A stretch of DNA of 64,000 nucleotides from Chloroflexota bacterium (GTDB lineage: Bacteria > Chloroflexota > Anaerolineae > J036 > Brachytrichaceae), in the NCBI GenBank assembly GCA_030550095.1, contig JAUQQA010000006.1:1-64000 (forward strand). Reading direction: 5' to 3'. The notes below the pieces were generated by a model. It did no database searches, had not been told where the DNA came from, and was given only the letters and a program-made list of their open reading frames with translations. The position numbers and the translations under genes were made by a program. This document shows, in pieces, positions 1 through 64,000 of this stretch; the first letter of the stretch is position 1, and each line of letters begins with the position of its first letter.

Positions 1-1
1 G

Positions 2-64
2 CTCACCGTGTTGGTGATTGGGCTTGCTGTGCCGCTCATTGGGTTGTCTTCAAGGTTGCTGTAG
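2..64 (+). CDS. Possible C-terminal tail of a membrane protein cut by the window edge
   Basis: An open frame enters from the left edge and stops at TAG 62-64. The 20 residues are strongly hydrophobic (LTVLVIGLAVPLIG...), as in a final membrane segment. The stretch is too short to name. From 65 to about 279 I see no gene, no strong hairpin and no RNA gene, only the promoter-like element just before the next gene. Confidence 0.3.
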   Translation, partial: LTVLVIGLAVPLIGLSSRLL

Positions 65-279
65 GTAGCCAGTAGAGCGCAAAGTGGAGCAGTAGAACAA
101 TGCGCGGGGTGCTCCGAGGCTTTGATGAGCTGTAACCCGCCTCGTAGCTCTCGCCATTCGTGGCGCAGCAGTGCGTGAACCTCGCTTCTTGTTTAAAGTG
201 GGCAGAGCGTCTTCCTCAAACTTGTCTATGAGGAAATAGCAGGACAGCGCCTGCTGTTCTTCTCTTTGCGCACCGCATA

Positions 280-288
280 TGCTACAAT
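280..288 (+). promoter_or_regulatory. Extended -10 element upstream of the HAS-barrel gene
   Basis: TG-C-TACAAT is an extended -10 motif. No good -35 lies 17 bp upstream, which is usual for extended -10 promoters. It ends 23 nt before the ATG at 312. It also covers the upstream in-frame ATG at 279, which makes that ATG an unlikely start. Confidence 0.5.
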
Positions 289-311
289 CTCGCTCTAGAA
301 CACGTGTTCGT

Positions 312-905
312 ATGAGCGCACAGCCTGTGTACTACCTCATTAGCGTGAACGAGCGAGGGTTTGTGTTCAGCGCGCGTATGCCCCTTCAGGCGCTGCCCGC
401 GCTCGGCAGTTTGGTGAAGACGCCCCTGGACGCCACGAGGGAGCTGGTCGGCTTGATCTACAGCATCGAGATCCAAGGCAACGAGATCACGCGCGCCTTG
501 TCGATCCACGCAGAGCAGCTCGACCCGGCGGAGATCGAGTATCACCGCAATCGCCTCATGCCGGTCAACGTCTCGGTGTTGAATGTCGGCTACTTGGAGC
601 AGCAGGGGAGCACAAAGCGCGCTGTGCACTTGCCGCCTTCGCGCCTGCCCGCAACATTGAGCGAGGTGCACCCGCTAACGAACCTTGAGGCGCAGCTCTT
701 CGTGCAACATGCGCAGCCGATCTTCGAGCGGATCGCAAGTTTCTTGAGCGATCAGATGGTCGAGATCAGCGCTGCATTCATCGTGTGGGTCGCGGGGAAC
801 GACCGCGCGCGGCGCCAACAGTTGTGTCGCGCGTTGGTGCTCGCTTGGGGGCTACAACTTGACAAGGTTGATGCTGTTGTGCGTCAGGTTGGTGAGAATC
901 TGTGA
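312..905 (+). CDS. HAS-barrel-like protein, putative partner of the downstream HerA-like ATPase
   Basis: 197 residues, no signal peptide or membrane segment. The N-terminal part (about 5-75) has the beta-rich layout of a HAS barrel, with a 'LVGLIYSIEI' stretch like the N-terminal barrel of HerA-type ATPases. The C-terminal part is helical. Start chosen at ATG 312 because the earlier ATG at 279 lies over the -10 element. The stop is 14 nt before the ATG of the HerA-like gene, so the two are probably co-transcribed. HerA usually works with NurA; no NurA motif is visible here. The role (assembly factor or regulator of the ATPase) is inferred. A wholly unrelated conserved protein remains possible. 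Confidence 0.6.
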   Translation: MSAQPVYYLISVNERGFVFSARMPLQALPALGSLVKTPLDATRELVGLIYSIEIQGNEITRALSIHAEQLDPAEIEYHRNRLMPVNVSVLNVGYLEQQGSTKRAVHLPPSRLPATLSEVHPLTNLEAQLFVQHAQPIFERIASFLSDQMVEISAAFIVWVAGNDRARRQQLCRALVLAWGLQLDKVDAVVRQVGENL

Positions 906-919
906 CTGGAGGACACACG

Positions 920-2620
920 ATGACGCTAGACGGCGATTTCCCCGAGAAGTTTTTCGCTGTTGAGAGCGTCGCCGAGCGCCGCACGTTGGGCGCGCGGCTC
1001 GGCGTGGTGGTGGGCGGCTCGCTGAGCGAGGGCTTGATCGTGCGCGCCGATGAGCCGCTGCTCGTTCAGCATCTCGCTGAGGGGGTGCCCGTGGGGGCTT
1101 ACGTCGCGGTGGAAGGCAACACCGACCGCACCTTCTTCGGCATGATCACCGACGTTGAGCTGGATTACGTGAATCCTCAGGCGCGCTCGCTGAACGTCAC
1201 CAGCGACTTTCAACGCGCGGTGTACCTCGGCACGGCGTTCCACTGTCTATTTCACGTTAAGCTCATGCTTGTGCTAGAGGGTGGTGTGCCGAAGCCCGTG
1301 CGCTCGCTGCCGTTGCACCACGCTGTCGTGCGCCGGGCGACGCCCGAAGAGGTGCGTGCGCTCCTGAGCACCAGCCCAGGGGAGGGGTACTACATTGGTA
1401 CGGCGGTTGACGACGAGCAGATCGAAATCTGGATCGATCTCGAGCGCCTCATCGAGCGCAGCACGGGCGTCTTCGGGCGCAGCGGCACAGGGAAGACATT
1501 CCTCACGTTGCCGTTGCTTGCGAGCGTGATCAAGAAAAACCTTGCCAGCGTGCTGGTCTTCGACATGCACAACGACTACGGCTACACGCTGAAAGGTGAC
1601 CGCAACATGCGCTTCAAGGGGCTGAAACAGCTCAGCGCGATCACGTCTCGCGTGGTGGTGGTCGCGCTCGACGAAGAATCGTCGAAGCAGCGCAACGCCC
1701 CCTATGAGTTCGCATTGCGCATCGGCTACAACCAGATCGAGCCGCAAGATATCGAGATCCTGCGCGCCGAGTTGAGCCTCTCCGACGTTCAGGTGAATGC
1801 GCTCTACGCGCTCCAGCGATACGCGCGCAATCACTGGTTCGCCGAGTTGCTGAGCGACGAACCTTCGGAAGCTGTGGATCGGTTGCTGGAATCGGGTAAG
1901 CTGAACGAGGGCACATTCGCCGCGATGCAGCGCAAGCTGAGCCGGCTGGCGCGGTTCCCGTTCCTTGAGCCTTTGGTGGACGAAGACTATGCGGAGCGCA
2001 TCCTCGCGCACTTAGCGCGCGGCGAGAGCGTCGTGATCGAGTTCGGCAGGCACGGCAACGACTTGCTCGCCTATTTGCTCGTTGCTAACTTCCTCACGCG
2101 CCGCATTCATCAGCGCTACGTGGACATGAAAGAGCGTGCTGAAGGTGGCGGCCCAGAGCCGAGACACTTAGTCATCGCCATCGAAGAAGCCCACAAGTTC
2201 CTCGATCCAGAAGTGGCGCGGCAGACCATCTTCGGCACCATCGCGCGCGAGCTGCGCAAGTACAACGTCACGCTGCTCATCGTGGATCAGCGCCCGAGCC
2301 AAATCGACACCGAGGTCATGAGTCAGCTCGGCACGCGCATCACCGCTGCGCTCAGCGATGAGAAGGACATCGCCGCGGTGCTCACAGGCGTGAGCGGCGC
2401 TGCAGAGCTGCGCCAGGTGCTTGCTTCGCTAGAAAGCAAGCAGCAGGTGCTGATCTTGGGGCACGCAGTGAATATGCCCGTGGTGGTGCGCACGCGCGAA
2501 TACGGTGAAGCCATGTATCGCGAGTTTGCTGATCCGCTCTCCGAGTTGCCGCCGGAAAAGCAAGCAGAGGAACGACGCAAGTTGCTCGGTCGGCGCAGTT
2601 ACAACGACAGCGTGCTTTGA
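920..2620 (+). CDS. HerA-like hexameric ATPase (HAS barrel plus P-loop motor)
   Basis: 566 residues. An N-terminal HAS barrel (about 15-115) is followed by a FtsK/HerA-type ATPase core with Walker A GRSGTGKT (about residues 192-199), a Walker B-like LVIAIEEAHKF and the late RPSQID segment typical of HerA/VirB4-like motors. Known HerA proteins are DNA translocases that act in end resection or defence. Here the only neighbour is the HAS-barrel protein, so the substrate is unknown. ATG 920 is chosen because GGAGG lies 7 nt upstream; the frame opens further upstream at GTG 902. Cytosolic, with no membrane segments. Family confident; function not established. Confidence 0.85.
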   Translation: MTLDGDFPEKFFAVESVAERRTLGARLGVVVGGSLSEGLIVRADEPLLVQHLAEGVPVGAYVAVEGNTDRTFFGMITDVELDYVNPQARSLNVTSDFQRAVYLGTAFHCLFHVKLMLVLEGGVPKPVRSLPLHHAVVRRATPEEVRALLSTSPGEGYYIGTAVDDEQIEIWIDLERLIERSTGVFGRSGTGKTFLTLPLLASVIKKNLASVLVFDMHNDYGYTLKGDRNMRFKGLKQLSAITSRVVVVALDEESSKQRNAPYEFALRIGYNQIEPQDIEILRAELSLSDVQVNALYALQRYARNHWFAELLSDEPSEAVDRLLESGKLNEGTFAAMQRKLSRLARFPFLEPLVDEDYAERILAHLARGESVVIEFGRHGNDLLAYLLVANFLTRRIHQRYVDMKERAEGGGPEPRHLVIAIEEAHKFLDPEVARQTIFGTIARELRKYNVTLLIVDQRPSQIDTEVMSQLGTRITAALSDEKDIAAVLTGVSGAAELRQVLASLESKQQVLILGHAVNMPVVVRTREYGEAMYREFADPLSELPPEKQAEERRKLLGRRSYNDSVL

Positions 2621-2645
2621 GCGCAAAGACGCAAGCGCATACAAT
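2617..2645 (+). promoter_or_regulatory. Leaderless-type promoter of the thioesterase gene
   Basis: -35 TTGAGC (2617-2622), 17-bp spacer, -10 TACAAT (2640-2645). The -35 overlaps the TGA stop of the HerA-like gene. Only 10 nt separate the -10 from ATG 2656, so the transcript should begin at or next to the start codon. No Shine-Dalgarno sequence is present. Confidence 0.7.
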
Positions 2646-2655
2646 CAGCGCGCCT

Positions 2656-3108
2656 ATGTCGCAGCCGTTTGTGCACACGCTCTCGCCGCGTTTCAGCGAC
2701 TTGGATGTCTACAACCACGTGAACAACGCGGTGTATCTCACCTACTTCGAGGAAGCACGCATCGCGTTGATGAACTTCATCGGGCTGCGCAGCTTATTCA
2801 CGCGCCGCCAAAGCACCGTGATCGCCCATGCCGAGGTGGACTATCGCGCGCCCGCGCATCTCGGTGACGTGCTTGACATTGCCGTGACAGTGGGGACGAT
2901 TCGCAACTCATCCTACGAGCTGCTCTATCGCATCACACGGCGCAGCGACGGCGCGCTGATCGCCACCGGCAAAACGGTGCAGGTGTGTTACAACTTCGAG
3001 CTGAATTGCCCAACCCGCCTGCCCGAAGAGTGGCGACGCATCTTGCAGCGCCTTGCCGCAGAACAGGGCGTGCCTCACGACGCCGCGACAACGACACACA
3101 CGGCATGA
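2656..3108 (+). CDS. YbgC/4HBT-family acyl-CoA thioesterase
   Basis: 150 residues, a single hotdog-fold domain. The family active-site motif DxxxHVNN is present (residues 17-24, D-V-Y-N-H-V-N-N), followed by the helix YLTYFEEAR. Such enzymes hydrolyse acyl-CoA or acyl-ACP thioesters in the cytosol; the chain specificity cannot be read from sequence. ATG 2656 is preferred over TTG 2617 because the promoter lies between them. carA follows after 19 nt. The C-terminal 20 residues are polar and low-complexity. Confidence 0.85.
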
Positions 3109-3127
3109 CGGCGGAGAACGGAGAGCA

Positions 3128-4300
3128 ATGACGGAACGCAAACTCCCCCCTGCTTTGCTTGCCCTCGAGGACGGCACCACCTGGCGTGGATATGCCTTTG
3201 GTGCATTGGTCGAGACCACAGGCGAGGTGGTGTTCAACACCGCGATGACCGGCTACCAAGAGGTGCTCACCGATCCTTCGTATCACGGTCAGATCGTGGT
3301 GATGACGGCGCCGCAGATCGGCAACGTAGGTGTGAACCCGGAGGACGAAGAAAGCCACCGCCCGTGGGTTGCGGGCTTCATCGTTCGCGATCTAAGCCCG
3401 ATCGTGAGCAACTACCGCGCTGCCCAGTCGCTCGAGCAGTACCTCGCGGTGCATGGCGTGATGGGGATGACAGGGGTGAGCACGCGTGCACTTGTGAAGC
3501 ACATCCGCGAGCAAGGCGCTATGCGTGGCGCAATGGCATTGTTGCCGTGCGACGTAGATGCTCTGGTTGCGCGCGCGCGTGCTAGCCGCGACATGCGCGG
3601 GGCTGATTTGGCGCGAGAAGTGACCTGCCCTGAGCCTTACCCTTGGGCGCAGGGTGTGGATGCGCAATGGTATCCCGGCAGCGCGGTGCCTGCGTCGCCT
3701 GCGCCCGATTCACCGCACATCGTGGCGTATGACTTCGGCGTGAAGCGCAACATTCTGCGCTTGCTTGCCTCGCGCGGTTGTCGTGTCACCGTAGTGCCAG
3801 CAACGACACCTGCTTCGGAGGTGTTGGCGATGCAGCCCGATGGCGTGTTTCTCTCGAACGGACCAGGTGATCCAGCTGCGTGCACCTATGCCGTCGAGGC
3901 GACTCAGCAGTTGCTCGGCAAGGTGCCGATCTTCGGCATTTGCTTAGGGCATCAGATCCTCGGCTTGGCGCTGGGCGGGCGCACTTACAAGATGAAGTTT
4001 GGGCATCGCGGCGCCAATCAGCCTGTGAAGGCGCGCGGGCGTGTGGAGGTGAGCAGCCACAACCACGGCTTCGCCGTTGACGCAGCGAGCCTGCCCGCCG
4101 AGGTCGAGATCACGCACGTGAATCTGAACGATGGGTGCGTCGAGGGCTTGCGCGCTCTAGCGCTCAACGCGTTCGGTGTGCAATATCATCCCGAAGCTTC
4201 GCCTGGTCCACATGATGCGCTTTACCTCTTCGATGAATTCGTCCAAGCCGTGCGCGAGCATCATCGGCAGCGAATAGGGCAGGGGGCGGAGCGCTCATGA
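3128..4300 (+). CDS. carA: Carbamoyl-phosphate synthase small subunit
   Basis: 390 residues, the usual CarA length. It supplies ammonia from glutamine to CarB for carbamoyl phosphate, feeding arginine and pyrimidine synthesis. The N-terminal CPSase domain carries [14 protein letters not shown]. The C-terminal class I glutamine amidotransferase has the nucleophile elbow GICLGHQ and the HPE catalytic motif ([11 protein letters not shown]). ATG 3128 has GGAGAG just upstream and matches family N-termini; TTG 3053 would overlap the preceding gene. Its stop overlaps the next ATG (ATGA at 4297-4300), indicating translational coupling. carB is not in the window. Confidence 0.95.
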
Positions 4301-5235
4301 GTGCGCGGCTTGTCACAATCATCGGCTTGCTGCAGGTGGTGCTCGCGGCTGCGCTGTGGGGCACCGTGGGCATTGGCACAAAGTTGCTCTACGGCATGGC
4401 GCAGACCGATGCGCTCTCTGTGGGTTTTTTTCGGCTTGCGCTCTCCGTCCCTGCGCTTGCCGGTGCGAATGTCGCCGTGCTGCGCTCGCGCGCCTGGCAA
4501 GTGCATCGGCGCGACCTGCCGCTCATGATGCTGATCGGCGCGATGATGGCGCTGTATCAGCTTTGCTACATGAGCGCCGTGCGCTATGCAGGGGTTACGG
4601 TGGCGGTGCTGGTGACGTTGTGCGTGGCGCCGGTGATTGTGGCGCTGGTGTCGGCGTTGTGGCTGCATGAGCCGCTCACTCGGCGCATTGGCGCAGCGAT
4701 GGTCGCTGCGTTAGGCGGCACAGTGCTCTTGATCGGTTTGCAGCCAGGTGAACCTGCAGATGCGAACGTTGTGCTCGGTGCTACTTTGGCGCTGGGATCG
4801 GCAACTGCGTATGCTGTGGTTACGCTGGCGAGCCGCGCGTTAGCGCCGCGCTATCACCCCTTGCAGCCGCTGGCGATCGGCTTTGCGTTTGGTGCAGTCG
4901 TGCTGCTGGTTGTCGGCTTGGTTGTGGGTTTGGTAGTTGCCTATCCTTTGCCCGCCTGGGGTGTGTTGCTATGGCTAGGATTGGTGCCAACAGCGCTTGC
5001 GTATGTGCTCTTCCTGGCGGGATTGAAGCATACACCAGCGACGGTGGCAAGCATCGCCGCGCTGGCTGAGCCGTTGACGGCGACGGCCCTTGCAGCGTGG
5101 CTCTTCGGTGAACAGCTCGGCTCATCGGGCGCGTTGGGTGCGGGGCTGCTGTTGAGTGCTTTGCTGCTGCTCTCGATGGAGCAAGCGCAAGCCCGGCAAT
5201 CGTCTGAGCAGGTGAGGCAGGAAGTAACGCCCTAG
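4297..5235 (+). CDS. EamA/DMT-family transporter
   Basis: 312 residues with about ten predicted transmembrane helices arranged as two EamA repeats (about 8-145 and 155-295). The DMT start '[12 protein letters not shown]' and the '[21 protein letters not shown]' region are characteristic. Drug/metabolite transporters of this kind export or import small metabolites; the substrate cannot be predicted. It overlaps carA by 4 nt, so it is co-expressed with it. The C-terminal tail is polar. Family certain, substrate unknown. Confidence 0.88.
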
Positions 5236-5347
5236 GTTTGTAGAGCTTTTGTGCACGTGACTTTTGTCATGTATTCTTTGTGATCTTTTGTAGGTTGGCG
5301 TTTGCCTCATCTTCGTCTAATGTAGCCTTACAGTGTGTCTAAGGCGA

Positions 5348-5851
5348 ATGCTTGCCCGCGCACACATGCCCGTTGTGCAGTACAGCCGTGCCAGTACCTA
5401 CGCTGAGCGGTTGCTAGTGGCGCATTTCGCCATCATGCTGGTTGGGCTTGTTGCGGTGGTTGGCGCCTGGCGCGATTCCTCGCTCAGCTTCAGCATGATG
5501 GTAGGTGCGCTTGCGTTGTTGGCGCTAGCTGCTTGGTGGCTGATACATGTGCGCCGCACGCGGCTCGTAGTGCAGCCTACCTACACTGCATGTTGCTTGG
5601 GGTGGCTGAGCACAACGGTCAGCACGTGGCATAGCTGGGCTTTCTTCCTGCGGCGTGCCAACCGCTTGGCTGGTCCGCCGACATGGTTCGTGCTTCCCTT
5701 CGTGCGGGTGAGCGTTTGGAGGGCGCTGTGCTCTTCAAGCGCTCACCTTTTTTGCTTTGTCTCGGCAGCCTACATGCGCGGAGTGTTGGCGCATGTTCTG
5801 CAAACTGCATCTGGAGGTAAGGTTTCATGTCCGTGGCATCTGTTCCGGTGA
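5348..5851 (+). CDS. Doubtful ORF with two N-terminal membrane segments
   Basis: 167 residues if translated from ATG 5348 (ATG 5366 is also possible). The first 75 residues look real: an amphipathic start, then two hydrophobic segments (about 25-42 and 50-67). The rest is rich in Cys, Trp and Ser, reads straight through a strong intrinsic terminator and overlaps the start of the pucC-like gene by 25 nt, which a real gene rarely does. It could be a small membrane protein with a frameshift after about residue 80, a decayed gene, or chance. I recognise no family. If it is not a gene, 5236-5826 holds only the terminator and weak promoter-like sequence. Confidence 0.25.
   Translation: MLARAHMPVVQYSRASTYAERLLVAHFAIMLVGLVAVVGAWRDSSLSFSMMVGALALLALAAWWLIHVRRTRLVVQPTYTACCLGWLSTTVSTWHSWAFFLRRANRLAGPPTWFVLPFVRVSVWRALCSSSAHLFCFVSAAYMRGVLAHVLQTASGGKVSCPWHLFR
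5707..5753 (+). terminator. Intrinsic terminator upstream of the pucC-like gene
   Basis: A 12-bp stem (GGTGAGCGTTTG at 5707-5718 with CAAGCGCTCACC at 5736-5747, one G-U pair) and a 17-nt loop, followed at once by TTTTTT. This is the strongest Rho-independent terminator in the window. It lies 74 nt before the ATG of the pucC-like gene, so it ends upstream transcription or acts as an attenuator for that gene. Confidence 0.75.
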
Positions 5852-7263
5852 CTGGTGTCAAGACCACTTCGGTCTCTGATCGTGTGTCTCTGCTCACGAT
5901 CGCGCGGCTGACGGTGCCGAAGCTGGGCGTTTCCTATTTGTTCACGCTGTTGCTCAGCGTGTTCAACCGCGTCATGATCAATGAGCTGGCGATCGCGGCG
6001 GGGTTGATCGGCGGCCTTTACTTCCTCTACCGCTTGATGAACATCTTCCAGGTGTGGGCTGGGCGCTATGCCGATCGGCGACCGATCTTTGGCTTGCGTC
6101 GCACACCAATGATGTTCATTGGCATCATGTTGGCTTCGCTCTCGCTGGTACCGCTTCCTTTTGCTGCCCTGTATTACTCAGAGACACGCAGTGTGCTCGG
6201 CTTGGCTGCCATGGCGGCGAGCCTCGCGCTGTTCGGGCTGGGCTTTGCCATGAACGGCGACGCGCACAACACGCTGATCGCTGAGCAGACCGAGGGCAAG
6301 CGCAATCGCCCTGCGGTGGTGGCGACGGTGTGGCTTTTCCAGATTGTGTTCATCGTGATCAGCGGCATTGCCAGCTCGATTGTGCTTCAGATCGCGGACA
6401 CGCAGGCTGGGGCGCCGCCGAGCTGCACCACAGCAGAGTGTGCCGCGATCCGCAGCGCGGTTGCAGTGCGCATGATGCCTTACTTCTTCCTTATGGGTCC
6501 GGCGATTGGGCTGTTGGGCTTCTTGCCAGTGCTGGGGTTGGAGAAGCGCATGAGCAGCGAGGAGAGGATGCGCGCTAGTGCACAACCCCCGCTGAAGATC
6601 CGCGAAGCCTACGCGCGCATTTTCACCAACCCGCAGGCGCGCGTGTTCTTCTTCTTCATTGTCACCTCGATCTTCGCGCTCTTCTTGCAAGACAACATCC
6701 TCGAGCCCTTTGGTGCGGATGTGTTCAAGCTTGCGCCGCGTCAAACAGCGCAGTTCCAGCCGATCATGGGCATGGGCACGATCATCGCCATGCTGGTGAT
6801 GGGCATCGTGGCGAGCAAGTACCCCATCCCCAAGCGCACCATCGCTGATTGGGGCTTGTTGATCTCCGCTGTGGCGTTCGCGCTGCTCACGCTCTCGGCG
6901 TTGACGCATGTGCTGCCGCTGCTGTTTGCAGGCATCGCTGTGTTGGGGATCGGGATGGGGGTGTTTAACGTCGGCTCGCTCTCAATGATGATGGACATGA
7001 CCGTGCCTGGTGAGGCTGGTTCGCTGATGGGCGCGTGGGGCATGGCGCAGGCGCTCTCGAACGGCTTTGCGCAGTTCATTGGCGGCGCCATGCGCGACAT
7101 CGGCATCCAGCTCACAGGTAGCTTCGAGGCGGCATACTCCATCATCTTCGTCGTCGCCATCGGTATGAGCTTCCTCGGGATGAACCTCGTGGCGCGCGTG
7201 AACGTCGAGCTGTTCCGCAAGCTCACCCGCGAGCAGCTCGTCGCCACGATGGAAGCTGCGTGA
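5827..7263 (+). CDS. PucC/LhaA-family MFS protein
   Basis: 478 residues, about 12 membrane segments, an MFS fold of the PUCC type. Diagnostic stretches are a RPIFGLRRTP loop after helix 2, an AHNTLIAEQTEGKRN region and MMMDMTVPGEAG...GAWGMAQALSNG near the C-terminus. Relatives (PucC, LhaA, bch2) act in the cytoplasmic membrane in light-harvesting complex assembly or pigment delivery. GGAGG lies 9-13 nt before ATG 5827. It opens the pigment cluster, with bchF next after a hairpin. Family confident; which complex it serves is inferred. Confidence 0.88.
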   Translation: MSVASVPVTGVKTTSVSDRVSLLTIARLTVPKLGVSYLFTLLLSVFNRVMINELAIAAGLIGGLYFLYRLMNIFQVWAGRYADRRPIFGLRRTPMMFIGIMLASLSLVPLPFAALYYSETRSVLGLAAMAASLALFGLGFAMNGDAHNTLIAEQTEGKRNRPAVVATVWLFQIVFIVISGIASSIVLQIADTQAGAPPSCTTAECAAIRSAVAVRMMPYFFLMGPAIGLLGFLPVLGLEKRMSSEERMRASAQPPLKIREAYARIFTNPQARVFFFFIVTSIFALFLQDNILEPFGADVFKLAPRQTAQFQPIMGMGTIIAMLVMGIVASKYPIPKRTIADWGLLISAVAFALLTLSALTHVLPLLFAGIAVLGIGMGVFNVGSLSMMMDMTVPGEAGSLMGAWGMAQALSNGFAQFIGGAMRDIGIQLTGSFEAAYSIIFVVAIGMSFLGMNLVARVNVELFRKLTREQLVATMEAA

Positions 7264-7285
7264 GTTACGCCTCGTTTAGACTGCG

Positions 7286-7316
7286 CCGTGGGCAGAGGCA
7301 TGCCTCTTGCCCGCGG
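7286..7316 (+). other. Stem-loop between the pucC-like gene and bchF
   Basis: Near-perfect inverted repeat: CCGTGGGCAGAGGC pairs with GCCTCTTGCCCGCGG (one G-U pair, one bulged T). No T-run follows, so it is more likely an mRNA processing or stability element, or a weak attenuator, than a terminator. It lies 45 nt before bchF. Confidence 0.55.
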
Positions 7317-7361
7317 CGCGCGCATTGTGGGTATCTCGTTGTGGCAAGGGAGTGATTGGCA

Positions 7362-7832
7362 ATGGACTACACCCCTGAGCAACTCGAACGGCGCAACAAG
7401 TCGGTTTGGACGCGCGTGCAGGGCGTCGGCGCTGGTGTGCACTTCATGCTCTTCCTGGCAAGCCTCTTCATGGTGATCCGCTTCGTCACCACAGGGCAGG
7501 ACTATGAGCTGACAACGGCGATTTGCGTGGCGAAGGTGCTGATGCTGTACTTCATGACCGTGACCGGCATGTTTTGGGAGAAGGAAGTGTACGGTCAGTA
7601 CTTCCTCGCCAAGGGCATGTTTTGGGAGGACGTGGGCAACATCATCTCGCTGGCGGGCAACACAAGCTATCTGGTCACACTCCTCGTTGGTGCAGAGAAG
7701 TCGGTGCAGATGATGGCGATGGGTGTAGCGTTGCTCACGTTCTTGATCAACTTCACGCAATTCGCTGTGCGCGGCGTGCGCGCAGCGCGACAGCGCCGCG
7801 CGGCACAGGCGCAACTCTCGAGCGCGCGGTGA
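7362..7832 (+). CDS. bchF: 3-vinyl bacteriochlorophyllide hydratase
   Basis: 156 residues with four predicted membrane helices. BchF hydrates the C3 vinyl group to hydroxyethyl, the substrate later oxidised by BchC on the way to the acetyl group of bacteriochlorophyll a. Recognised from the start 'YTPEQLERRNKSVWTRVQGV', the central 'VTGMFWEKEVYGQY' and the FWED motif. ATG 7362 is chosen because AGGGAG sits about 10 nt upstream; TTG 7356 is in frame. bchI follows after 4 nt. With bchC, bchX and bchY it points to bacteriochlorophyll a rather than chlorophyll a. Confidence 0.9.
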   Translation: MDYTPEQLERRNKSVWTRVQGVGAGVHFMLFLASLFMVIRFVTTGQDYELTTAICVAKVLMLYFMTVTGMFWEKEVYGQYFLAKGMFWEDVGNIISLAGNTSYLVTLLVGAEKSVQMMAMGVALLTFLINFTQFAVRGVRAARQRRAAQAQLSSAR

Positions 7833-7836
7833 ACCT

Positions 7837-8928
7837 ATGACCACGCGCACTGTTGCCCACCCTTATCCCTTCACCGCCATCGTGGGGCAAGAGGAGATGA
7901 AGCTTTGCCTCTTGCTCAACGTCGTGGACCCGCGCATCGGCGGCGTGATGATCATGGGGCATCGCGGCACAGGCAAGAGCACCACCGTCCGCGCGCTCGC
8001 CGACGTGCTGCCCATGATCACGCGCTTGGCAGGCGACCCCTTCAACCGCGCGCCTGAGGACGTTCCTGAGCACGATCCCTTGTTGGCACTGGTGGGTATC
8101 CATGAGCGCCCCCACAAGACGGAAAAAGTGCCGGTGCCCGTGGTGGATTTGCCGCTCGGCGCCACCGAAGATCGCGTGTGCGGCACGATCGACATCGAGG
8201 CGGCGCTGACACAGGGCGTGAAGCGCTTTCAGCCAGGCTTGCTCGCGCAGGCGAATCGCGGCTTCCTTTACATTGACGAGGTGAACTTGCTCGAGGATCA
8301 CCTCGTGGACGTGCTGCTGGACGTTGCCGCAAGTGGCTGGAACGTGGTCGAGCGCGAGGGGATCAGCGTGAGACACCCTGCGCGCTTTGTGCTCGTTGGC
8401 TCGGGCAACCCTGAGGAGGGCGAGCTGCGCCCGCAGTTGCTCGACCGCTTCGGCTTGCATGCGCGCATCGTCACCATCACCGACCTCGAGCAGCGCATGG
8501 AGATCGTGCGTCGGCGCCGCGCTTACGACGCCGACCCCGAGGCGTTTTACGCGCAATGGCAGCCGCAGCAGCGCGCTCTGCAACGGCGCATCGTTGCAGC
8601 GCAGAAGCGCCTGCCCGAGGTGATCATCCCCGACGATGTGTTGATGTTTGCCGCAGAGCTGTGCATGAAGCTCAACGTGGACGGGCATCGCGGCGAATTG
8701 ACGCTCGCGCGCGCGGCTTGCGCGCTCGCCGCGTTGGAAGGGCGCAACCGCGTAACGCTCGACGACGTGCGCCGTGTGGCAGTGCCAGCGCTACGGCATC
8801 GCTTGCGCCGCGACCCGCTCGAGACGATGGACAGCGGCGAGAAGGTGGCGCAAGCAGTGAGTGAATTGCTGGCGCGGCGTAATCATCGCGCCGCAGAGCG
8901 GCCTGCAGAGTTGCTTGAGACAGCGTGA
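7837..8928 (+). CDS. bchI: Magnesium chelatase AAA+ subunit I
   Basis: 363 residues. BchI is the ATPase subunit of the Mg chelatase that inserts Mg2+ into protoporphyrin IX, the committed step to (bacterio)chlorophyll. Walker A GHRGTGKST at 41-49, Walker B FLYIDE at 143-148 (followed by VNLLEDHLVD), and a GSGNPEEGELRPQLLDRF sensor 1/arginine-finger region. Length matches the family. It overlaps bchD by the GTGA junction at 8925-8928 and lies in the order I-D-H, so the three chelatase subunits are made together. Cytosolic. Confidence 0.97.
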   Translation: MTTRTVAHPYPFTAIVGQEEMKLCLLLNVVDPRIGGVMIMGHRGTGKSTTVRALADVLPMITRLAGDPFNRAPEDVPEHDPLLALVGIHERPHKTEKVPVPVVDLPLGATEDRVCGTIDIEAALTQGVKRFQPGLLAQANRGFLYIDEVNLLEDHLVDVLLDVAASGWNVVEREGISVRHPARFVLVGSGNPEEGELRPQLLDRFGLHARIVTITDLEQRMEIVRRRRAYDADPEAFYAQWQPQQRALQRRIVAAQKRLPEVIIPDDVLMFAAELCMKLNVDGHRGELTLARAACALAALEGRNRVTLDDVRRVAVPALRHRLRRDPLETMDSGEKVAQAVSELLARRNHRAAERPAELLETA

Positions 8929-10736
8929 GCACTATGAGCAGCGCGCCGACAACGCTCGACTTCACCAACATTGTCGGCTTGGAGACCGCGCGCCAAGCGT
9001 TGCTGTTGCTTGCGGTGAATCCTGCGCTCGGCGGCGCTGCGATCGCGGCGCGGGTCGGCAGCGGCAAATCCACGTTAGTGCGCGCGTTTGCGGCGTTGCT
9101 GCCACCAGGCACGCCATTCATCGAGTTGCCGCTCAGCATCACCGAAGATCGTTTGCTCGGCGGGCTTGATCTCGAGGCGACGTTAATCAAGGGCGCGCCC
9201 GTGTTTGAGCCAGGCGTGCTGGCGCGCGCACATGGCGGCGTGCTTTACGTGGACAACGCGAATCGCCTTGAGCCTTCTGTCGCGGCGGTGCTCGCCGAGG
9301 CGATGAGCAACGGCTACGTGCGCGTAGAGCGCGAAGGGTTGAGCGCTATCCAGCCGGCGCGCTTCCTGTTGATCGCAACCTACGACCCCGAAGAAGGCGA
9401 TCTGCCGCTGAGCCTGCTCGACCGCTTGGGGTTGATCGTGCCGCTTAGTGCGCAAGGCGACGCAGCCACGCGTGCGGAGGTGGTGCGGCGCAATTTGCAC
9501 CCCGCGCACGACGAGGACGAGTCCAACATGTTGCGCGCAATGATCGTTGCTGCGCGCGAGCTGCTGCCGCGCGTGCAGTTACCCGACGATCACCTTGCGG
9601 CGCTGGTTCAAACAGCGATGGCGCTTGGCGTGGAAGGCAATCGCGCCGACGTGTTTGCAGCGCAGGCAGCGCTCGCCTCTGCCGCGCTGGAGGGGCGCGA
9701 GGTAGTGGACGAAGACGACTTGCAGCGCGCAGTGCGGCTTGTGTTGCTGCCGCGTGCCACACAAGCTCCCACAGAGAACCAGCCTGCGCCGCAGCCGCCA
9801 ACTGCACCGCGCGCCACGGGCACTGCTGAAGAAGAAGGCGAAGATGAGACGCAAAGCGAAGCCGAGCGCCCGATTCAAGAGCTGTTGCTCGAAGCCGCGC
9901 AAGCTGCGCTACCGCCTAACTTGCTGGACTTGCCCTTCGCCGCGCAGCGCCGTGGTCGGCGTGGCAGTCGTGGACAAACGCTCAACGCGCGCCGTGGGCG
10001 CTATGTGCGCGCGGTGATCGGCGATGTGCACGGCGGGCGTATCGCGCTGCTGCCCACGCTCCTGGCGGCAGCACCCTGGCAGCCGCTGCGACGCGCTGCA
10101 AACGAGAAGCGCGTGCACGTGCGCCGCGATGACCTGCGCGTGAAGCGCTACCGCGACAAAGCCGGCACGCTCTACATCTTCGCTGTGGATGCGAGCGGCT
10201 CAATGGCGATCAATCGCATGCGCGAGGCAAAAGGCGCTGCTTTGCGCTTGCTCCAAGACGCTTACGTACACCGCGATCAGGTCGCTTTGATCGCGTTCCG
10301 CGGCCAAGGCGCGCAGGTGTTGTTGCCGCCCTCGCAGAGCGTTGAGCGCGCGCGCCGTGAGTTGGACGTGTTGCCCACCGGCGGCGGCACGCCGCTTGCT
10401 TCGGCGCTGCTCACGGCGTGGCATCTCGCCAAGCAAGCGCGCGAGCGCGGCATTGCGCAAGTCACGCTCGTGCTCATGACCGACGGGCGCGCCAACGTCG
10501 GCTTGCACGCGCCGCCAGGCGACCGCCAGCGTCTCCGCGAGGAAGTCCAACAGCTTGCCGCGCGCCTGCGCGCAGATGGCGTCAACGCGATCGTGCTCGA
10601 CACGCAGGTGAACTATCTCTCGCGCAACGAAGCGCCGCAGTTGGCGCAGTGGCTCGGCGGGCGTTACGTGTATTTGCCCAACGCCCGCGCCGAGCAAATC
10701 GCCAATGCGCTCTCACAATCGGCGCAAGCCGTTTGA
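8925..10736 (+). CDS. bchD: Magnesium chelatase subunit D
   Basis: 603 residues. BchD scaffolds the BchI ring and couples it to BchH. The N-terminal AAA+ half has a nearly complete P-loop (ARVGSGKST at 42-50, first Gly replaced). An acidic, Pro-rich linker follows (about 285-320, EEEGEDE), then a basic patch (RRGRRGSRG) and a C-terminal von Willebrand A domain with MIDAS motif DASGS at 422-426 and a later TDGRANVG. The start is GTG 8925, overlapping bchI; ATG 8934 is an alternative. bchH follows closely. Confidence 0.96.
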   Translation: MSTMSSAPTTLDFTNIVGLETARQALLLLAVNPALGGAAIAARVGSGKSTLVRAFAALLPPGTPFIELPLSITEDRLLGGLDLEATLIKGAPVFEPGVLARAHGGVLYVDNANRLEPSVAAVLAEAMSNGYVRVEREGLSAIQPARFLLIATYDPEEGDLPLSLLDRLGLIVPLSAQGDAATRAEVVRRNLHPAHDEDESNMLRAMIVAARELLPRVQLPDDHLAALVQTAMALGVEGNRADVFAAQAALASAALEGREVVDEDDLQRAVRLVLLPRATQAPTENQPAPQPPTAPRATGTAEEEGEDETQSEAERPIQELLLEAAQAALPPNLLDLPFAAQRRGRRGSRGQTLNARRGRYVRAVIGDVHGGRIALLPTLLAAAPWQPLRRAANEKRVHVRRDDLRVKRYRDKAGTLYIFAVDASGSMAINRMREAKGAALRLLQDAYVHRDQVALIAFRGQGAQVLLPPSQSVERARRELDVLPTGGGTPLASALLTAWHLAKQARERGIAQVTLVLMTDGRANVGLHAPPGDRQRLREEVQQLAARLRADGVNAIVLDTQVNYLSRNEAPQLAQWLGGRYVYLPNARAEQIANALSQSAQAV

Positions 10737-10757
10737 GACCATGTGCTGGAGGTGGCT

Positions 10758-13700
10758 ATGAGCAAACCCAATCTTGTGGCGATTGTCGGGCTGGAGCATT
10801 TCAACAAGAAAGTCTGGGATGAAGTCAAGGCTGACCTTGCACCTGTCGCACACTTGCAGCAGTTCACCGAATGGGAGCTGGAGCGCAAAGACCCAGCCGT
10901 GGCGCAAGCCATCCGCCAAGCCGACTGTTTGTTCATCTCGATGATCAACTTCAAGGAGCAGGCGGATTGGCTGCGCGAGCAAGTGGCGCAATCGAACGCA
11001 AAGGCGGTGTTCGCCTTCGAGTCCATGCCTGAGGTGATGGCGCTCAACCGCGTCGGCGACTACGTGGTGGCGCAAAAGCCCGGGCAGAAGAGCGGCATGC
11101 CCGAGCCAGTGAAGAAGATCGCGCGCATGCTCGTGCGCGGGCGCGATGAAGACACGCTCTACGGCTACACCAAGCTCATGAAGCTCATGCAAACCATGAT
11201 GCGCTTCATGCCCGCAAAGGCGCGCGACTTCAAAAACTGGATGCAGGTGAACATCTACTGGAACCAACCGCTGGCGGTCAACATCAGCAACATGTTCCGC
11301 TTCATCCTGCGCGAGTACTTTGACCCCAGCGTGGAAGCGAAGCCCGTCGTCGAAGTGCCGATGATGGGCTTGTATCATCCCGAAGCCCCCAGCTTCTTCA
11401 AGGACATCAAGAGCTACCGCGATTGGCAAAAGAGGCGCGCGCCAAAGCGCGAACAGACGGCGCGCGAGCGCTACCGCGTGGCGCTGCTGTTTTTCCGCAA
11501 GCACCTGATGCAGGACCGCGGCTACATTGACCGCCTCATCCGCGAGATGGAGGCAGCAGCGCTCGATGTATTGCCGATCTTCGTCGCTGGCGTGGAAGGG
11601 CACGTTGTCGTGCGCGATTGGCTCACGCACGAATCCATTGACGTGCTGGTGAGCACCATCGGCTTCGCGTTGGTCGGCGGTCCTGCCGGCGCCACCAGCC
11701 CCGGCACACACCGCGACGCCGCGATCAGCATCCTGGAGCGGCTTGATGTGCCTTACATCGTGGCGCAGCCGCTCTACGTGCAGGACTTCATCTCATGGAG
11801 CAAACACGGCGTTGGACCGATGCAATCGGCTGCGCTGTATGCGCTCCCTGAGATGGACGGCGCGATTAACCCAGTGGTGATCGGCGCAGTGAACAATGGG
11901 CGCTTCGACGTCGCGCCTGATCGCATCCAACGCTTGATCACGCGCGTGCGCAATTGGGCGCGCCTGCGACACACACCGAACAAGGACAAAAAGATCGCCT
12001 TCGTGGTGTACGACTATCCGCCCGGCTTGGGCAAGAAAGCAACTGCTGCGTTGCTCGACGTGCCGCGCTCACTGTTGAACATCCTGCGCCGCTTGAAGGC
12101 AGAGGGCTACACCGTCGGCGATTTGCCAGAGACGCCCGAGGCGTTGCTGGAGCAACTGGAGGCTGCCACTACACTGCACGCGGGCGGCATCCGCGTCACG
12201 TGGGACGAGTTCAAGCAATGGACCACGCCGCGCGAGCGCGAGCGCATCGAGGAGCGTTGGGGATCGTGGCCTGGTGACATCGCACCTGCAAGCCGCGACG
12301 CAGTGTTTATCGGCGGGCTGCGCTTCGGCAATATCTACATCGGCGTGCAGCCGCGCCTCGGCGTGACGGGCGACCCCATGCGCTTGCTCTTCGACAAAGA
12401 GAACACGCCACACCACCAATACCTCGCGTTCTATCGCTGGATCGCGCGCGGCTTCGGCGCGCACGCGCTGGTGCATGTGGGCATGCACGGCTCAGCGGAG
12501 TGGATGCCCGGCTTGCAGCTCGGGTTGACGCGGAGCTGTTGGCCCGATGCGCTGCTCGGCGAGCTGCCGCAGTTCTACCTCTACCCGATGAACAACCCGA
12601 GCGAGGCAAACATCGCCAAGCGCCGTGGTTATGCCGTGATGATCTCGCACGCCGTGCCGCCCATGACGCGCGCCGGGCTTTACAAGGAGCTAGCGGCGCT
12701 GAAAGACATGTTGCAGGATTACCGCGAGCGCCGCATGGAGCAACGCGATCAGCTTGACCCCGCTTTCGAGGAAGCGATCATGCAAAAGGTGGCGCTGGCG
12801 AACCTCGACACTGATTGCCCGCGCCTGCAAGGCGAAGCATTCGACGACTACGCCGCGCGGCTCTACGCCTACATCCGCGATCTGGAGCAACGCCTGATCA
12901 CCGCCTCGTTGCACGTGTTCGGCGAAGCGCCGCCGCTCGAGTCGCAACTGGTGACGGTGACCGAGGCGTTGAAGGCGCGCGGCAACGGACATAGCTTAGC
13001 GAGTGTGATGTTGCGCGAGATCGCGCCAAACACGGCAGCGCGCCACTACGGCGAATTGGCAACGCTTGCGCGCAAAGGCGATGCAGAAGCGCTGCGCTTG
13101 CGCGAACAAGTGGATGAGGCATGCCGTGCGTTTGTGGAGCGCACGGTCTTCCGCGGCGAATCGCCGGCGAGCGCTTTGCATCGCGTCACGCACAACGGCA
13201 CCCAAATCGCCAACGAGGACGCCGCAGCCTTGATCGAGGCTGCGCAGGTTGGGCGCTACATGGCACACTTGCTCAGCGACAACCGCAACGAGCTGGAGGC
13301 GTTGGTGCGCGGTCTGAATGGTCGCTACATCCCGCCAGCACCAGGCGGCGACCTCATCCGCGACGGCGTTGGCGTGTTGCCCACCGGTCGCAACATTCAC
13401 GCCATTGACCCTTGGCGCATCCCGAGCGAGCTTGCCTATCAGCGCGGCAAGCAGATCGCCGAGGCGCTGCTCGCAAAGCACCTGGAGGAAAACAACGGGC
13501 AATATCCCGAAACAATCGCACAGGTCATTTGGGGCTTGGACACCATCAAGACCAAAGGCGAGGCGATCGCCGTGGTGTTGCACCTGATCGGCGCCAAGCC
13601 GCATTACGATGGGCAGGGCAAGATCAGCCACTACAAGCTGATCCCGCTCAAGGAGCTGGGACGCCCGCGCATTGACGTGCTGATGCAGCTCAGCCCCATC

Positions 13701-14567
13701 TTCCGCGACACGTTCGAGTTGCTCATGGATCACCTCGACCGCTTGGTAAAAGAGGCAGCGCGCGCCGATGAACCCGTGGAGATGAACTTCATCAAGAAGC
13801 ACGTCGAAGAGGCCATGCGCGAGGGGATGACGTTTGAGCAAGCCACGGCGCGCCTCTTCACGCAGCAGCCCGGTCAGTACGGCACTTACGTGGACGACAT
13901 GGTCGAGGATTCAGCGTGGGAGACCGATGACGACCTCGCGCAGACGTTCGTGCGGCGCAACGCCTACGCCTACGGTGGCGGTCGCAACGGGCAGCACGTG
14001 CCGCAAACGCTCACGCGCTTGCTGCGCACAGTGAGCCGCGTTGCGCACACGATTGACTCGGTGGAGTTCGGCGTGACGGACATTGACCATTACTTCTCCG
14101 CCTCGGGCGCGCTACAGCTAGCAGCGCGCAAGCACAGCGGCGCAAACGTCAAGCTCAACTACATCGAGAGCTTCACAGCGGAGACGCGCGTGGATGACCT
14201 GGAGCGCGTGCTGCGCGTCGAATATCGCACTAAGCTGCTCAATCCGCGCTGGTACGAAGGCATGTTGCAACACGGTCACAGCGGCGCTGCGGAGATCAGC
14301 AATCGCTTCACCTACATGCTCGGCTGGGACGCGGTGAGCGGCGCGGTGGACGACTGGACGTACACCGCAGCGGCGCGCACCTTCGCGCTTGATCCCGCCA
14401 TGCGCGAGCGCATCACCAAGCTCAACCCGCAGGCGATGCGCAACATCGTCGGGCGCCTGCTTGAGGCGAACGGGCGCGGCTTGTGGCAAGCTGATGAGGA
14501 AACCATCACGCAGCTGCGCGAGATCTACGCTGACCTTGAAGACAGGTTGGAGGGTGTGTTGGTTTGA
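10758..14567 (+). CDS. bchH: Magnesium chelatase porphyrin-binding subunit H
   Basis: 1269 residues, typical for BchH/ChlH. It binds protoporphyrin IX and carries the metal insertion site. CobN/Mg-chelatase family features run through the protein, including 'VHVGMHGSAEWMPG', 'VLPTGRNIHAIDPWRIPS' and 'YRTKLLNPRWYEGMLQHGHSGAAEI'. ATG 10758 is chosen because GGAGG lies 7 nt upstream; GTG 10743 is in frame. It completes the I-D-H set. Only one H paralogue (not BchS or BchT) is seen in the window. Confidence 0.97.
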   Translation: MSKPNLVAIVGLEHFNKKVWDEVKADLAPVAHLQQFTEWELERKDPAVAQAIRQADCLFISMINFKEQADWLREQVAQSNAKAVFAFESMPEVMALNRVGDYVVAQKPGQKSGMPEPVKKIARMLVRGRDEDTLYGYTKLMKLMQTMMRFMPAKARDFKNWMQVNIYWNQPLAVNISNMFRFILREYFDPSVEAKPVVEVPMMGLYHPEAPSFFKDIKSYRDWQKRRAPKREQTARERYRVALLFFRKHLMQDRGYIDRLIREMEAAALDVLPIFVAGVEGHVVVRDWLTHESIDVLVSTIGFALVGGPAGATSPGTHRDAAISILERLDVPYIVAQPLYVQDFISWSKHGVGPMQSAALYALPEMDGAINPVVIGAVNNGRFDVAPDRIQRLITRVRNWARLRHTPNKDKKIAFVVYDYPPGLGKKATAALLDVPRSLLNILRRLKAEGYTVGDLPETPEALLEQLEAATTLHAGGIRVTWDEFKQWTTPRERERIEERWGSWPGDIAPASRDAVFIGGLRFGNIYIGVQPRLGVTGDPMRLLFDKENTPHHQYLAFYRWIARGFGAHALVHVGMHGSAEWMPGLQLGLTRSCWPDALLGELPQFYLYPMNNPSEANIAKRRGYAVMISHAVPPMTRAGLYKELAALKDMLQDYRERRMEQRDQLDPAFEEAIMQKVALANLDTDCPRLQGEAFDDYAARLYAYIRDLEQRLITASLHVFGEAPPLESQLVTVTEALKARGNGHSLASVMLREIAPNTAARHYGELATLARKGDAEALRLREQVDEACRAFVERTVFRGESPASALHRVTHNGTQIANEDAAALIEAAQVGRYMAHLLSDNRNELEALVRGLNGRYIPPAPGGDLIRDGVGVLPTGRNIHAIDPWRIPSELAYQRGKQIAEALLAKHLEENNGQYPETIAQVIWGLDTIKTKGEAIAVVLHLIGAKPHYDGQGKISHYKLIPLKELGRPRIDVLMQLSPIFRDTFELLMDHLDRLVKEAARADEPVEMNFIKKHVEEAMREGMTFEQATARLFTQQPGQYGTYVDDMVEDSAWETDDDLAQTFVRRNAYAYGGGRNGQHVPQTLTRLLRTVSRVAHTIDSVEFGVTDIDHYFSASGALQLAARKHSGANVKLNYIESFTAETRVDDLERVLRVEYRTKLLNPRWYEGMLQHGHSGAAEISNRFTYMLGWDAVSGAVDDWTYTAAARTFALDPAMRERITKLNPQAMRNIVGRLLEANGRGLWQADEETITQLREIYADLEDRLEGVLV

Positions 14568-14591
14568 GCAAAGTGTTGATGTGAGGGAATG

Positions 14592-15011
14592 ATGATCAGA
14601 GAAAGTGCAGCAAGGCAGTTCTCGTGGGCGCAGTGGTTGCAAGCGCTGCTCATTGCGCTGATCGGCGGCGTGGTCGGCAACCTCGCCGTTTGGGCAGTGA
14701 GCAGCGTTGTGGGCGAGATCAGGGTAGATGCGCTTGAGGTGGCGATCTTCAGCGCGATCGGCGCGCTGGCGGGCGGGGTGCTCTACGCCGCGTTGGCGCG
14801 CGTGATCGCCAACGTGCACGTGCGCAACCGCGTGTTTGTGATCGTGTGCGTAGTGGCGCTTGTGGCCTACGCCTTTGCGCCCCTCGCTGCGATGCAAGCG
14901 CCGTACCGCGAAGGCGCACAGCCGTTCAACGTGCTCACCGTGATCGCCACCGAGCTTATGCACCTGATCAGCGGCGGGTTGGTGATCTTTGCCTTCACAC
15001 GGCGATCTTGA
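14592..15011 (+). CDS. Unknown four-helix membrane protein between bchH and bchC
   Basis: 139 residues with four predicted membrane helices (about 15-37, 47-70, 79-100, 113-135) and a short charged N-terminus. The overall plan resembles small four-helix families such as DUF6069, but I cannot assign one. Two ATG codons in tandem (14589 and 14592) follow GAGGGA. It is 21 nt after bchH and 17 nt before bchC, on the same strand, so it belongs to the pigment operon. It could help to place the chelatase or later enzymes at the membrane; this is speculation from position alone. Confidence 0.7.
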   Translation: MIRESAARQFSWAQWLQALLIALIGGVVGNLAVWAVSSVVGEIRVDALEVAIFSAIGALAGGVLYAALARVIANVHVRNRVFVIVCVVALVAYAFAPLAAMQAPYREGAQPFNVLTVIATELMHLISGGLVIFAFTRRS

Positions 15012-15028
15012 AGAAGAGGAGCACGAGC

Positions 15029-15970
15029 ATGCACACGCGAGCAGTGGTGATCCCAGCCGCCGGGCAGGTGGAGCTGCGCGATGTGGAGCTGAAGCCGCTC
15101 GGCGCTGATGACGTGCTGGTGCGCACGCGCCTCACAAGCATCAGCGCTGGCACGGAGCGCATGTTGTTGCGCGGCGTGATGCCTCATCCCATGTTGCAGT
15201 TCCCCGTCGTGCCCGGCTACGAGACCGTAGGGCAAGTGATTGACGCTGGCGAACGCGCGCGCGCGTGGATTGGCAAGCGCGTGTACGTCGGCGGAAACTA
15301 TGGCTTCGTTGGCATCAATGCCGCGTTCGGCGGACAAAGCGCTTACATCGTCGCGCCGCAGTCGCACGTGACGGAGATCGAAAGTATCAGCGACGAAGAG
15401 GGCGTCTTTCTCGCGCTTGCGGCGACGGCGCTACACGGCGTGGACGTGGCGCACTTGCAGCCAGGCATGCGCGTGTTGGTGCTGGGGCAGGGCGTGGTGG
15501 GGCAACTTGCCGCGCGCTTTGCCAAAGCGCGTGGCGCGCACGTGAGCGTGACGGATAAGGTGCCAGAGCGCTTGAAGTTTTCCGTCGCCGACGAGGTGAT
15601 CTCGCCAGAGCCGCCCCCGCCTGGTCCGCCCGGCCCAGGGGTTTACGATGTGCTCATTGACGCAACAGGCAAGATGGAGGCGATCGCGCCGCGCTTGATG
15701 AGCGTGAAGACCGGAGGGCGTGTCGTCCTGCTCGGTTACTACGAGAAGATCGATCTGCCTTACATGCCCGCCTTTCTGCGCGAGCTGACGTTTGCGGTGA
15801 GCAAGGAGTGGGCGCCAGGCGACCTCGCACGTGCGCGCGACGCCATCGCCGCTAAGCAGATCGAAGTGCGCTCGCTCATCACACATCGCTTGCCCGCATC
15901 AGAAGCAGCGCGCGCGTTTGACCTCGCGCTCAATCATCCAGAGTGTCTCAAGATGGTGATGGAGTGGTGA
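15029..15970 (+). CDS. bchC: 3-hydroxyethyl bacteriochlorophyllide a dehydrogenase
   Basis: 313 residues, medium-chain dehydrogenase fold. BchC oxidises the C3 hydroxyethyl group to acetyl, giving bacteriochlorophyllide a. Family signatures are SAGTERMLLRG, FPVVPGYETVG, the glycine-rich nucleotide site LGQGVVGQLAARFAK (about 150-165) and LGYYEKIDLPY. ATG 15029 has GAGGAG upstream. A Pro-rich insert (PPPPGPPGPG, about 194-203) precedes the ATGKME segment. It lies 40 nt before bchX, in the usual bchC-bchX order. Confidence 0.94.
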   Translation: MHTRAVVIPAAGQVELRDVELKPLGADDVLVRTRLTSISAGTERMLLRGVMPHPMLQFPVVPGYETVGQVIDAGERARAWIGKRVYVGGNYGFVGINAAFGGQSAYIVAPQSHVTEIESISDEEGVFLALAATALHGVDVAHLQPGMRVLVLGQGVVGQLAARFAKARGAHVSVTDKVPERLKFSVADEVISPEPPPPGPPGPGVYDVLIDATGKMEAIAPRLMSVKTGGRVVLLGYYEKIDLPYMPAFLRELTFAVSKEWAPGDLARARDAIAAKQIEVRSLITHRLPASEAARAFDLALNHPECLKMVMEW

Positions 15971-16010
15971 ACCCGATGTGTCCATGTAGCAAGAAGAGGA
16001 GGTAGGTGCG

Positions 16011-17177
16011 ATGACCCCGCGCATGATTGCAATTTACGGCAAAGGCGGAATCGGCAAAAGCTTCTTTACCGCTAACCTCAGCGCAAAGTTGGCGCTGAAG
16101 GGTTTTCGCGTGCTTCAACTCGGCTGCGACCCGAAGCACGATAGCTGCAATGCGCTCTTTGGTGGGCGCAGCCTGCCCACCATCGGTGATCAGTGGCGCT
16201 TGTTCAAGGACACTGGGCGCGAGAAAGAGCTGGACGTGCGCCACATGATCTTCAAAGCCGATCTCGGCAAGGGCGTGCAGCTCTTCTGTGCTGAGCTAGG
16301 CGGCCCCGAAGTGGGGCGCGGCTGTGGCGGGCGCGGCATTTCGTTCGGCTTTAGCCTGTTGGAAGAGCGCGGCTTGGCGAATTGGGCGCTCGACTACATC
16401 GTGATGGACTTCCTCGGCGATGTGGTGTGCGGCGGGTTTGCGACGCCGATCGCCAAAAGCCTCGCCGAAGAGATCATCATCGTCGCCAGCCACGACCGCA
16501 TGAGCCTCTACTCCGCCAACAACATCGCGCGCGCGGTGAACTACTTCCAATCCATCGGTGGCAAGTCGCGCGTGCTTGGTCTGGTGCTCAACCGCGATGA
16601 TGGCAGTGGTGTTGCCGAGCGCTTCGCCGAGAAGACAGGCATCCCCATCTTGGCGAAGATCCCCTACAGCCCCGCTGCGCGCATGCTCAGCGATCAGTGC
16701 AAGTTGCTCTTCGAGCTGCCCGAGATGGATTACATCTTCGATCAGTTCGTGAACAAGTTGCATCGTCGTGAGTTTGTGCCGCCTGAGAAGGTCACGCCGC
16801 TGGAGTACGACGAGTTCCTTGCCGTGTTTGGCGCACATGAGCCAGACATCGAGCCGCCAGGAGCAACAATGGACGACCTCATGGGGCGCACAAGCGAAGC
16901 GGTGGTCGGCATTGACCTCGACAGCCCTGAGTACAGCCCCGATAGCAAGCGCCTTGCTTGGCGCATCATGCAGGAGTTGGGCTTAAAGGTGGTGCGCCTC
17001 ACCGAGGAGCCGGAGCTTGGCGTGGTGGTTCAGACGGATGCGGGTTGGGAGGCCATCTTCGGCGACCCTGCCGAGGACACTGACGCCAAGATCGCCATCC
17101 TCTCTGCGCTCAGCCATAGCGGCGAGCGCTTCCACCGTGCCGACTTGCGCTACACCGCTGCGCCCTTCTACGAGTGA
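16011..17177 (+). CDS. bchX: Chlorophyllide a reductase iron protein X, with a long C-terminal extension
   Basis: 388 residues. BchX is the NifH-like ATPase that passes electrons to BchYZ to reduce the B ring of chlorophyllide a, giving the bacteriochlorin. P-loop GKGGIGKS at 10-17; the Cys residues placed to bridge the [4Fe-4S] cluster across the dimer are C105 (RGCGGRG) and C140 (VVCGGF). AGGAGG precedes ATG 16011. The conserved core ends near residue 300. About 88 extra residues follow, and 310-388 resemble the beta domain of FtsQ (a TDAGWEAIFG strand pair, then DLRYTAAPFY). Proteobacterial BchX is about 330 residues. Confidence 0.95.
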   Translation: MTPRMIAIYGKGGIGKSFFTANLSAKLALKGFRVLQLGCDPKHDSCNALFGGRSLPTIGDQWRLFKDTGREKELDVRHMIFKADLGKGVQLFCAELGGPEVGRGCGGRGISFGFSLLEERGLANWALDYIVMDFLGDVVCGGFATPIAKSLAEEIIIVASHDRMSLYSANNIARAVNYFQSIGGKSRVLGLVLNRDDGSGVAERFAEKTGIPILAKIPYSPAARMLSDQCKLLFELPEMDYIFDQFVNKLHRREFVPPEKVTPLEYDEFLAVFGAHEPDIEPPGATMDDLMGRTSEAVVGIDLDSPEYSPDSKRLAWRIMQELGLKVVRLTEEPELGVVVQTDAGWEAIFGDPAEDTDAKIAILSALSHSGERFHRADLRYTAAPFYE

Positions 17178-17238
17178 GTGAATGCGCTACACCTAACTTG
17201 ACGAATTCAACCTACACTTGAAATGACCTGGACGCGCC

Positions 17239-17922
17239 ATGAACAACTATCCTGAGTTCCCCCTCAGCCTTGCGTTGCAGAACTACATGCCCGTTGCGTT
17301 TTCCGCGATCGGGCTTGTTTTGATCGCGCGCATGTTGCAGCGTGAACACGCGCCCGCCGGTCGCCTCGCATGGGTAGGTGCTGCGGTGCTCATCTTCGCT
17401 GGGGTGATGAAGGCGAGTTGGAAGCTCGCAATGGCAATTGCGCGGGTGGATGTTCCTTTTTTCAACCAGGGCTTCTTCCCGATGATCGCACCAGGGTTTT
17501 TGCTCATGGCGTGGAGTGTATGGTCGAACCAACGTGCGCTTTCGGCACGCGCCGTAGCGCTGCCGCCGCTCGTGGCGGTCGTAGTGGTGCTGGGGGTGGC
17601 GGCTTTGCTCGCGCAGCTTGCTGCTGGGCGCACATGGGCGCATTGGCTCATTGCTGTCGCTACGGTGGGCAACGTCTCGCTCGCGCTGTTGCTCACGCGC
17701 CGCGCGTTGTCTCAGCGACAGCCGCTTGCAGCCACATTGTTTGTGTTGAACTTGCTGATTACGTTTGCGCTCAGCGCGATCGCAGGCATGCCCGAAAAGC
17801 CATTGCACATCCACTGGACTGAGCAAATCATCAGCACGATCTCCAACGCTGGGTTTGCGTGGGCGGCGTGGATGATCGCACAGCGTCGGGTTGTGCCTGC
17901 CGCGCAGTGGGCATCTGCTTGA
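17239..17922 (+). CDS. Unknown polytopic membrane protein between bchX and bchY
   Basis: 227 residues with about six to seven hydrophobic helices and short loops. I recognise no family. Start ATG 17239; 61 nt separate it from bchX. Its stop is 24 nt before bchY, whose AGGAGGAG ribosome site lies in that gap. Sitting between two subunits of the same enzyme, it is almost certainly expressed with them. It may anchor chlorophyllide reductase or its electron donor, or may move pigment, but no motif supports a specific role. Confidence 0.75.
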   Translation: MNNYPEFPLSLALQNYMPVAFSAIGLVLIARMLQREHAPAGRLAWVGAAVLIFAGVMKASWKLAMAIARVDVPFFNQGFFPMIAPGFLLMAWSVWSNQRALSARAVALPPLVAVVVVLGVAALLAQLAAGRTWAHWLIAVATVGNVSLALLLTRRALSQRQPLAATLFVLNLLITFALSAIAGMPEKPLHIHWTEQIISTISNAGFAWAAWMIAQRRVVPAAQWASA

Positions 17923-17946
17923 AATACGAGAGGAGGAGTTCAGCCA

Positions 17947-19401
17947 ATGACCAACATGACCGTGCCAGAAGGTAACCTGATCACGCCCGAGATCATCGGC
18001 GTGCGTGGCACATCTTCTGGAAACCCTGCACCTGAAACACCGCTTCCGAAAGGGCACAGCGTCTCACCTGATTACAACCTAACGCCGCAGACGATGTGCC
18101 CGGCGTTTGGTAGCTTGCGCGTGCTCACGCGCATTGACGGCGTGCAAACGGCAATGGTGACCGACACCGGCTGTTTGTACGGCTTGACCTTCGTGACGCA
18201 CTTCTACGCCGCGCGCAAAAGCATCGCCGCGCCAGCGTTCGGCACGAAAGAGTTGGTCGCTGGCAATGTTGCCGAAGCAGCGATCGCCGCGTGTGTGGAG
18301 GCGAGCAAGGTGCCGGGCACGAAGCTGATCGCGGCGATCTCGCTGTGCGTTGCTGAGACTGCTGGCTTGACCGAAGAAATGTTGCCACCGCAGATCAACG
18401 GGATTGACGTGATCCTGGTGCGCGTGCCCGCATACGCTATCCACTCGCATCCTGAGGCGAAAGACGTGGCGATCAACGCCATTCTGAAGAAGTACGCGCC
18501 GCCGCGCATGGAGACCACGGCTGAAGGCGTGGAGAAACCCATGACATACGACGGCAGCAACGCCGAGGAAGAGGAGCTGCGCCGCAAGGTGATCATGCTC
18601 GGCGAGTTGTTCCCTGCTGATCCGATCTCGGTGGACACTGTGCTCAAGCGGTTGGGCAGTGGCTTGGCGGCAACGTTGCCGTCGCGCAACTTGGACGACT
18701 ACAAGTTGGCGCGGCGCGTGGGTGCCATCGCTGCTGTGCATCCGTTCTACAGCGGCAGCGTGGCGACGTTGCGCGCCGCGGGCGTGCCGATCATCACGGG
18801 CGCGCCGGTCGGTCCTGAGGCGAGCTACAACTGGATCAAGGCTGTTGGTGCGGCGCTCAGGCTCGATCCAGCACTCACGGAACAAGTGGCCTCAGAGGAG
18901 CGCGAGAAGTGCCGCGCGATCTTGCAGCGGTTCTCGCTAAAAGGTCGCCGCATTCACGTATGCGGCTACGAGGGCAACGAGTTGCTTTACGCGCGCTTGT
19001 TGGTGGAGGCCGGCGCAGAGGTGCCTTACATCAGCACCAGCATTCAGAAATCGCTCTACACCGCTGCGGACGAGGCATGGCTCAAGGCGCGTGGCACGCG
19101 CGAGATCGTGTATCAAAAGACGCTCGAGCAAGATATCCGCGCGCTAGACGTGTACAAGCCCGATCTCGTTCTGGGCACGACGCCGCTGAGCGCCGAGGCG
19201 AAGCAGCGCGGTATCCCAGCGATGTACTACACAAACATGCTCAGCGTGCGCCCGCTGTTCCTCAGCGCGGGCTTGGCGGGGACGATCCAGCTAATCCAGG
19301 AGGCGCTGGAGCGCGCGCCGCGTTACGAGTGGATGCGCGAGTTCTTCGAGGGCCCGCGCGCACCAGAACCGCAAGCGGCGGTGATGAACACGCTGGATTG
19401 A
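17947..19401 (+). CDS. bchY: Chlorophyllide a reductase subunit Y
   Basis: 484 residues. With BchZ it forms the catalytic component of chlorophyllide a reductase, related to the nitrogenase MoFe protein. Diagnostic MCPAFGSLRV at 50-59 supplies a cluster Cys (C51), and C76 lies in DTGCLYGLTF. Further conserved parts are PPQINGIDVI, the GAPVGPEASYNW region and YYTNMLSVRPLF near the end. A strong AGGAGGAG site precedes ATG 17947. Its partner bchZ is not next door: a terminator and the convergent sdh operon follow. Confidence 0.93.
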   Translation: MTNMTVPEGNLITPEIIGVRGTSSGNPAPETPLPKGHSVSPDYNLTPQTMCPAFGSLRVLTRIDGVQTAMVTDTGCLYGLTFVTHFYAARKSIAAPAFGTKELVAGNVAEAAIAACVEASKVPGTKLIAAISLCVAETAGLTEEMLPPQINGIDVILVRVPAYAIHSHPEAKDVAINAILKKYAPPRMETTAEGVEKPMTYDGSNAEEEELRRKVIMLGELFPADPISVDTVLKRLGSGLAATLPSRNLDDYKLARRVGAIAAVHPFYSGSVATLRAAGVPIITGAPVGPEASYNWIKAVGAALRLDPALTEQVASEEREKCRAILQRFSLKGRRIHVCGYEGNELLYARLLVEAGAEVPYISTSIQKSLYTAADEAWLKARGTREIVYQKTLEQDIRALDVYKPDLVLGTTPLSAEAKQRGIPAMYYTNMLSVRPLFLSAGLAGTIQLIQEALERAPRYEWMREFFEGPRAPEPQAAVMNTLD

Positions 19402-19514
19402 TGAGTGGTGAGGGAAAGTGCGTGAAGAGGGTGGGCGGGATACACATCTACGCGTGACCCGAGCATAGCTGTTAAGGGCGAAAATTTGCCCCTGAGTTGC
19501 TTGAAACACGCCAA

Positions 19515-19566
19515 ACACAACAAACAGAGGCACATGCGAAAGAAGCAAGTGCCTCTGTTGTTTTGC
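19515..19566. terminator. Bidirectional terminator between bchY and sdhB
   Basis: Perfect 10-bp inverted repeat (ACAGAGGCAC 19524-19533 and GTGCCTCTGT 19549-19558), with an A-rich left flank and a TTGTTTT right flank, so it can act on both strands. It sits between convergent operons. Bases 19402-19514 hold no recognisable gene. Confidence 0.8.
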
Positions 19567-19584
19567 TAGGGCGTGATGCTTGAG

Positions 19585-20292
<708 letters not shown>

Positions 20293-20310
20293 CGTCACTG
20301 CCCTCCGTGT

Positions 20311-22086
20311 TCAGTACTTGCGCTCCTCAGGCGCGTAGCGCGTGATGCGCACGGGCTTGCTGCGAACTTCCAGCCTGCCGTTTTTCCACACCATCGAGTG
20401 CTTGAGGAAGTTGACGTCGTCGCGTTGAGGATAGTCCTCGCGGTAATGCGCGCCGCGGCTTTCCTGTCGCCAAAGCGCGCTGTAGGCAGTGACCTCAGCC
20501 AACTCAAGCAAGTTGCCCAGCTCCCATGCCTCCATGAGGTCGGTGTTCCATTTGTAGCCTTTGTCGTCAATGCGGATGCGCTGGTAGCGTGCTTGGAGGT
20601 CGCGGATGTGGTCAATCGCTTCCTCCAGGCCAGCGCCCGTGCGATACACGCCCACCTTGTCGTCCATCAGCGCTTGGAGTTCTTTTCGGATCGCGCTTGG
20701 GCGCTCGGTGCCATTGCTGTTGCGGATGCGCTCGAGTTGCGCAGCACCCTCTTTGGCTGCGGCGTCGCGGTTGATTGGGCGGAAGCTGGCTTGCTTAGCG
20801 TACTCCGCCATGCGGATCCCACCGCGCTTGCCGAACACCACGAGGTCCACCAGCGAGTTGGTGCCAAGGCGGTTCGCGCCGTGCACGCTCACGCAGGCGA
20901 CCTCACCAGCCGCATAGAGTCCTTCGACGATGCGACCGGTCTCATCCGCGAGCACTTCGGCGTCATTGGTGGTGGGGATGCCGCCCATCGCGTAGTGGGC
21001 TGTGGGCTGGATCGGCACGGGCTGCGTGATGGGGTCCACGCCGAGATACACGCGCGCAAACTCGATGATGTCGGGCAGCTTCTGCTCGAGGTAATGCGCA
21101 TCCACGCGCTTGGGGTTGCCGTCTTCCTCAAAGTAGCGGTTGATTACCTCGGGGCGGAAGTCGAGGTACACGTAGTCTTTGCCGTCAATGCCGCGCCCTT
21201 CGCGGATCTCCTGGTAGATGCAGCGCGAGCAGATGTCGCGTGGAGCTAGGTCTTTCAAGGTGGGCATGTAGCGCGCCATGAAGCGCTCGCCTTTGCCGTT
21301 GATGAAGACGGCGCCTTCGCCGCGCGCGGCTTCGCTGAGCAAGATGCCGAGCTTGTAGATGCCGGTGGGGTGGAATTGGAAGAACTCCATATCTTCCAAT
21401 GGCAGGCCGCGCCGCAGCAACGCCGCGGGCAGATCGCCCGTGAGCGAGTGTGCGTTGCTCGTCACTTTCCACATCTTGCCGAAGCCGCCTGTGGCGATCA
21501 GCGTTGCCTTGCTGTGGAACACGTGGATCTCACCAGTCGCCAGTTCCACCGCGACCACGCCGTTGCACGCGCCGTTCTCCACCAGCACGTCCACCACCTG
21601 AAACTCGTCGAAGAAGGTGACGTTTTGTTTGATGCACTGCTGGTAGAGCGTTTGCAAGATCATGTGCCCAGTGCGGTCGGCGGCATGGCACGCGCGCATC
21701 ACGGGCTTCTTGGTGATGTTGTTGGTGTGTCCGCCGAAGCGGCGCTGTGCGATGCGCCCATCGGGCGTGCGGTCGAAGGGCAAGCCCATGTGCTCGAGTT
21801 CGATCACGGCGTCAATTGCCTCGCGGCACATGATCTCGACCGCGTCCTGGTCGCAGAGGAAGTCGCCGCCCTTGATGGTGTCGTAGGCGTGCCATTCCCA
21901 GTGATCTTCTTCGAGGTTGCCGAGCGCAGCGCTGATCCCGCCTTGAGCAGTGCCGGTGTGCGAGCGGGTGGGGTAGAGCTTGCTGATCACGGCAGTCTTC
22001 ACCGAACGGCTGGCGTGCAAGGCTGCCATTAGACCCGCACCACCAGCGCCCACAACAAGCGCATCAAACTGGTGATACTGTGGCAT
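20311..22086 (-). CDS. sdhA: Succinate dehydrogenase flavoprotein subunit
   Basis: 591 residues, full length. It oxidises succinate to fumarate and holds covalent FAD. The FAD Rossmann motif GAGGAG is at 13-18; the histidine that bears the flavin is H43 in [10 protein letters not shown]; the catalytic stretch FQFHPTGIY and [13 protein letters not shown] are present. An ACTCCT sequence on the plus strand (AGGAGT on the coding strand) marks its ribosome site. A membrane protein gene separates it from sdhC and sdhD. Confidence 0.97.
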
Positions 22087-22122
22087 CCCAATTCACTCCT
22101 GTTTGAATCGAGTCAGGTTCAT

Positions 22123-22150
22123 CGCGTCAGCGCAATCGTGTGCTGGCGCG
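22123..22150 (-). other. Hairpin in the spacer before sdhA
   Basis: A 12-bp inverted repeat with a 4-nt loop. The two non-Watson-Crick positions are G-U pairs when read on the plus strand but A-C mismatches on the transcribed minus strand, so stability there is moderate. No T-run follows. It may set the sdhA/sdhB mRNA end or processing after the inserted gene. Confidence 0.4.
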
Positions 22151-22157
22151 ATCAGCG

Positions 22158-24170
22158 TCACTTCCGCTCTTCGATACTGACCCGCGTTGGAATTGTAATG
22201 ATAGGCATGTTAGGTGCAAGCGGATCGAAGTACACGGCGTTCTTCTTCTGGTTGGGGTCGAACAGGCTCATCGCAAGCGTATAGCTCCCAGCAGAAAGAT
22301 CCACTGGCACGTCGAGATAGACGCTGCTGACCAGCACGTGCCCGCTGCGCCATTGGTAACCCAAAAGCGCCGGCGCGCGATCCACCTGCAACAGCTCTTT
22401 GCCGTCGGCGTCGAGCAACTTGACGAACGGCGCGAAGTACCACAACCCAAACGGTTCATCTGGCATCGCGCCCACACGCCAGACGTGGACAATGGTGATG
22501 CGCTCGCCTGGCGTGGCACGTGTTGGTGCCTGGAGGTGCAACAGCCGCCAACCCTCGCCGAAGTTCACGGTTAGCGCATCGGGCGGCGGCGCGATCGCCT
22601 CGGGATAAGGCTGGCTGCGGTACACCACAGCACGCGCAGGGGTGCGGTCGGTGCGCTTCAGACCGCCAAGGTCGAACGAGAAGGCGCGCGCCAATGGCGG
22701 CGGCGTATCGTGATCCATGCGGATGGCGCAGGTGTCACCATAGGGCGTCACCTGCCAGATCGCGCCGGCTGCACGCGAGCGAAGTTCGCTGCGTGCCTGC
22801 TGAGCACTGCCCCAAAGGCTTGCCAACCAAAGCCCTTCCTCCTCGCCGACCAGCACGCGACACCCTTGGGCGCGCGCAATTGCTGCGAGTTGTTGCTGAT
22901 GGTGCAGTGAGAGGCTATAGAGACCGTCGTGGTGATAGGGAAATCGCAGTACGGCTTCGGTTTCGCCATGCGCGTTCCACGTCGAAAGCGCGGCGCTAAT
23001 CAGGGCTGTGCCAACTGCCAGCGAAGTCGCCCCTGCGCGCACGCGCTGCGCAAGCGTGCCGAACGGCGCGCCCGCAAGCACGTAGGGCAGGGGTGTGCTA
23101 AGTGTGAGATAAAACACGTGCACCTTCCAGTCGCGCATCACTGCGTTGCTGATCGCAAGCGCGCTGATCGTCGGCAATCCGCCCCAAAACAATAGCAGTC
23201 CGAGCCGATTTGCGTCTCGGCGCGCGTGCAGCACAGCCAGGGTCAGCCCAAAGCCGATCAGCACTTCGACGAGGTCAGCACGTGCATCGCTCAGTCGGTC
23301 GCGCAATGCGAAGAGAGGTGTATCGGCTTCCACAAAGGTGTTCTCGAAGTCGCGCCCACTGGCGAGGCGCAGGAAGTGGCGCAGCGCGTCGAGATTGATC
23401 TCGCCGGCGCGCGTGACCTCGTTGTAAGCGCTCGGGTTGCGCAATACGCCCTCGAGCGTGGTGCCGCTGCTGAGAAGTGCGCCGAACAGCAGCGTTGTGC
23501 TTGCGCCGAGGCTTGCCATGCCCAGGAGAAGCGCACGCCAGGGGCGAGGTGTTTGAGCAATCGCGCCTAGGAGTGTGCTGAGCGCAGTTTGAACAGCAAG
23601 CCCTGCTGCCACAAGATAGGTGTGCAAGCAAGCAGCAGCCCAAAGGCAACCTCCCAATAGGCGTTGCGTGTTGTGTTGCGCCAAGGCAGTGAACAACAGC
23701 CAAAACCCCAGCGCGCTCATCGCCTCGAGCGGTCCTTGCAACCATGCGCCGCGCGCTACCCAGCGCGACCACAGGCTGGTTGCAGCAAGCACGCCAGCGA
23801 GCACACCTGCTGCCTCGCCCCAAAGCGTGCGTGCTGTGGCGAACGCCACAGCCGCGACGACAGCGCCCAGCATGGCGTTCAGCGCAGTTGGCAGATAGGG
23901 ATGTGAGTCAAGGGCGGTGAGCAAGGCGTAGAAGTAACTCGTCCCAGCTGGGTTAGGGAGATTAATGCTTGCGGTGAGGCTTGCGCGTGGCAGATCGTGC
24001 CAACGCCCTTCAAGGACGGCTTCGAGGATGGCGATCCCCAAGCCGTGCGGCACGGCGCGGTCTAGGTTTTGCCGCACGTGTTCCAGATCGGCAATGCGAA
24101 ACGCAAGCGCAAGCCAGACGACAAAAAAGGCAGGCAGCCAACGGCGTGCCCACCTGACACATGCACTCAT
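22158..24170 (-). CDS. GT-C/ArnT-like polytopic membrane protein inserted in the sdh operon
   Basis: 670 residues. The N-terminal 430 or so have 10-12 hydrophobic helices and an acidic RIADLEH motif after the first helix, as in GT-C glycosyltransferases that use lipid-linked sugars. A C-terminal exported beta-rich domain (about 480-660) follows. ATG 24170 is chosen; the longer frame from 24221 would overlap sdhD. It starts 13 nt after sdhD and ends 71 nt before sdhA. The C-terminal domain resembles in style the last domain of the PASTA kinase at 47258-49210. Substrate unknown; no link to SDH is evident. Confidence 0.7.
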   Translation of the reverse strand: MSACVRWARRWLPAFFVVWLALAFRIADLEHVRQNLDRAVPHGLGIAILEAVLEGRWHDLPRASLTASINLPNPAGTSYFYALLTALDSHPYLPTALNAMLGAVVAAVAFATARTLWGEAAGVLAGVLAATSLWSRWVARGAWLQGPLEAMSALGFWLLFTALAQHNTQRLLGGCLWAAACLHTYLVAAGLAVQTALSTLLGAIAQTPRPWRALLLGMASLGASTTLLFGALLSSGTTLEGVLRNPSAYNEVTRAGEINLDALRHFLRLASGRDFENTFVEADTPLFALRDRLSDARADLVEVLIGFGLTLAVLHARRDANRLGLLLFWGGLPTISALAISNAVMRDWKVHVFYLTLSTPLPYVLAGAPFGTLAQRVRAGATSLAVGTALISAALSTWNAHGETEAVLRFPYHHDGLYSLSLHHQQQLAAIARAQGCRVLVGEEEGLWLASLWGSAQQARSELRSRAAGAIWQVTPYGDTCAIRMDHDTPPPLARAFSFDLGGLKRTDRTPARAVVYRSQPYPEAIAPPPDALTVNFGEGWRLLHLQAPTRATPGERITIVHVWRVGAMPDEPFGLWYFAPFVKLLDADGKELLQVDRAPALLGYQWRSGHVLVSSVYLDVPVDLSAGSYTLAMSLFDPNQKKNAVYFDPLAPNMPIITIPTRVSIEERK

Positions 24171-24183
24171 CAACAAGTTGCGC

Positions 24184-24639
24184 TCAGCGGATAGCGACTT
24201 CGCTCGATGCTTGAGCGCCAAGCACCAACGCGAGCAACCCGCCCAGCGAGATCACCGTTGCAATCGCAACGACGAGCGTCATCAAGCCTTTGTAGATCGC
24301 CGGGCGGTGTCCAAAGTAGTCGTAGGCGACTTGGCGTACGCCGTTGATGCCGTGCACCACAGCAAGCACCAACATCACGGCGTAATATGACCGGAAGAGC
24401 ACATTGCCGAGCGTAATCGGCTGTCCTTGCGCGCCCCAGAACACCACAGTTTGCGCTGTGGTGATCGCATGGGTGCCGATCAGCAGGTGTTGCACCCAAA
24501 AGTGCGAGAGCGCCAAGAACACCAACGCAAGCCCACTGTAGCGCATAAACAGCCACATCGCACGCTCGAAGCGCGCTTGCCCCTGCAGCGGCTGGATCTT
24601 GCGCACCGTGCGCCCTTGGGAAAGAGTGGTTGTCGTCAT
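24184..24639 (-). CDS. sdhD: Succinate dehydrogenase membrane anchor subunit D
   Basis: 151 residues, three membrane helices. With SdhC it anchors the complex and binds heme b and quinone. Candidate heme ligands are histidines in LSHFWVQHLL (helix 1) and VVHGINGVR (helix 2), the pattern of two-heme type SDH anchors. It lies 12 nt after sdhC. The assignment rests on length, topology and position beside sdhC, sdhA and sdhB. Confidence 0.85.
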   Translation of the reverse strand: MTTTTLSQGRTVRKIQPLQGQARFERAMWLFMRYSGLALVFLALSHFWVQHLLIGTHAITTAQTVVFWGAQGQPITLGNVLFRSYYAVMLVLAVVHGINGVRQVAYDYFGHRPAIYKGLMTLVVAIATVISLGGLLALVLGAQASSEVAIR

Positions 24640-24651
24640 CGTCGCCTCACC

Positions 24652-25053
24652 TCAATGCGCGAGGAAATGACTGATGGACTTGTATGCCATGATCGCCAAT
24701 GTGGGTGCAGTGAGCAAGGCGGTGATGATCAGGCTCAGGCGCGTCGCCAACTCCTGCTTCTCCCAAAGCTGTGGGCGCAGCTCCAAGATGGCGATGCGCG
24801 TGCCGTTCACAGCATGGAAGATCAGCAGGAAAGCGAGGAGCAACTCGCCAATGGCGAAAGGCGGCGTCTTGTAAAGCTCCAAGGCGCGCTCGTGGAGCGC
24901 GGGGTTGAACGCCGCCATGCTCATGCCGAAGATGTGAAAGCCCAAAAACACGACGATGCCCAGCCCGCTGATGCGGTGCAATAGCCAGAGCAAGTTGCCT
25001 TTTGCGCGGTAGGCGACGCCCTCACGGAAGGAGACAATCAAAGGTCTCAACAT
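24652..25053 (-). CDS. sdhC: Succinate dehydrogenase cytochrome b subunit C
   Basis: 133 residues, three membrane helices. The LLHRISGLGIVVFLGFHIFGM segment (about residues 22-42) is the SdhC signature with the conserved H-R-x-S-G and a following His. A second His (IFHAVNGTRI) is the likely heme ligand. ATG 25053 is preferred; TTG 25065 is in frame. First gene of the sdh operon; its promoter must lie in 25054-25213, where I see no clear -35/-10 on the minus strand. Confidence 0.9.
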   Translation of the reverse strand: MLRPLIVSFREGVAYRAKGNLLWLLHRISGLGIVVFLGFHIFGMSMAAFNPALHERALELYKTPPFAIGELLLAFLLIFHAVNGTRIAILELRPQLWEKQELATRLSLIITALLTAPTLAIMAYKSISHFLAH

Positions 25054-25213
25054 GGCTTGATCCAACCCTTACGAGAAAGTCAGGCGCGATTTGCCGCGCC
25101 CGCACTGCGAGAGAGTATATGACTGACCGCGTAGATGCGCCACTGTGAGGAATAACGAGACGAGGACTTGCGCTGCGCGTGGCGTGGATTGGGGATAAAC
25201 TGCCCATATCCCT

Positions 25214-26185
25214 ATGGAACGCACGATTCGCTTCCTGCGCGGCTTAATCCGCGTCCTCGGTGCTGCAGCGGTCTTAGCGGCAATGGGCATGTTCCTGTGG
25301 CTGCCCACGCAGCCCTGGGCAATCTTGCGCGTGAGTCTTTCGCCTGAGGTGCCGATGATCGCGATGCCGATCAGCGGCTACGACGCGCTGAGCCTCGCGC
25401 AAGGGTGGATCGGCGGTAGCGATCGCTTCGGTGCGCTCATCCAAGAGCTGAACGCGCGCTCTGGAGGCGAGCGTCTGCTCGCCGCCTATGAGCTGACCGA
25501 GCGGCAACAGCAAACAGTGCTCGGCTGGGCGGCACAGGCGCGCCCCTTGCGCCTCTACGCACTCGGGTTGACGGCGGCGTGGTTTGGCTTGCCCGCGCTC
25601 ACTGCGCTCGCGGCGCTCTTCGTGATGTTTAGCCAATCAACGTTCTGGGTGCAGCTTGGGCGCGCTTTGATGTTGATCTTGCTCGCCGCAGTGACCACGC
25701 TTTTCTTTGTCGGCGGGGGGGTGGTGGTGAGCGAGCGTCTCGATGCGATCATCGCTGCCTCTTTGGCACAAAATGCGCAGGGCTTTCCAGGGTTGGGGGT
25801 GATTGTGGTGGATGCGCTGCCGGCGCTCCGTGTGGGTCTGCAAAACGTGATGGATTTGCAAATGCTGTTCATCACAGGGGCGGTCGCTCTGCTTGGTGCT
25901 GTGGTAGCGTTGGTGGGCGCGGCGCTCTCTGCGCGACGACCTTCAATGGCGGAGCTTGGGCTGCTCATGATGAGCGCGCAAAGCGCCACGCTTGCAGCAG
26001 CAACACCCCCAACGATGCGCATGTCGCCTTCTCCCGCTCCGAGTGTCCTTCCAGCTCAAGAGAGCGCTGCTCCTCCGCCTCAGCAACCGCCTCAGCAATC
26101 GGAGCCGCGCGTGTGTCCGATGTGTGGCGCGGTTGCAACAGGCAACGAGCGCTTCTGTCGGTCGTGCGGCGCGCGTTTGAGTTAA
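25214..26185 (+). CDS. Membrane protein with a C-terminal zinc ribbon
   Basis: 323 residues. A hydrophobic N-terminal helix is followed by an exported stretch, three further helices (about 115-138, 148-172, 215-240), a Pro/Ala/Gln-rich linker and a C-terminal zinc ribbon (CPMCG...CRSCG, about 298-320). The ribbon should face the cytosol. A GGATAAACT box 12 nt before ATG 25214 may be a -10. It is divergent from sdhC and lies directly upstream of the Rubisco promoter. No family recognised; a membrane sensor or scaffold is possible. Confidence 0.6.
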   Translation: MERTIRFLRGLIRVLGAAAVLAAMGMFLWLPTQPWAILRVSLSPEVPMIAMPISGYDALSLAQGWIGGSDRFGALIQELNARSGGERLLAAYELTERQQQTVLGWAAQARPLRLYALGLTAAWFGLPALTALAALFVMFSQSTFWVQLGRALMLILLAAVTTLFFVGGGVVVSERLDAIIAASLAQNAQGFPGLGVIVVDALPALRVGLQNVMDLQMLFITGAVALLGAVVALVGAALSARRPSMAELGLLMMSAQSATLAAATPPTMRMSPSPAPSVLPAQESAAPPPQQPPQQSEPRVCPMCGAVATGNERFCRSCGARLS

Positions 26186-26189
26186 ATCG

Positions 26190-26198
26190 TGATACAAT
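26190..26198 (+). promoter_or_regulatory. Extended -10 promoter of the Rubisco operon
   Basis: TG-A-TACAAT, an extended -10, 5 nt after the stop of the zinc-ribbon gene. No good -35 at 17 bp. It precedes the leader hairpin and lies 110 nt before cbbL. A short repeat, CTTTG-ATT-CAAAG (26286-26298), partly overlaps the AAAGGAGGAG ribosome site. Confidence 0.55.
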
Positions 26199-26212
26199 TC
26201 ACACACAGTTGA

Positions 26213-27748
<1,536 letters not shown>

Positions 27749-27765
27749 ATTGGAGGTGAGACGCC

Positions 27766-28176
27766 ATGCGCCTGACCCAAGGAACGTTTTCCTACTTGCC
27801 TGATTTTTCAGACGAAGAGATCAAGGAGCAAATCCAGTACTGCTTGAACAACGGCTGGGCGATCTCCATCGAGCACACGCGCGATCCCCACCCGCGCAAC
27901 GTGTATTGGGCGCTCTGGGGCGCGCAGCCCATGTTCGATGTGCACGATCCAGAGGTGGTCATGCGCGAGATTCAAGCTTGTCGTGCAGCGTTTCCCAACG
28001 AGTACGTGCGCGTGAGCGCCTACGATAGCCGTTTGGGGCGGCAAGTGACGACGCTCCAGTTCATCGTGCAGCGCCCAAACCCAGAGCCAGAACTCGACCT
28101 CGAGCGCCTCGGTTGGCACGACCGCAGCCAGCGCTATGCGATCCGCGTCCATCGCGCAGGAGGTGATCCGACGTGA
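27766..28176 (+). CDS. cbbS: Red-type Rubisco small subunit
   Basis: 136 residues. It caps the octameric large-subunit core. The start [30 protein letters not shown] and the DPHPRNVYW motif are red-type. The C-terminal part beyond about residue 108 forms the extension typical of red-type small subunits, which fills the central solvent channel. GGAGGTGAG precedes ATG 27766. Its TGA overlaps the GTG start of cbbX. Confidence 0.97.
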
Positions 28177-29042
28177 TCGACATCGCACAGGCATGGCGCG
28201 ATTCCAACCTCGAGGCGCTGCTCGACGAGCTAGATCGCGAGCTGGTTGGGCTACAGGCGGTCAAGACGCGCATCCGTGAGATCACCGCGCTGTTGCTGAT
28301 CGCGCGCCTGCGCGAGCAAGCCGGGCTTTCCACCGAGCGCCCCACACTGCACATGTGCTTCACCGGCGGGCCAGGCACAGGGAAGACCACCGTGGCGATG
28401 CGCATGGCGCGCATCTTGCATGCGCTCGGCTACTTGCGCAAAGGGCACTTGGTGGTGGCAACGCGCGACGACCTGGTGGGCCAGTATGTCGGCCACACCG
28501 CGCCGAAGACCAAAGAGGTGATCAAGAAAGCCATGGGCGGCGTGCTGTTCATAGACGAAGCCTACTACCTCTACCGCCCTGAGAACGAGCGCGATTACGG
28601 CCAGGAAGCGATTGAGATGCTGCTGCAAGCGATGGAAAACCACCGCGACGACCTCGTGGTGATCCTCGCGGGCTACAAAGACCGCATGGAGGTGTTTTTC
28701 CAAGCCAACCCTGGCTTCCACTCGCGCATCGCGCATCACATCCACTTCCCCGACTACACGCTTGAGGAATTGTTGGCGATCGCCGAACTCATGCTGCGGC
28801 AGCAGCATTACTTCTTCGACGAGCGCGCGCGCATCGCCTTCCGCGAGTATCTCGAGCGGCGCATGCAGCAGCCTCACTTCAGCAACGCGCGCAGCGTGCG
28901 CAATGCCATCGATCGCTTTAAACTGCGACAGGCGAACCGCTTGGTTCGACAGGGCGGCACCGTCCCCGTTGAGGAACTTTCACGTATTGACGCAGAAGAC
29001 ATCTACGCGAGCAGCGTGTTTCAAAAAGCTGTTTCTGCATAG
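28173..29042 (+). CDS. cbbX: Red-type Rubisco activase, AAA+
   Basis: 289 residues. CbbX removes inhibitory sugar phosphates from red-type Rubisco by pulling on the large-subunit C-terminus. Walker A GGPGTGKT at 65-72, pore loop YVGHTA at 105-110, Walker B VLFIDEA at 124-130, and a GYKDRM sensor segment. The start is GTG 28173, sharing bases with the cbbS stop. Length and gene order cbbL-cbbS-cbbX are standard for the red type. Confidence 0.96.
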
Positions 29043-29056
29043 GAGGGTAGCACACC

Positions 29057-30031
29057 ATGCATAGGCGCAGACCCGTGATCATGGGTATCGTTGGCGATAG
29101 CGCTGCGGGCAAAAGCACGTTAACCTTGGGTTTGGTGAAATTGCTCGGTGAGGACCGCGTGACGCATATCTGCACCGACGACTATCACAAATATGACCGC
29201 GCCGAGCGCAAAGCGCTGAACATCACCCCGCTCCATCCCGATTGCAACTACCTCGATATCCTCGAACTGCATCTTGAGCGCTTGCACTACGGGCAACCAA
29301 TCCTCAAGCCGGTTTACCTACACACCACAGGCACACATGGGCGTCCCGAGTACGTCATGCCCAAGGAGTTCGTGATTGTCGAAGGGCTGCTCGGCTTCTA
29401 CACGCCGACCATGCGCCAGTTCTACGACATCAAGGTGTATCTCGACCCGCCCGAGGAGTTGCGCCGGCAGTGGAAGATCAAGCGCGATACCGCCAAGCGC
29501 GGCTACACCGAAGCTGAGGTGCTCGCTGAATTAGAGCGGCGCGAGCCAGACTCTGCGGCGTTCATCCGCCCACAGCGCAACTATGCCGACATCGTTGTCC
29601 GCTTTTACCCCGATCCAAACCAAAACAGCGACAGCGCCCACTTGAACGTGCGCCTCACCTTGCGCCCCACCATCCCGCATCCTGATTTCTCCTATCTCCT
29701 GCACGAGGGCAGCCGCAGCGTGCGCCTCCTCCTCGAGCGTGACGCCAACAGGCCGGTGGACGTGCTCGAGATTGACGGCAACGTGAGCGCAGAAGAAGCC
29801 GAGCGCCTTGAACATGCTATCTGGCAACATCTGCCCGATTTGCGCCCGCTCCCTGCAGATGCGTTTGGCGACTTTCAAGAGCGCAACGAAGTGCGCCACA
29901 GCAACCCGCTCGCGCTGACGCAATTGCTGCTCGTCTATCACCTTCTGCGCCAGTACAACGACCTAGACCATCTCCCAATGGCTCGCCCCGTCGCCGCGCT
30001 CACTCGCCTTGGCTTGCTTGGCAGCAAGTGA
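29057..30031 (+). CDS. prk: Phosphoribulokinase
   Basis: 324 residues. It phosphorylates ribulose-5-phosphate to the Rubisco substrate; with cbbLS it gives the two enzymes unique to the Calvin cycle. P-loop GDSAAGKST at 13-21, a TDDYHKYDR substrate segment, IVEGLLGFY and WKIKRDTAKRG. Length and motifs (RRQWKIKRD, PQRNYAD) look like the cyanobacterial/plant class II rather than the shorter proteobacterial class I. The P-loop Cys used for thioredoxin control in plants is Ala here. AGGAGG lies upstream. It follows cbbX by 14 nt. Confidence 0.93.
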   Translation: MHRRRPVIMGIVGDSAAGKSTLTLGLVKLLGEDRVTHICTDDYHKYDRAERKALNITPLHPDCNYLDILELHLERLHYGQPILKPVYLHTTGTHGRPEYVMPKEFVIVEGLLGFYTPTMRQFYDIKVYLDPPEELRRQWKIKRDTAKRGYTEAEVLAELERREPDSAAFIRPQRNYADIVVRFYPDPNQNSDSAHLNVRLTLRPTIPHPDFSYLLHEGSRSVRLLLERDANRPVDVLEIDGNVSAEEAERLEHAIWQHLPDLRPLPADAFGDFQERNEVRHSNPLALTQLLLVYHLLRQYNDLDHLPMARPVAALTRLGLLGSK

Positions 30032-30068
30032 GCTTGCACATTCGCGCGCACGCAGCAAACGTTGCTTG

Positions 30069-30077
30069 TGATAGAAT
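30069..30077 (+). promoter_or_regulatory. Extended -10 promoter of the nuo operon
   Basis: TG-A-TAGAAT, an extended -10 of the same form as the cbbL promoter. No -35 at 17 bp. It ends 55 nt before nuoA ATG 30133. Confidence 0.5.
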
Positions 30078-30085
30078 GCACAAGC

Positions 30086-30117
30086 GGTGTGACTGTGGTT
30101 AAACTCGCAGTCACACC
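30086..30117 (+). other. Perfect stem-loop before nuoA
   Basis: GGTGTGACTG (30086-30095) pairs perfectly with CAGTCACACC (30108-30117), 12-nt loop. It begins 8 nt after the -10, so it would sit at the very 5' end of the nuo mRNA. The following CTTGTT is a weak T-run, so it could also help end the cbb-prk transcript. Confidence 0.7.
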
Positions 30118-30132
30118 CTTGTTAAATTGACG

Positions 30133-30504
30133 ATGAACGACTTCTTGCCGATCTTTGTGCTGCTGGTGCTTGCCAGCGGCTTGGTCTCTTTGGTGCTGCT
30201 GATCTCTGTGCTCTTCGGACCGCGTCGCCGCGCGCGCAACGAGACGAAGCTTCAGCCTTACGAGAGCGGCATGCGACCTATCGGCCCAGCGCAGCGACGG
30301 TTGCCAGTGCGCTTCTACTTGATCGCGGTGCTTTTCATCTTGTTCGACATCGAAGTTGTCTTTTTCTTCCCCTGGGCAGTGGCGCTCCGTGAATTGGGTT
30401 GGGCAGGGTTGCTCTCCATGTTGATCTTCATCGGCATCTTGGAAGCAGGACATTTCTGGCTGTGGCGGCGTGGTGCGTTGGAGTGGGAGAAGATGGATAA
30501 GTGA
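30133..30504 (+). CDS. nuoA: NADH-quinone oxidoreductase subunit A
   Basis: 123 residues, three membrane helices. NuoA is a small membrane subunit of complex I near the quinone chamber. The loop KLQPYESGMRPIG and LFDIEVVFFFPWA are family signatures. ATG 30133 is preferred over TTG 30127. No Shine-Dalgarno sequence is seen. First gene of the nuo operon, nuoB 12 nt downstream. Confidence 0.95.
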   Translation: MNDFLPIFVLLVLASGLVSLVLLISVLFGPRRRARNETKLQPYESGMRPIGPAQRRLPVRFYLIAVLFILFDIEVVFFFPWAVALRELGWAGLLSMLIFIGILEAGHFWLWRRGALEWEKMDK

Positions 30505-30516
30505 GGAGGCGCAACG

Positions 30517-30999
30517 ATGGGCTTGGAACAAAAGCTGGGCGATTTGGGCATTGTCACCACGACGTTGGAGCAGGCAGTGGGCTGGGCGCGCACGCGCGCA
30601 ATGTGGCCTTTGCTCTTCGGCTTGGCGTGCTGCGCGATCGAGATGATGAGCACACAAGCCTCGCGCTACGACCTCTCACGCTTCGGCATGGAGCTGATGC
30701 GCGCAAGTCCGCGCCAGAGCGACTTGATGATCGTCGCCGGGCGCGTCAGCCGCAAGATGGCGCCAGTGTTGCGCCAACTCTACGACCAAATGCCTGACCC
30801 GAAGTGGGTGATCGCCATGGGCGATTGTGCCTCGTGCGGCGGCGTGTTCAACAACTACGCGATCGTGCAGGGCGTGGACGAGATCGTGCCCGTAGATGTG
30901 TACATCGCGGGTTGCCCGCCGCGCCCTGAGACGCTGATCGACGGCATCATGAAGCTGCACGAAAAAGTGCGGCAAGAGCCTTTAAAGAAATGGCAGTAG
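30517..30999 (+). CDS. nuoB: NADH-quinone oxidoreductase subunit B
   Basis: 160 residues, a peripheral-arm subunit that holds cluster N2, the last electron donor to quinone. The tandem Cys pair is in [10 protein letters not shown]; the remaining ligands are in GDCASCGG and [13 protein letters not shown] precedes ATG 30517. It sits between nuoA and nuoC as in standard nuo operons. Confidence 0.97.
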
Positions 31000-31005
31000 G
31001 GCGAT

Positions 31006-31515
31006 ATGGAAAACGCGCTAATTGAGCAGATCAAAGCCGCGCTGGATCTCGGCGAGGTCCAAGCGCAGGTGTTTCGTGACGAGCTGACGCTGATCGTCCC
31101 GCGCGAGCGCATCCTCGACGTGCTCACTTACCTGCGCGACAGGCAGGGCTTTGAGATGCTCACCGATGAGACGTGCGTGGACTACTACCCGAATGAGCCG
31201 CGTTTCGGCATCTTGTATCAGCTCAACTCGCTCTCGCGCAACGTGCGCCTGCGCGTCAAGGTGATGCTCAGCGAGCACGACCCGCGCATTCCCTCTGCGG
31301 TGCCGGTGTATCGCAACGCCAACTGGCTGGAGCGCGAGATTTACGATCTCTTCGGCATCGTCTTTGAGGGGCATCCTGACCTGCGGCGGTTGCTGCTCCC
31401 TGTGGATTTCCAGGGGCACCCGCTGCGCAAAGAATACCCCGTCACCGTCGAGGAGAACGCCTTCACCTTCAACCGCGCGCGCATTGACGCGCAAAAGCCC
31501 TACGCAACTGAATGA
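31006..31515 (+). CDS. nuoC: NADH-quinone oxidoreductase subunit C
   Basis: 169 residues, the 30-kDa subunit of the peripheral arm. Recognised by VCVDYYPNEPRFGILYQL-type sequence, NWLEREIYDLFGIVFEGHPDLRRLL in the second half and the HPLRKEYPV end motif. Not fused to NuoD. It starts 6 nt after nuoB. Confidence 0.96.
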   Translation: MENALIEQIKAALDLGEVQAQVFRDELTLIVPRERILDVLTYLRDRQGFEMLTDETCVDYYPNEPRFGILYQLNSLSRNVRLRVKVMLSEHDPRIPSAVPVYRNANWLEREIYDLFGIVFEGHPDLRRLLLPVDFQGHPLRKEYPVTVEENAFTFNRARIDAQKPYATE

Positions 31516-31524
31516 GGGCTGCGC

Positions 31525-32808
31525 ATGCTCACGCAAACCCCAACTCCCCTTAACGAAGACGCGCTGAAGGTGCGCGTCGAAGACGTGCAGCTCGACATCA
31601 CGTTCGAGCAACTCAAGCGCTTGGTCAGCCCGCGCGCGTTGACCGGCGAGACGATGCTGATGAACATGGGGCCGCAGCATCCGAGCACGCATGGCGTGTT
31701 GCGCTTGCTGCTCGAGCTAGATGGCGAGACCATCGTCAATTGCATCCCCGACATCGGCTATCTGCACACGGGCATCGAGAAAACCGCTGAGGGCAAGACA
31801 TACCTGAAGGCGATCCCACTCACGGACCGCACCGACTATCTCGCGCCGATGAGCAACAACATGGCGTTTTGCGGCGCGGTTGAGAAGTTGGTGGGCATCG
31901 AAGTGCCGCTGCGCGCGCAGTACCTGCGCGTGATCCTGCTTGAGCTTACGCGCATGAACAGCCACCTGGTGTGGCTCGGCACGCACGCGCTGGACCTCGG
32001 CGCGATGAGCGTCTTCCTCTACTGCATGCGCGAGCGCGAGATGATCTTGGACATCTACGAGGCGGTGAGCGGCGCGCGCATGATGAGCAGCTACATCCGC
32101 CCCGGCGGGCTTTGGCGCGATGTGCCCAACGTGTTCTTCGACCTCGTGCAGCGCGTGCTCGACGTGTTCCCAAAGCGGCTGATCGAATACGAGAAGCTGC
32201 TCACCAAAAACCCCATGTGGAAAGACCGCACCGTGGGCATCGGCAAGATCAGCGCGCAGGACGCCATCGCTTGGGGCATGACGGGTCCTTGCTTGCGCGC
32301 GACAGGCGTGAAGTACGACGTGCGCAAAGCCTACCCGTATTCGTCATACGACCATTTCGACTTCGACATCCCCACCGGCACCAATGGCGACGTGTTTGAC
32401 CGCTACAAGTGCCGCATGGAGGAGTTCAACCAATCGCTGAAGATCATCCGCCAAGCACTCAAACGCCTGCCGCCTGGTCCAGTCATGACCAGCGATCGCA
32501 AAGTGGCGCCGCCGCCGAAGCATGAGATCGCCTACTCGATGGAATCGCTGATCCATCACTTCAAGCTCTGGACCGAGGGGTTTAAGGCACCAGAGGGCGA
32601 GGTGTACTTCGCCGTGGAGAGCGGCAAAGGCGAGTACGGCGTTTTGCTGAGCGGCGATGGCACATCGAAGCCGCGCCGTGTGCACTTCCGCGCGCCGTCG
32701 TTCCACAACTTGCAGCCGATCAACGAAATGGCGCGCGGGCAGCTCTTGGCGGATTTGGTGGCAATCATCGGCTCGATTGACATCGTGCTTGGTGACGTGG
32801 ACCGATAA
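31525..32808 (+). CDS. nuoD: NADH-quinone oxidoreductase subunit D
   Basis: 427 residues, the 49-kDa subunit that forms the quinone site with NuoB. The MGPQHPSTHGVLR motif (about residues 48-60), GYLHTGIEK, the RMNSHLVWLG stretch and the SIDIVLGDVDR terminus are conserved. About 30 residues precede the usual start and look like a normal variable extension. nuoE follows after 9 nt. Confidence 0.97.
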   Translation: MLTQTPTPLNEDALKVRVEDVQLDITFEQLKRLVSPRALTGETMLMNMGPQHPSTHGVLRLLLELDGETIVNCIPDIGYLHTGIEKTAEGKTYLKAIPLTDRTDYLAPMSNNMAFCGAVEKLVGIEVPLRAQYLRVILLELTRMNSHLVWLGTHALDLGAMSVFLYCMREREMILDIYEAVSGARMMSSYIRPGGLWRDVPNVFFDLVQRVLDVFPKRLIEYEKLLTKNPMWKDRTVGIGKISAQDAIAWGMTGPCLRATGVKYDVRKAYPYSSYDHFDFDIPTGTNGDVFDRYKCRMEEFNQSLKIIRQALKRLPPGPVMTSDRKVAPPPKHEIAYSMESLIHHFKLWTEGFKAPEGEVYFAVESGKGEYGVLLSGDGTSKPRRVHFRAPSFHNLQPINEMARGQLLADLVAIIGSIDIVLGDVDR

Positions 32809-32817
32809 GGAGCGACC

Positions 32818-33360
32818 ATGGAAGCGCACCACCTGTTGCGCGAGAAGCGCACAAGCGAGATCGAGGCGATCCTGGCAAAGTACCCACCAGAGCGCAAGCG
32901 CAGCGCGATCATGCCGCTGCTTTACTTGGCGCAGGAAGAGTACGGCTATTGCAGCCCCGAAGCCATGCGCGAGGTCGCCGAGATCCTCGACCTTGACCCT
33001 ACTGAAGTGAAGAGCATCGTTGGGTTCTACACGATGTTCTTCGAGCATCCAGTGGGGAAGTATGTGATAGACGTGTGTGATGATTTGCCATGCGCGTTGC
33101 GCGGCGCGGATCAGTTCGTCTCGCACTGCGAGCGCAAGCTCGGCATCCGCGCTGGGCAGACGACGCCCGATGGCAAGTTCACGCTGCGCACGGTGATGTG
33201 CATCGCAGCATGCGACCGCGCGCCGGTGATCCAAGTCAATCGCGTCTATCACTACGACATGACTGAGGAGGCGTTCGACCGCTTGGTGGACGCCTTGGCG
33301 AATGAGAACGGCACAGGTGAAGCGCCAAACGAGCAGAAGCAAGGGCTAGATGTCCTCTGA
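32818..33360 (+). CDS. nuoE: NADH-quinone oxidoreductase subunit E
   Basis: 180 residues, thioredoxin-fold [2Fe-2S] subunit (cluster N1a). Ligands are in CDDLPC and CIAAC. The N-terminal helical bundle carries the KYPPERKRSAIMPLL motif. ATG 32818 has AGGAG upstream. 69 nt without a gene separate it from nuoF. Confidence 0.95.
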   Translation: MEAHHLLREKRTSEIEAILAKYPPERKRSAIMPLLYLAQEEYGYCSPEAMREVAEILDLDPTEVKSIVGFYTMFFEHPVGKYVIDVCDDLPCALRGADQFVSHCERKLGIRAGQTTPDGKFTLRTVMCIAACDRAPVIQVNRVYHYDMTEEAFDRLVDALANENGTGEAPNEQKQGLDVL

Positions 33361-33429
33361 GGCTGTCGTTGCGGTTCACGACGCAATGCCCGGCTTCGCA
33401 ACTTGGCTGAGGAGGTGTGAGCAAATCCG

Positions 33430-34821
33430 ATGGGCGGTTACTACGGATCGAAAAACAAGACTATGGAGCAGCACGTCCTGCTGCGCGATGTGGACGTGCC
33501 GAACATCCGTGAGATCGACGTTTACCTCGCGCATGACGGCTACGCGGCATGGCGGAAGGCGCTGACGACGATGAAGCCCGACGACGTGATCGCCGTCGTG
33601 AAGGACAGCGGCTTGCGTGGGCGCGGCGGCGCTGGATTCCCCACGGGCGTGAAATGGGGTTTCATCCCCAAAGATGTGTTCCCGCGCTATGTGGTCGTCA
33701 ACGGCGATGAGAGCGAAGCCGGCACGTTCAAAGATCACCAAATCATTGACGGCAACCCACACCAGCTCATCGAGGGCATTTTGCTCACCTGCTACGCCGT
33801 ACAAGCCAACGTCGCCTACGTGTACCTGCGCGGCGAGTTCTACGAGCCAGCAAAGACGTTGCAGCGCGCGATTGATGAAGCCTATGCGCGCGGCTTCGTC
33901 GGCAAGAACGTGCTCGGCAGCGGCTTCGACGTGGACATTCACATCCATCTCGGCGCTGGCGCCTACATCTGCGGCGAGGAGACGGCGCTGCTTTCATCGC
34001 TCGAAGGACAGCTAGGACAACCGCGCTTGCGTCCGCCGTTCCCCGCCGTGCAAGGGCTGTACGCCAAACCAACGGTGATCAACAACGTCGAGACGCTCGC
34101 CAACGTGCCGCCGATCGTGTTGCACGGCGCGCAGTGGTATCGCCAGTTCGGCACGGAGAAAAGCCCGGGCACCAAAATCTTCTGCGTCAGCGGCCGCGTG
34201 AAACGCCCAGGCAACTACGAGCTGCCCTTGGGCAAATACACCATCCGCGAATTGATCGAGATGGCGGGCGGCACGATTGACAACCGACCTGTGAAAGGCG
34301 TGCTGCCTGCGGGTTCATCGGCGCCGATCCTGCCGGCGAGCGCGTTGGATACCAAACTGGACTACGAGAGCCTACAAGCGGCAGGCTCGATCCTCGGCTC
34401 GGCGTCGTTTGTGATCCTCGACGACACAGTGAACATTGTGTGGGCGGCGCGCAAGATGGTGCGCTTCTTCAAGCATGAAAGCTGCGGCAAGTGCACGCCG
34501 TGCCGCGAGGGGACGTACTGGGGGCTGCGGCTCTACGACAAAATCCTCAGCGGTCACGGTACGCGCGAAGACATTGACATGATCGCCGAGGTCGCCTCGC
34601 AGATGTCTGGCAAGTGCTTCTGCTTGCTCGGTGAGTTCGCCACCTCGCCGATGTTAAGCACGATCAAGCATTTCCGCGAGGAATACGAGGCGTTTATCGC
34701 TGCACACCAAGGCGGGCGCCGCAACGGTTACGATGACGAGTTGATCCGCGAGGGCGTGATTGATGAGGCAGGCAACTTAATCGTCGGTCACGTCGGGCAG
34801 AAAACGGCGCATCATCTTTGA
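33430..34821 (+). CDS. nuoF: NADH-quinone oxidoreductase subunit F
   Basis: 463 residues, the NADH- and FMN-binding subunit with cluster N3. The FMN/NADH motif GLRGRGGAGFPTG is near residue 60; GDESEAGTFKD and AGAYICGEETALL follow. N3 ligands are in ESCGKCTPCREG plus a later Cys (GKCFC). ATG 33430 has GGAGG about 13 nt upstream. Its presence with nuoE and nuoG makes this a NADH-type complex I rather than the 11-subunit form. Its stop overlaps the promoter of the next gene. Confidence 0.97.
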   Translation: MGGYYGSKNKTMEQHVLLRDVDVPNIREIDVYLAHDGYAAWRKALTTMKPDDVIAVVKDSGLRGRGGAGFPTGVKWGFIPKDVFPRYVVVNGDESEAGTFKDHQIIDGNPHQLIEGILLTCYAVQANVAYVYLRGEFYEPAKTLQRAIDEAYARGFVGKNVLGSGFDVDIHIHLGAGAYICGEETALLSSLEGQLGQPRLRPPFPAVQGLYAKPTVINNVETLANVPPIVLHGAQWYRQFGTEKSPGTKIFCVSGRVKRPGNYELPLGKYTIRELIEMAGGTIDNRPVKGVLPAGSSAPILPASALDTKLDYESLQAAGSILGSASFVILDDTVNIVWAARKMVRFFKHESCGKCTPCREGTYWGLRLYDKILSGHGTREDIDMIAEVASQMSGKCFCLLGEFATSPMLSTIKHFREEYEAFIAAHQGGRRNGYDDELIREGVIDEAGNLIVGHVGQKTAHHL

Positions 34822-34846
34822 CGGCGCGCAGGAGTTGCGCTACAAC
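34818..34846 (+). promoter_or_regulatory. Leaderless-type promoter inside the nuo operon
   Basis: -35 TTGACG (34818-34823), 17-bp spacer, -10 TACAAC (34841-34846). The -35 overlaps the nuoF stop. The -10 ends 8 nt before ATG 34855, so the transcript should be leaderless. It also provides a second entry point for nuoG to nuoM. Confidence 0.7.
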
Positions 34847-34854
34847 AACGCAGC

Positions 34855-35862
34855 ATGAACCGCTTGTTCTCAGTCCTGTGTTTGAGCGCGGCGCTGCTCC
34901 TTGGCACGGTTGTCATCGCGCCAACAGATGCGCGTGCTGCGGAGTTACCTCTCACGCCCATCGAAAAGCTCGGCACGATTGAGAAGGGCAAGCTGGTCGC
35001 CGTTCAAGGCACCGTCACGCGCGAGACCACTTTCAAGAGCGGCGTGCGCTATGTGGTGCAAGACAGCACGGGCAAGGCGACGTTGGTGCTGTTCGATCGC
35101 GTGTTGAACCGTCTCGGGCAGCGCGATCAACTTGCGGAAGGCGCCGTGGTGCGCGCGGTGGGCAAGCTTGACTTCTACCGCCAGGAGATGCAAGTGGTGC
35201 CGCGCCGCGCTGAGGATGTGCAGATCGTTCAACCCGCGCCGACTGCAGAGCCGCGCGCGATCGGCACGTTGACGCTCGAGGACAAGGGCAAGCGTGTGCG
35301 TGTGGTGGGGCGCGTGCTCGATGCGCGTAACTACAGCAACGGCTTTCGCTTTACGCTCGCCGACGACACCGGTGGTGTGACGCTTACCATCCCTGAGAAG
35401 GTGTACGACGACCTCGCCAATCCCGAGGCCGTCAACGTCGGCGCGGTGCTCACCATCACCGGCAAGGTGGACACCATCGGCAAGGAGCCGGAGATCATCT
35501 TGACCGCCGCCAACGGCTTGCGTGTTGCACAGGCGGCGCCAATGCACGAGGTGCGCATCTACGCGCTCGGCAGCATGAGCGGCAACGACCACAACGCGTT
35601 GGTGCACGTGCGCGGGGAGGTGTATTCCATCGAGCCGTTTGACGACGGCGTGCTTGTGCTGATCCAAGATGGCACCGGCGCGCAGTACGTGCGTTTGTGG
35701 CGCGTAGTCGCCGACCGCGTGCGCGTGCAGCCGGGAGAGACGATTGAAGTGATCGGGCGTGTGCGCGCGCAGCGCCGGCGCGGCATCTTCATCGAGCCAG
35801 CGTTGCCGCACGACGTGCGCGTGTTGCAGAGCGCGGTGACGCCAACGCCCGCTTCGCCTTGA
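34855..35862 (+). CDS. Exported protein with three OB-fold-like repeats, inserted between nuoF and nuoG
   Basis: 335 residues. An N-terminal signal peptide (about 1-28, cut near ARA-AE) is followed by three repeats of about 90 residues (about 35-130, 135-225, 230-325). Each has the OB-fold pattern of a 'V.V.G.V' strand, a 'F.L.D.TG...L.....' strand and a '..G.V..V.GKV' strand. Such exported OB-fold proteins may bind oligosaccharides, nucleic acid or cell-wall ligands. It has its own promoter yet lies inside the complex I operon, 33 nt after nuoF and 9 nt before nuoG. No cofactor motif links it to complex I. Confidence 0.75.
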   Translation: MNRLFSVLCLSAALLLGTVVIAPTDARAAELPLTPIEKLGTIEKGKLVAVQGTVTRETTFKSGVRYVVQDSTGKATLVLFDRVLNRLGQRDQLAEGAVVRAVGKLDFYRQEMQVVPRRAEDVQIVQPAPTAEPRAIGTLTLEDKGKRVRVVGRVLDARNYSNGFRFTLADDTGGVTLTIPEKVYDDLANPEAVNVGAVLTITGKVDTIGKEPEIILTAANGLRVAQAAPMHEVRIYALGSMSGNDHNALVHVRGEVYSIEPFDDGVLVLIQDGTGAQYVRLWRVVADRVRVQPGETIEVIGRVRAQRRRGIFIEPALPHDVRVLQSAVTPTPASP

Positions 35863-35871
35863 GACTTCGCT

Positions 35872-38085
35872 ATGGCAGAGCTTGTAAATCTTACGATTGA
35901 CGGTATCTCCGTGCGCGTGCCCAAGGGTACGCTCGTGGTGGACGCAGCCAAAAGCGTTGGCATTGACATTCCCGTGTTCTGCTACCACCCGAAGCTCAAG
36001 CCCGTGGGCATGTGCCGCATGTGCCTGGTGGACATCGGCACACCAAAGATCGACCCTGCAACGCGGCAGGTGGTGCGCGATGAGAAGGGCCAGCCAGTGA
36101 TCGTCTTCGGTCCCAAGCTCACCACGGCGTGCACAACGCCCGTCAGCGAGGGCATGGTGGTGCGCACAGCAACCGAGCAAGTGCGCGCCGCGCGCGAGGA
36201 TGTGCTGGAGTTCTTGCTCGCTTCGCACCCGCTCGATTGCCCGATCTGCGACAAAGGCGGCGAGTGCCCGTTGCAGAACTTGACAATGGCGCATGGTCCC
36301 ACCGTCAGCCGTTTCGATTACGACCTGAAGTTCCACAACGACAAACACGTGCCGCTCGGCGATCTCATCTTTCTCGATCGCGAGCGGTGCATTCAGTGTG
36401 GGCGCTGTGTGCGCTTTCAATCAGAGATCGCAGATGACCCCGTGTTGCAGTTCCACGATCGCGGGCGCGGCATGGAGATCGTCACCTTTAGCGACCCGCC
36501 GTTCGATTCTTACTTCGGCGGCAACACGACCGACATTTGCCCTGTTGGCGCGCTGACCACTGCCGACTTTCGGTTTAAGGCGCGCCCGTGGGAGCTGAAG
36601 ACAACGCCCAGCCTCTGCACCCATTGCGCAGTGGGCTGCAACCTCGCCCTGAACACGCGCCTAGAGACCAAAACCGGCGGCTATGAGATCAAGCGCGTCA
36701 TGCCGCGCCAGAACGAGCAGGTCAACGAAATTTGGATCTGCGACAAGGGCCGCTATGTGCATCACTTCACGCGCGCTGAGGATCGCCTGCATTACCCCTT
36801 GATCCGCCAAGACGGCAAACTGGTTGAGACCACGTGGGAGCAAGCGCTGCGCATCGCTGCAGATCGCCTTGAGCGCCCCTCGGCTATTTTGGTTGGCGAT
36901 CGGATCGCCAACGAAGACGCCTTCTTGATCGCGCAATTCGCCAAGGCGATCGGCGCAGCGCTGGAGCAACGCCCAGCGCTCCCCGCACACTATGCAGACG
37001 TGGCGCGCGCTGTGGGCATCGGCAGTGACGCAGATTTCAAGCAGCTCGGCGCAGGCGATGTGATCCTCGTCGTCAACGGTGACGTGGAAGAAGAAGCGCC
37101 TGTGTGGTTCCTGCGCCTGCGCCAGGCGGTGGTGGATCGCGGCGCGAAGCTAATCGTCGCGCATCATCGCAGCACGAAGATGCACCGCTACGCAGCAGCG
37201 ATTCATCGCTACGAAGTTGGACAAGCTGCAAAGTGGGCAGCTTCACAACGCGCCGATTGGCTGCAGGGCGCGCGCAACGTGCTGATCGTCTTCGGCGATG
37301 AGCACTTGGATGGCTCATCGGCGCGCGCTTTGGCGCAGACGCTCGCCAATTGGCTCATCCTCGGCGGCTTCGCGGGCAAGCCGAACAGCGGCTTGTTGCC
37401 GCTTTACCCGCACGCCAACACGCAAGGCGTTTTCGACATGCTCGAGCATGCAACGCGCCCAGCGAACGAAACTACCGACACGTTGTGGCTTGTGGGTGTT
37501 GGTGCGGATGAGCCAGCGCCGCGCGCGAACTTCATCATCGTGCAAGACATTTTGCTCACAGAACGCGCGAAGCGCGCAGACCTCGTCTTGCCTGCGTTGA
37601 GCTTTGCGGAGCGCGAAGGCACCTTCACGAGTGGCGACCGCCGTGTGCAGCGCTTCTACCGCGCGTTGCCACCGCTCGGCGAAGCAAAGCCCGATTGGTG
37701 GATCGTCCAGGAGATCGCGCGGCGTTTTGAGCTTCCTTGGCGTTACGAAGCGCCAGCGCAGATCTTCGCCGCGATTGCTCAGCAGGTGCCGCGTTATGCT
37801 GAGTTGTCGTATGAGCGCATCAGCCGCGTCGAGCCGCAGTGGCCCCCCATGGGGCGCGAAGACCTCTACTACGGCGGCACGGTGTATGACAACACAGGCG
37901 GGCTGGGCGCGCGCTACGCGGCTGACGCGGAGCGCAGCGCGCTATCGCCCTACGATGTGCACGTGCCAGAGCCAACGCTGGCGGGCTTGGAGCGAACGCC
38001 GCGGCTGTTGTATCGAGACGGCGAGCTGATCCGCCGCAGCGCCGTTCTCCGCGCGCACATTGTTGCTGAGCCTTTGACTGCTTGA
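35872..38085 (+). CDS. nuoG: NADH-quinone oxidoreductase subunit G
   Basis: 737 residues, the large iron-sulfur subunit. N-terminal [2Fe-2S] domain with CYHPKLKPVGMCRMC, then the HxxxCxxC cluster site HPLDCPICDKGGECPLQ and CIQCGRC. A further Cys motif, C..CAVGC...C (about residues 247-287), matches the extra cluster N7. The C-terminal half is a molybdopterin-oxidoreductase-like domain without the cofactor. No sequence damage seen. ATG 35872 is 9 nt after the OB-fold gene. Confidence 0.96.
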   Translation: MAELVNLTIDGISVRVPKGTLVVDAAKSVGIDIPVFCYHPKLKPVGMCRMCLVDIGTPKIDPATRQVVRDEKGQPVIVFGPKLTTACTTPVSEGMVVRTATEQVRAAREDVLEFLLASHPLDCPICDKGGECPLQNLTMAHGPTVSRFDYDLKFHNDKHVPLGDLIFLDRERCIQCGRCVRFQSEIADDPVLQFHDRGRGMEIVTFSDPPFDSYFGGNTTDICPVGALTTADFRFKARPWELKTTPSLCTHCAVGCNLALNTRLETKTGGYEIKRVMPRQNEQVNEIWICDKGRYVHHFTRAEDRLHYPLIRQDGKLVETTWEQALRIAADRLERPSAILVGDRIANEDAFLIAQFAKAIGAALEQRPALPAHYADVARAVGIGSDADFKQLGAGDVILVVNGDVEEEAPVWFLRLRQAVVDRGAKLIVAHHRSTKMHRYAAAIHRYEVGQAAKWAASQRADWLQGARNVLIVFGDEHLDGSSARALAQTLANWLILGGFAGKPNSGLLPLYPHANTQGVFDMLEHATRPANETTDTLWLVGVGADEPAPRANFIIVQDILLTERAKRADLVLPALSFAEREGTFTSGDRRVQRFYRALPPLGEAKPDWWIVQEIARRFELPWRYEAPAQIFAAIAQQVPRYAELSYERISRVEPQWPPMGREDLYYGGTVYDNTGGLGARYAADAERSALSPYDVHVPEPTLAGLERTPRLLYRDGELIRRSAVLRAHIVAEPLTA

Positions 38086-38094
38086 GGTGAAAGC

Positions 38095-39108
38095 ATGCCG
38101 GTCGTCGTTGAGGTAACCCTGAAGTCAGCGGCGCTGATTTTCGTGCTCCTAACTGGCTTTGCCTATCTCTCGCTGCTCGAGCGCAAATTCATCGCGCGCC
38201 TGCAAGCGCGCATCGGTCCAAACCGCGCAGGACCTTTTGGGCTTTTGCAACCTGTTGCTGATGGGCTGAAGCTTATCTTCAAAGAGAGCGTTACGCCGAA
38301 GGGGGTGGATAAGCCGATTTACTTCCTCGCGCCAGCGTTGGTAGTGGTGCCTGCGCTGATGTTGTTCGCGGTGATCCCCGTGGGCAAAGGCGCGACGTTT
38401 CAACTTGCAAGCGATCTCAACGTGGGCGCGCTCTACGTTGTCGGCGTGATGAGCCTCGCAGTGTATGGCATCGCGCTAGCGGGGTGGGCGAGCAACAACA
38501 AATATGCCGTGCTTGGCGGCTTGCGCGCGGCTGCGCAGATGATCGCGTATGAGCTGGGCATGGGGCTATCAGTCGCTGCGGTGGTGCTCATGGCGTCCTC
38601 TGCGAGCCTAGCAGACATCGTTGCTGCGCAATACCCTGAGCAGTACGGCGGAATTTTGGGGTGGTTCTTGTTCCGTCAGCCCGTCGCAGCAGCGATTTTC
38701 GTCATCGCCGCGTTTGCGGAAGTAGCGCGTGCGCCTTTCGACCTTGTGGAGGCGGAGCAAGAGCTGACAGCTGGTTTCATGACTGAGTACGGCGGCATGA
38801 AGTTCGCGTTGTTCTTCATGGGCGAGTACGTCAAGATGATCGCCGTCAGCGCGTTGTTCACCACGTTTTTCTTGGGCGGCTGGAGCGGTCCCTTTGTGAA
38901 TGAAGCGCCCATCCTTTCGGTGGTTTACTTCACCATCAAGGTTGTGGTGTGTTTGCTCGCGTTCATCTGGGTGCGCGCCACGTTGCCGCGCGTGCGCTAC
39001 GACAAGCTGATGGACATGGGGTGGAAGGTGCTGTTCCCTGTGGCGTTGGCGAACGTCCTGGTGACGGCGGTGCTGATCCTGTTGGGTTTGCCTGGATATC
39101 GTTTGTGA
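38095..39108 (+). CDS. nuoH: NADH-quinone oxidoreductase subunit H
   Basis: 337 residues with about eight to nine membrane helices; it joins the peripheral arm to the membrane arm and forms the quinone channel. Signatures are LLERKFIARLQARIGPNRAG and the acidic loop FDLVEAEQELTAGFMTEY. nuoI follows directly. Confidence 0.97.
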   Translation: MPVVVEVTLKSAALIFVLLTGFAYLSLLERKFIARLQARIGPNRAGPFGLLQPVADGLKLIFKESVTPKGVDKPIYFLAPALVVVPALMLFAVIPVGKGATFQLASDLNVGALYVVGVMSLAVYGIALAGWASNNKYAVLGGLRAAAQMIAYELGMGLSVAAVVLMASSASLADIVAAQYPEQYGGILGWFLFRQPVAAAIFVIAAFAEVARAPFDLVEAEQELTAGFMTEYGGMKFALFFMGEYVKMIAVSALFTTFFLGGWSGPFVNEAPILSVVYFTIKVVVCLLAFIWVRATLPRVRYDKLMDMGWKVLFPVALANVLVTAVLILLGLPGYRL

Positions 39109-39123
39109 ATGGGAGCACGTGTG

Positions 39124-39651
39124 ATGCAGAACTTTTGGGAGTACCTTACCAAGATTCCGGTTGGGCTAGCGACAGTGTTCAAAACGCTGTTCGAGAAGCC
39201 CGTCACGATTCAGTATCCAGAAGAGAAGAAGCCGATGAGTCCGCGCTTCCGCGGGCGTCATCAGCTCAAGCGCTATGAGGACGGGCTGGAGCGTTGCATT
39301 GGGTGCGCATTGTGCGCTGCGGCATGCCCAGCAGATGCGATTTACGTTGAGGCTGCTGAGAACACCAACGAGGAGCGCTACTCGCCCGGCGAGCGCTACG
39401 CGAAGGTGTACGAGATCAACATGCTCCGCTGCATCTTCTGCGGCTACTGCGAAGACGCATGCCCAACAAACGCCATCGTGCTCGAGCCCATCGAGTTCCC
39501 CACAGGCTACACGCGCGAAAGCCTGATCTACACCAAATCCATGTTGCTCGAGCCACCGCCGCCCGGCGTGCCAGGGACGCCACAACAAACGCCGCCTGGC
39601 AAATACGATCGCGCGATCTTGCCTTTCCCGCCCATTGACGAGAGCGTTTGA
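39124..39651 (+). CDS. nuoI: NADH-quinone oxidoreductase subunit I
   Basis: 175 residues. Two [4Fe-4S] ferredoxin motifs, [12 protein letters not shown] and [12 protein letters not shown], hold clusters N6a and N6b. ATG 39124 is preferred over ATG 39109 because GGGAG lies 8 nt before it. The last 30 residues are Pro-rich ([16 protein letters not shown]), an extra tail not needed for cluster binding. Confidence 0.96.
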
Positions 39652-39654
39652 GCC

Positions 39655-40158
39655 ATGACGGACTGGATTGTGCTTGGGCTGCTAGGCGTGTTGAGTGTTG
39701 CCTCGGCATTGGGGTTGTTGCTCAGCCGCAATGCCATCTACGCCGCGCTGTTTTTGGTGCTGAACTTCGTGATCGGCGCAGTGATTTATCTTGTGCTCAA
39801 CGCGCCATTCCTCGCCGTTGTGCAGATCAGCGTGTACGCTGGCGCGATCATGGTGTTGTTCATCTTCGTTATCATGTTGCTGGGCGCAGAGCGCCTTACA
39901 CCAGCCGAGAACCCGCCCGGCCTAAACTATCAGCGCCCATTGGCGTTGATCCTGGGCGTGCTGGCTTTAGGGCTTGCGGCGTATGTGCTCCTCACGCGCC
40001 AAGCGAGCGCTGCGCCTGTCGCGCAAAGTGTGGATGCAAGCCCAACAGCGGTCGGCTTGCAACTTTTCAGGAACTACGTTTTTCCGTTTGAGGTCGTTGC
40101 GCTGCTGTTGCTTGCGGCGATGGTCGGCGCGGTGGTGCTCACGCGCAAAACGGAGTGA
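39655..40158 (+). CDS. nuoJ: NADH-quinone oxidoreductase subunit J
   Basis: 167 residues with five membrane helices. The helix 3 segment [21 protein letters not shown] is the family signature, including the conserved glycine region tied to the pi-bulge. It sits between nuoI and nuoK as expected. Confidence 0.94.
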
Positions 40159-40165
40159 ACGCCTC

Positions 40166-40468
40166 ATGGAGCCAACATCGTTTGTTGTGTTTCTCTCCAG
40201 TGTGCTCTTCGTGATCGGCGCGTTGGGCGTGTTGCTGCGACGCAACGCGCTGATGATTTTCATGTCCATCGAGCTGATGCTGAACGCAGCCAACCTAGCG
40301 TTTGTTGCGTTTGCGCAGCGTTGGGCGCAGCTTGCTGGTCAAGTGTTTGTGTTCTTCGTGATGACCGTTGCTGCGGCTGAGGTGGCTGTTGGCTTGGCGC
40401 TGATCGTGACCATCTTCCGCACCAAGCGCAGCACGAGTGTGGACGAGCTTGCGCAACTGCGAGGGTGA
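40166..40468 (+). CDS. nuoK: NADH-quinone oxidoreductase subunit K
   Basis: 100 residues, three membrane helices. The conserved glutamates of the MrpC-like subunit are present in [12 protein letters not shown] and [14 protein letters not shown] 40166 gives the normal family length, 7 nt after the nuoJ stop. Confidence 0.95.
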
Positions 40469-40471
40469 AGC

Positions 40472-42346
40472 ATGACGCTCCTCATCGTTTCCCCGATCTT
40501 GTTTCCGCTGCTCGGCATGCTGATCAACGCGTTGTTCGGGCAGCGCATGCGCGAGCGTGTAGTGGGGTGGGTGGCGTCGTTTGCGGTGATTGCGGCATTC
40601 GCGGCTTCCGTCGTGCTCTTTGTGCAGCTTAGCCAAAGCCACGGCGAGCCACTGCGCCTCACACTTGCGCCGTGGATCACCGCAGGGGCGCTCAACGTGG
40701 CGTGGGGCTTTTTGGTTGATCCGCTCAGTGCGGTGATGATGCTCATCGTCACGGGCGTCGGCGCGCTGATTCACATCTACAGCATCGGTTACATGCACGG
40801 CGACCCGCGCTTCGCGCGCTACTTTGTGTATTTGAACTTGTTTGTCGCTGCGATGCTGGTGTTGGTGATGGCGGATAACTTCTTGGTGCTATTTGTGGGC
40901 TGGGAGCTGGTCGGTCTGTGCTCGTATCTGTTGATCGGGTTTTGGTTTCAGGATGTTAAAAACGCAGCGGCTGGGCGCAAGGCGTTCGTCGTAAACCGCA
41001 TTGGCGATGTGGGTTTTGTGTTGGGGATGTTGCTCATCTTCGCCACGTTCGGCACGCTGGACTTTGAGACCGTCTTCGCGCAAGTAAAGGTGCGCGGCGA
41101 GTCGCTCGCAGCGGTTGCGAGCTTAATCACGCTGCTGCTGTTCATCGGCGCCACCGGCAAGAGCGCACAAATCCCGCTGTTCGTTTGGCTGCCCGACGCC
41201 ATGGCAGGCCCGACACCAGTGTCGGCGCTGATCCATGCGGCGACCATGGTGACGGCAGGGGTGTACATGATGAGCCGGGCACATGTGCTGTTCGAGTTGG
41301 CACCGACGACGCAAGCGCTGATCGCGTTGGTCGGCGCGATCACGGCGCTGGTGGCAGGGAGTAGCGCGTTGCGTCAGGTGGACATCAAGAAAGTGCTTGC
41401 CTACTCGACAGTCTCGCAGCTGGGTTTCATGGTAGCTGCTGCTGGGTTAGGCGCATACGTCGCCGCGTTGTTTCATTTGCTCACGCATGCCTTTTTCAAG
41501 GCGCTGCTATTCCTAGGCGCAGGCTCGGTGATCCACGCCATGCACGCCGCGCATGGTGATGTTGACCCGCAAGATATGCGCGCCATGGGTGGGCTTGCCA
41601 AGCGCATGCCGTTCACCTTCCTCACGTTCGTGATCGGCGGCTTGGCGCTAGCGGGGCTACCACCGTTGGCGGGGTTCTTCTCCAAAGATGAAGTCCTGCT
41701 CGCGGCGTTCGCAGACAACCCGCTCGTGTTCGTGTTGCTTGGCATCACGGCAGCGTTCACAGCGTTGTACGTAGGTCGGCAGATCGTGCTTGTGTTCCTA
41801 GGAGAGCCGCGCAGCGCCAACGCAGCACACGCGCATGAATCGCCGGCGATCATGACGATGCCGCTTGCGGTTCTTGCTTTGCTCACCCTCGCAGGTGGGG
41901 CGATCAACTTGCCCGGCGGCGGCTGGCTGCATCACTGGCTAGAGCCCGTGCTCCACGAAGCAGCGAAGCCGCTCAACGTTGGGTTGGCGTTGGTGTTCAC
42001 GTTGATCGCGTTGGGCGCGCTGGCGCTCGCCTGGGTGTGGTATCGGGATGCGCAACGCGCGCGCCTCGAAGTGGAAAGCGCGCTGGGGCGCTTCTTGCTC
42101 AGCGCTTGGCACATTGACGCTGTGTATCACGCGACGGTGTTGCGTGCGTTCTACACGTTGAGCACGATCTGCTCGCAGCTTATTGACATTGGCTTGATTG
42201 ACGCTGCGGTGAACGCCGTTGGGCGCAGTGCGCGCGCGGCGGCTGATCAGCTGCGCGCAGCACAAAGTGGCTTCGTGCGTAACTACGGCCTGCTCATGTT
42301 CCTAGGGGTGATCGTGCTTGTGGTCTACTTTGTGGTTGTGCGATAA
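40472..42346 (+). CDS. nuoL: NADH-quinone oxidoreductase subunit L
   Basis: 624 residues, the distal antiporter-like proton-pumping subunit. Core motifs are WELVGLCSYLLIGFW with the conserved Glu, PDAMAGPTPVSALIHAATMVTAG, the HLLTHAFFKALLFLGAG segment and the long C-terminal lateral helix. Its normal partners nuoM and nuoN should follow; nuoM does, after a hydrolase gene. Confidence 0.97.
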   Translation: MTLLIVSPILFPLLGMLINALFGQRMRERVVGWVASFAVIAAFAASVVLFVQLSQSHGEPLRLTLAPWITAGALNVAWGFLVDPLSAVMMLIVTGVGALIHIYSIGYMHGDPRFARYFVYLNLFVAAMLVLVMADNFLVLFVGWELVGLCSYLLIGFWFQDVKNAAAGRKAFVVNRIGDVGFVLGMLLIFATFGTLDFETVFAQVKVRGESLAAVASLITLLLFIGATGKSAQIPLFVWLPDAMAGPTPVSALIHAATMVTAGVYMMSRAHVLFELAPTTQALIALVGAITALVAGSSALRQVDIKKVLAYSTVSQLGFMVAAAGLGAYVAALFHLLTHAFFKALLFLGAGSVIHAMHAAHGDVDPQDMRAMGGLAKRMPFTFLTFVIGGLALAGLPPLAGFFSKDEVLLAAFADNPLVFVLLGITAAFTALYVGRQIVLVFLGEPRSANAAHAHESPAIMTMPLAVLALLTLAGGAINLPGGGWLHHWLEPVLHEAAKPLNVGLALVFTLIALGALALAWVWYRDAQRARLEVESALGRFLLSAWHIDAVYHATVLRAFYTLSTICSQLIDIGLIDAAVNAVGRSARAAADQLRAAQSGFVRNYGLLMFLGVIVLVVYFVVVR

Positions 42347-42369
42347 GGTCCGCAAAACGGAGGTGTGCC

Positions 42370-43062
42370 ATGCTCGTCCGAACACAAACAGTGCATACTG
42401 ATCCCAAGCAGTCGGGCCCGCAGGGGTACTACGTTCGCCCTGATGACGACAAGGCGTATCCTGGCGTGGTACTGATTCAAGAGTGGTGGGGCATTGAGCC
42501 GCACATCCGCGAGTTGGCGATTCGCCTCGCCACGGCGGGGTTTGTCGTGCTCGTGCCCGATCTGTACCACGGCAAAGTCGCCACCGAGCCGGATGACGCG
42601 CAGCGCATGATGATGATGACCCTGGAAAACGTCGAGCGCGCCATTGGCGAGATCATCCTTGCGCTCGAGTATTTGCGCAACGATGAGCACGTGCAGCCGA
42701 AGAAGCTCGGGCTGATTGGCTTCTGCATGGGCGGCTACCTCACCTATCGCGTCGCGGAGCGCTATCCGAACCTCGGCGCGATCTCGCCGTGGTACGGCGG
42801 GGGCTACGACCCAAAGCCGGAAGACGTTGCCAAGATCACAGCACCTGTGTTGGCGATCTACGGCGAAACTGATCCCTGGATCCCGATGGAGCAAGTGCGC
42901 AAGATCGAGTCGCTCTTTAAGGCAGCGGGCAAAGACGCTACGTTCCTTGTTTACAAGGCAGGTCACGCCTTTAACAACCCTGATCACGGGATGTACGTGC
43001 CCGAGGCTGCGAAGGATGCTTGGGCGAAAGCGGTGGCGTTCCTGAAGCAGAAGCTCGTCTAG
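42370..43062 (+). CDS. Dienelactone hydrolase family protein
   Basis: 230 residues, alpha/beta hydrolase. The nucleophile is a Cys in GFCMGG (about residue 118), with Asp in GETDPWIP and His in AGHAFNNP, which is the DLH triad. Family members hydrolyse dienelactones and other esters; the substrate here is unknown. GGAGG lies upstream of ATG 42370. It sits 23 nt after nuoL and 30 nt before nuoM, so it is expressed with complex I. No aromatic degradation genes are nearby. Confidence 0.88.
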   Translation: MLVRTQTVHTDPKQSGPQGYYVRPDDDKAYPGVVLIQEWWGIEPHIRELAIRLATAGFVVLVPDLYHGKVATEPDDAQRMMMMTLENVERAIGEIILALEYLRNDEHVQPKKLGLIGFCMGGYLTYRVAERYPNLGAISPWYGGGYDPKPEDVAKITAPVLAIYGETDPWIPMEQVRKIESLFKAAGKDATFLVYKAGHAFNNPDHGMYVPEAAKDAWAKAVAFLKQKLV

Positions 43063-43092
43063 GCTCCAGATTCCAGCTCACGTCAATCGCGG

Positions 43093-44547
43093 ATGCTCTC
43101 CCTACTCACTTTTTTGCCCCTGGTCGGCGCTGTGGTTGTGGTGCTGGCGCCGCGCAGCAGCGCGCGATGGATTGCGCTCACCACGTCGCTGCTCACGTTT
43201 GTCGTCTCGCTGATCGCTTTGCTGCGCTTCGATCCCAGTGCAGCGGGCTACCAATTTGTTGAATCGCTGCCATGGGTGCCGCAGTATGGCATCACCTACA
43301 AGTTGGGCGTGGATGGCATTAGCTTGTGGTTGGTGCTGTTGACCACGTTCATCTTTCCTGTGGCGCTCTGGTTTTCTGGCGAGTCCATTCACCACCGCGA
43401 GCGCGCCTATTACGCCCTGATGCTGCTCATGGAGACGGCGACACTGGGCGTGTTTCTTGCGCTCGATCTGTTCTTGTTCTACGTCTTTTGGGAGTTTGCG
43501 CTGGTGCCGATGTATTTCATCATCGGCGTGTGGGGTGGGGAACGCCGGCTTTATGCGGCGGTCAAGTTCTTCCTCTACACGATGGTGGGCAGCGTGTTGA
43601 TGTTGGTGGCGATCCTCGTGCTTGGGATCGGTGCGGGCACGTTCGACCTCGAGGCGATCGCGCAGCGCAACGCCGCCTTTCGCAGCGATGTATGGCTCTT
43701 TGCAGCATTTGCCTTAGCGTTCGCCATTAAGGTGCCGATCTTCCCCTTCCACACATGGTTGCCCGATGCACACGTCGAGGCGCCAACACCTGGATCGGTG
43801 ATCCTCGCTTCGGTGCTGCTTAAGATGGGGTCGTATGGGTTGATCCGTTACAACCTCGGCTTATTCCCCGAAGCAAGTGCGTGGGCGGCGCCGGTCCTAG
43901 TCGCGTTTGGCGTGATCGGCATTCTCTATGGTGCATTGGTGGCGTTCGCGCAGAACGACGCTAAGAAGCTCATCGCCTACTCATCGGTGAGCCACATGGG
44001 CTTCATTGTGCTTGGCATCTTTGCGTTGAACGCGATCGGCGTTCAAGGCGCGTTGTTGCAGATGGTGAACCATGGCTTGAGCACAGGCGGCTTGTTCCTC
44101 GCGATCGGTATGCTGTATGAACGAAGGCACACGCGCGACATGCGCCAATTCGGCGGCGTTTGGGCGCGCATGCCTCTCTTCGGCACACTGACCTTGCTGT
44201 TGGTGCTCGCCTCGGTGGGCCTGCCGACGTTAAACGGCTTCGTTGGTGAGTTCACCATCTTGCAGGGGGCTTTCCTGCGCGACCCGCTCGCAGCGGGTTT
44301 TGGCGCGTTGGGCATGGTACTGAGCGCCGCGTATTTGCTCACGTTCTTTCAAAAGGTTTTCCTTGGCGAAAGCCGAGATCCAGCGAATGTGCATCTGCGC
44401 GATCTGAATTGGCGCGAAGTGGCAAGTGTTGCGCCGTTGATCGTGTTGTGTTTTGTGATCGGCGTGTATGCTGCGCCTTTCTTCGGCGCCATGGATGCAA
44501 GCGTCGCGGCGTTGCTCCAGTCCATGAATGTGGCACGCGCTTGGTGA
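43093..44547 (+). CDS. nuoM: NADH-quinone oxidoreductase subunit M
   Basis: 484 residues with about 14 membrane helices, an antiporter-like pumping subunit. Signatures are FWEFALVPMYFIIGVWGG with the conserved Glu, HTWLPDAHVEAPTPGSVILA, and AYSSVSHMGFIVLG. ATG 43093 has no strong ribosome site. The next gene is moeA, not nuoN. Confidence 0.97.
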   Translation: MLSLLTFLPLVGAVVVVLAPRSSARWIALTTSLLTFVVSLIALLRFDPSAAGYQFVESLPWVPQYGITYKLGVDGISLWLVLLTTFIFPVALWFSGESIHHRERAYYALMLLMETATLGVFLALDLFLFYVFWEFALVPMYFIIGVWGGERRLYAAVKFFLYTMVGSVLMLVAILVLGIGAGTFDLEAIAQRNAAFRSDVWLFAAFALAFAIKVPIFPFHTWLPDAHVEAPTPGSVILASVLLKMGSYGLIRYNLGLFPEASAWAAPVLVAFGVIGILYGALVAFAQNDAKKLIAYSSVSHMGFIVLGIFALNAIGVQGALLQMVNHGLSTGGLFLAIGMLYERRHTRDMRQFGGVWARMPLFGTLTLLLVLASVGLPTLNGFVGEFTILQGAFLRDPLAAGFGALGMVLSAAYLLTFFQKVFLGESRDPANVHLRDLNWREVASVAPLIVLCFVIGVYAAPFFGAMDASVAALLQSMNVARAW

Positions 44548-44559
44548 GCGGTGAGTGTG

Positions 44560-45783
44560 ATGCGTGTGTTGACGTTGCTTCCCCCCGCTGAGGCGTTGGC
44601 GCGCCTCAACGCGGCGTTGGATGCAGCAAGGTGTTCGCTGGGCGTCGAGCAAGTGGCTACTGCTCAAGCGCTGAATCGCGTGCTTGCTGAGGATGTGCGC
44701 TCGCCTGTGGATGTGCCCGAATTCCCGCGCAGCGCTGTGGATGGTTATGCTGTCTGGTCCGCTTCAACGCCGGGCGATCTACGCATCGTTGGCGAAGTGC
44801 GCATGGGTGAGATCAGCACGCTGCGCGTTCGCGCAGGAGAAGCGGTGCGCGTGCCGACTGGCGGGCACGTGCCCGAAGGTGCCGATGCAGTGTTGATGCA
44901 GGAACACACTCAGCGCGTTGACGAGCAAACGATCCGTGCTCCTGTGCGGCTGGTGCCCGGTGAGAACGTGATCCACCAAGCTGAAGATTTACATGCAGGC
45001 GATGTCGCTGTGCCTGCTGGGCGGCGCTTGCGCGAGCAAGAGATCGCTGGGTTGCTTGCGTTGGGCATCACACAGGTGTTGGTGCGGCGCAAACCGCGCG
45101 TAGCGTTGATCGCAAGCGGCAACGAACTCGTCCCTGCGGATCAGCCAGTGCGCCGAGGACAAGTGCGCAACATTAACGCGCCGATGCTTGCTGCGCTTGT
45201 GCTGCGGAATGGCGGTGAGCCGCTGGACTACGGCATTTTGCCTGATGAGCGCGCAGCCTTTGAGCAAGCTGCGGAGCGCGCCATGCGCGAAGCGGATGTT
45301 ATCGTGTTCATGGCAGGCAGCAGTGTCGGCGAGCACGATTTTGTTGCTGATGTGGTCGCGCGAATGGGGGCCCCAGGCATCCTTGCGCACGGTATTTACT
45401 TCCGCCCTGGCAAACCGACTTTGTTCGCAGTGTGTGCAGGCAAACCTGTGTTTGGGCTACCTGGGAACCCAATCAGCGCGTTGGTGACGGGCACGCTGTT
45501 CCTCGCACCGACGTTGTGGCGTGTGCAAGGGGCACACAACCCACCCGGGGTTGCTTGGGTGCGCGCTCAGCTGAAGCAAAGTGTTAAATCCCCCCGCGAC
45601 CTAGAGCACTGGATTCCAGTGATCTTGGAACGCGCAGAGGACGGTGCGCTGCTTGCGACGCCGTTCATCGTCAAGTCAAATTTGATCTTCGGCTTGGTGC
45701 GCGCGCATGGCTTAGTCTGCGCGCCGATGGGCGTGAATGAGCTACGTGCAGGGGAGATGATTGATGTGCGTCTCTTCGCCTGA
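44560..45783 (+). CDS. moeA: Molybdopterin molybdenumtransferase
   Basis: 407 residues. MoeA inserts molybdate into adenylylated molybdopterin. Conserved parts are RSAVDGYAV, RVPTGGHVPEGADAV, the GRRLREQEIA domain, LIASGNELV, MAGSSVGEHDF and FGLPGNPISALV, in the usual order of domains. ATG 44560 is chosen; GTG 44551 is in frame. It starts 12 nt after nuoM, in the slot where nuoN is usually found. No molybdoenzyme is seen in the window. Confidence 0.93.
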   Translation: MRVLTLLPPAEALARLNAALDAARCSLGVEQVATAQALNRVLAEDVRSPVDVPEFPRSAVDGYAVWSASTPGDLRIVGEVRMGEISTLRVRAGEAVRVPTGGHVPEGADAVLMQEHTQRVDEQTIRAPVRLVPGENVIHQAEDLHAGDVAVPAGRRLREQEIAGLLALGITQVLVRRKPRVALIASGNELVPADQPVRRGQVRNINAPMLAALVLRNGGEPLDYGILPDERAAFEQAAERAMREADVIVFMAGSSVGEHDFVADVVARMGAPGILAHGIYFRPGKPTLFAVCAGKPVFGLPGNPISALVTGTLFLAPTLWRVQGAHNPPGVAWVRAQLKQSVKSPRDLEHWIPVILERAEDGALLATPFIVKSNLIFGLVRAHGLVCAPMGVNELRAGEMIDVRLFA

Positions 45784-45809
45784 CCGCGCACCATCACGTT
45801 GCTGACCCG

Positions 45810-45815
45810 TATAAT
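45810..45815 (+). promoter_or_regulatory. -10 element of the SH3b protein gene
   Basis: A consensus TATAAT ends 11 nt before ATG 45827. No -35 at 17 bp is clear. Spacing implies a leaderless or nearly leaderless mRNA. Confidence 0.55.
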
Positions 45816-45826
45816 CGCACCCGCTT

Positions 45827-47242
45827 ATGCCGCAGATCAAAATCGCGCGCAAGCTTTTGGGAATGAGTGCTTTACTGGCGCTTGCCGTAAGCAGCGCGCA
45901 CGGAGTTCATGCACAACTCAATCCCGTGGGTGTGAATCTGTTGCAAAACCCGGGTCACGAGCACCCCGGCGTTTACTTTGCAGGTCGCGGTGAGATCAAC
46001 GTTTCTTGGGGGTGGGTGCCCTTCTGGGAAGAGCCTCCGGCGGGTGTTGATCCGCGTGACCCCTACTACCGCACACCAGAATTTCGTCCCGTTTTTGCGC
46101 ATGAGTATCCCAACCGCGTCAAGAGCGGTGGGGGGTCGAACCGATGGTTCAACTTCTACGCGCTCAACCGCAAGGCAGGGGTCATGCAGTATGTTGGCAA
46201 TCTGCCGATTGGTGCGCCCATTCGTTTCACCACATACGCGCAGCTCTGGTCTAGCCAAGAGAACCATTACGATCCTTCACAAGCTGATCGCAACGACGGC
46301 GACATGAAGATCCGGGTGTGCATTGATCAAGACGGCGGACCGCGCAACATGGAGGACCCGGAGCTCGTCTGTTCGCCCTGGGCGCAGCCCAACAATCGCT
46401 GGGAGCAGCTCGTTGTGGATGGCGTGGCGAAGAACGATGTGGTGAACGTGCTTATCTGGAGCACTGCAAGCTTGCCCGTGCAGCACAACGATGCCTATGT
46501 GGATGAGAGCTGCTTTGAGATCTTGCCTGCGCCCAATGCGCCAGGCATTTGCAAAGGTGCAGGGCTTGTGCCGACAGGTGCTGGTGTATTGCCTTTGCCT
46601 GAGGACTACGTGACGCGCCGCACGACGGCGGAAGAACAACGCAGTCTGTTGGCAAACCTCGGCGTTGCTTTGTCTAATGTGCTTGCGCCCGTGCGTGTGC
46701 CGCCAGAGGGTGAGCCTGCGCTTGCAGTCAACGCGCGCGCAAGCCTAAACGTGCGCGCAGAGCCAACGGAGTCAGCGCCAATCCTTGCGCGTGTAAAGCG
46801 TGGTGAGGTGTTGCCAGTGCTTGGCAGGACAGCAGATCGCCGCTGGTTCCTCGTTCGGCTTGCGGACTCACAAGGGTGGGTTGCTGGGCGTTTGACCTTG
46901 CCCAACAAAGCAGCGCAGAATAGCCCTGTGTTGACGAGCACGGTGAGCCGCGCAAGCGATGTTGTGACCGCGACCGCAGCGCTTCAGCCCCCGCCAGATG
47001 ATCAACCCGCGCTCACCGTGAACGCGCGCGAACGATTGAACATCCGCGCAGAGCCGCGCGAGAGCGCAACGGTGATCGGTGTGGCTTTGCGCGGCGAGCA
47101 GCTTGCCGTGCTGGGACGCAGTCCTGACGGGCAGTGGTATCAGGTGCGCGTGGGTGGTGATAAGCGCGGTTGGGTTGCGGCACGGCTCACGCTGCCTAAC
47201 GCCAAGGCGCGCACTGCCCCAGTGATCTCTCTCCTGCCCTAA
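45827..47242 (+). CDS. Secreted protein with two C-terminal SH3b domains
   Basis: 471 residues. Signal peptide about 1-29 (cut near VHA-Q). Residues 30-240 form a beta-rich module (LLQNPGHEHPG start, typical of carbohydrate-binding-like galactose-binding folds). Two bacterial SH3 domains follow (about 300-365 and 393-460), each with the LN[VI]RAEP...V..GE.L.VLGR pattern. SH3b domains bind peptidoglycan, so the protein probably attaches to the wall. The PASTA kinase follows after 15 nt, suggesting a joint role in wall sensing. Confidence 0.8.
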   Translation: MPQIKIARKLLGMSALLALAVSSAHGVHAQLNPVGVNLLQNPGHEHPGVYFAGRGEINVSWGWVPFWEEPPAGVDPRDPYYRTPEFRPVFAHEYPNRVKSGGGSNRWFNFYALNRKAGVMQYVGNLPIGAPIRFTTYAQLWSSQENHYDPSQADRNDGDMKIRVCIDQDGGPRNMEDPELVCSPWAQPNNRWEQLVVDGVAKNDVVNVLIWSTASLPVQHNDAYVDESCFEILPAPNAPGICKGAGLVPTGAGVLPLPEDYVTRRTTAEEQRSLLANLGVALSNVLAPVRVPPEGEPALAVNARASLNVRAEPTESAPILARVKRGEVLPVLGRTADRRWFLVRLADSQGWVAGRLTLPNKAAQNSPVLTSTVSRASDVVTATAALQPPPDDQPALTVNARERLNIRAEPRESATVIGVALRGEQLAVLGRSPDGQWYQVRVGGDKRGWVAARLTLPNAKARTAPVISLLP

Positions 47243-47257
47243 GGCAACAGACGCGCT

Positions 47258-49210
47258 GTGCTTCTCAACAACCGCTACCAGCTCCTAACGCTCCTCGCTG
47301 AAGGTGGGGTAGCGGTGGTGTATGCTGCTTTCGACACGCTGCTGAGTCGGCGCGTTGCAGTTAAGCTTCTCAAAGAACCCTTCGCAAGCGATCCGCTGTT
47401 TGTTGAGCGTTTTCACCGCGAAGCACAACTTGCAGCCAACCTTAGCCACCCTAACATCGTCTCCATTTACGATGTTGGACAGGCGCTCGCCGGACCAACG
47501 ACGTACTACTACATCGTCATGGAGCTGGTGGAGGGCGAGAACCTCGCGCAGCGGCTGCGCCGTTACGCGCGCCCGTTCTCAGTAGAAGAAGCTGTTCAGG
47601 TCGGCGCGCAACTTTGCCAGGCAGTTGGATTCGCGCACAGCCGCGGCTTCGTGCACTGCGACATTAAACCGCAAAATGTGCTCGTGACCTCAAGCGGTCA
47701 AGTGAAGGTTACCGATTTCGGCATTGCGCGTGCTTGGCAAGCCGAACGAGCCTCAGCACCAGCGCATGAAGTTTGGGGAACGCCGTTGTACTACGCGCCT
47801 GAGCAGGCAGCAGGGGCGCCGCCAACGCCAGCCAGTGATGTGTATAGCATCGGCGTTGTGCTCTATGAGCTGCTCACTGCACGCCCGCCCTTCGAGTCGA
47901 GCGATCCGCGAGTGCTCGCGCGCATGCACCAAACTCAACCCCCGCCGCCGATTCATACGCTCAACCCCGCTGTGCCGCTTCAGCTTGAGCGCATTGTGCT
48001 GCGCGCGCTCGCCAAAGACCCAAGCCAGCGCTATCCCGATGCTAACGCCTTTGCGCGCGCGCTTACAGCGTACGCGCAACAGGGAGACGCACGGACCCAG
48101 TTCAACCTTGCGCCAGTCAGCGTCCCCCCAGATTCGCCGCTCGCCACACAGCGCGTTCAGCCAGTTGCAGCTGCGCGCTTGGCAGCTGAGGAGATCAGCC
48201 CAACACGGGCGCGTCGGCAGGAAGGGCCGGATGTCTTGCTATGGCTGCTTGGGCTTGTAGCGTTCTTGTGTGTGCTTGGGCTAGTGCCGCTCTACGTGGC
48301 GGTATATCGCGCCTACACGCGACCTGCGACGAATCTGCCTCTGTTTGCGACGCCTACCGTCTCAGTGGTGATCGGGCAACAAGTGAGCGTGCCCTTGCTT
48401 GTGGGGCGGCCCATCACGGAAGCAGCCTCGCAGGCGGCGGCATTGGGGCTCAGCGTTGTGATTGCAGAAACGCGGGTGAGCGAGGCCGCGATGATCACCA
48501 CGGTGGTTGAGCAGCGTCCAGCGCCGGGCACGTTGTTGATGCCGGGCGACGTGGTCAGCGTGGTGGTCGAAAGTCCGCGCTTTGTGCAGCGCGTTGTTGT
48601 TCCCCCCTGGCTGATAGGCAACACATTAGGTGAACCGATCTCGCGAACCCTGAGCGACGCTGGTTTCCGCGTGATCGTTGAGGAGGTGTTCGACTTCGCG
48701 CCCAGTGGGCTTATCCTGCGCACAGACCCACCTCCCGGATCCGTTGTCGAAGCTGGGCAAACGCTCACGCTGACGATCAGCAGCGGCGGTCGCAAGATGC
48801 TCAACGTCAATCTCAGCCCCATCGTGCTTGAATCGGTTACGCTGCAGCGCGAGCGCTACCGCCCCGGCGAGGTGGTGCAATTCAGTGTGCAATGGCGCGC
48901 GTTGGCGCCAGTGGGGCGGGATTACGCTGTGGGGTGGTATCTGCTCACGCCCGATGCGAATGTTGTGCTTGCTCAAGGTGATGACCGCGCGCCGATGAAC
49001 AACGGCCTGCCTGCGCCCACGCAATTTTGGGTAAGCGGCACGCAGGTCAACGACACCTACGTACTACGCTTGCCATCAACGCTCCCCCCAGGGTCATATC
49101 CACTTTTCATTAGCTTGTACGCTGGGAACGAGCGCTTGCCCGTGCGTGACCCAGGCACGACAACTGCGAAGGACAATCTCGTCCTGCTGCACGTGTTGAT
49201 TGTGCAGTAA
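47258..49210 (+). CDS. Membrane Ser/Thr kinase with PASTA repeats and an extra extracellular domain
   Basis: 650 residues. Cytosolic PknB-type kinase (1-275): Gly loop at 14-19, K36, catalytic loop HCDIKPQN with D135, DFG at 153-155, APEQ at 180-183. Cys replaces the usual HRD arginine, so it is a non-RD kinase. One membrane helix (326-349), two PASTA repeats (about 370-437 and 444-510), then a beta-sandwich-like domain (517-650). PASTA repeats sense muropeptides and wall intermediates. Start GTG 47258. Next gene is the AnmK-MurQ fusion, placing wall sensing beside wall-sugar salvage. Confidence 0.92.
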   Translation: MLLNNRYQLLTLLAEGGVAVVYAAFDTLLSRRVAVKLLKEPFASDPLFVERFHREAQLAANLSHPNIVSIYDVGQALAGPTTYYYIVMELVEGENLAQRLRRYARPFSVEEAVQVGAQLCQAVGFAHSRGFVHCDIKPQNVLVTSSGQVKVTDFGIARAWQAERASAPAHEVWGTPLYYAPEQAAGAPPTPASDVYSIGVVLYELLTARPPFESSDPRVLARMHQTQPPPPIHTLNPAVPLQLERIVLRALAKDPSQRYPDANAFARALTAYAQQGDARTQFNLAPVSVPPDSPLATQRVQPVAAARLAAEEISPTRARRQEGPDVLLWLLGLVAFLCVLGLVPLYVAVYRAYTRPATNLPLFATPTVSVVIGQQVSVPLLVGRPITEAASQAAALGLSVVIAETRVSEAAMITTVVEQRPAPGTLLMPGDVVSVVVESPRFVQRVVVPPWLIGNTLGEPISRTLSDAGFRVIVEEVFDFAPSGLILRTDPPPGSVVEAGQTLTLTISSGGRKMLNVNLSPIVLESVTLQRERYRPGEVVQFSVQWRALAPVGRDYAVGWYLLTPDANVVLAQGDDRAPMNNGLPAPTQFWVSGTQVNDTYVLRLPSTLPPGSYPLFISLYAGNERLPVRDPGTTTAKDNLVLLHVLIVQ

Positions 49211-49222
49211 GTGGAGAGCAAA

Positions 49223-51280
49223 ATGCGCGTCATCGGTCTCATGTCGGGCACCTCCGCAGATGGGGTTGACGCAGCATTGGTTGAGCTGCAGGGTGCCCCC
49301 CCATTTCTTCGCTGGCGACTTCTCCAGCACACCTTTGTCCCGTATCCTCCAGAGCTGCGAGCAGAGCTTTTTGCTTGCTTTCAGCCCGCTCAAGGAACGG
49401 TTGATCGCCTCTGTGCGCTCAACGTGGCGCTTGGGGAGTTCTTTGCCGAGGCTGCGCTGCGTTGCATGAACGACGCGCAGCTCGACGCTGATGCAGTGGA
49501 CTTGATCGGGAGCCACGGTCAGACACTCTGGCACATCCCAGGGCGTGCCACCTTGCAACTCGGCGAAGCAAGCGTGATCGCTGAGCGCACAGGTGTGCCA
49601 GTTGTTAGCAACTTTCGCGCGCGTGATATTGCCGCTGGTGGGCAAGGCGCGCCCCTGGTTGCTTACGTCGATGTGCTGCTGCTCTCACATCCTACCTTGG
49701 CGCGAACCGCGCTCAACGTAGGGGGGATTGCCAACTTTACCTATCTCCCCCCAACTACAAGCAATGAGCAACCTTTTGCCTTCGACAGCGGTCCTGGAAA
49801 CGTGCTCATTGATGCTGCCGTGCAGCGCCTGACGAAAGGCGCGTGGTTGTTCGATCGCGGAGGCAGCATCTCAGCGAGCGCGCAGCCTGATCTCGTGCTG
49901 CTTGAAGAGCTGCTCCAACATCCTTACTTCAGGCAACCGCCGCCAAAGACAACGGGACGTGAACTGTTTGGGACAGCGCTCGTTGATGAGATCTGGCAAA
50001 AAGCGCTTCAACGCGGGCTGAGCGGTGAGCGCGTTGTCGCCACTTTAACTTTGTTGACGGCGCGCACCATTGCTGAAGCACACCACCGCTTTTTGCCACG
50101 CTTGCCGAAACAAGTGCTGGTCTCTGGAGGAGGGGTGCGAAATGCAACGCTAATGCGCTGGTTAGCTGAGCTGCTCGCCCCCGCTGAGGTGTTACCGACT
50201 GACGCCGTTGGCCTGCCAGCAGCTGCGAAAGAAGCAATCGCGTTTGCAGTTCTTGCGTACGAAACGTGGCATGGACGCCCGGGAAATCTGCCGAGCGCTA
50301 CAGGTGCTCGGCGAGCGGTCATCCTGGGGCAGATCACGCCTGCTAGTCAAAGAGCGCGGCGCCTCGCGTCGTCCCAGCTCACCGAGGCGGTTAACCCTGA
50401 CACAGTGCACATTGACTGCTTGCCAACACCAGCGCTTGTTGCGGTGATCAACGCGGAAGATCAGAAAGTGGCGCAGGCTGTTGCGGAGCAAAGCGAAGCC
50501 ATCGCCCGCGCCATTGACGCCATCGCCGAGCGTATGCGCGCTGGCGGCCGCCTTGTTTACGTGGGTGCAGGCACATCTGGTAGGTTAGGTGTGCTCGATG
50601 CAAGTGAAATCCCGCCCACTTTTAACATGCCTCCTGAGCGCGTCATTGGGCTCATTGCCGGCGGGGATGCAGCGCTGCGGCGCGCGCTAGAGGGCGCAGA
50701 GGATGATGCGAGCCAGGGCGAGGCAGACGTTGAGGCGCTTCACATTGGTGCGCGCGACTGCGTGTTTGGCATTTCGGCAAGTGGTAGCACTCCCTATGTG
50801 CTTGCTGCGCTTAAAGCAGCGCGGCAGCGCGGCGCGCTCACTGTGGGCTTAACCTGTAATCCAGAAACACCCCTGCATCAAGTAGCCTCTATTGTCATTG
50901 CACCGCTGGTCGGTCCAGAGGTGATCACTGGCTCAACACGCATGAAGTCTGGCACCGCGACGAAGCTTGTGCTTAACACCATCAGCACAGGGGTGATGAT
51001 CCGCTTGGGCAAAACGTTCGGCAATCTCATGGTGGACGTGCAGCCGACCAATGCGAAGCTGCGGCGCCGCGCGGTGCGTATTGTTGCTGCGGCATGTGGC
51101 GTTCGTGAGGACGAAGCAAGCGTCTTACTGGAGCGCTGCGGAGGCGAGACCAAAGTTGCGATCGTCTCGCATTTAGCGCAATGCTCGCCAGAGCGAGCGC
51201 GCCGTGTGCTGGAAGCACACGAGGGGAGTGTGCGCCGAGCCTTACATGCCCTTACAGGACGCGATCCCTGTGAAGCTTGA
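49223..51280 (+). CDS. AnmK-MurQ fusion: anhydro-MurNAc kinase plus MurNAc-6-P etherase
   Basis: 685 residues. Residues 1 to about 370 are AnmK ([19 protein letters not shown] site, [30 protein letters not shown]-type TTGRELFG). It opens and phosphorylates anhydro-MurNAc to MurNAc-6-P. After a short linker, residues about 380-680 are MurQ ([42 protein letters not shown]), which removes lactate to give GlcNAc-6-P. Consecutive steps are thus on one chain. ATG 49223 has GGAG 6-7 nt upstream. Both halves look complete; no frameshift. Confidence 0.95.
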
Positions 51281-51283
51281 AGC

Positions 51284-52084
51284 TCATCGCAAGACGAAGC
51301 GCTCGATGGCGACTGCGGCGCCATCCTGCTCGATGGACGGCGCGACCCAAGCCGCAGCGGCTTTTGCAGCTTCGCTGCCGTTGCCCATTGCAACTCCTAG
51401 TCCTGCCCATGCGAGCATGGCTGCGTCGTTGTCTTGATCGCCGATCGCCATCACGGCTTCGCGCGGTACGCCTAGGTACTGCGCAAGCCAGCGCAGGGCG
51501 TTGCCTTTGTCTGCGTCTTTTGGAATAACCTCGACGTAGTGTTTGTCAGACTGCACGACATGAGCTTGATCCCCGACGAAGTTACGCAAGACGCGGGTCG
51601 CGTGGGGGATCTCGTGTTCGGGGACTTGGAAGAGGAGTTTGTCTGCGCCTTCTGGGTGTAGGGCTTGGCACAAGTCGGGTACCTGTGTAGGTTCTTGGCG
51701 AATGGCAGCGTAGATCGTCTGGGCAAGCTGTGGATCAACAACGAAGATCTGCTCTGAGCGGTATGCAGCGACGGGCCAGTGCACTTCGTGCGCAGCGAGT
51801 AGGTCACAGATGAGTGTGCTAGGGAGGGTGCAGCGCCTCAACACTCGTTCTTTCGCTAAGTCGTAGATAAGGCTGCCCTGCAAGCAGATGATGGGCGCGT
51901 TGATATGCATGACTTCGGCGAAAGGGCGTGCGCTCGGCAGATTCCGCCCAGTGGCTAGGGTGATCCAAAGACGACGTTGCGCTGCGCGTGCTAGGGCTTC
52001 GCGCACACGTGCTGAAACAGCGCCCGAGGCGCTGAGCGTTGTTCCGTCAAGATCGACAGCAAGCAGTTGGATGTGGGGTAACAT
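51284..52084 (-). CDS. Cof-type HAD phosphatase
   Basis: 266 residues. The nucleophile motif is DLDGTTL (about 11-17), the second is ATGRN, and the C-terminal IGDQDNDAAML holds the Mg-binding acids. A type IIB cap lies between. Such enzymes dephosphorylate sugar phosphates or phospho-cofactors. ATG 52084 gives a normal N-terminus; the longer frame runs into the divergent kinase gene 12 nt away. Its stop lies 3 nt from the end of the fusion gene. A sugar phosphate of the salvage route is a possible substrate, but this is only from position. Confidence 0.85.
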   Translation of the reverse strand: MLPHIQLLAVDLDGTTLSASGAVSARVREALARAAQRRLWITLATGRNLPSARPFAEVMHINAPIICLQGSLIYDLAKERVLRRCTLPSTLICDLLAAHEVHWPVAAYRSEQIFVVDPQLAQTIYAAIRQEPTQVPDLCQALHPEGADKLLFQVPEHEIPHATRVLRNFVGDQAHVVQSDKHYVEVIPKDADKGNALRWLAQYLGVPREAVMAIGDQDNDAAMLAWAGLGVAMGNGSEAAKAAAAWVAPSIEQDGAAVAIERFVLR

Positions 52085-52096
52085 GGTCAAACGCTG

Positions 52097-53026
52097 ATGT
52101 TTGTGCTGGGCGTGGATGGCGGACAGACAAGCTTGAAGTGTGTGATCATGGATGCGCAAGGCAATGTTGTCGCACAAGGGAGCGGCGATGGGCTTGTGCA
52201 TCTTGCAAACGAACGAGGCGCGGATCGCTTAGCCTCAGCATTGGAGCAAGCTGTACGCTCGGCTTGGCAGCAAGCCGATCTCACTCCCAGGCCCTTCGAG
52301 GCGGCAGTGCTTGGCCTGGCAACTGTGGAAGACGATTCCCCAGAAGCCCAGCACGCTGCTGCGCTCGCAAGAGAGGCGCTCGATGTAGAGCGCGTTGTGG
52401 TTTGCTCCGATGCGCAGATTGCGCTGTTGGGTGCGCATGGCGGCGGGCCTGGGGTGATTGTGATCGCAGGCACAGGCTCACATGTGCGGGGAATGAACAC
52501 GCGCGGTGAGGTAGCGCGCGCAGGAGGGTGGGGGTGGTTGCTAGGCGACGAGGGAAGCGGGATGTGGATTGGGCGCGCAGGTGTGCAGGCTGCATGCCGC
52601 GCTCTGGATGGCACAGGAGAGCCTACCAGGCTGGTTGCGCTTCTCTGCGATTCGCTAGGCTTAGAACAATTCAACCACATTAAGCGTTTGATTTATCGAG
52701 GTGCCTTCGGCGCAAAGGAATTTGCCGCCTTAGCACCAATTGTCGATCGTGCAGCACGACAAGGAGACGCCGTGGCGCTTCGCATTTTTGAGGATGCAGG
52801 AGCGTTATTGGCGCAGCAGGTGCGCGCCGTCTTTAAGCGGCTTGACTTGCCGCCTACCACGCCTGTTGCAGCAGTGGGCGGCGCATTTGAGCATCTTGCT
52901 TTACTCCTCCCTGCTTTCAAACGCGCGCTCAGGCGCTACCAAGCTGAAACGCCTGTTGTGGAACCCAGACATTCCCCTGCTGTTGGCGCTGCGCTCAAAG
53001 CACTTCAGCTAGCGAAGGGAGTGTAA
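52097..53026 (+). CDS. BadF/BadG-type amino-sugar kinase (GlcNAc/MurNAc kinase, MurK-like)
   Basis: 309 residues, ASKHA fold. Phosphate 1 motif GVDGGQTSLK at 5-14, a GTGSHVRG adenosine segment and the GGWGWLLGDEGSG motif typical of N-acetylglucosamine kinases. Known relatives phosphorylate GlcNAc or, as MurK, MurNAc. Beside a MurQ domain and a NamZ-type muramidase, free MurNAc is a likely substrate. It is divergent from the HAD gene and its 3' end overlaps the convergent namZ by 22 nt. Confidence 0.82.
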   Translation: MFVLGVDGGQTSLKCVIMDAQGNVVAQGSGDGLVHLANERGADRLASALEQAVRSAWQQADLTPRPFEAAVLGLATVEDDSPEAQHAAALAREALDVERVVVCSDAQIALLGAHGGGPGVIVIAGTGSHVRGMNTRGEVARAGGWGWLLGDEGSGMWIGRAGVQAACRALDGTGEPTRLVALLCDSLGLEQFNHIKRLIYRGAFGAKEFAALAPIVDRAARQGDAVALRIFEDAGALLAQQVRAVFKRLDLPPTTPVAAVGGAFEHLALLLPAFKRALRRYQAETPVVEPRHSPAVGAALKALQLAKGV

Positions 53027-54183
53027 AGCAAAAACGCTTCGCGTGTGTTTGCAAATTTTTCTTCGTCTGCATACCAAGCCTCGCAAATCGTTTTTGCAGG
53101 TATGCCGGCTTCTAGCATGGCGCGGACATCGGCGTTGCCAATTAGCAAGTCAAAGTGAGGTTTGTTGCCTTCTGGGCTTGTGGTGAGCCAAGCGAATTGG
53201 TTGGGGTATAACTGCTGCACACTTGCAATCAGGGTTAGCCCAACCAGAAGCGCATCTAGCTGCTTCTGATTTGTGATGTGTATCTGAACGCCCCGGCACA
53301 CTTGACCTGCCCACTTCCCCTCACAGGGAATAAACGCTGTTGGACGGAAGCACACACCTGGCAGTGATGAAGCGTTTAGGTGTTCTGCAAGGCGGATCTC
53401 GTCATGGATCCACGGCGCGCCGACAACTTGAAAAGGGAGTGCTGTGCCGCGACCTTCGGAGAGATTTGTGCCTTCGATGAGGCACAAGCCTGGGTATAAG
53501 CGCACTGCGTCTAGGCAGTTCAAGGCGGGGGAAGGCGATACCCATGAAAGCCCTGTTTCTTCCCAGCTCATCGTGCGGCGCCACCCATGCATGAGGACGA
53601 TTTCTAGCGTGGCGTTGATCCCGAAGAGTGAGTTGAACATATTTGCAAGCTCACCAATGCTCATCCCATGCTGGATGGGTATAGGAAATCGCCCTAAAAA
53701 AGAGGCAAACTCTGACTGAAGCACAGGGCCGCGAATTTTGTCGCCGAGGGGATTAGGGCGATCAAGCACGACGACGCGGATACCAGATTCGGCAGCTGCT
53801 TCTAAGACGAAGACGAGCGTCCAAACGTAGGTGTAGAATCGCGCGCCTACGTCTTGAAGATCAACCACAATTGTCTCAACACTAGAGAGCATCGCTCGGT
53901 TGGGTCGCCGCGTCTCGCCATACAAGCTGTAAATAGGGATGCCGAATTGAGGGTGAGATGCTGATGGTACAGGAGAAGCGTCAGGTGCCGCGCTTTCTAT
54001 GCCGTGCTCGGGGGCAAAAAGTGCGACAAGCTTATCACCAACGAGGCGATATAGCGCAACTGTTGTAGGCACTAATTTGCGCGTGACACCAGCGGCATGA
54101 GTGAGCAGTGCGATGCGTTCGCCGCTTAAGGATGCAATGCTTTCGAGGAACCGATCTACCCCTAAAGTGATGGGTATGCTCAT
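53005..54183 (-). CDS. namZ: NamZ-type exo-N-acetylmuramidase (DUF1343), apparently cytosolic
   Basis: 392 residues. Family motifs are FAPEHGIE (56-63), YSLYGETRRP, VDLQDVGARFYTY, DRPNPLG and EGTNLSEGRGT. Studied members release MurNAc from the non-reducing end of peptidoglycan fragments and are secreted. This protein begins MSIPITLGVDRFL, with no signal peptide or lipobox, so it should act inside the cell on imported MurNAc-GlcNAc. Its ATG overlaps the stop of the permease gene (ATGA), so it is translated with the transporter. Confidence 0.88.
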   Translation of the reverse strand: MSIPITLGVDRFLESIASLSGERIALLTHAAGVTRKLVPTTVALYRLVGDKLVALFAPEHGIESAAPDASPVPSASHPQFGIPIYSLYGETRRPNRAMLSSVETIVVDLQDVGARFYTYVWTLVFVLEAAAESGIRVVVLDRPNPLGDKIRGPVLQSEFASFLGRFPIPIQHGMSIGELANMFNSLFGINATLEIVLMHGWRRTMSWEETGLSWVSPSPALNCLDAVRLYPGLCLIEGTNLSEGRGTALPFQVVGAPWIHDEIRLAEHLNASSLPGVCFRPTAFIPCEGKWAGQVCRGVQIHITNQKQLDALLVGLTLIASVQQLYPNQFAWLTTSPEGNKPHFDLLIGNADVRAMLEAGIPAKTICEAWYADEEKFANTREAFLLYTPFAS

Positions 54184-55025
54184 CCTTTCAGCGCCCCCAT
54201 TCGGATTCCCTCAAGGAAGTAACGCTGGAAAGCAAGGAAGAATACAATCATTGGTAACGCTGCCATTGCAGCACCTGCAAAAATGATGCCCCAGTCGGTC
54301 ATGAATTCACCTTGTAGGTTGGCTACACCAACGGTTAGCGTGTAATTTTGCGGTCGGTTGAGCACGATAAGCGGCCAGAGAAAATCGTTCCAATACCGAA
54401 CGAAAGTGAAGATCGCAAGCGCGGCAACTGCGGGCTTGCACAAAGGCAGGATGATCTCCCAGAACACACGCAACTCAGAGCAGCCATCAATGCGCGCCGC
54501 CTCTTCTAGTTCGCTGGGCAGTGTCTTGATGTATTGACGCATTAGGAAAATACCAAACACCGTTGCTGTTCCTGGAAGGATCACGCCCAGGAGGGTGTCA
54601 ATCAAGCCAAGTGCGCGCGTAATAATGTAGGTTGGGATGAGGGTGACGTGGATGGGCACCATGAGCGTGCTCAACAGCAGTGCAAAAAGCAGATCGCGCC
54701 CTGGAAATCGGCGCTTAGCAAAGGCATAGCCAGCCATTGTGTCAAAGACAACGTGCCAAGCTGTGGTTGCAAGAGAGACGATCAAGCTGTTGAGCATCCA
54801 GTTCGTGTAATAGCGAGTTCCGCCAAAAAGGCGCTCGAAGTTGTCAAATCGAAAAGCGGGGGTCAAAATTGGCGTGAGCGGTGGCGTGCTGGTGATCGGC
54901 GTCAGTGCGTTTACGAAGAGCCAATACATAGGGAAGAGCGCCACCACAGCCACGGCGGAGAGCACCGAGATCGCAATGAGCTTCCCAATAGGCAGTTTTC
55001 GTCTGAAAGGACTTTGCAGGAGCAT
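54180..55025 (-). CDS. ABC sugar transporter permease, MalG type
   Basis: 281 residues, six membrane helices. The EAA loop reads EEAARIDGCSELRVFWEIILP, which contacts the ATPase. It pairs with the MalF-type permease upstream (5-nt gap) and the binding lipoprotein. No ATPase gene is present, so a shared MsmX-type ATPase elsewhere is needed. The substrate is inferred from namZ and the nearby kinases to be a muropeptide sugar. Confidence 0.93.
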   Translation of the reverse strand: MLLQSPFRRKLPIGKLIAISVLSAVAVVALFPMYWLFVNALTPITSTPPLTPILTPAFRFDNFERLFGGTRYYTNWMLNSLIVSLATTAWHVVFDTMAGYAFAKRRFPGRDLLFALLLSTLMVPIHVTLIPTYIITRALGLIDTLLGVILPGTATVFGIFLMRQYIKTLPSELEEAARIDGCSELRVFWEIILPLCKPAVAALAIFTFVRYWNDFLWPLIVLNRPQNYTLTVGVANLQGEFMTDWGIIFAGAAMAALPMIVFFLAFQRYFLEGIRMGALKG

Positions 55026-55030
55026 GTGCG

Positions 55031-55927
55031 CTAATACTCAACGTCACTTCGCAGGAGCCGGAACTGCAAAGCCGCTACTGCGGCGATCATCATGAATAGC
55101 ACTAGAGCTTGCGCAGAAGCAACGCCAAAATTGAGGTCTTTGAACCCTGTGTTGTAGATCTGCGTCACAATGGTTTGCGTGCTGTTCGCAACGCCGCTTG
55201 GCACCATCACGTAAATGCGCTCAAAGACCTCAAAGCTGGCAATGGTGTAGATGACAACGAGGTAGAGCAAAGTTGGCTTTACGAGTGGCACTGTGATATG
55301 CCACCATCGTTGTAAGGCATTCGCTCCGTCAAGGGCAGCGGCCTCGTAATATTCTCGAGGGATGCTTCCCATGGCAGCGCTGAACAAGACAACAGCAGTC
55401 GCTGGCACGGTGAGCACTGCGGAAAGCGTCACGCTCCCGAGCGCGATGTCGGGGTCAGAGAGCCAGCGCACAGGTGGGAGCCCAACAAGGCGCAGTAAGT
55501 AGTTGGCAAACCCCCACTGCGCGTTGAAGATATATGCCCACGTTAGCCCGATGATTAGGGCACTGGTGACGGCGGGTAGGTAATAGGCTGCGCGAAAGAA
55601 GGAGCGCAACCAGTGGCCAAGAGGCTGCATCAGGCTGGCGAGGACCAAGCCCACTGTGATGTTCGCAGAGACCGTGAACACTGTGTAGAACAGCGTGTTG
55701 AGAATTGCTTGGACAAAAACGCCGTTGAGCTGGGTGAACGCTGTGACGAAGTTTTGATACAACGGCTCTATCCAACGCGCGCCGCGCACCAGGCTATACC
55801 GTTGGAAGGCGATGATCAGTGACCAGCCAACCGGGATGAGCGTGAAGATCAAAAAGGTAGCTAGGCTTGGGGCGATGAAGAAGTAGCTCCACCCATGCCG
55901 TTGTAAAAACCTGCGAACTTTAAACAT
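55031..55927 (-). CDS. ABC sugar transporter permease, MalF type
   Basis: 298 residues, six membrane helices, EAA-like loop YEAAALDGANALQRWWHITVP. ATG 55927 is chosen because the longer frame to 56005 would run through the perfect palindrome and overlap the binding-protein gene; it also gives the usual short cytosolic N-terminus. It forms the membrane channel with the MalG-type protein. Confidence 0.92.
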   Translation of the reverse strand: MFKVRRFLQRHGWSYFFIAPSLATFLIFTLIPVGWSLIIAFQRYSLVRGARWIEPLYQNFVTAFTQLNGVFVQAILNTLFYTVFTVSANITVGLVLASLMQPLGHWLRSFFRAAYYLPAVTSALIIGLTWAYIFNAQWGFANYLLRLVGLPPVRWLSDPDIALGSVTLSAVLTVPATAVVLFSAAMGSIPREYYEAAALDGANALQRWWHITVPLVKPTLLYLVVIYTIASFEVFERIYVMVPSGVANSTQTIVTQIYNTGFKDLNFGVASAQALVLFMMIAAVAALQFRLLRSDVEY

Positions 55928-55949
55928 CGTCCTGCAACGTTCATCAGAT

Positions 55950-55983
55950 GCTCGGCGCAAGTACGCGCGTACTTGCGCCGAGC
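55950..55983 (-). other. Perfect 34-bp palindrome between binding-protein and permease genes
   Basis: GCTCGGCGCAAGTACGC is followed directly by its exact reverse complement. In RNA it gives a stem of about 15 bp with a GCGC loop. No T-run follows. Such hairpins after a binding-protein gene are known to protect the upstream mRNA, so that the binding protein is made in excess over the permeases. Confidence 0.85.
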
Positions 55984-56001
55984 AAGGTAAACAAGCCGAC
56001 T

Positions 56002-57462
56002 TCACGGTTGAGCGAGCAGCGCGTCTGCTTCTGGAGCAATGCGCGCCATTGCCTCCGCTGGGTCTGCTTTGCCGAAGATGATGTTTTGGTATTCGGTGTG
56101 GAACAGCCGCGTGAGCTTAGGCCAAGCTGGGGTGAGCGGCGTGATCCACATGTAGTCCAGCATGGGCACAAATTCGTCGAGCGGTGGTGCAACCTTCACG
56201 GAGCGGCGCGCCGCAGGTGCAAGATAGAAGCCCGTTGCTGCCGTTTCGCTGGGCGGCACATCCTCTTGCACTTCGGCACTGGTGAGGTAGCGCGCGAGAT
56301 CCATGGCTGCGCGTTCTTTCTCTTTGTCATTGGTCGCTGCTACTGCAATCAAACCAATGGCGCCCACAGTGAGTCGGTTGCCGTTGTAGGAGGGGAGAGG
56401 ATAGATCGCGAAATTGATCCCGTCCTTCTTGAGTTGTGGGCTAAAGCCGGTGGCATCTACAACCATGGCGTACTGCCCACTCTTGAAACCGCCCTTGACA
56501 TCTGCATCCTTGAGAGCGCCGAAGTCAGGCGGCGTGACCTTATGAACGAGTGCTAGCTCGGCAAAGCGCTTGAGGGCTGCTGCTGTCTTCTCATTGTTGA
56601 AGCCGAACTTGCCGTTGACCACAGGGCGCACGCTGGGATCTTCATTCATCCAAAGACCCCAGGTATTGATCACGCCCGCGTCAATGAATCCAGCAAAGCC
56701 ATACACCTGCTCGCCATTAGCGCGCTTGAAGGTGAGCTTCTTCGCTGTCTCGACAAACTCATCCCAAGTCCAGTCTTTTGACGGGAGCGGGACGTTTGCC
56801 TCTTTGAAAACGTCAAGGTTGAGGTACATCCCCATCGGCACTACCCACAACGGCCAAGCGTAAGCTTTGCCGTCCTTGATTCGCACAGCCTCTAACGTGC
56901 TGGGGAAGTAGTCTGCTTTATCTGCTTCGGTCAAATACTCATCAATGGGCGCGATCAAATCGTCTTCGACGAACGCGGGCAGACGGTCAGAAGGCAAGCG
57001 CAGGACGTCAATCCCTTGTCCTGTTTGGAGCGCGGTGGTTAGCTTGGTGAATCCCTCATCATTGGGCGGGTACCCGATGATCTCCACGTCAATGTCTGGG
57101 TTGTCAGCCTCGAACTGAGCAACAGCGAGATCAAACGGTGTGGCAAATTGGTTGCCGGGTGTGTAGCCAAGCACCCATAAGCTTAATTTGCCTTTGTAGT
57201 TGCTGCTGCTCTTGCGAATGCCACCCTTTGGTTGCATCTGTGGAATAGCGGGCCCGCTAGGAGTGGCTGTAGGCTCAGTAGGGGCCGTTGCAGGCTGCGG
57301 TGCTTCTGTGGGTTGTGTTGCTTGGCTAGGTGGAGCGGCTTCTGCGGTGCTTGGTGGGGCTGCAGCGGGCTGCGTGGGGGCGACGGCGCCTTGCTGCGGT
57401 GCGCATGCAGCAAGCGCAAGCAAAGTGGATAGCGTGAGGGCAAGAAGGGTTGATCTTTGCAT
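56002..57462 (-). CDS. Sugar-binding lipoprotein of the ABC transporter
   Basis: 486 residues, family 1 extracellular solute-binding protein. Lipobox LALAAC with lipidated Cys20. Residues 21-80 are a Pro/Thr/Ala/Glu-rich tether, then the two-lobed binding fold (start KLSLWVLGY; VEIIGYPPNDEGFTKL; WPLWVVPMGMYLNLDVF; NTWGLWMNEDP). It captures the substrate outside the membrane. It is the first transport gene after gntR (9 nt), with the palindrome following its stop. Confidence 0.94.
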   Translation of the reverse strand: MQRSTLLALTLSTLLALAACAPQQGAVAPTQPAAAPPSTAEAAPPSQATQPTEAPQPATAPTEPTATPSGPAIPQMQPKGGIRKSSSNYKGKLSLWVLGYTPGNQFATPFDLAVAQFEADNPDIDVEIIGYPPNDEGFTKLTTALQTGQGIDVLRLPSDRLPAFVEDDLIAPIDEYLTEADKADYFPSTLEAVRIKDGKAYAWPLWVVPMGMYLNLDVFKEANVPLPSKDWTWDEFVETAKKLTFKRANGEQVYGFAGFIDAGVINTWGLWMNEDPSVRPVVNGKFGFNNEKTAAALKRFAELALVHKVTPPDFGALKDADVKGGFKSGQYAMVVDATGFSPQLKKDGINFAIYPLPSYNGNRLTVGAIGLIAVAATNDKEKERAAMDLARYLTSAEVQEDVPPSETAATGFYLAPAARRSVKVAPPLDEFVPMLDYMWITPLTPAWPKLTRLFHTEYQNIIFGKADPAEAMARIAPEADALLAQP

Positions 57463-57471
57463 GACACTTCC

Positions 57472-58305
57472 TCACTTTTTGGGCTGAACCGTGGAGTGAT
57501 CAGCCAGTTTGGTTGTTTTCGCCCTCAACCTCGTCTTGGCGGAGGGCGTTTCCACGCGAAGCTCAGCGTAGAACACGTATTTGTCGCCGCGGTAGAACGA
57601 CTCTACAACCTCGAACGGTTGATCGTCTTGAGCGTAGGTCACACGGCGCAAGTGGAGCACTGGGCTGCCTGGTCGAATGCGCAGCAGCCGAGCTTCAGGT
57701 GCCGGACAAGCGGTTGCTGTCATTTGTTGCTCAGCACGTGTTGGGACGACGCCGAAGCGCTCAGAGAGCAAAGAGTACAGCGAGCGGTTATTGAGATTTT
57801 CTTGAACGAGCTGCGGAAATAGGTGTTCGCTCAGGTACGCAGTTTCGAGCGCCACAGGCTCATCATTGGCGAGCCTCAGCCGGCGCAACAGAATCACACG
57901 GCGCCGCGATGCATCGAGTTGAAGCAGGTGGGCGATGTTCGCAGGCGCGCGCAGCACCGCTTGTCGAAGCACGAGGGCGCCGGGTCGTTGACCGCGCGCG
58001 AGCATGTCTTGCGTGAAGCTCGTAAGGTGTGTTAGGTGCTGCTCAAAGCGCGGCTGCGCGACGAACGTCCCGCGTCCTCGATCGCGCATGAGGCGACCTT
58101 CGCGCTCGAGGGCTGCGAGTGCTTGGCGCACCGTGATTCGGCTGACGCCGAATTGGGCGCAAAGCTCGCGCTCAGATGGCAGGCGTGCTCCTGCTCGCCA
58201 CTCGCCGGCATCAATGCGCTGCTGAAGCGCTTCTTTTAGTTGATGGTAAAGCGGCACCGGGCTGCGCTTATCGAGCGCCTGGGCGCCGTGCTGCCGAGTG
58301 CTCAT
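57472..58305 (-). CDS. GntR-family regulator, HutC/NagR subfamily with UTRA domain
   Basis: 277 residues. N-terminal winged helix (about 14-82, PLYHQLKEALQQRI ... LPSERELCAQFGVSRITVRQAL). C-terminal UTRA effector domain (about 100-240). Relatives such as NagR/YvoA bind GlcNAc-6-P or other sugar phosphates. ATG 58305 is chosen because the earlier ATG at 58326 lies on the -10. It heads the transporter-namZ operon and probably controls it in response to a MurQ product, which is an inference. No clear palindromic operator was seen. Confidence 0.9.
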   Translation of the reverse strand: MSTRQHGAQALDKRSPVPLYHQLKEALQQRIDAGEWRAGARLPSERELCAQFGVSRITVRQALAALEREGRLMRDRGRGTFVAQPRFEQHLTHLTSFTQDMLARGQRPGALVLRQAVLRAPANIAHLLQLDASRRRVILLRRLRLANDEPVALETAYLSEHLFPQLVQENLNNRSLYSLLSERFGVVPTRAEQQMTATACPAPEARLLRIRPGSPVLHLRRVTYAQDDQPFEVVESFYRGDKYVFYAELRVETPSAKTRLRAKTTKLADHSTVQPKK

Positions 58306-58324
58306 GATGTGATAACCAGTTGGC

Positions 58325-58330
58325 ATTATA
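58325..58330 (-). promoter_or_regulatory. -10 element of the gntR-transporter operon
   Basis: Consensus TATAAT on the minus strand, 19 nt before ATG 58305. The -35 region is weak (TGCAAT at 17 bp). It rules out the in-frame ATG at 58326 as a start. Confidence 0.5.
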
Positions 58331-58387
58331 GCCGTCCCCTCGTGTGGATTGCATCGCAGCTTCGCATTGTCGGCGCTGCTCCTAGAG

Positions 58388-58416
58388 TTGCGAGCGCCTT
58401 GCACTCGTGTTAGGCT
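58388..58416 (+). promoter_or_regulatory. Leaderless-type promoter of the multidomain hydrolase gene
   Basis: -35 TTGCGA (58388-58393), 17-bp spacer, -10 TAGGCT (58411-58416), ATG 58427 ten nt later. Same geometry as the promoters at 2617 and 34818. It excludes the upstream in-frame ATG at 58349. Confidence 0.55.
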
Positions 58417-58426
58417 TTCATGCACG

Positions 58427-61400
58427 ATGCCAGTCAACACCCTGTTGGTTGCTGCAACGCAGCGTGCTGCGGAGCTGCTTGAACTGCCGCCGTTGCTGCT
58501 CAAAGCGTTCATGGGCGTAGAGGGTGCAAACCTCAATCATCGCGATGGTGTGCTACAGGTAACGCCCGCAACACGCGCTGCGCTTATCCCGCGCATCCCG
58601 CGCGCGCTCAAGTTAGCAGCGCTGGGACTCAGTGAAAACGCGCTTCCCCTCAGCGACGCTGAGCTCAATCAGCGCTTTGCACAAGCCTTCGAGGCGCGCA
58701 ATGCGCTGGTGCAAATGGTCACGGGAGGTTACTACATCCGCGAGCAACTGGACCGCTTCCATGGCTACGTGGTGTTGGCCGGACTTGCCTACAACGCTGG
58801 ACCAGGACGTGCGGCGCGCGAGGTGCAGGAGAAATGGAATGGCGATCCTTATCTCGCTGCGTTGCAGTACCACAAAAGCATCGGCAACGCGCCCAACCAG
58901 GTAACCGTGCAACCTGGGATCCCCCAAGTGGATCCCACAACCGGCTTACGCTGGGTGCGTTACCCAGTGATTGCGAACGACAGCGGCAAAGAGATCTTCC
59001 AGTACCTCTACCTGCGCCGTGTGCCGCGCCGCAATTGGGGCCTGCTGGATTTTATCTTCCGCCCGCGCTTGCTCGAGCCACTCGGGCTTTACGAGAACGA
59101 CGAGCCACCTGGCGAGGATCGTGATGACCGCGTGCTTGCAGTGGCCAATGGGCGTTTTCGCTTTGTGGAGGGAATGACCAATCTGCGCTTTAACACGCAG
59201 CCGCTCTCGCAGCGCGACCCACTTTGGCGTGATATGCCGTTGGGCTTCGCTACCGACGGTCGTACCATCGGCTCCGAAGGCTGCACCCTCACGTGCGTGA
59301 CGATGATGGCAAATGGCTTCGGTTTCCAGGAGACACCCGCAACGCTGAACGAAAAGCTCAAAGCGCTTGGTCCGAACCAAGGCTTCTTCGGCGCGTTGAT
59401 CGCATGGTTTGGCGTGGCGCGTGTGCTGCCAGGGTTGCGCGTGGACAAGTTGGTGGAGTGCCGCAACAAACCCGCGCCCATGGCGGAGATTGATGCAGCG
59501 CTGGACTCGGGGCTACCCGTAATCGTGGAGTTGGACATGTCGCCCAGCCCTGGCTTTCAAAATCATTGGGTTTTGCTGTACGGACGCGAGGGCAATGACT
59601 ACCTGATGCATGACCCATGGCCCTATCCCACTGAGTCGCGCGCGTTGCTGCGACAGCGCTACGGGTTTGCGGGCGCGCCGGCACAGATCATCACCTATGC
59701 TGTGTTTTACAGCCACCCTGGCTTTCAGCCTACGCCATCCCCATCGCCGGCGTCAGTATTGGTGGTGAACGACTTGCCCGAGATCCATCAGGCTGGCGGG
59801 CTAGCGTTGCGTAATCGTCCGGGGGTTGTGGGGAGCCAAGTGCTGCGTCGCTTACCAGCGGGAAGTGTGCTCATGCCCCTAGAGCCTGCTTCGGCGGTGT
59901 ATGAGAAGGTGGGTGTGTTCGGTCAATGGCTCAATGTGCGGACAGAGGACGGGCTAGTGGGTTGGGTTGCGGCGTGGCTGGTGCATGTGCGCGAGACTCA
60001 GCTCACGCGCGCAGTTGAGGGTGAAGCTGACTCTCGCCAGCCGCCGCTGCGTCCCCGCGCCTTTGTGCGCGCGAAAGGATCAGGGGTGCTCCCTGTTCGA
60101 GCCACGCCGAACGGCGAGACGGTTGGCGTGGTGCGCGCAGGGCGCAAAGTGGAGCTGCTCGATGATGTCGCCGTGTTTGATCAGGCTGCTGCTCCACAAA
60201 GCGAGACTTGGGTGCGCGTGCGCTTTGGGCGGCATGAACAAGGTTTTGTCCCAGCGAGCGCGGTAGTGGTGGTGCCTGTGCGCAAACCCAAGCGTGTTTC
60301 TGCGCTTGCCATCGCAAAGCAAGAGAAGGTCATCGCGCGCGCCGAGTCAGAAGTGCGCCCGATCGTGCGCGTCATCGCGCGCTTGGGGCTGAATCTGCGC
60401 AATGTGCCCAGCACCTCGGGTTCTGTCGTCAAGCGCATTTTGGCGTTTGGCACGTTGCTGCTCTTGCTCGAGCCTGCAAGCAGCGGCTTGCCGAAAGTGG
60501 GTAAGCCCAATCAGTGGCTTTACGTGCGCACGCTGGATGGCGTTGATGGCTACGTCGCTGCGGAATTCGTGGCGGTGCACGCGACGCCCGCGGAGTCCGA
60601 GCAAGCCATCATCAACCAAGGTGTTGCATTGGCGGCTGTGAACACGTCGCTGCATCGTGCGCCCTCCGCGAACAGCGCAGTTGAATGGCGCATCAAAGCC
60701 AGCGTGCCCGTACGCTTGCGCAATCCCGCAGATTGGGCAAAGGTGGGGCTGCCGGGGCACTTCATTGAGGTAGAGACTTTTGCCTTCAAGCGCGGCTTCG
60801 TCCGCAGCGATGCGCTGCGCTTGCCTGATTACCCCGATCTGCGTCGCAAGGTGCTCGACGCCACATTGCCGTTCGGCGCATGTGCTTGGCTCTATGGCGT
60901 TCATGACCCATTTGATCGTGACTTGTTCGCAGGCAGCGGTAAAACGGGGTGGGTGCTGATCACGCATCGCGTCGTGGGGGGCGAGGGCATGGATTACAGC
61001 AGTTGGGCGCGCGCGGGCTATGGCGTGATCGCGCGCCTGAACAACGACTACGGCGGCAGCGGCACCATCCCCACGCCCGACCGCTACGATGTGTTCGCCG
61101 ACCAGTGCCGGCGTTGGGTGCAAAACTCGCGCGACTGCTTTATCTGGGTGATCGGCAACGAGATGAATAACCCGCGCGAATGGCCTAACCAATCGCCGCA
61201 CAACCCGGGCAACAACCCAGCAGATGCAATCACGCCTGAGCGCTACGCGCTCTGTTTCAACAAAGTGCGCGCTGCGATCAAAAGTGTGCAGCCCCATGCC
61301 ATCGTGATCCCTGGCGCTGTCGATCCCTATCAAGGCCCTTGGATGAGCTGCTTGGAGTACTTCGAGCGCATGATGGCGAACATTGTGGACTTAGACGGCA

Positions 61401-61795
61401 TCGCGCTCCATGCATACACACACGGCTACACGCCTGACCTGATTACCTCGTTGGAGACCTTCCGCGATGATCCGCTGCGCTGGCAGTACTACCATTTCCG
61501 CTGCTACACCACGTTTCTCGATGCATTACCGCCACGCCATCGCAACAAGCCGATCTTCATCACTGAGACCGATCCACACGGTCCCACTCCCTGGGCAGGG
61601 GGGCAGAACGGATGGGTGCAAGCGGCATATGCGGAGATCGAGCGCTTCAACCATCAGCCGCACGCGCCTCAAATTCAGGCTGTGATCCTCTACCGCTGGT
61701 CGCGCGATGATGCCTACAGCATCGTGGATAAACCGGGTGTGCAGGCGGACATCCGCGCGACGATCCGCGAGACGGACTACCGTTGGCGCGCCTAG
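58427..61795 (+). CDS. Multidomain wall hydrolase: lysozyme-like, C39-like peptidase, SH3b repeats, GH-A glycosidase
   Basis: 1122 residues. 1-150: SLT/goose-lysozyme-like domain with candidate acid E32 (GVEGAN), GVLQVTPATR and AYNAGPG at 121-127. 240-430: C39-like papain-fold domain with Cys286 (SEGCTLTC), His380 (NHWVLLYG) and Asp396 (MHDPW). 445-800: three to four SH3b-like repeats. 810-1122: clan GH-A-type barrel with candidate acid/base E912 (IGNEMN) and nucleophile E1047 (ITETD). The promoter fixes ATG 58427, leaving no signal peptide, so the export route is unclear. It faces away from the gntR operon. Confidence 0.78.
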   Translation: MPVNTLLVAATQRAAELLELPPLLLKAFMGVEGANLNHRDGVLQVTPATRAALIPRIPRALKLAALGLSENALPLSDAELNQRFAQAFEARNALVQMVTGGYYIREQLDRFHGYVVLAGLAYNAGPGRAAREVQEKWNGDPYLAALQYHKSIGNAPNQVTVQPGIPQVDPTTGLRWVRYPVIANDSGKEIFQYLYLRRVPRRNWGLLDFIFRPRLLEPLGLYENDEPPGEDRDDRVLAVANGRFRFVEGMTNLRFNTQPLSQRDPLWRDMPLGFATDGRTIGSEGCTLTCVTMMANGFGFQETPATLNEKLKALGPNQGFFGALIAWFGVARVLPGLRVDKLVECRNKPAPMAEIDAALDSGLPVIVELDMSPSPGFQNHWVLLYGREGNDYLMHDPWPYPTESRALLRQRYGFAGAPAQIITYAVFYSHPGFQPTPSPSPASVLVVNDLPEIHQAGGLALRNRPGVVGSQVLRRLPAGSVLMPLEPASAVYEKVGVFGQWLNVRTEDGLVGWVAAWLVHVRETQLTRAVEGEADSRQPPLRPRAFVRAKGSGVLPVRATPNGETVGVVRAGRKVELLDDVAVFDQAAAPQSETWVRVRFGRHEQGFVPASAVVVVPVRKPKRVSALAIAKQEKVIARAESEVRPIVRVIARLGLNLRNVPSTSGSVVKRILAFGTLLLLLEPASSGLPKVGKPNQWLYVRTLDGVDGYVAAEFVAVHATPAESEQAIINQGVALAAVNTSLHRAPSANSAVEWRIKASVPVRLRNPADWAKVGLPGHFIEVETFAFKRGFVRSDALRLPDYPDLRRKVLDATLPFGACAWLYGVHDPFDRDLFAGSGKTGWVLITHRVVGGEGMDYSSWARAGYGVIARLNNDYGGSGTIPTPDRYDVFADQCRRWVQNSRDCFIWVIGNEMNNPREWPNQSPHNPGNNPADAITPERYALCFNKVRAAIKSVQPHAIVIPGAVDPYQGPWMSCLEYFERMMANIVDLDGIALHAYTHGYTPDLITSLETFRDDPLRWQYYHFRCYTTFLDALPPRHRNKPIFITETDPHGPTPWAGGQNGWVQAAYAEIERFNHQPHAPQIQAVILYRWSRDDAYSIVDKPGVQADIRATIRETDYRWRA

Positions 61796-61806
61796 CGCGG
61801 TGGCGC

Positions 61807-62622
61807 TCAAGCGTGGATCACGGTGCCGTGCCCAAGCATCGCTTGGTGAATCGGACGCTCGATGCGCGCGTCGCCGAAGACCACTTGACGCACGCCGCCA
61901 GCGATTGCTTCGCTCGCGCCGAGCACCTTCTTCTTCATGCGCCCTTCGGCGAAGCTCAGCGCTTGCTCCAAGCCAGTGTAGGGCAGCTCGGGGATCAAAG
62001 AGCTTTCATCGGGGAAATTGCGCAGCAACCCCGGCACGTTGGAGAGGATGATGAGTTGATCCGCGCCAAGCGCGACGGCGATCATTGCTGCGGCGCGGTC
62101 ACCATCCACGTTGATCGCCTCGCCTTCGGTGCTGCACGCTGGCGGTGAGATCACCGGCGTGTAGCCGTGATCGAGCAGCAGCAACAGCAGCGCGCGGTTC
62201 ACCTTCTCGACTTTGCCCGTATAGTCATCGCGCACGAGCACCTGCCGCCCGTCAATCACAGCGCGCACGCTGGCTTTGCGCGGACCTTCGAGCAGCCGAC
62301 CGTCCAGCCCACTCAGCCCAACGGCGTTGACCCCACGCTTTTGCAAGCGCTCTACGATGCGCGTGTTCATCTTGCCCGCATACACCATGGCGAACAGATC
62401 GAGCGTCTCGGCGTCGGTGTAGCGCGAGGTGAACCCCTGTGGCGAGGTGAGGAAGCGCGGCGGCTTGCCCAACTTTTCGCTAAGCACGTTTAGCTCATGT
62501 GAGCCGCCGTGCACAAGCACCACGCGCTGCCCCTCGCGCACCAGCGCAGCAACGTCATCGCACACGTAATCGTAGTTGATCCCAGCGCTGCCGCCAACCT
62601 TGACCACAATCGGTTTCGTCAT
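61807..62622 (-). CDS. lysZ: [LysW]-aminoadipate/glutamate kinase
   Basis: 271 residues, amino-acid kinase fold. It phosphorylates the side chain of an amino acid carried by LysW, in lysine (or arginine) synthesis. LysZ rather than plain ArgB is indicated by VHGGSHELNVLSEKLGKPPRF, SPQGFTSRYTDAETLDLF and GVNAVGLSGLDGRLLEG. Also KVGGS at the start and RMKKKVLGA near the end. The stop is 12 nt from the convergent hydrolase gene. It follows lysY by 18 nt. LysW and LysX are not in the window. Confidence 0.87.
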   Translation of the reverse strand: MTKPIVVKVGGSAGINYDYVCDDVAALVREGQRVVLVHGGSHELNVLSEKLGKPPRFLTSPQGFTSRYTDAETLDLFAMVYAGKMNTRIVERLQKRGVNAVGLSGLDGRLLEGPRKASVRAVIDGRQVLVRDDYTGKVEKVNRALLLLLLDHGYTPVISPPACSTEGEAINVDGDRAAAMIAVALGADQLIILSNVPGLLRNFPDESSLIPELPYTGLEQALSFAEGRMKKKVLGASEAIAGGVRQVVFGDARIERPIHQAMLGHGTVIHA

Positions 62623-62640
62623 TGTGCAACTCCATTTGCC

Positions 62641-63708
62641 TTAGGGATGCAATCCTGGGAACTCGAGGCCTGTGCGCTCGTCCCAGCCCATCATCACGTT
62701 GAGCGCCTGCACAGCGCTGCCCGAAGCACCCTTCATGAGATTGTCAATCGCGCACAGCAGTGTCACCTTTCGCCCATCTTCGCTGAGCGCAAAGCCGACG
62801 TCTGCCCAATTGCTACCCGCGAGGATCTTTGGCTCGGGCAGGCGGTAGATGCCCGCTGTGCTCTTCACGATGCGCACGAAAGGCTCGTCCTTGTAGCAGG
62901 CACGAAATGCGCGCCACAGCTCCTTTTCTTGCATGGGCTGCTTGAGGAAAGCGTGTACTGTTGCCAACACCCCGCGCACCATTTCGATGGCGGTGACGGT
63001 CATGTGGAGAGGGGGGACGGTCGCACCTTCGCCATGCACAAGGCGAAACATCTGCTCAACTTCGGCTTGGTGCCGATGTCCAGCCGGGGCATAGGAGCGC
63101 ACGGCGCCGCTGCGCTCTGGGTGATGCGAAGCGGGCGAGCTTTCGGCGCCGCCTTCGCTGCTGCCCACTTTCACGTCAATGATGACCGGCTGCGTTGAGT
63201 CGAGCAAGCCAGCGCGCACGAGGGGCAACAGCGCAAGGTTCGCTGCGGTTGCGTTGCAACCCACGCCGCTGGCGTAGCGTGCGCCGCGCAGGTGCTCGCG
63301 CGTGAGTTCAGGCAAGCCATACACAAAGCGCGAGACCCACTGCGGCGAAGGATGCGGCGCGCCGTACCAACGAGCATAAGCCTCTAACTGTTGCAGGCGG
63401 AAGTCGGCGCTGAGATCGATAATGACATCCGCCAGCGTCGCCCAGTGATCGATTTGCTTCGCTGCCTCGCCGTGCGGCAGGCAAAGAAAGATCACATCGG
63501 TTTTGCGCACGTCCTCAGGGCGGATGAACGTTAGCCCGCCAACGCGTGTGTTGCGCAGGTTAGGGTGGGGCACGTGCGCGTACTCGCCCATGCGCGTGCG
63601 CGAGGTGATCTGCGTCACTTCAAGATGCGGGTGAAAGTTCAAGATGCGGAGCAACTCGCCGCCTGTGTAACCTGTGGCGCCGATGATGGCTGCTTGCAGC
63701 TTAGACAT
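62641..63708 (-). CDS. lysY: [LysW]-aminoadipyl/glutamyl phosphate reductase
   Basis: 355 residues, ArgC-type reductase. GATGYTGGELLR at about 9-20 binds NADPH; the catalytic Cys is in GVGCNATAANL. The GSSEGGAESSPASHHPERSG and YAPAGHRHQAEVEQ stretches match LysY, which acts on LysW-bound substrates, better than ArgC. ATG 63708 is chosen because a -10 lies just upstream; the longer frame to 63819 runs through a terminator hairpin. Confidence 0.87.
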   Translation of the reverse strand: MSKLQAAIIGATGYTGGELLRILNFHPHLEVTQITSRTRMGEYAHVPHPNLRNTRVGGLTFIRPEDVRKTDVIFLCLPHGEAAKQIDHWATLADVIIDLSADFRLQQLEAYARWYGAPHPSPQWVSRFVYGLPELTREHLRGARYASGVGCNATAANLALLPLVRAGLLDSTQPVIIDVKVGSSEGGAESSPASHHPERSGAVRSYAPAGHRHQAEVEQMFRLVHGEGATVPPLHMTVTAIEMVRGVLATVHAFLKQPMQEKELWRAFRACYKDEPFVRIVKSTAGIYRLPEPKILAGSNWADVGFALSEDGRKVTLLCAIDNLMKGASGSAVQALNVMMGWDERTGLEFPGLHP

Positions 63709-63721
63709 CGCAGGGCTAGCA

Positions 63722-63727
63722 ATTCTA
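63722..63727 (-). promoter_or_regulatory. -10 element of the lysY-lysZ operon
   Basis: TAGAAT on the minus strand, 13 nt before ATG 63708. No clear -35. Short-leader geometry again. Confidence 0.45.
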
Positions 63728-63780
63728 GCGTGACCGATTAGTGTAGAGCAGGCGCGCTCGGCTCTATGCTTGCCCAGCGA

Positions 63781-63817
63781 AAGCAAACAGCTCGCCGCGA
63801 TCGTTCGGGCGAGCTGC
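63781..63817 (-). terminator. Intrinsic terminator after the PCP_red-like gene
   Basis: A perfect 9-bp stem (CAGCTCGCC 63789-63797 and GGCGAGCTG 63809-63817) with an 11-nt loop. Read on the minus strand it is followed by TTTGCTTT. It lies about 40 nt past the stop at 63855 and ends that transcript before lysY. Confidence 0.7.
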
Positions 63818-63854
63818 ACTTTGAGAAGGCAATAGTCGCGGCGTGCCGATCTAA

Positions 63855-64000
63855 CTAATTCCCCGCTAGTGCACGTTCCACGACCTCTGCGGTCACTTCT
63901 TTCACGCCGTGCTGAACAGCGTAACGCTCCACCTGAGCGCGCAGCTCACGGCTAGCACTGATGCGGCTGATCCAAGGCACACTCTCCAAATGCTGTTCAA
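63855..64000 (-). CDS. C-terminus of a PCP_red-domain protein, possibly bchB (partial)
   Basis: The last 47 residues of a protein that begins outside the window; stop TAG at 63855-63857. The sequence has 'LESVPWISR', then 'VERYAVQHG' and 'VTAEVVERA'. This is the layout of the PCP_red domain at the end of BchB (protochlorophyllide reductase), where a 'VPxxxR' stretch precedes a helix ending in 'YAxxxG..xxT'. Spacing between these parts is about three residues longer than I expect. A bchB gene would fit a phototroph; a stand-alone PCP_red protein is the alternative. Confidence 0.5.
   Translation of the reverse strand, partial: EQHLESVPWISRISASRELRAQVERYAVQHGVKEVTAEVVERALAGN

Follow-up and report, generated by a model that had tools for sequence, protein, structure and literature searches.

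A conserved, apparently accessory membrane protein encoded between bchX and bchY in two genera of Thermoflexales

The gene orf227, which lies between bchX and bchY in two genera of phototrophic Thermoflexales, encodes an unnamed membrane protein with seven predicted helices. The strongest claim that our findings support is that this protein is a conserved accessory member of the bch operon in these genera; we regard it as accessory rather than as part of an essential enzyme because close phototrophic relatives manage without the gene. The window analysed here is a stretch of 64,000 nucleotides (positions 1 to 64,000 of contig JAUQQA010000006.1, assembly GCA_030550095.1) from genome G000 of family f1 (Thermoflexales), for which 28 genomes were compared with all candidates scored. 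Within the window, orf227 (17239-17922, plus strand, ATG start, 227 amino acids) begins 61 bp after the stop codon of bchX and ends 24 bp before the start of bchY, all three genes sharing one strand. bchX (16011-17177), encoding the chlorophyllide reductase iron protein, matches TIGR02016 at 1.6e-111 (372 bits against an equivalog cut-off of 331), and bchY (17947-19401), encoding chlorophyllide reductase subunit Y, matches TIGR02015 at 8e-135 (450 bits against an equivalog cut-off of 425), which bears out the preliminary description of an open reading frame between these two genes. A mechanical call also returned a longer antisense frame of 281 amino acids (17212-18057, minus strand). We prefer the plus-strand frame because it is the conserved one, with 11 intact orthologues under purifying selection at low dN/dS.

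Upstream of bchX, and likewise on the plus strand, are bchC (15029-15970; TIGR01202, 3e-90), for which an internal ATG of the 14846-15970 frame was taken as the start, a gene for a DUF6069 small membrane protein in the gap between bchH and bchC (14589-15011; PF19545, 1.3e-6), and bchH itself (10743-14567; TIGR02025). The DUF6069 gene is found in the same gap in genomes G002 and G025 as well. Two further frames (7837-8928 and 8925-10736, plus strand) are probably bchI- and bchD-like; tblastn gave relatives in most phototroph loci that reach that far. They are preceded on the same strand by bchF, encoding 3-vinyl bacteriochlorophyllide hydratase (7356-7832; PF07284, 1.2e-41 at G000:C16:7368-7775), and by a gene for a PucC-family protein (5827-7263; PF03209, 1.4e-66). 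The bchZ of this genome (G000:C16 63855-65387; L205:2356-3888) is encoded on the opposite strand to bchY, some 45 kb away from it, and runs partly past the right end of the window. Fragment L153 of G002 (G002:C67:1-3408) carries a second run of bchH, the DUF6069 gene, bchC, bchX and orf227, its BchX being 86% identical to that of the window; it may represent a second copy of the operon or, failing that, a stray contig.

A profile of the orf227 family matches 14 of the 28 f1 genomes, namely every genome of genera g1 (3/3) and g6 (9/9) and two of the four genomes of g2, a genus with family members yet no BchX. BchX was found in 16 of the 28 and BchF in 17, the additional genome being G001; there the contig stops shortly before the start of orf227, which leaves bchX beyond its end. 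With f1 phototrophs defined as the BchF-positive genomes (n=17), orf227 is present in 12, comprising all of the g1 and g6 genomes. It adjoins bchY in each of these and has bchX upstream in 11, G001 being the twelfth. The gaps that flank it are short in the eight loci measured; in G023, two small open reading frames, one encoding a PIN-domain protein, intervene between bchX and orf227. The G026 copy is broken, with its 5' part missing and a frame-shift near its 3' end, beside intact bchX and bchY. A synteny search had been proposed in the preliminary description, and the bchX-orf-bchY arrangement indeed recurs in every g1 and g6 genome examined (12/12, with one bchX past the contig end and one orf227 broken). 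Five bchX-positive phototrophs of f1 have no member of the family at all: G006 (g5), G008 (g7) and G009, G014 and G018 (g8).

In G008, the slot between bchX and bchY is filled by a DUF3623/PuhE gene (L159:9166-10047), the only PuhE among the 28 f1 genomes; its product shares 42% identity with a plasmid-borne PuhE from purple bacteria. G009 and G014 have no gene there and at most 85-190 bp, while in G006 the genes after bchX are one for phytoene synthase and a carotenoid gene, with no bchY in the 7 kb examined downstream. For comparison beyond f1, we take f86 to be Roseiflexaceae, f50 Chloroflexaceae and g95 Chloroflexus. The four Roseiflexaceae loci measured have bchX-bchY gaps of 1.0-1.6 kb, and a DUF169 (COG2043) gene sits in the slot in G199, G378 and G431. 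An open reading frame downstream of bchX in Chloroflexus G175 resembles it by eye; of these frames after bchX (L142:6550-7278, L143:5387-6133, L154:8115-8855 and L144:9144-9989), the G431 copy on L154 was assigned with Pfam and the others by eye. A second, diverged DUF3623 gene also lies a few kb from bchX in Roseiflexaceae G222, G383, G389 and G371 (e.g. L141:10912-11610).

PuhE (DUF3623, PF12291) is a polytopic photosynthetic complex assembly protein which, like orf227, is encoded with photosynthesis genes and which takes the same position in G008. Across the phylum it occurs in 30 of 400 genomes, all 30 of them BchX-positive, as against 1/28 within f1. Its conserved motifs differ from those of orf227, and there is no detectable homology between the two: hhalign of the orf227 family against 18 Chloroflexota PuhE sequences returned a probability of 0.8%, and the reading of orf227 as a diverged PuhE was rejected. 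None of the 12 genomes with an operon orf227 has PuhE. Simple replacement of one by the other does not describe the distribution either, for the g5 and g8 phototrophs have neither.

The preliminary description had recognised no family for orf227, and we likewise find none at cut-off. At E up to 1, Pfam listed solely NnrS (E 0.22) and NCBIfam solely TIGR04086 (E 0.79), both below cut-off; neither PF12291 nor PF07284 was listed, and TIGR02021 (BchM) was not matched. A Pfam scan of 20 family members gave no consistent family, and a search of PDB sequences with the family profile at E up to 1 gave no matches. Identity with the BchF hydratase was rejected, there being no PF07284 match and a separate bchF at 7356-7832. 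In the available portions of the literature searched (including PMC8446752, PMC5826079, PMC7842958, PMC10151467, PMC8941918 and PMC10443036) we found no mention, for this lineage, of any gene lying between bchX and bchY.

That the protein is polytopic, as had been proposed, is upheld by an AlphaFold2 model (3 sequences, pLDDT 76) with helices at residues 16-36, 38-68, 75-98, 103-127, 133-158, 162-182 and 189-214, and by a strong positive-inside pattern. Across the aligned family, mean Lys+Arg reaches 2.5-2.8 for the loops that follow helices 1, 3 and 5 and 1.4 for the C-terminus; it drops to 0.1-0.6 for the N-terminus and for the loops that follow helices 2 and 6, with 1.2 after helix 4. By the positive-inside rule, an N-out, C-in topology is predicted. 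K58, K62, F80, P85, G86, W133, W193 and E195 are among the residues that 85% or more of 45 sequences share, and the model taken with the charge rule places these eight near the outer side of the predicted membrane protein. The conserved G55, K58 and K62 fall in the predicted helix 38-68 (17350-17442, plus strand; model and alignment). The predicted last transmembrane helix (residues 189-214; 17803-17880, plus strand) combines the family-conserved W193 and E195 with residues specific to the bch clade: H192 is present in 11/11 bch copies and 0/34 others, and S199, N203 and W208 are fixed in the clade, none of them being a common letter at its position outside it. Foldseek comparison of the model with the PDB gave no matches at E up to 0.001 (best E 0.06). 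With rhodopsin- and GPCR-like bundles, VIA reached a Z of 9.4 at most (rmsd 5.5, 214 residues), a value within the range of generic helical bundles; the resemblance concerns the gross arrangement of seven helices. A Myomaker fold match (VIA Z 8.9, rmsd 4.1, 172 aligned) was discarded, since generic bundles reach such scores.

Phylogenetic analysis of 45 proteins of the orf227 family, including the 11 intact bch-linked copies, gathered those 11 into one clade (100/100), split into g1 and g6 groups, and placed the g6 paralogues in a separate clade (100/99). The tree leaves open the relative order of the bch clade, the g6 paralogues and the Chloroflexaceae genes. A BchX+BchC tree set g7 and g8 apart (97/93) without ordering g1, g5 and two g6 groups; because of this, it is compatible both with loss of orf227 in g5 and with g5 never having had it. 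orf227 is under purifying selection: dN/dS is about 0.11-0.35 in nearly all pairs, the exceptions (0.40 and 0.48) being two very close pairs, and is roughly two to four times the value for bchX and bchY (0.04-0.11). In genome pairs L027/L028 and L029/L031, dS of orf227 is 0.09 and 0.03 against 0.34 and 0.13 for bchX, which suggests local recombination. The three g1 genomes and four of the nine g6 genomes possess no complete family copy besides the operon orf227.

Homologues of orf227 also occur in non-phototrophic Chloroflexota and in Chloroflexaceae. A family specific to phototrophy was rejected on finding 10 of 32 matching genomes without BchX (at most seven candidates were scored per genome, so misses are soft). 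Outside Chloroflexota, the search gave one partial match on a Butyrivibrio plasmid (35% over 41% of the query). The unnamed Anaerolineae and Chloroflexaceae paralogues are true homologues, about 28-46% identical to orf227 and sharing most of its conserved residues; in contrast to it, they lie outside bch operons, in a catabolic operon or as lone genes, and have Q, V or I in place of H192. The preliminary description had held that occurrence in unrelated contexts with a known function would count against its proposal; the homologues do lie in unrelated contexts, with no known function attached. In Chloroflexaceae a homologue is found patchily, in 19 of 41 genomes, and is mostly a lone gene without pigment neighbours in the loci read. 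A BchI-like gene neighbours the homologue in four of six Chloroflexus loci examined; an operon of the two was rejected, as the BchI-like gene is on the other strand, pointing towards the homologue, in all four. In Chloroflexus G191 alone, a V4R-domain protein gene (L074:8038-8730) lies beside the homologue; its score (E 3.7e-7) falls slightly short of the curated cut-off.

The Anaerolineae paralogues have other company. Five g6 genomes share an operon-like run of genes for an alpha/beta hydrolase, the paralogue, an RCC_reductase-like protein (PF06405) and an isochorismatase, accompanied by a Rieske oxygenase, an FAD monooxygenase, a PrpB-type lyase and a divergent Amdase/racemase-family gene. 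The RCC_reductase-like gene was identified in L034 (PF06405, 3e-14) and in the other four g6 loci by 84-95% identity to it. The paralogue locus of G046 shares with this cluster the RCC_reductase (1.6e-11), FAD enzyme, hydrolase, isochorismatase and Amdase genes, and that of G161 shares three genes of the G046-type cluster; in G015 and G019 the Amdase gene and FAD enzyme recur, to which G019 adds the RCC_reductase gene (3.7e-14), and G057 and G122 share none. An RCC_reductase-like gene thus lies near the paralogue in 7 of 11 Anaerolineae loci examined (five g6, G046 and G019), a raw count over the fetched stretches. The catabolic cluster with its RCC_reductase-like gene, oxygenases and hydrolases can be viewed at L034:4904-15701, L033, L036, L037, L039, L038 and L041. 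A PaO-like Rieske oxygenase beside the paralogue was considered and rejected, as the models listed by Pfam (Rieske, VanA_C or Ring_hydroxyl_A) were all generic. RCC reductases are distant kin of ferredoxin-dependent bilin reductases, with related sequences in other bacteria (PMC10151467). The cluster is possibly a bacterial pathway for breakdown of tetrapyrroles or N-heterocycles. The RCC_reductase-like neighbour constitutes a second, weaker link to tetrapyrroles, and one that concerns the paralogue, not orf227 itself.

Published genomes of the lineage are described as having no bchM, bchE/acsF or bchLNB, although BChl a fluorescence is seen in cells that have tentatively been assigned to it (PMC8446752, PMC5826079). 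How phototrophic Thermoflexales would make BChl a without these enzymes is a published open question (PMC8446752, PMC5826079, PMC7842958). Across the 28 f1 genomes, we likewise found no BchM (TIGR02021) at E up to 1e-15, no BchL at E up to 1e-70 and no BchE over cut-off. The five f1 phototrophs without orf227 also have no BchM, BchL or BchE; hence orf227 is not a common substitute for these enzymes, and its identity with a shared missing BchM, BchL or BchE was rejected. Wherever bchZ comes after bchY in f1 (10/10 loci), the gene directly behind bchZ encodes an ICMT/PEMT-like membrane methyltransferase (L159:13026-13631, also L027-L032, L035, L140 and L158; PF04191 3e-15 and PF04140 1e-13 on the L159 copy). 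Since f1 genomes have no BchM, its product is a candidate replacement for the Mg-protoporphyrin methyl-ester step, and a better one than orf227 for the missing methyltransferase; tblastn found no such gene in the window or the rest of its contig.

As our leading but tentative reading, to which we give less than even weight, orf227 is an accessory inner-membrane protein that would have been recruited into the bch operon out of a seven-helix protein family that spans Chloroflexota, become fixed between bchX and bchY in two Thermoflexales genera and been kept there by selection, and that may hold or hand on a (bacterio)chlorophyll intermediate. The conserved outer-side site would bind an amphiphilic ligand, in the bch clade (bacterio)chlorophyll(ide) or a precursor, and the protein would hold the pigment at the membrane or pass it towards BchF, BchG, PucC or the reaction centre, neither catalysing a step nor serving as a subunit of BchXYZ. 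We infer a tetrapyrrole ligand from two independent gene neighbourhoods together with the clade-specific histidine; the ancestral function need not involve tetrapyrroles, since the Chloroflexaceae homologues are mostly lone and patchy. We count in support the constant slot (12/12), the 100/100 clade, dN/dS, topology, the conserved residues, H192, the RCC_reductase link of the paralogue, the presence of PuhE in the same slot of G008 and the restriction of PuhE elsewhere in the phylum to BchX-positive genomes; counted against it are the five f1 phototrophs without the gene and the broken G026 copy. TspO/PBR, an integral membrane protein that is small (about 160 amino acids, five helices), rich in Trp and connected with tetrapyrroles, may by analogy be a model for such action, although orf227 has no sequence-family match. 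Almost as likely is that orf227 is a general-purpose Chloroflexota membrane protein co-expressed in the operon as a passenger, with a function unrelated to pigment (e.g. lipid, quinone or envelope homeostasis). Homologues in non-phototrophs and lone genes in Chloroflexaceae would fit this, as would a slot that tolerates inserts (DUF3623, DUF169, and the PIN-domain gene and its neighbour in G023) and the absence or breakage of orf227 in some phototrophs. It accords less well with the keeping of one slot across two genera under purifying selection, with genomes of both genera that retain the operon copy alone, or with clade-specific changes at the conserved site.

The preliminary description had gone further in suggesting, from position, a membrane partner of chlorophyllide reductase. 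A conserved and selected member of the bch operon in two genera is what we find; reductase partnership as such did not hold up, with the gene absent from 5/17 phototrophs, broken in G026, and its slot occupied by other genes elsewhere or, in two g8 genomes, by none. We consider it improbable that orf227 is a dedicated partner or anchor, perhaps enabling the missing protochlorophyllide reduction by BchXYZ, notwithstanding the short gaps to bchX and bchY and the conjunction of absent BchL (0/28) with a bifunctional BchXYZ, as proposed in PMC8446752 and PMC7842958. G006, G008, G009, G014 and G018 have BchX with neither BchL nor orf227, the broken G026 copy stands beside intact bchX and bchY, and the conserved residues are predicted on the outer side, away from the soluble enzyme. 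Moreover, the BChl a pathway has been rebuilt in E. coli from 18 genes, though those of other organisms (PMC10443036). With the gene missing from five phototrophs of the family and decayed in one species, an obligate partnership is unlikely. Far less probable still is that orf227 takes the place, as an unrecognised enzyme, of the missing BchM, BchE/AcsF or BchLNB: the absence of BchM, BchL and over-cut-off BchE from all 28 f1 genomes and the published pathway gap invite the thought, but the five phototrophs without orf227 miss the same genes, orf227 matches no family of such enzymes, and family members occur in non-phototrophs.

Given the missing enzymes, conserved uncharacterised genes in Thermoflexales bch operons are natural candidates for attention. 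For orf227, our findings narrow the role to an accessory one, distinct from the shared missing enzyme, and tie the protein to an unnamed membrane family. A more ambitious view, which we think unlikely, is that orf227 founds a class of tetrapyrrole-binding seven-helix proteins, in which the paralogue would serve an operon for the breakdown of open-chain tetrapyrroles, together with the RCC-reductase-like enzyme. The bch copy, with its new histidine at the conserved site, would bind or carry bacteriochlorophyll intermediates in organisms whose route to bacteriochlorophyll is without several of the usual enzymes.
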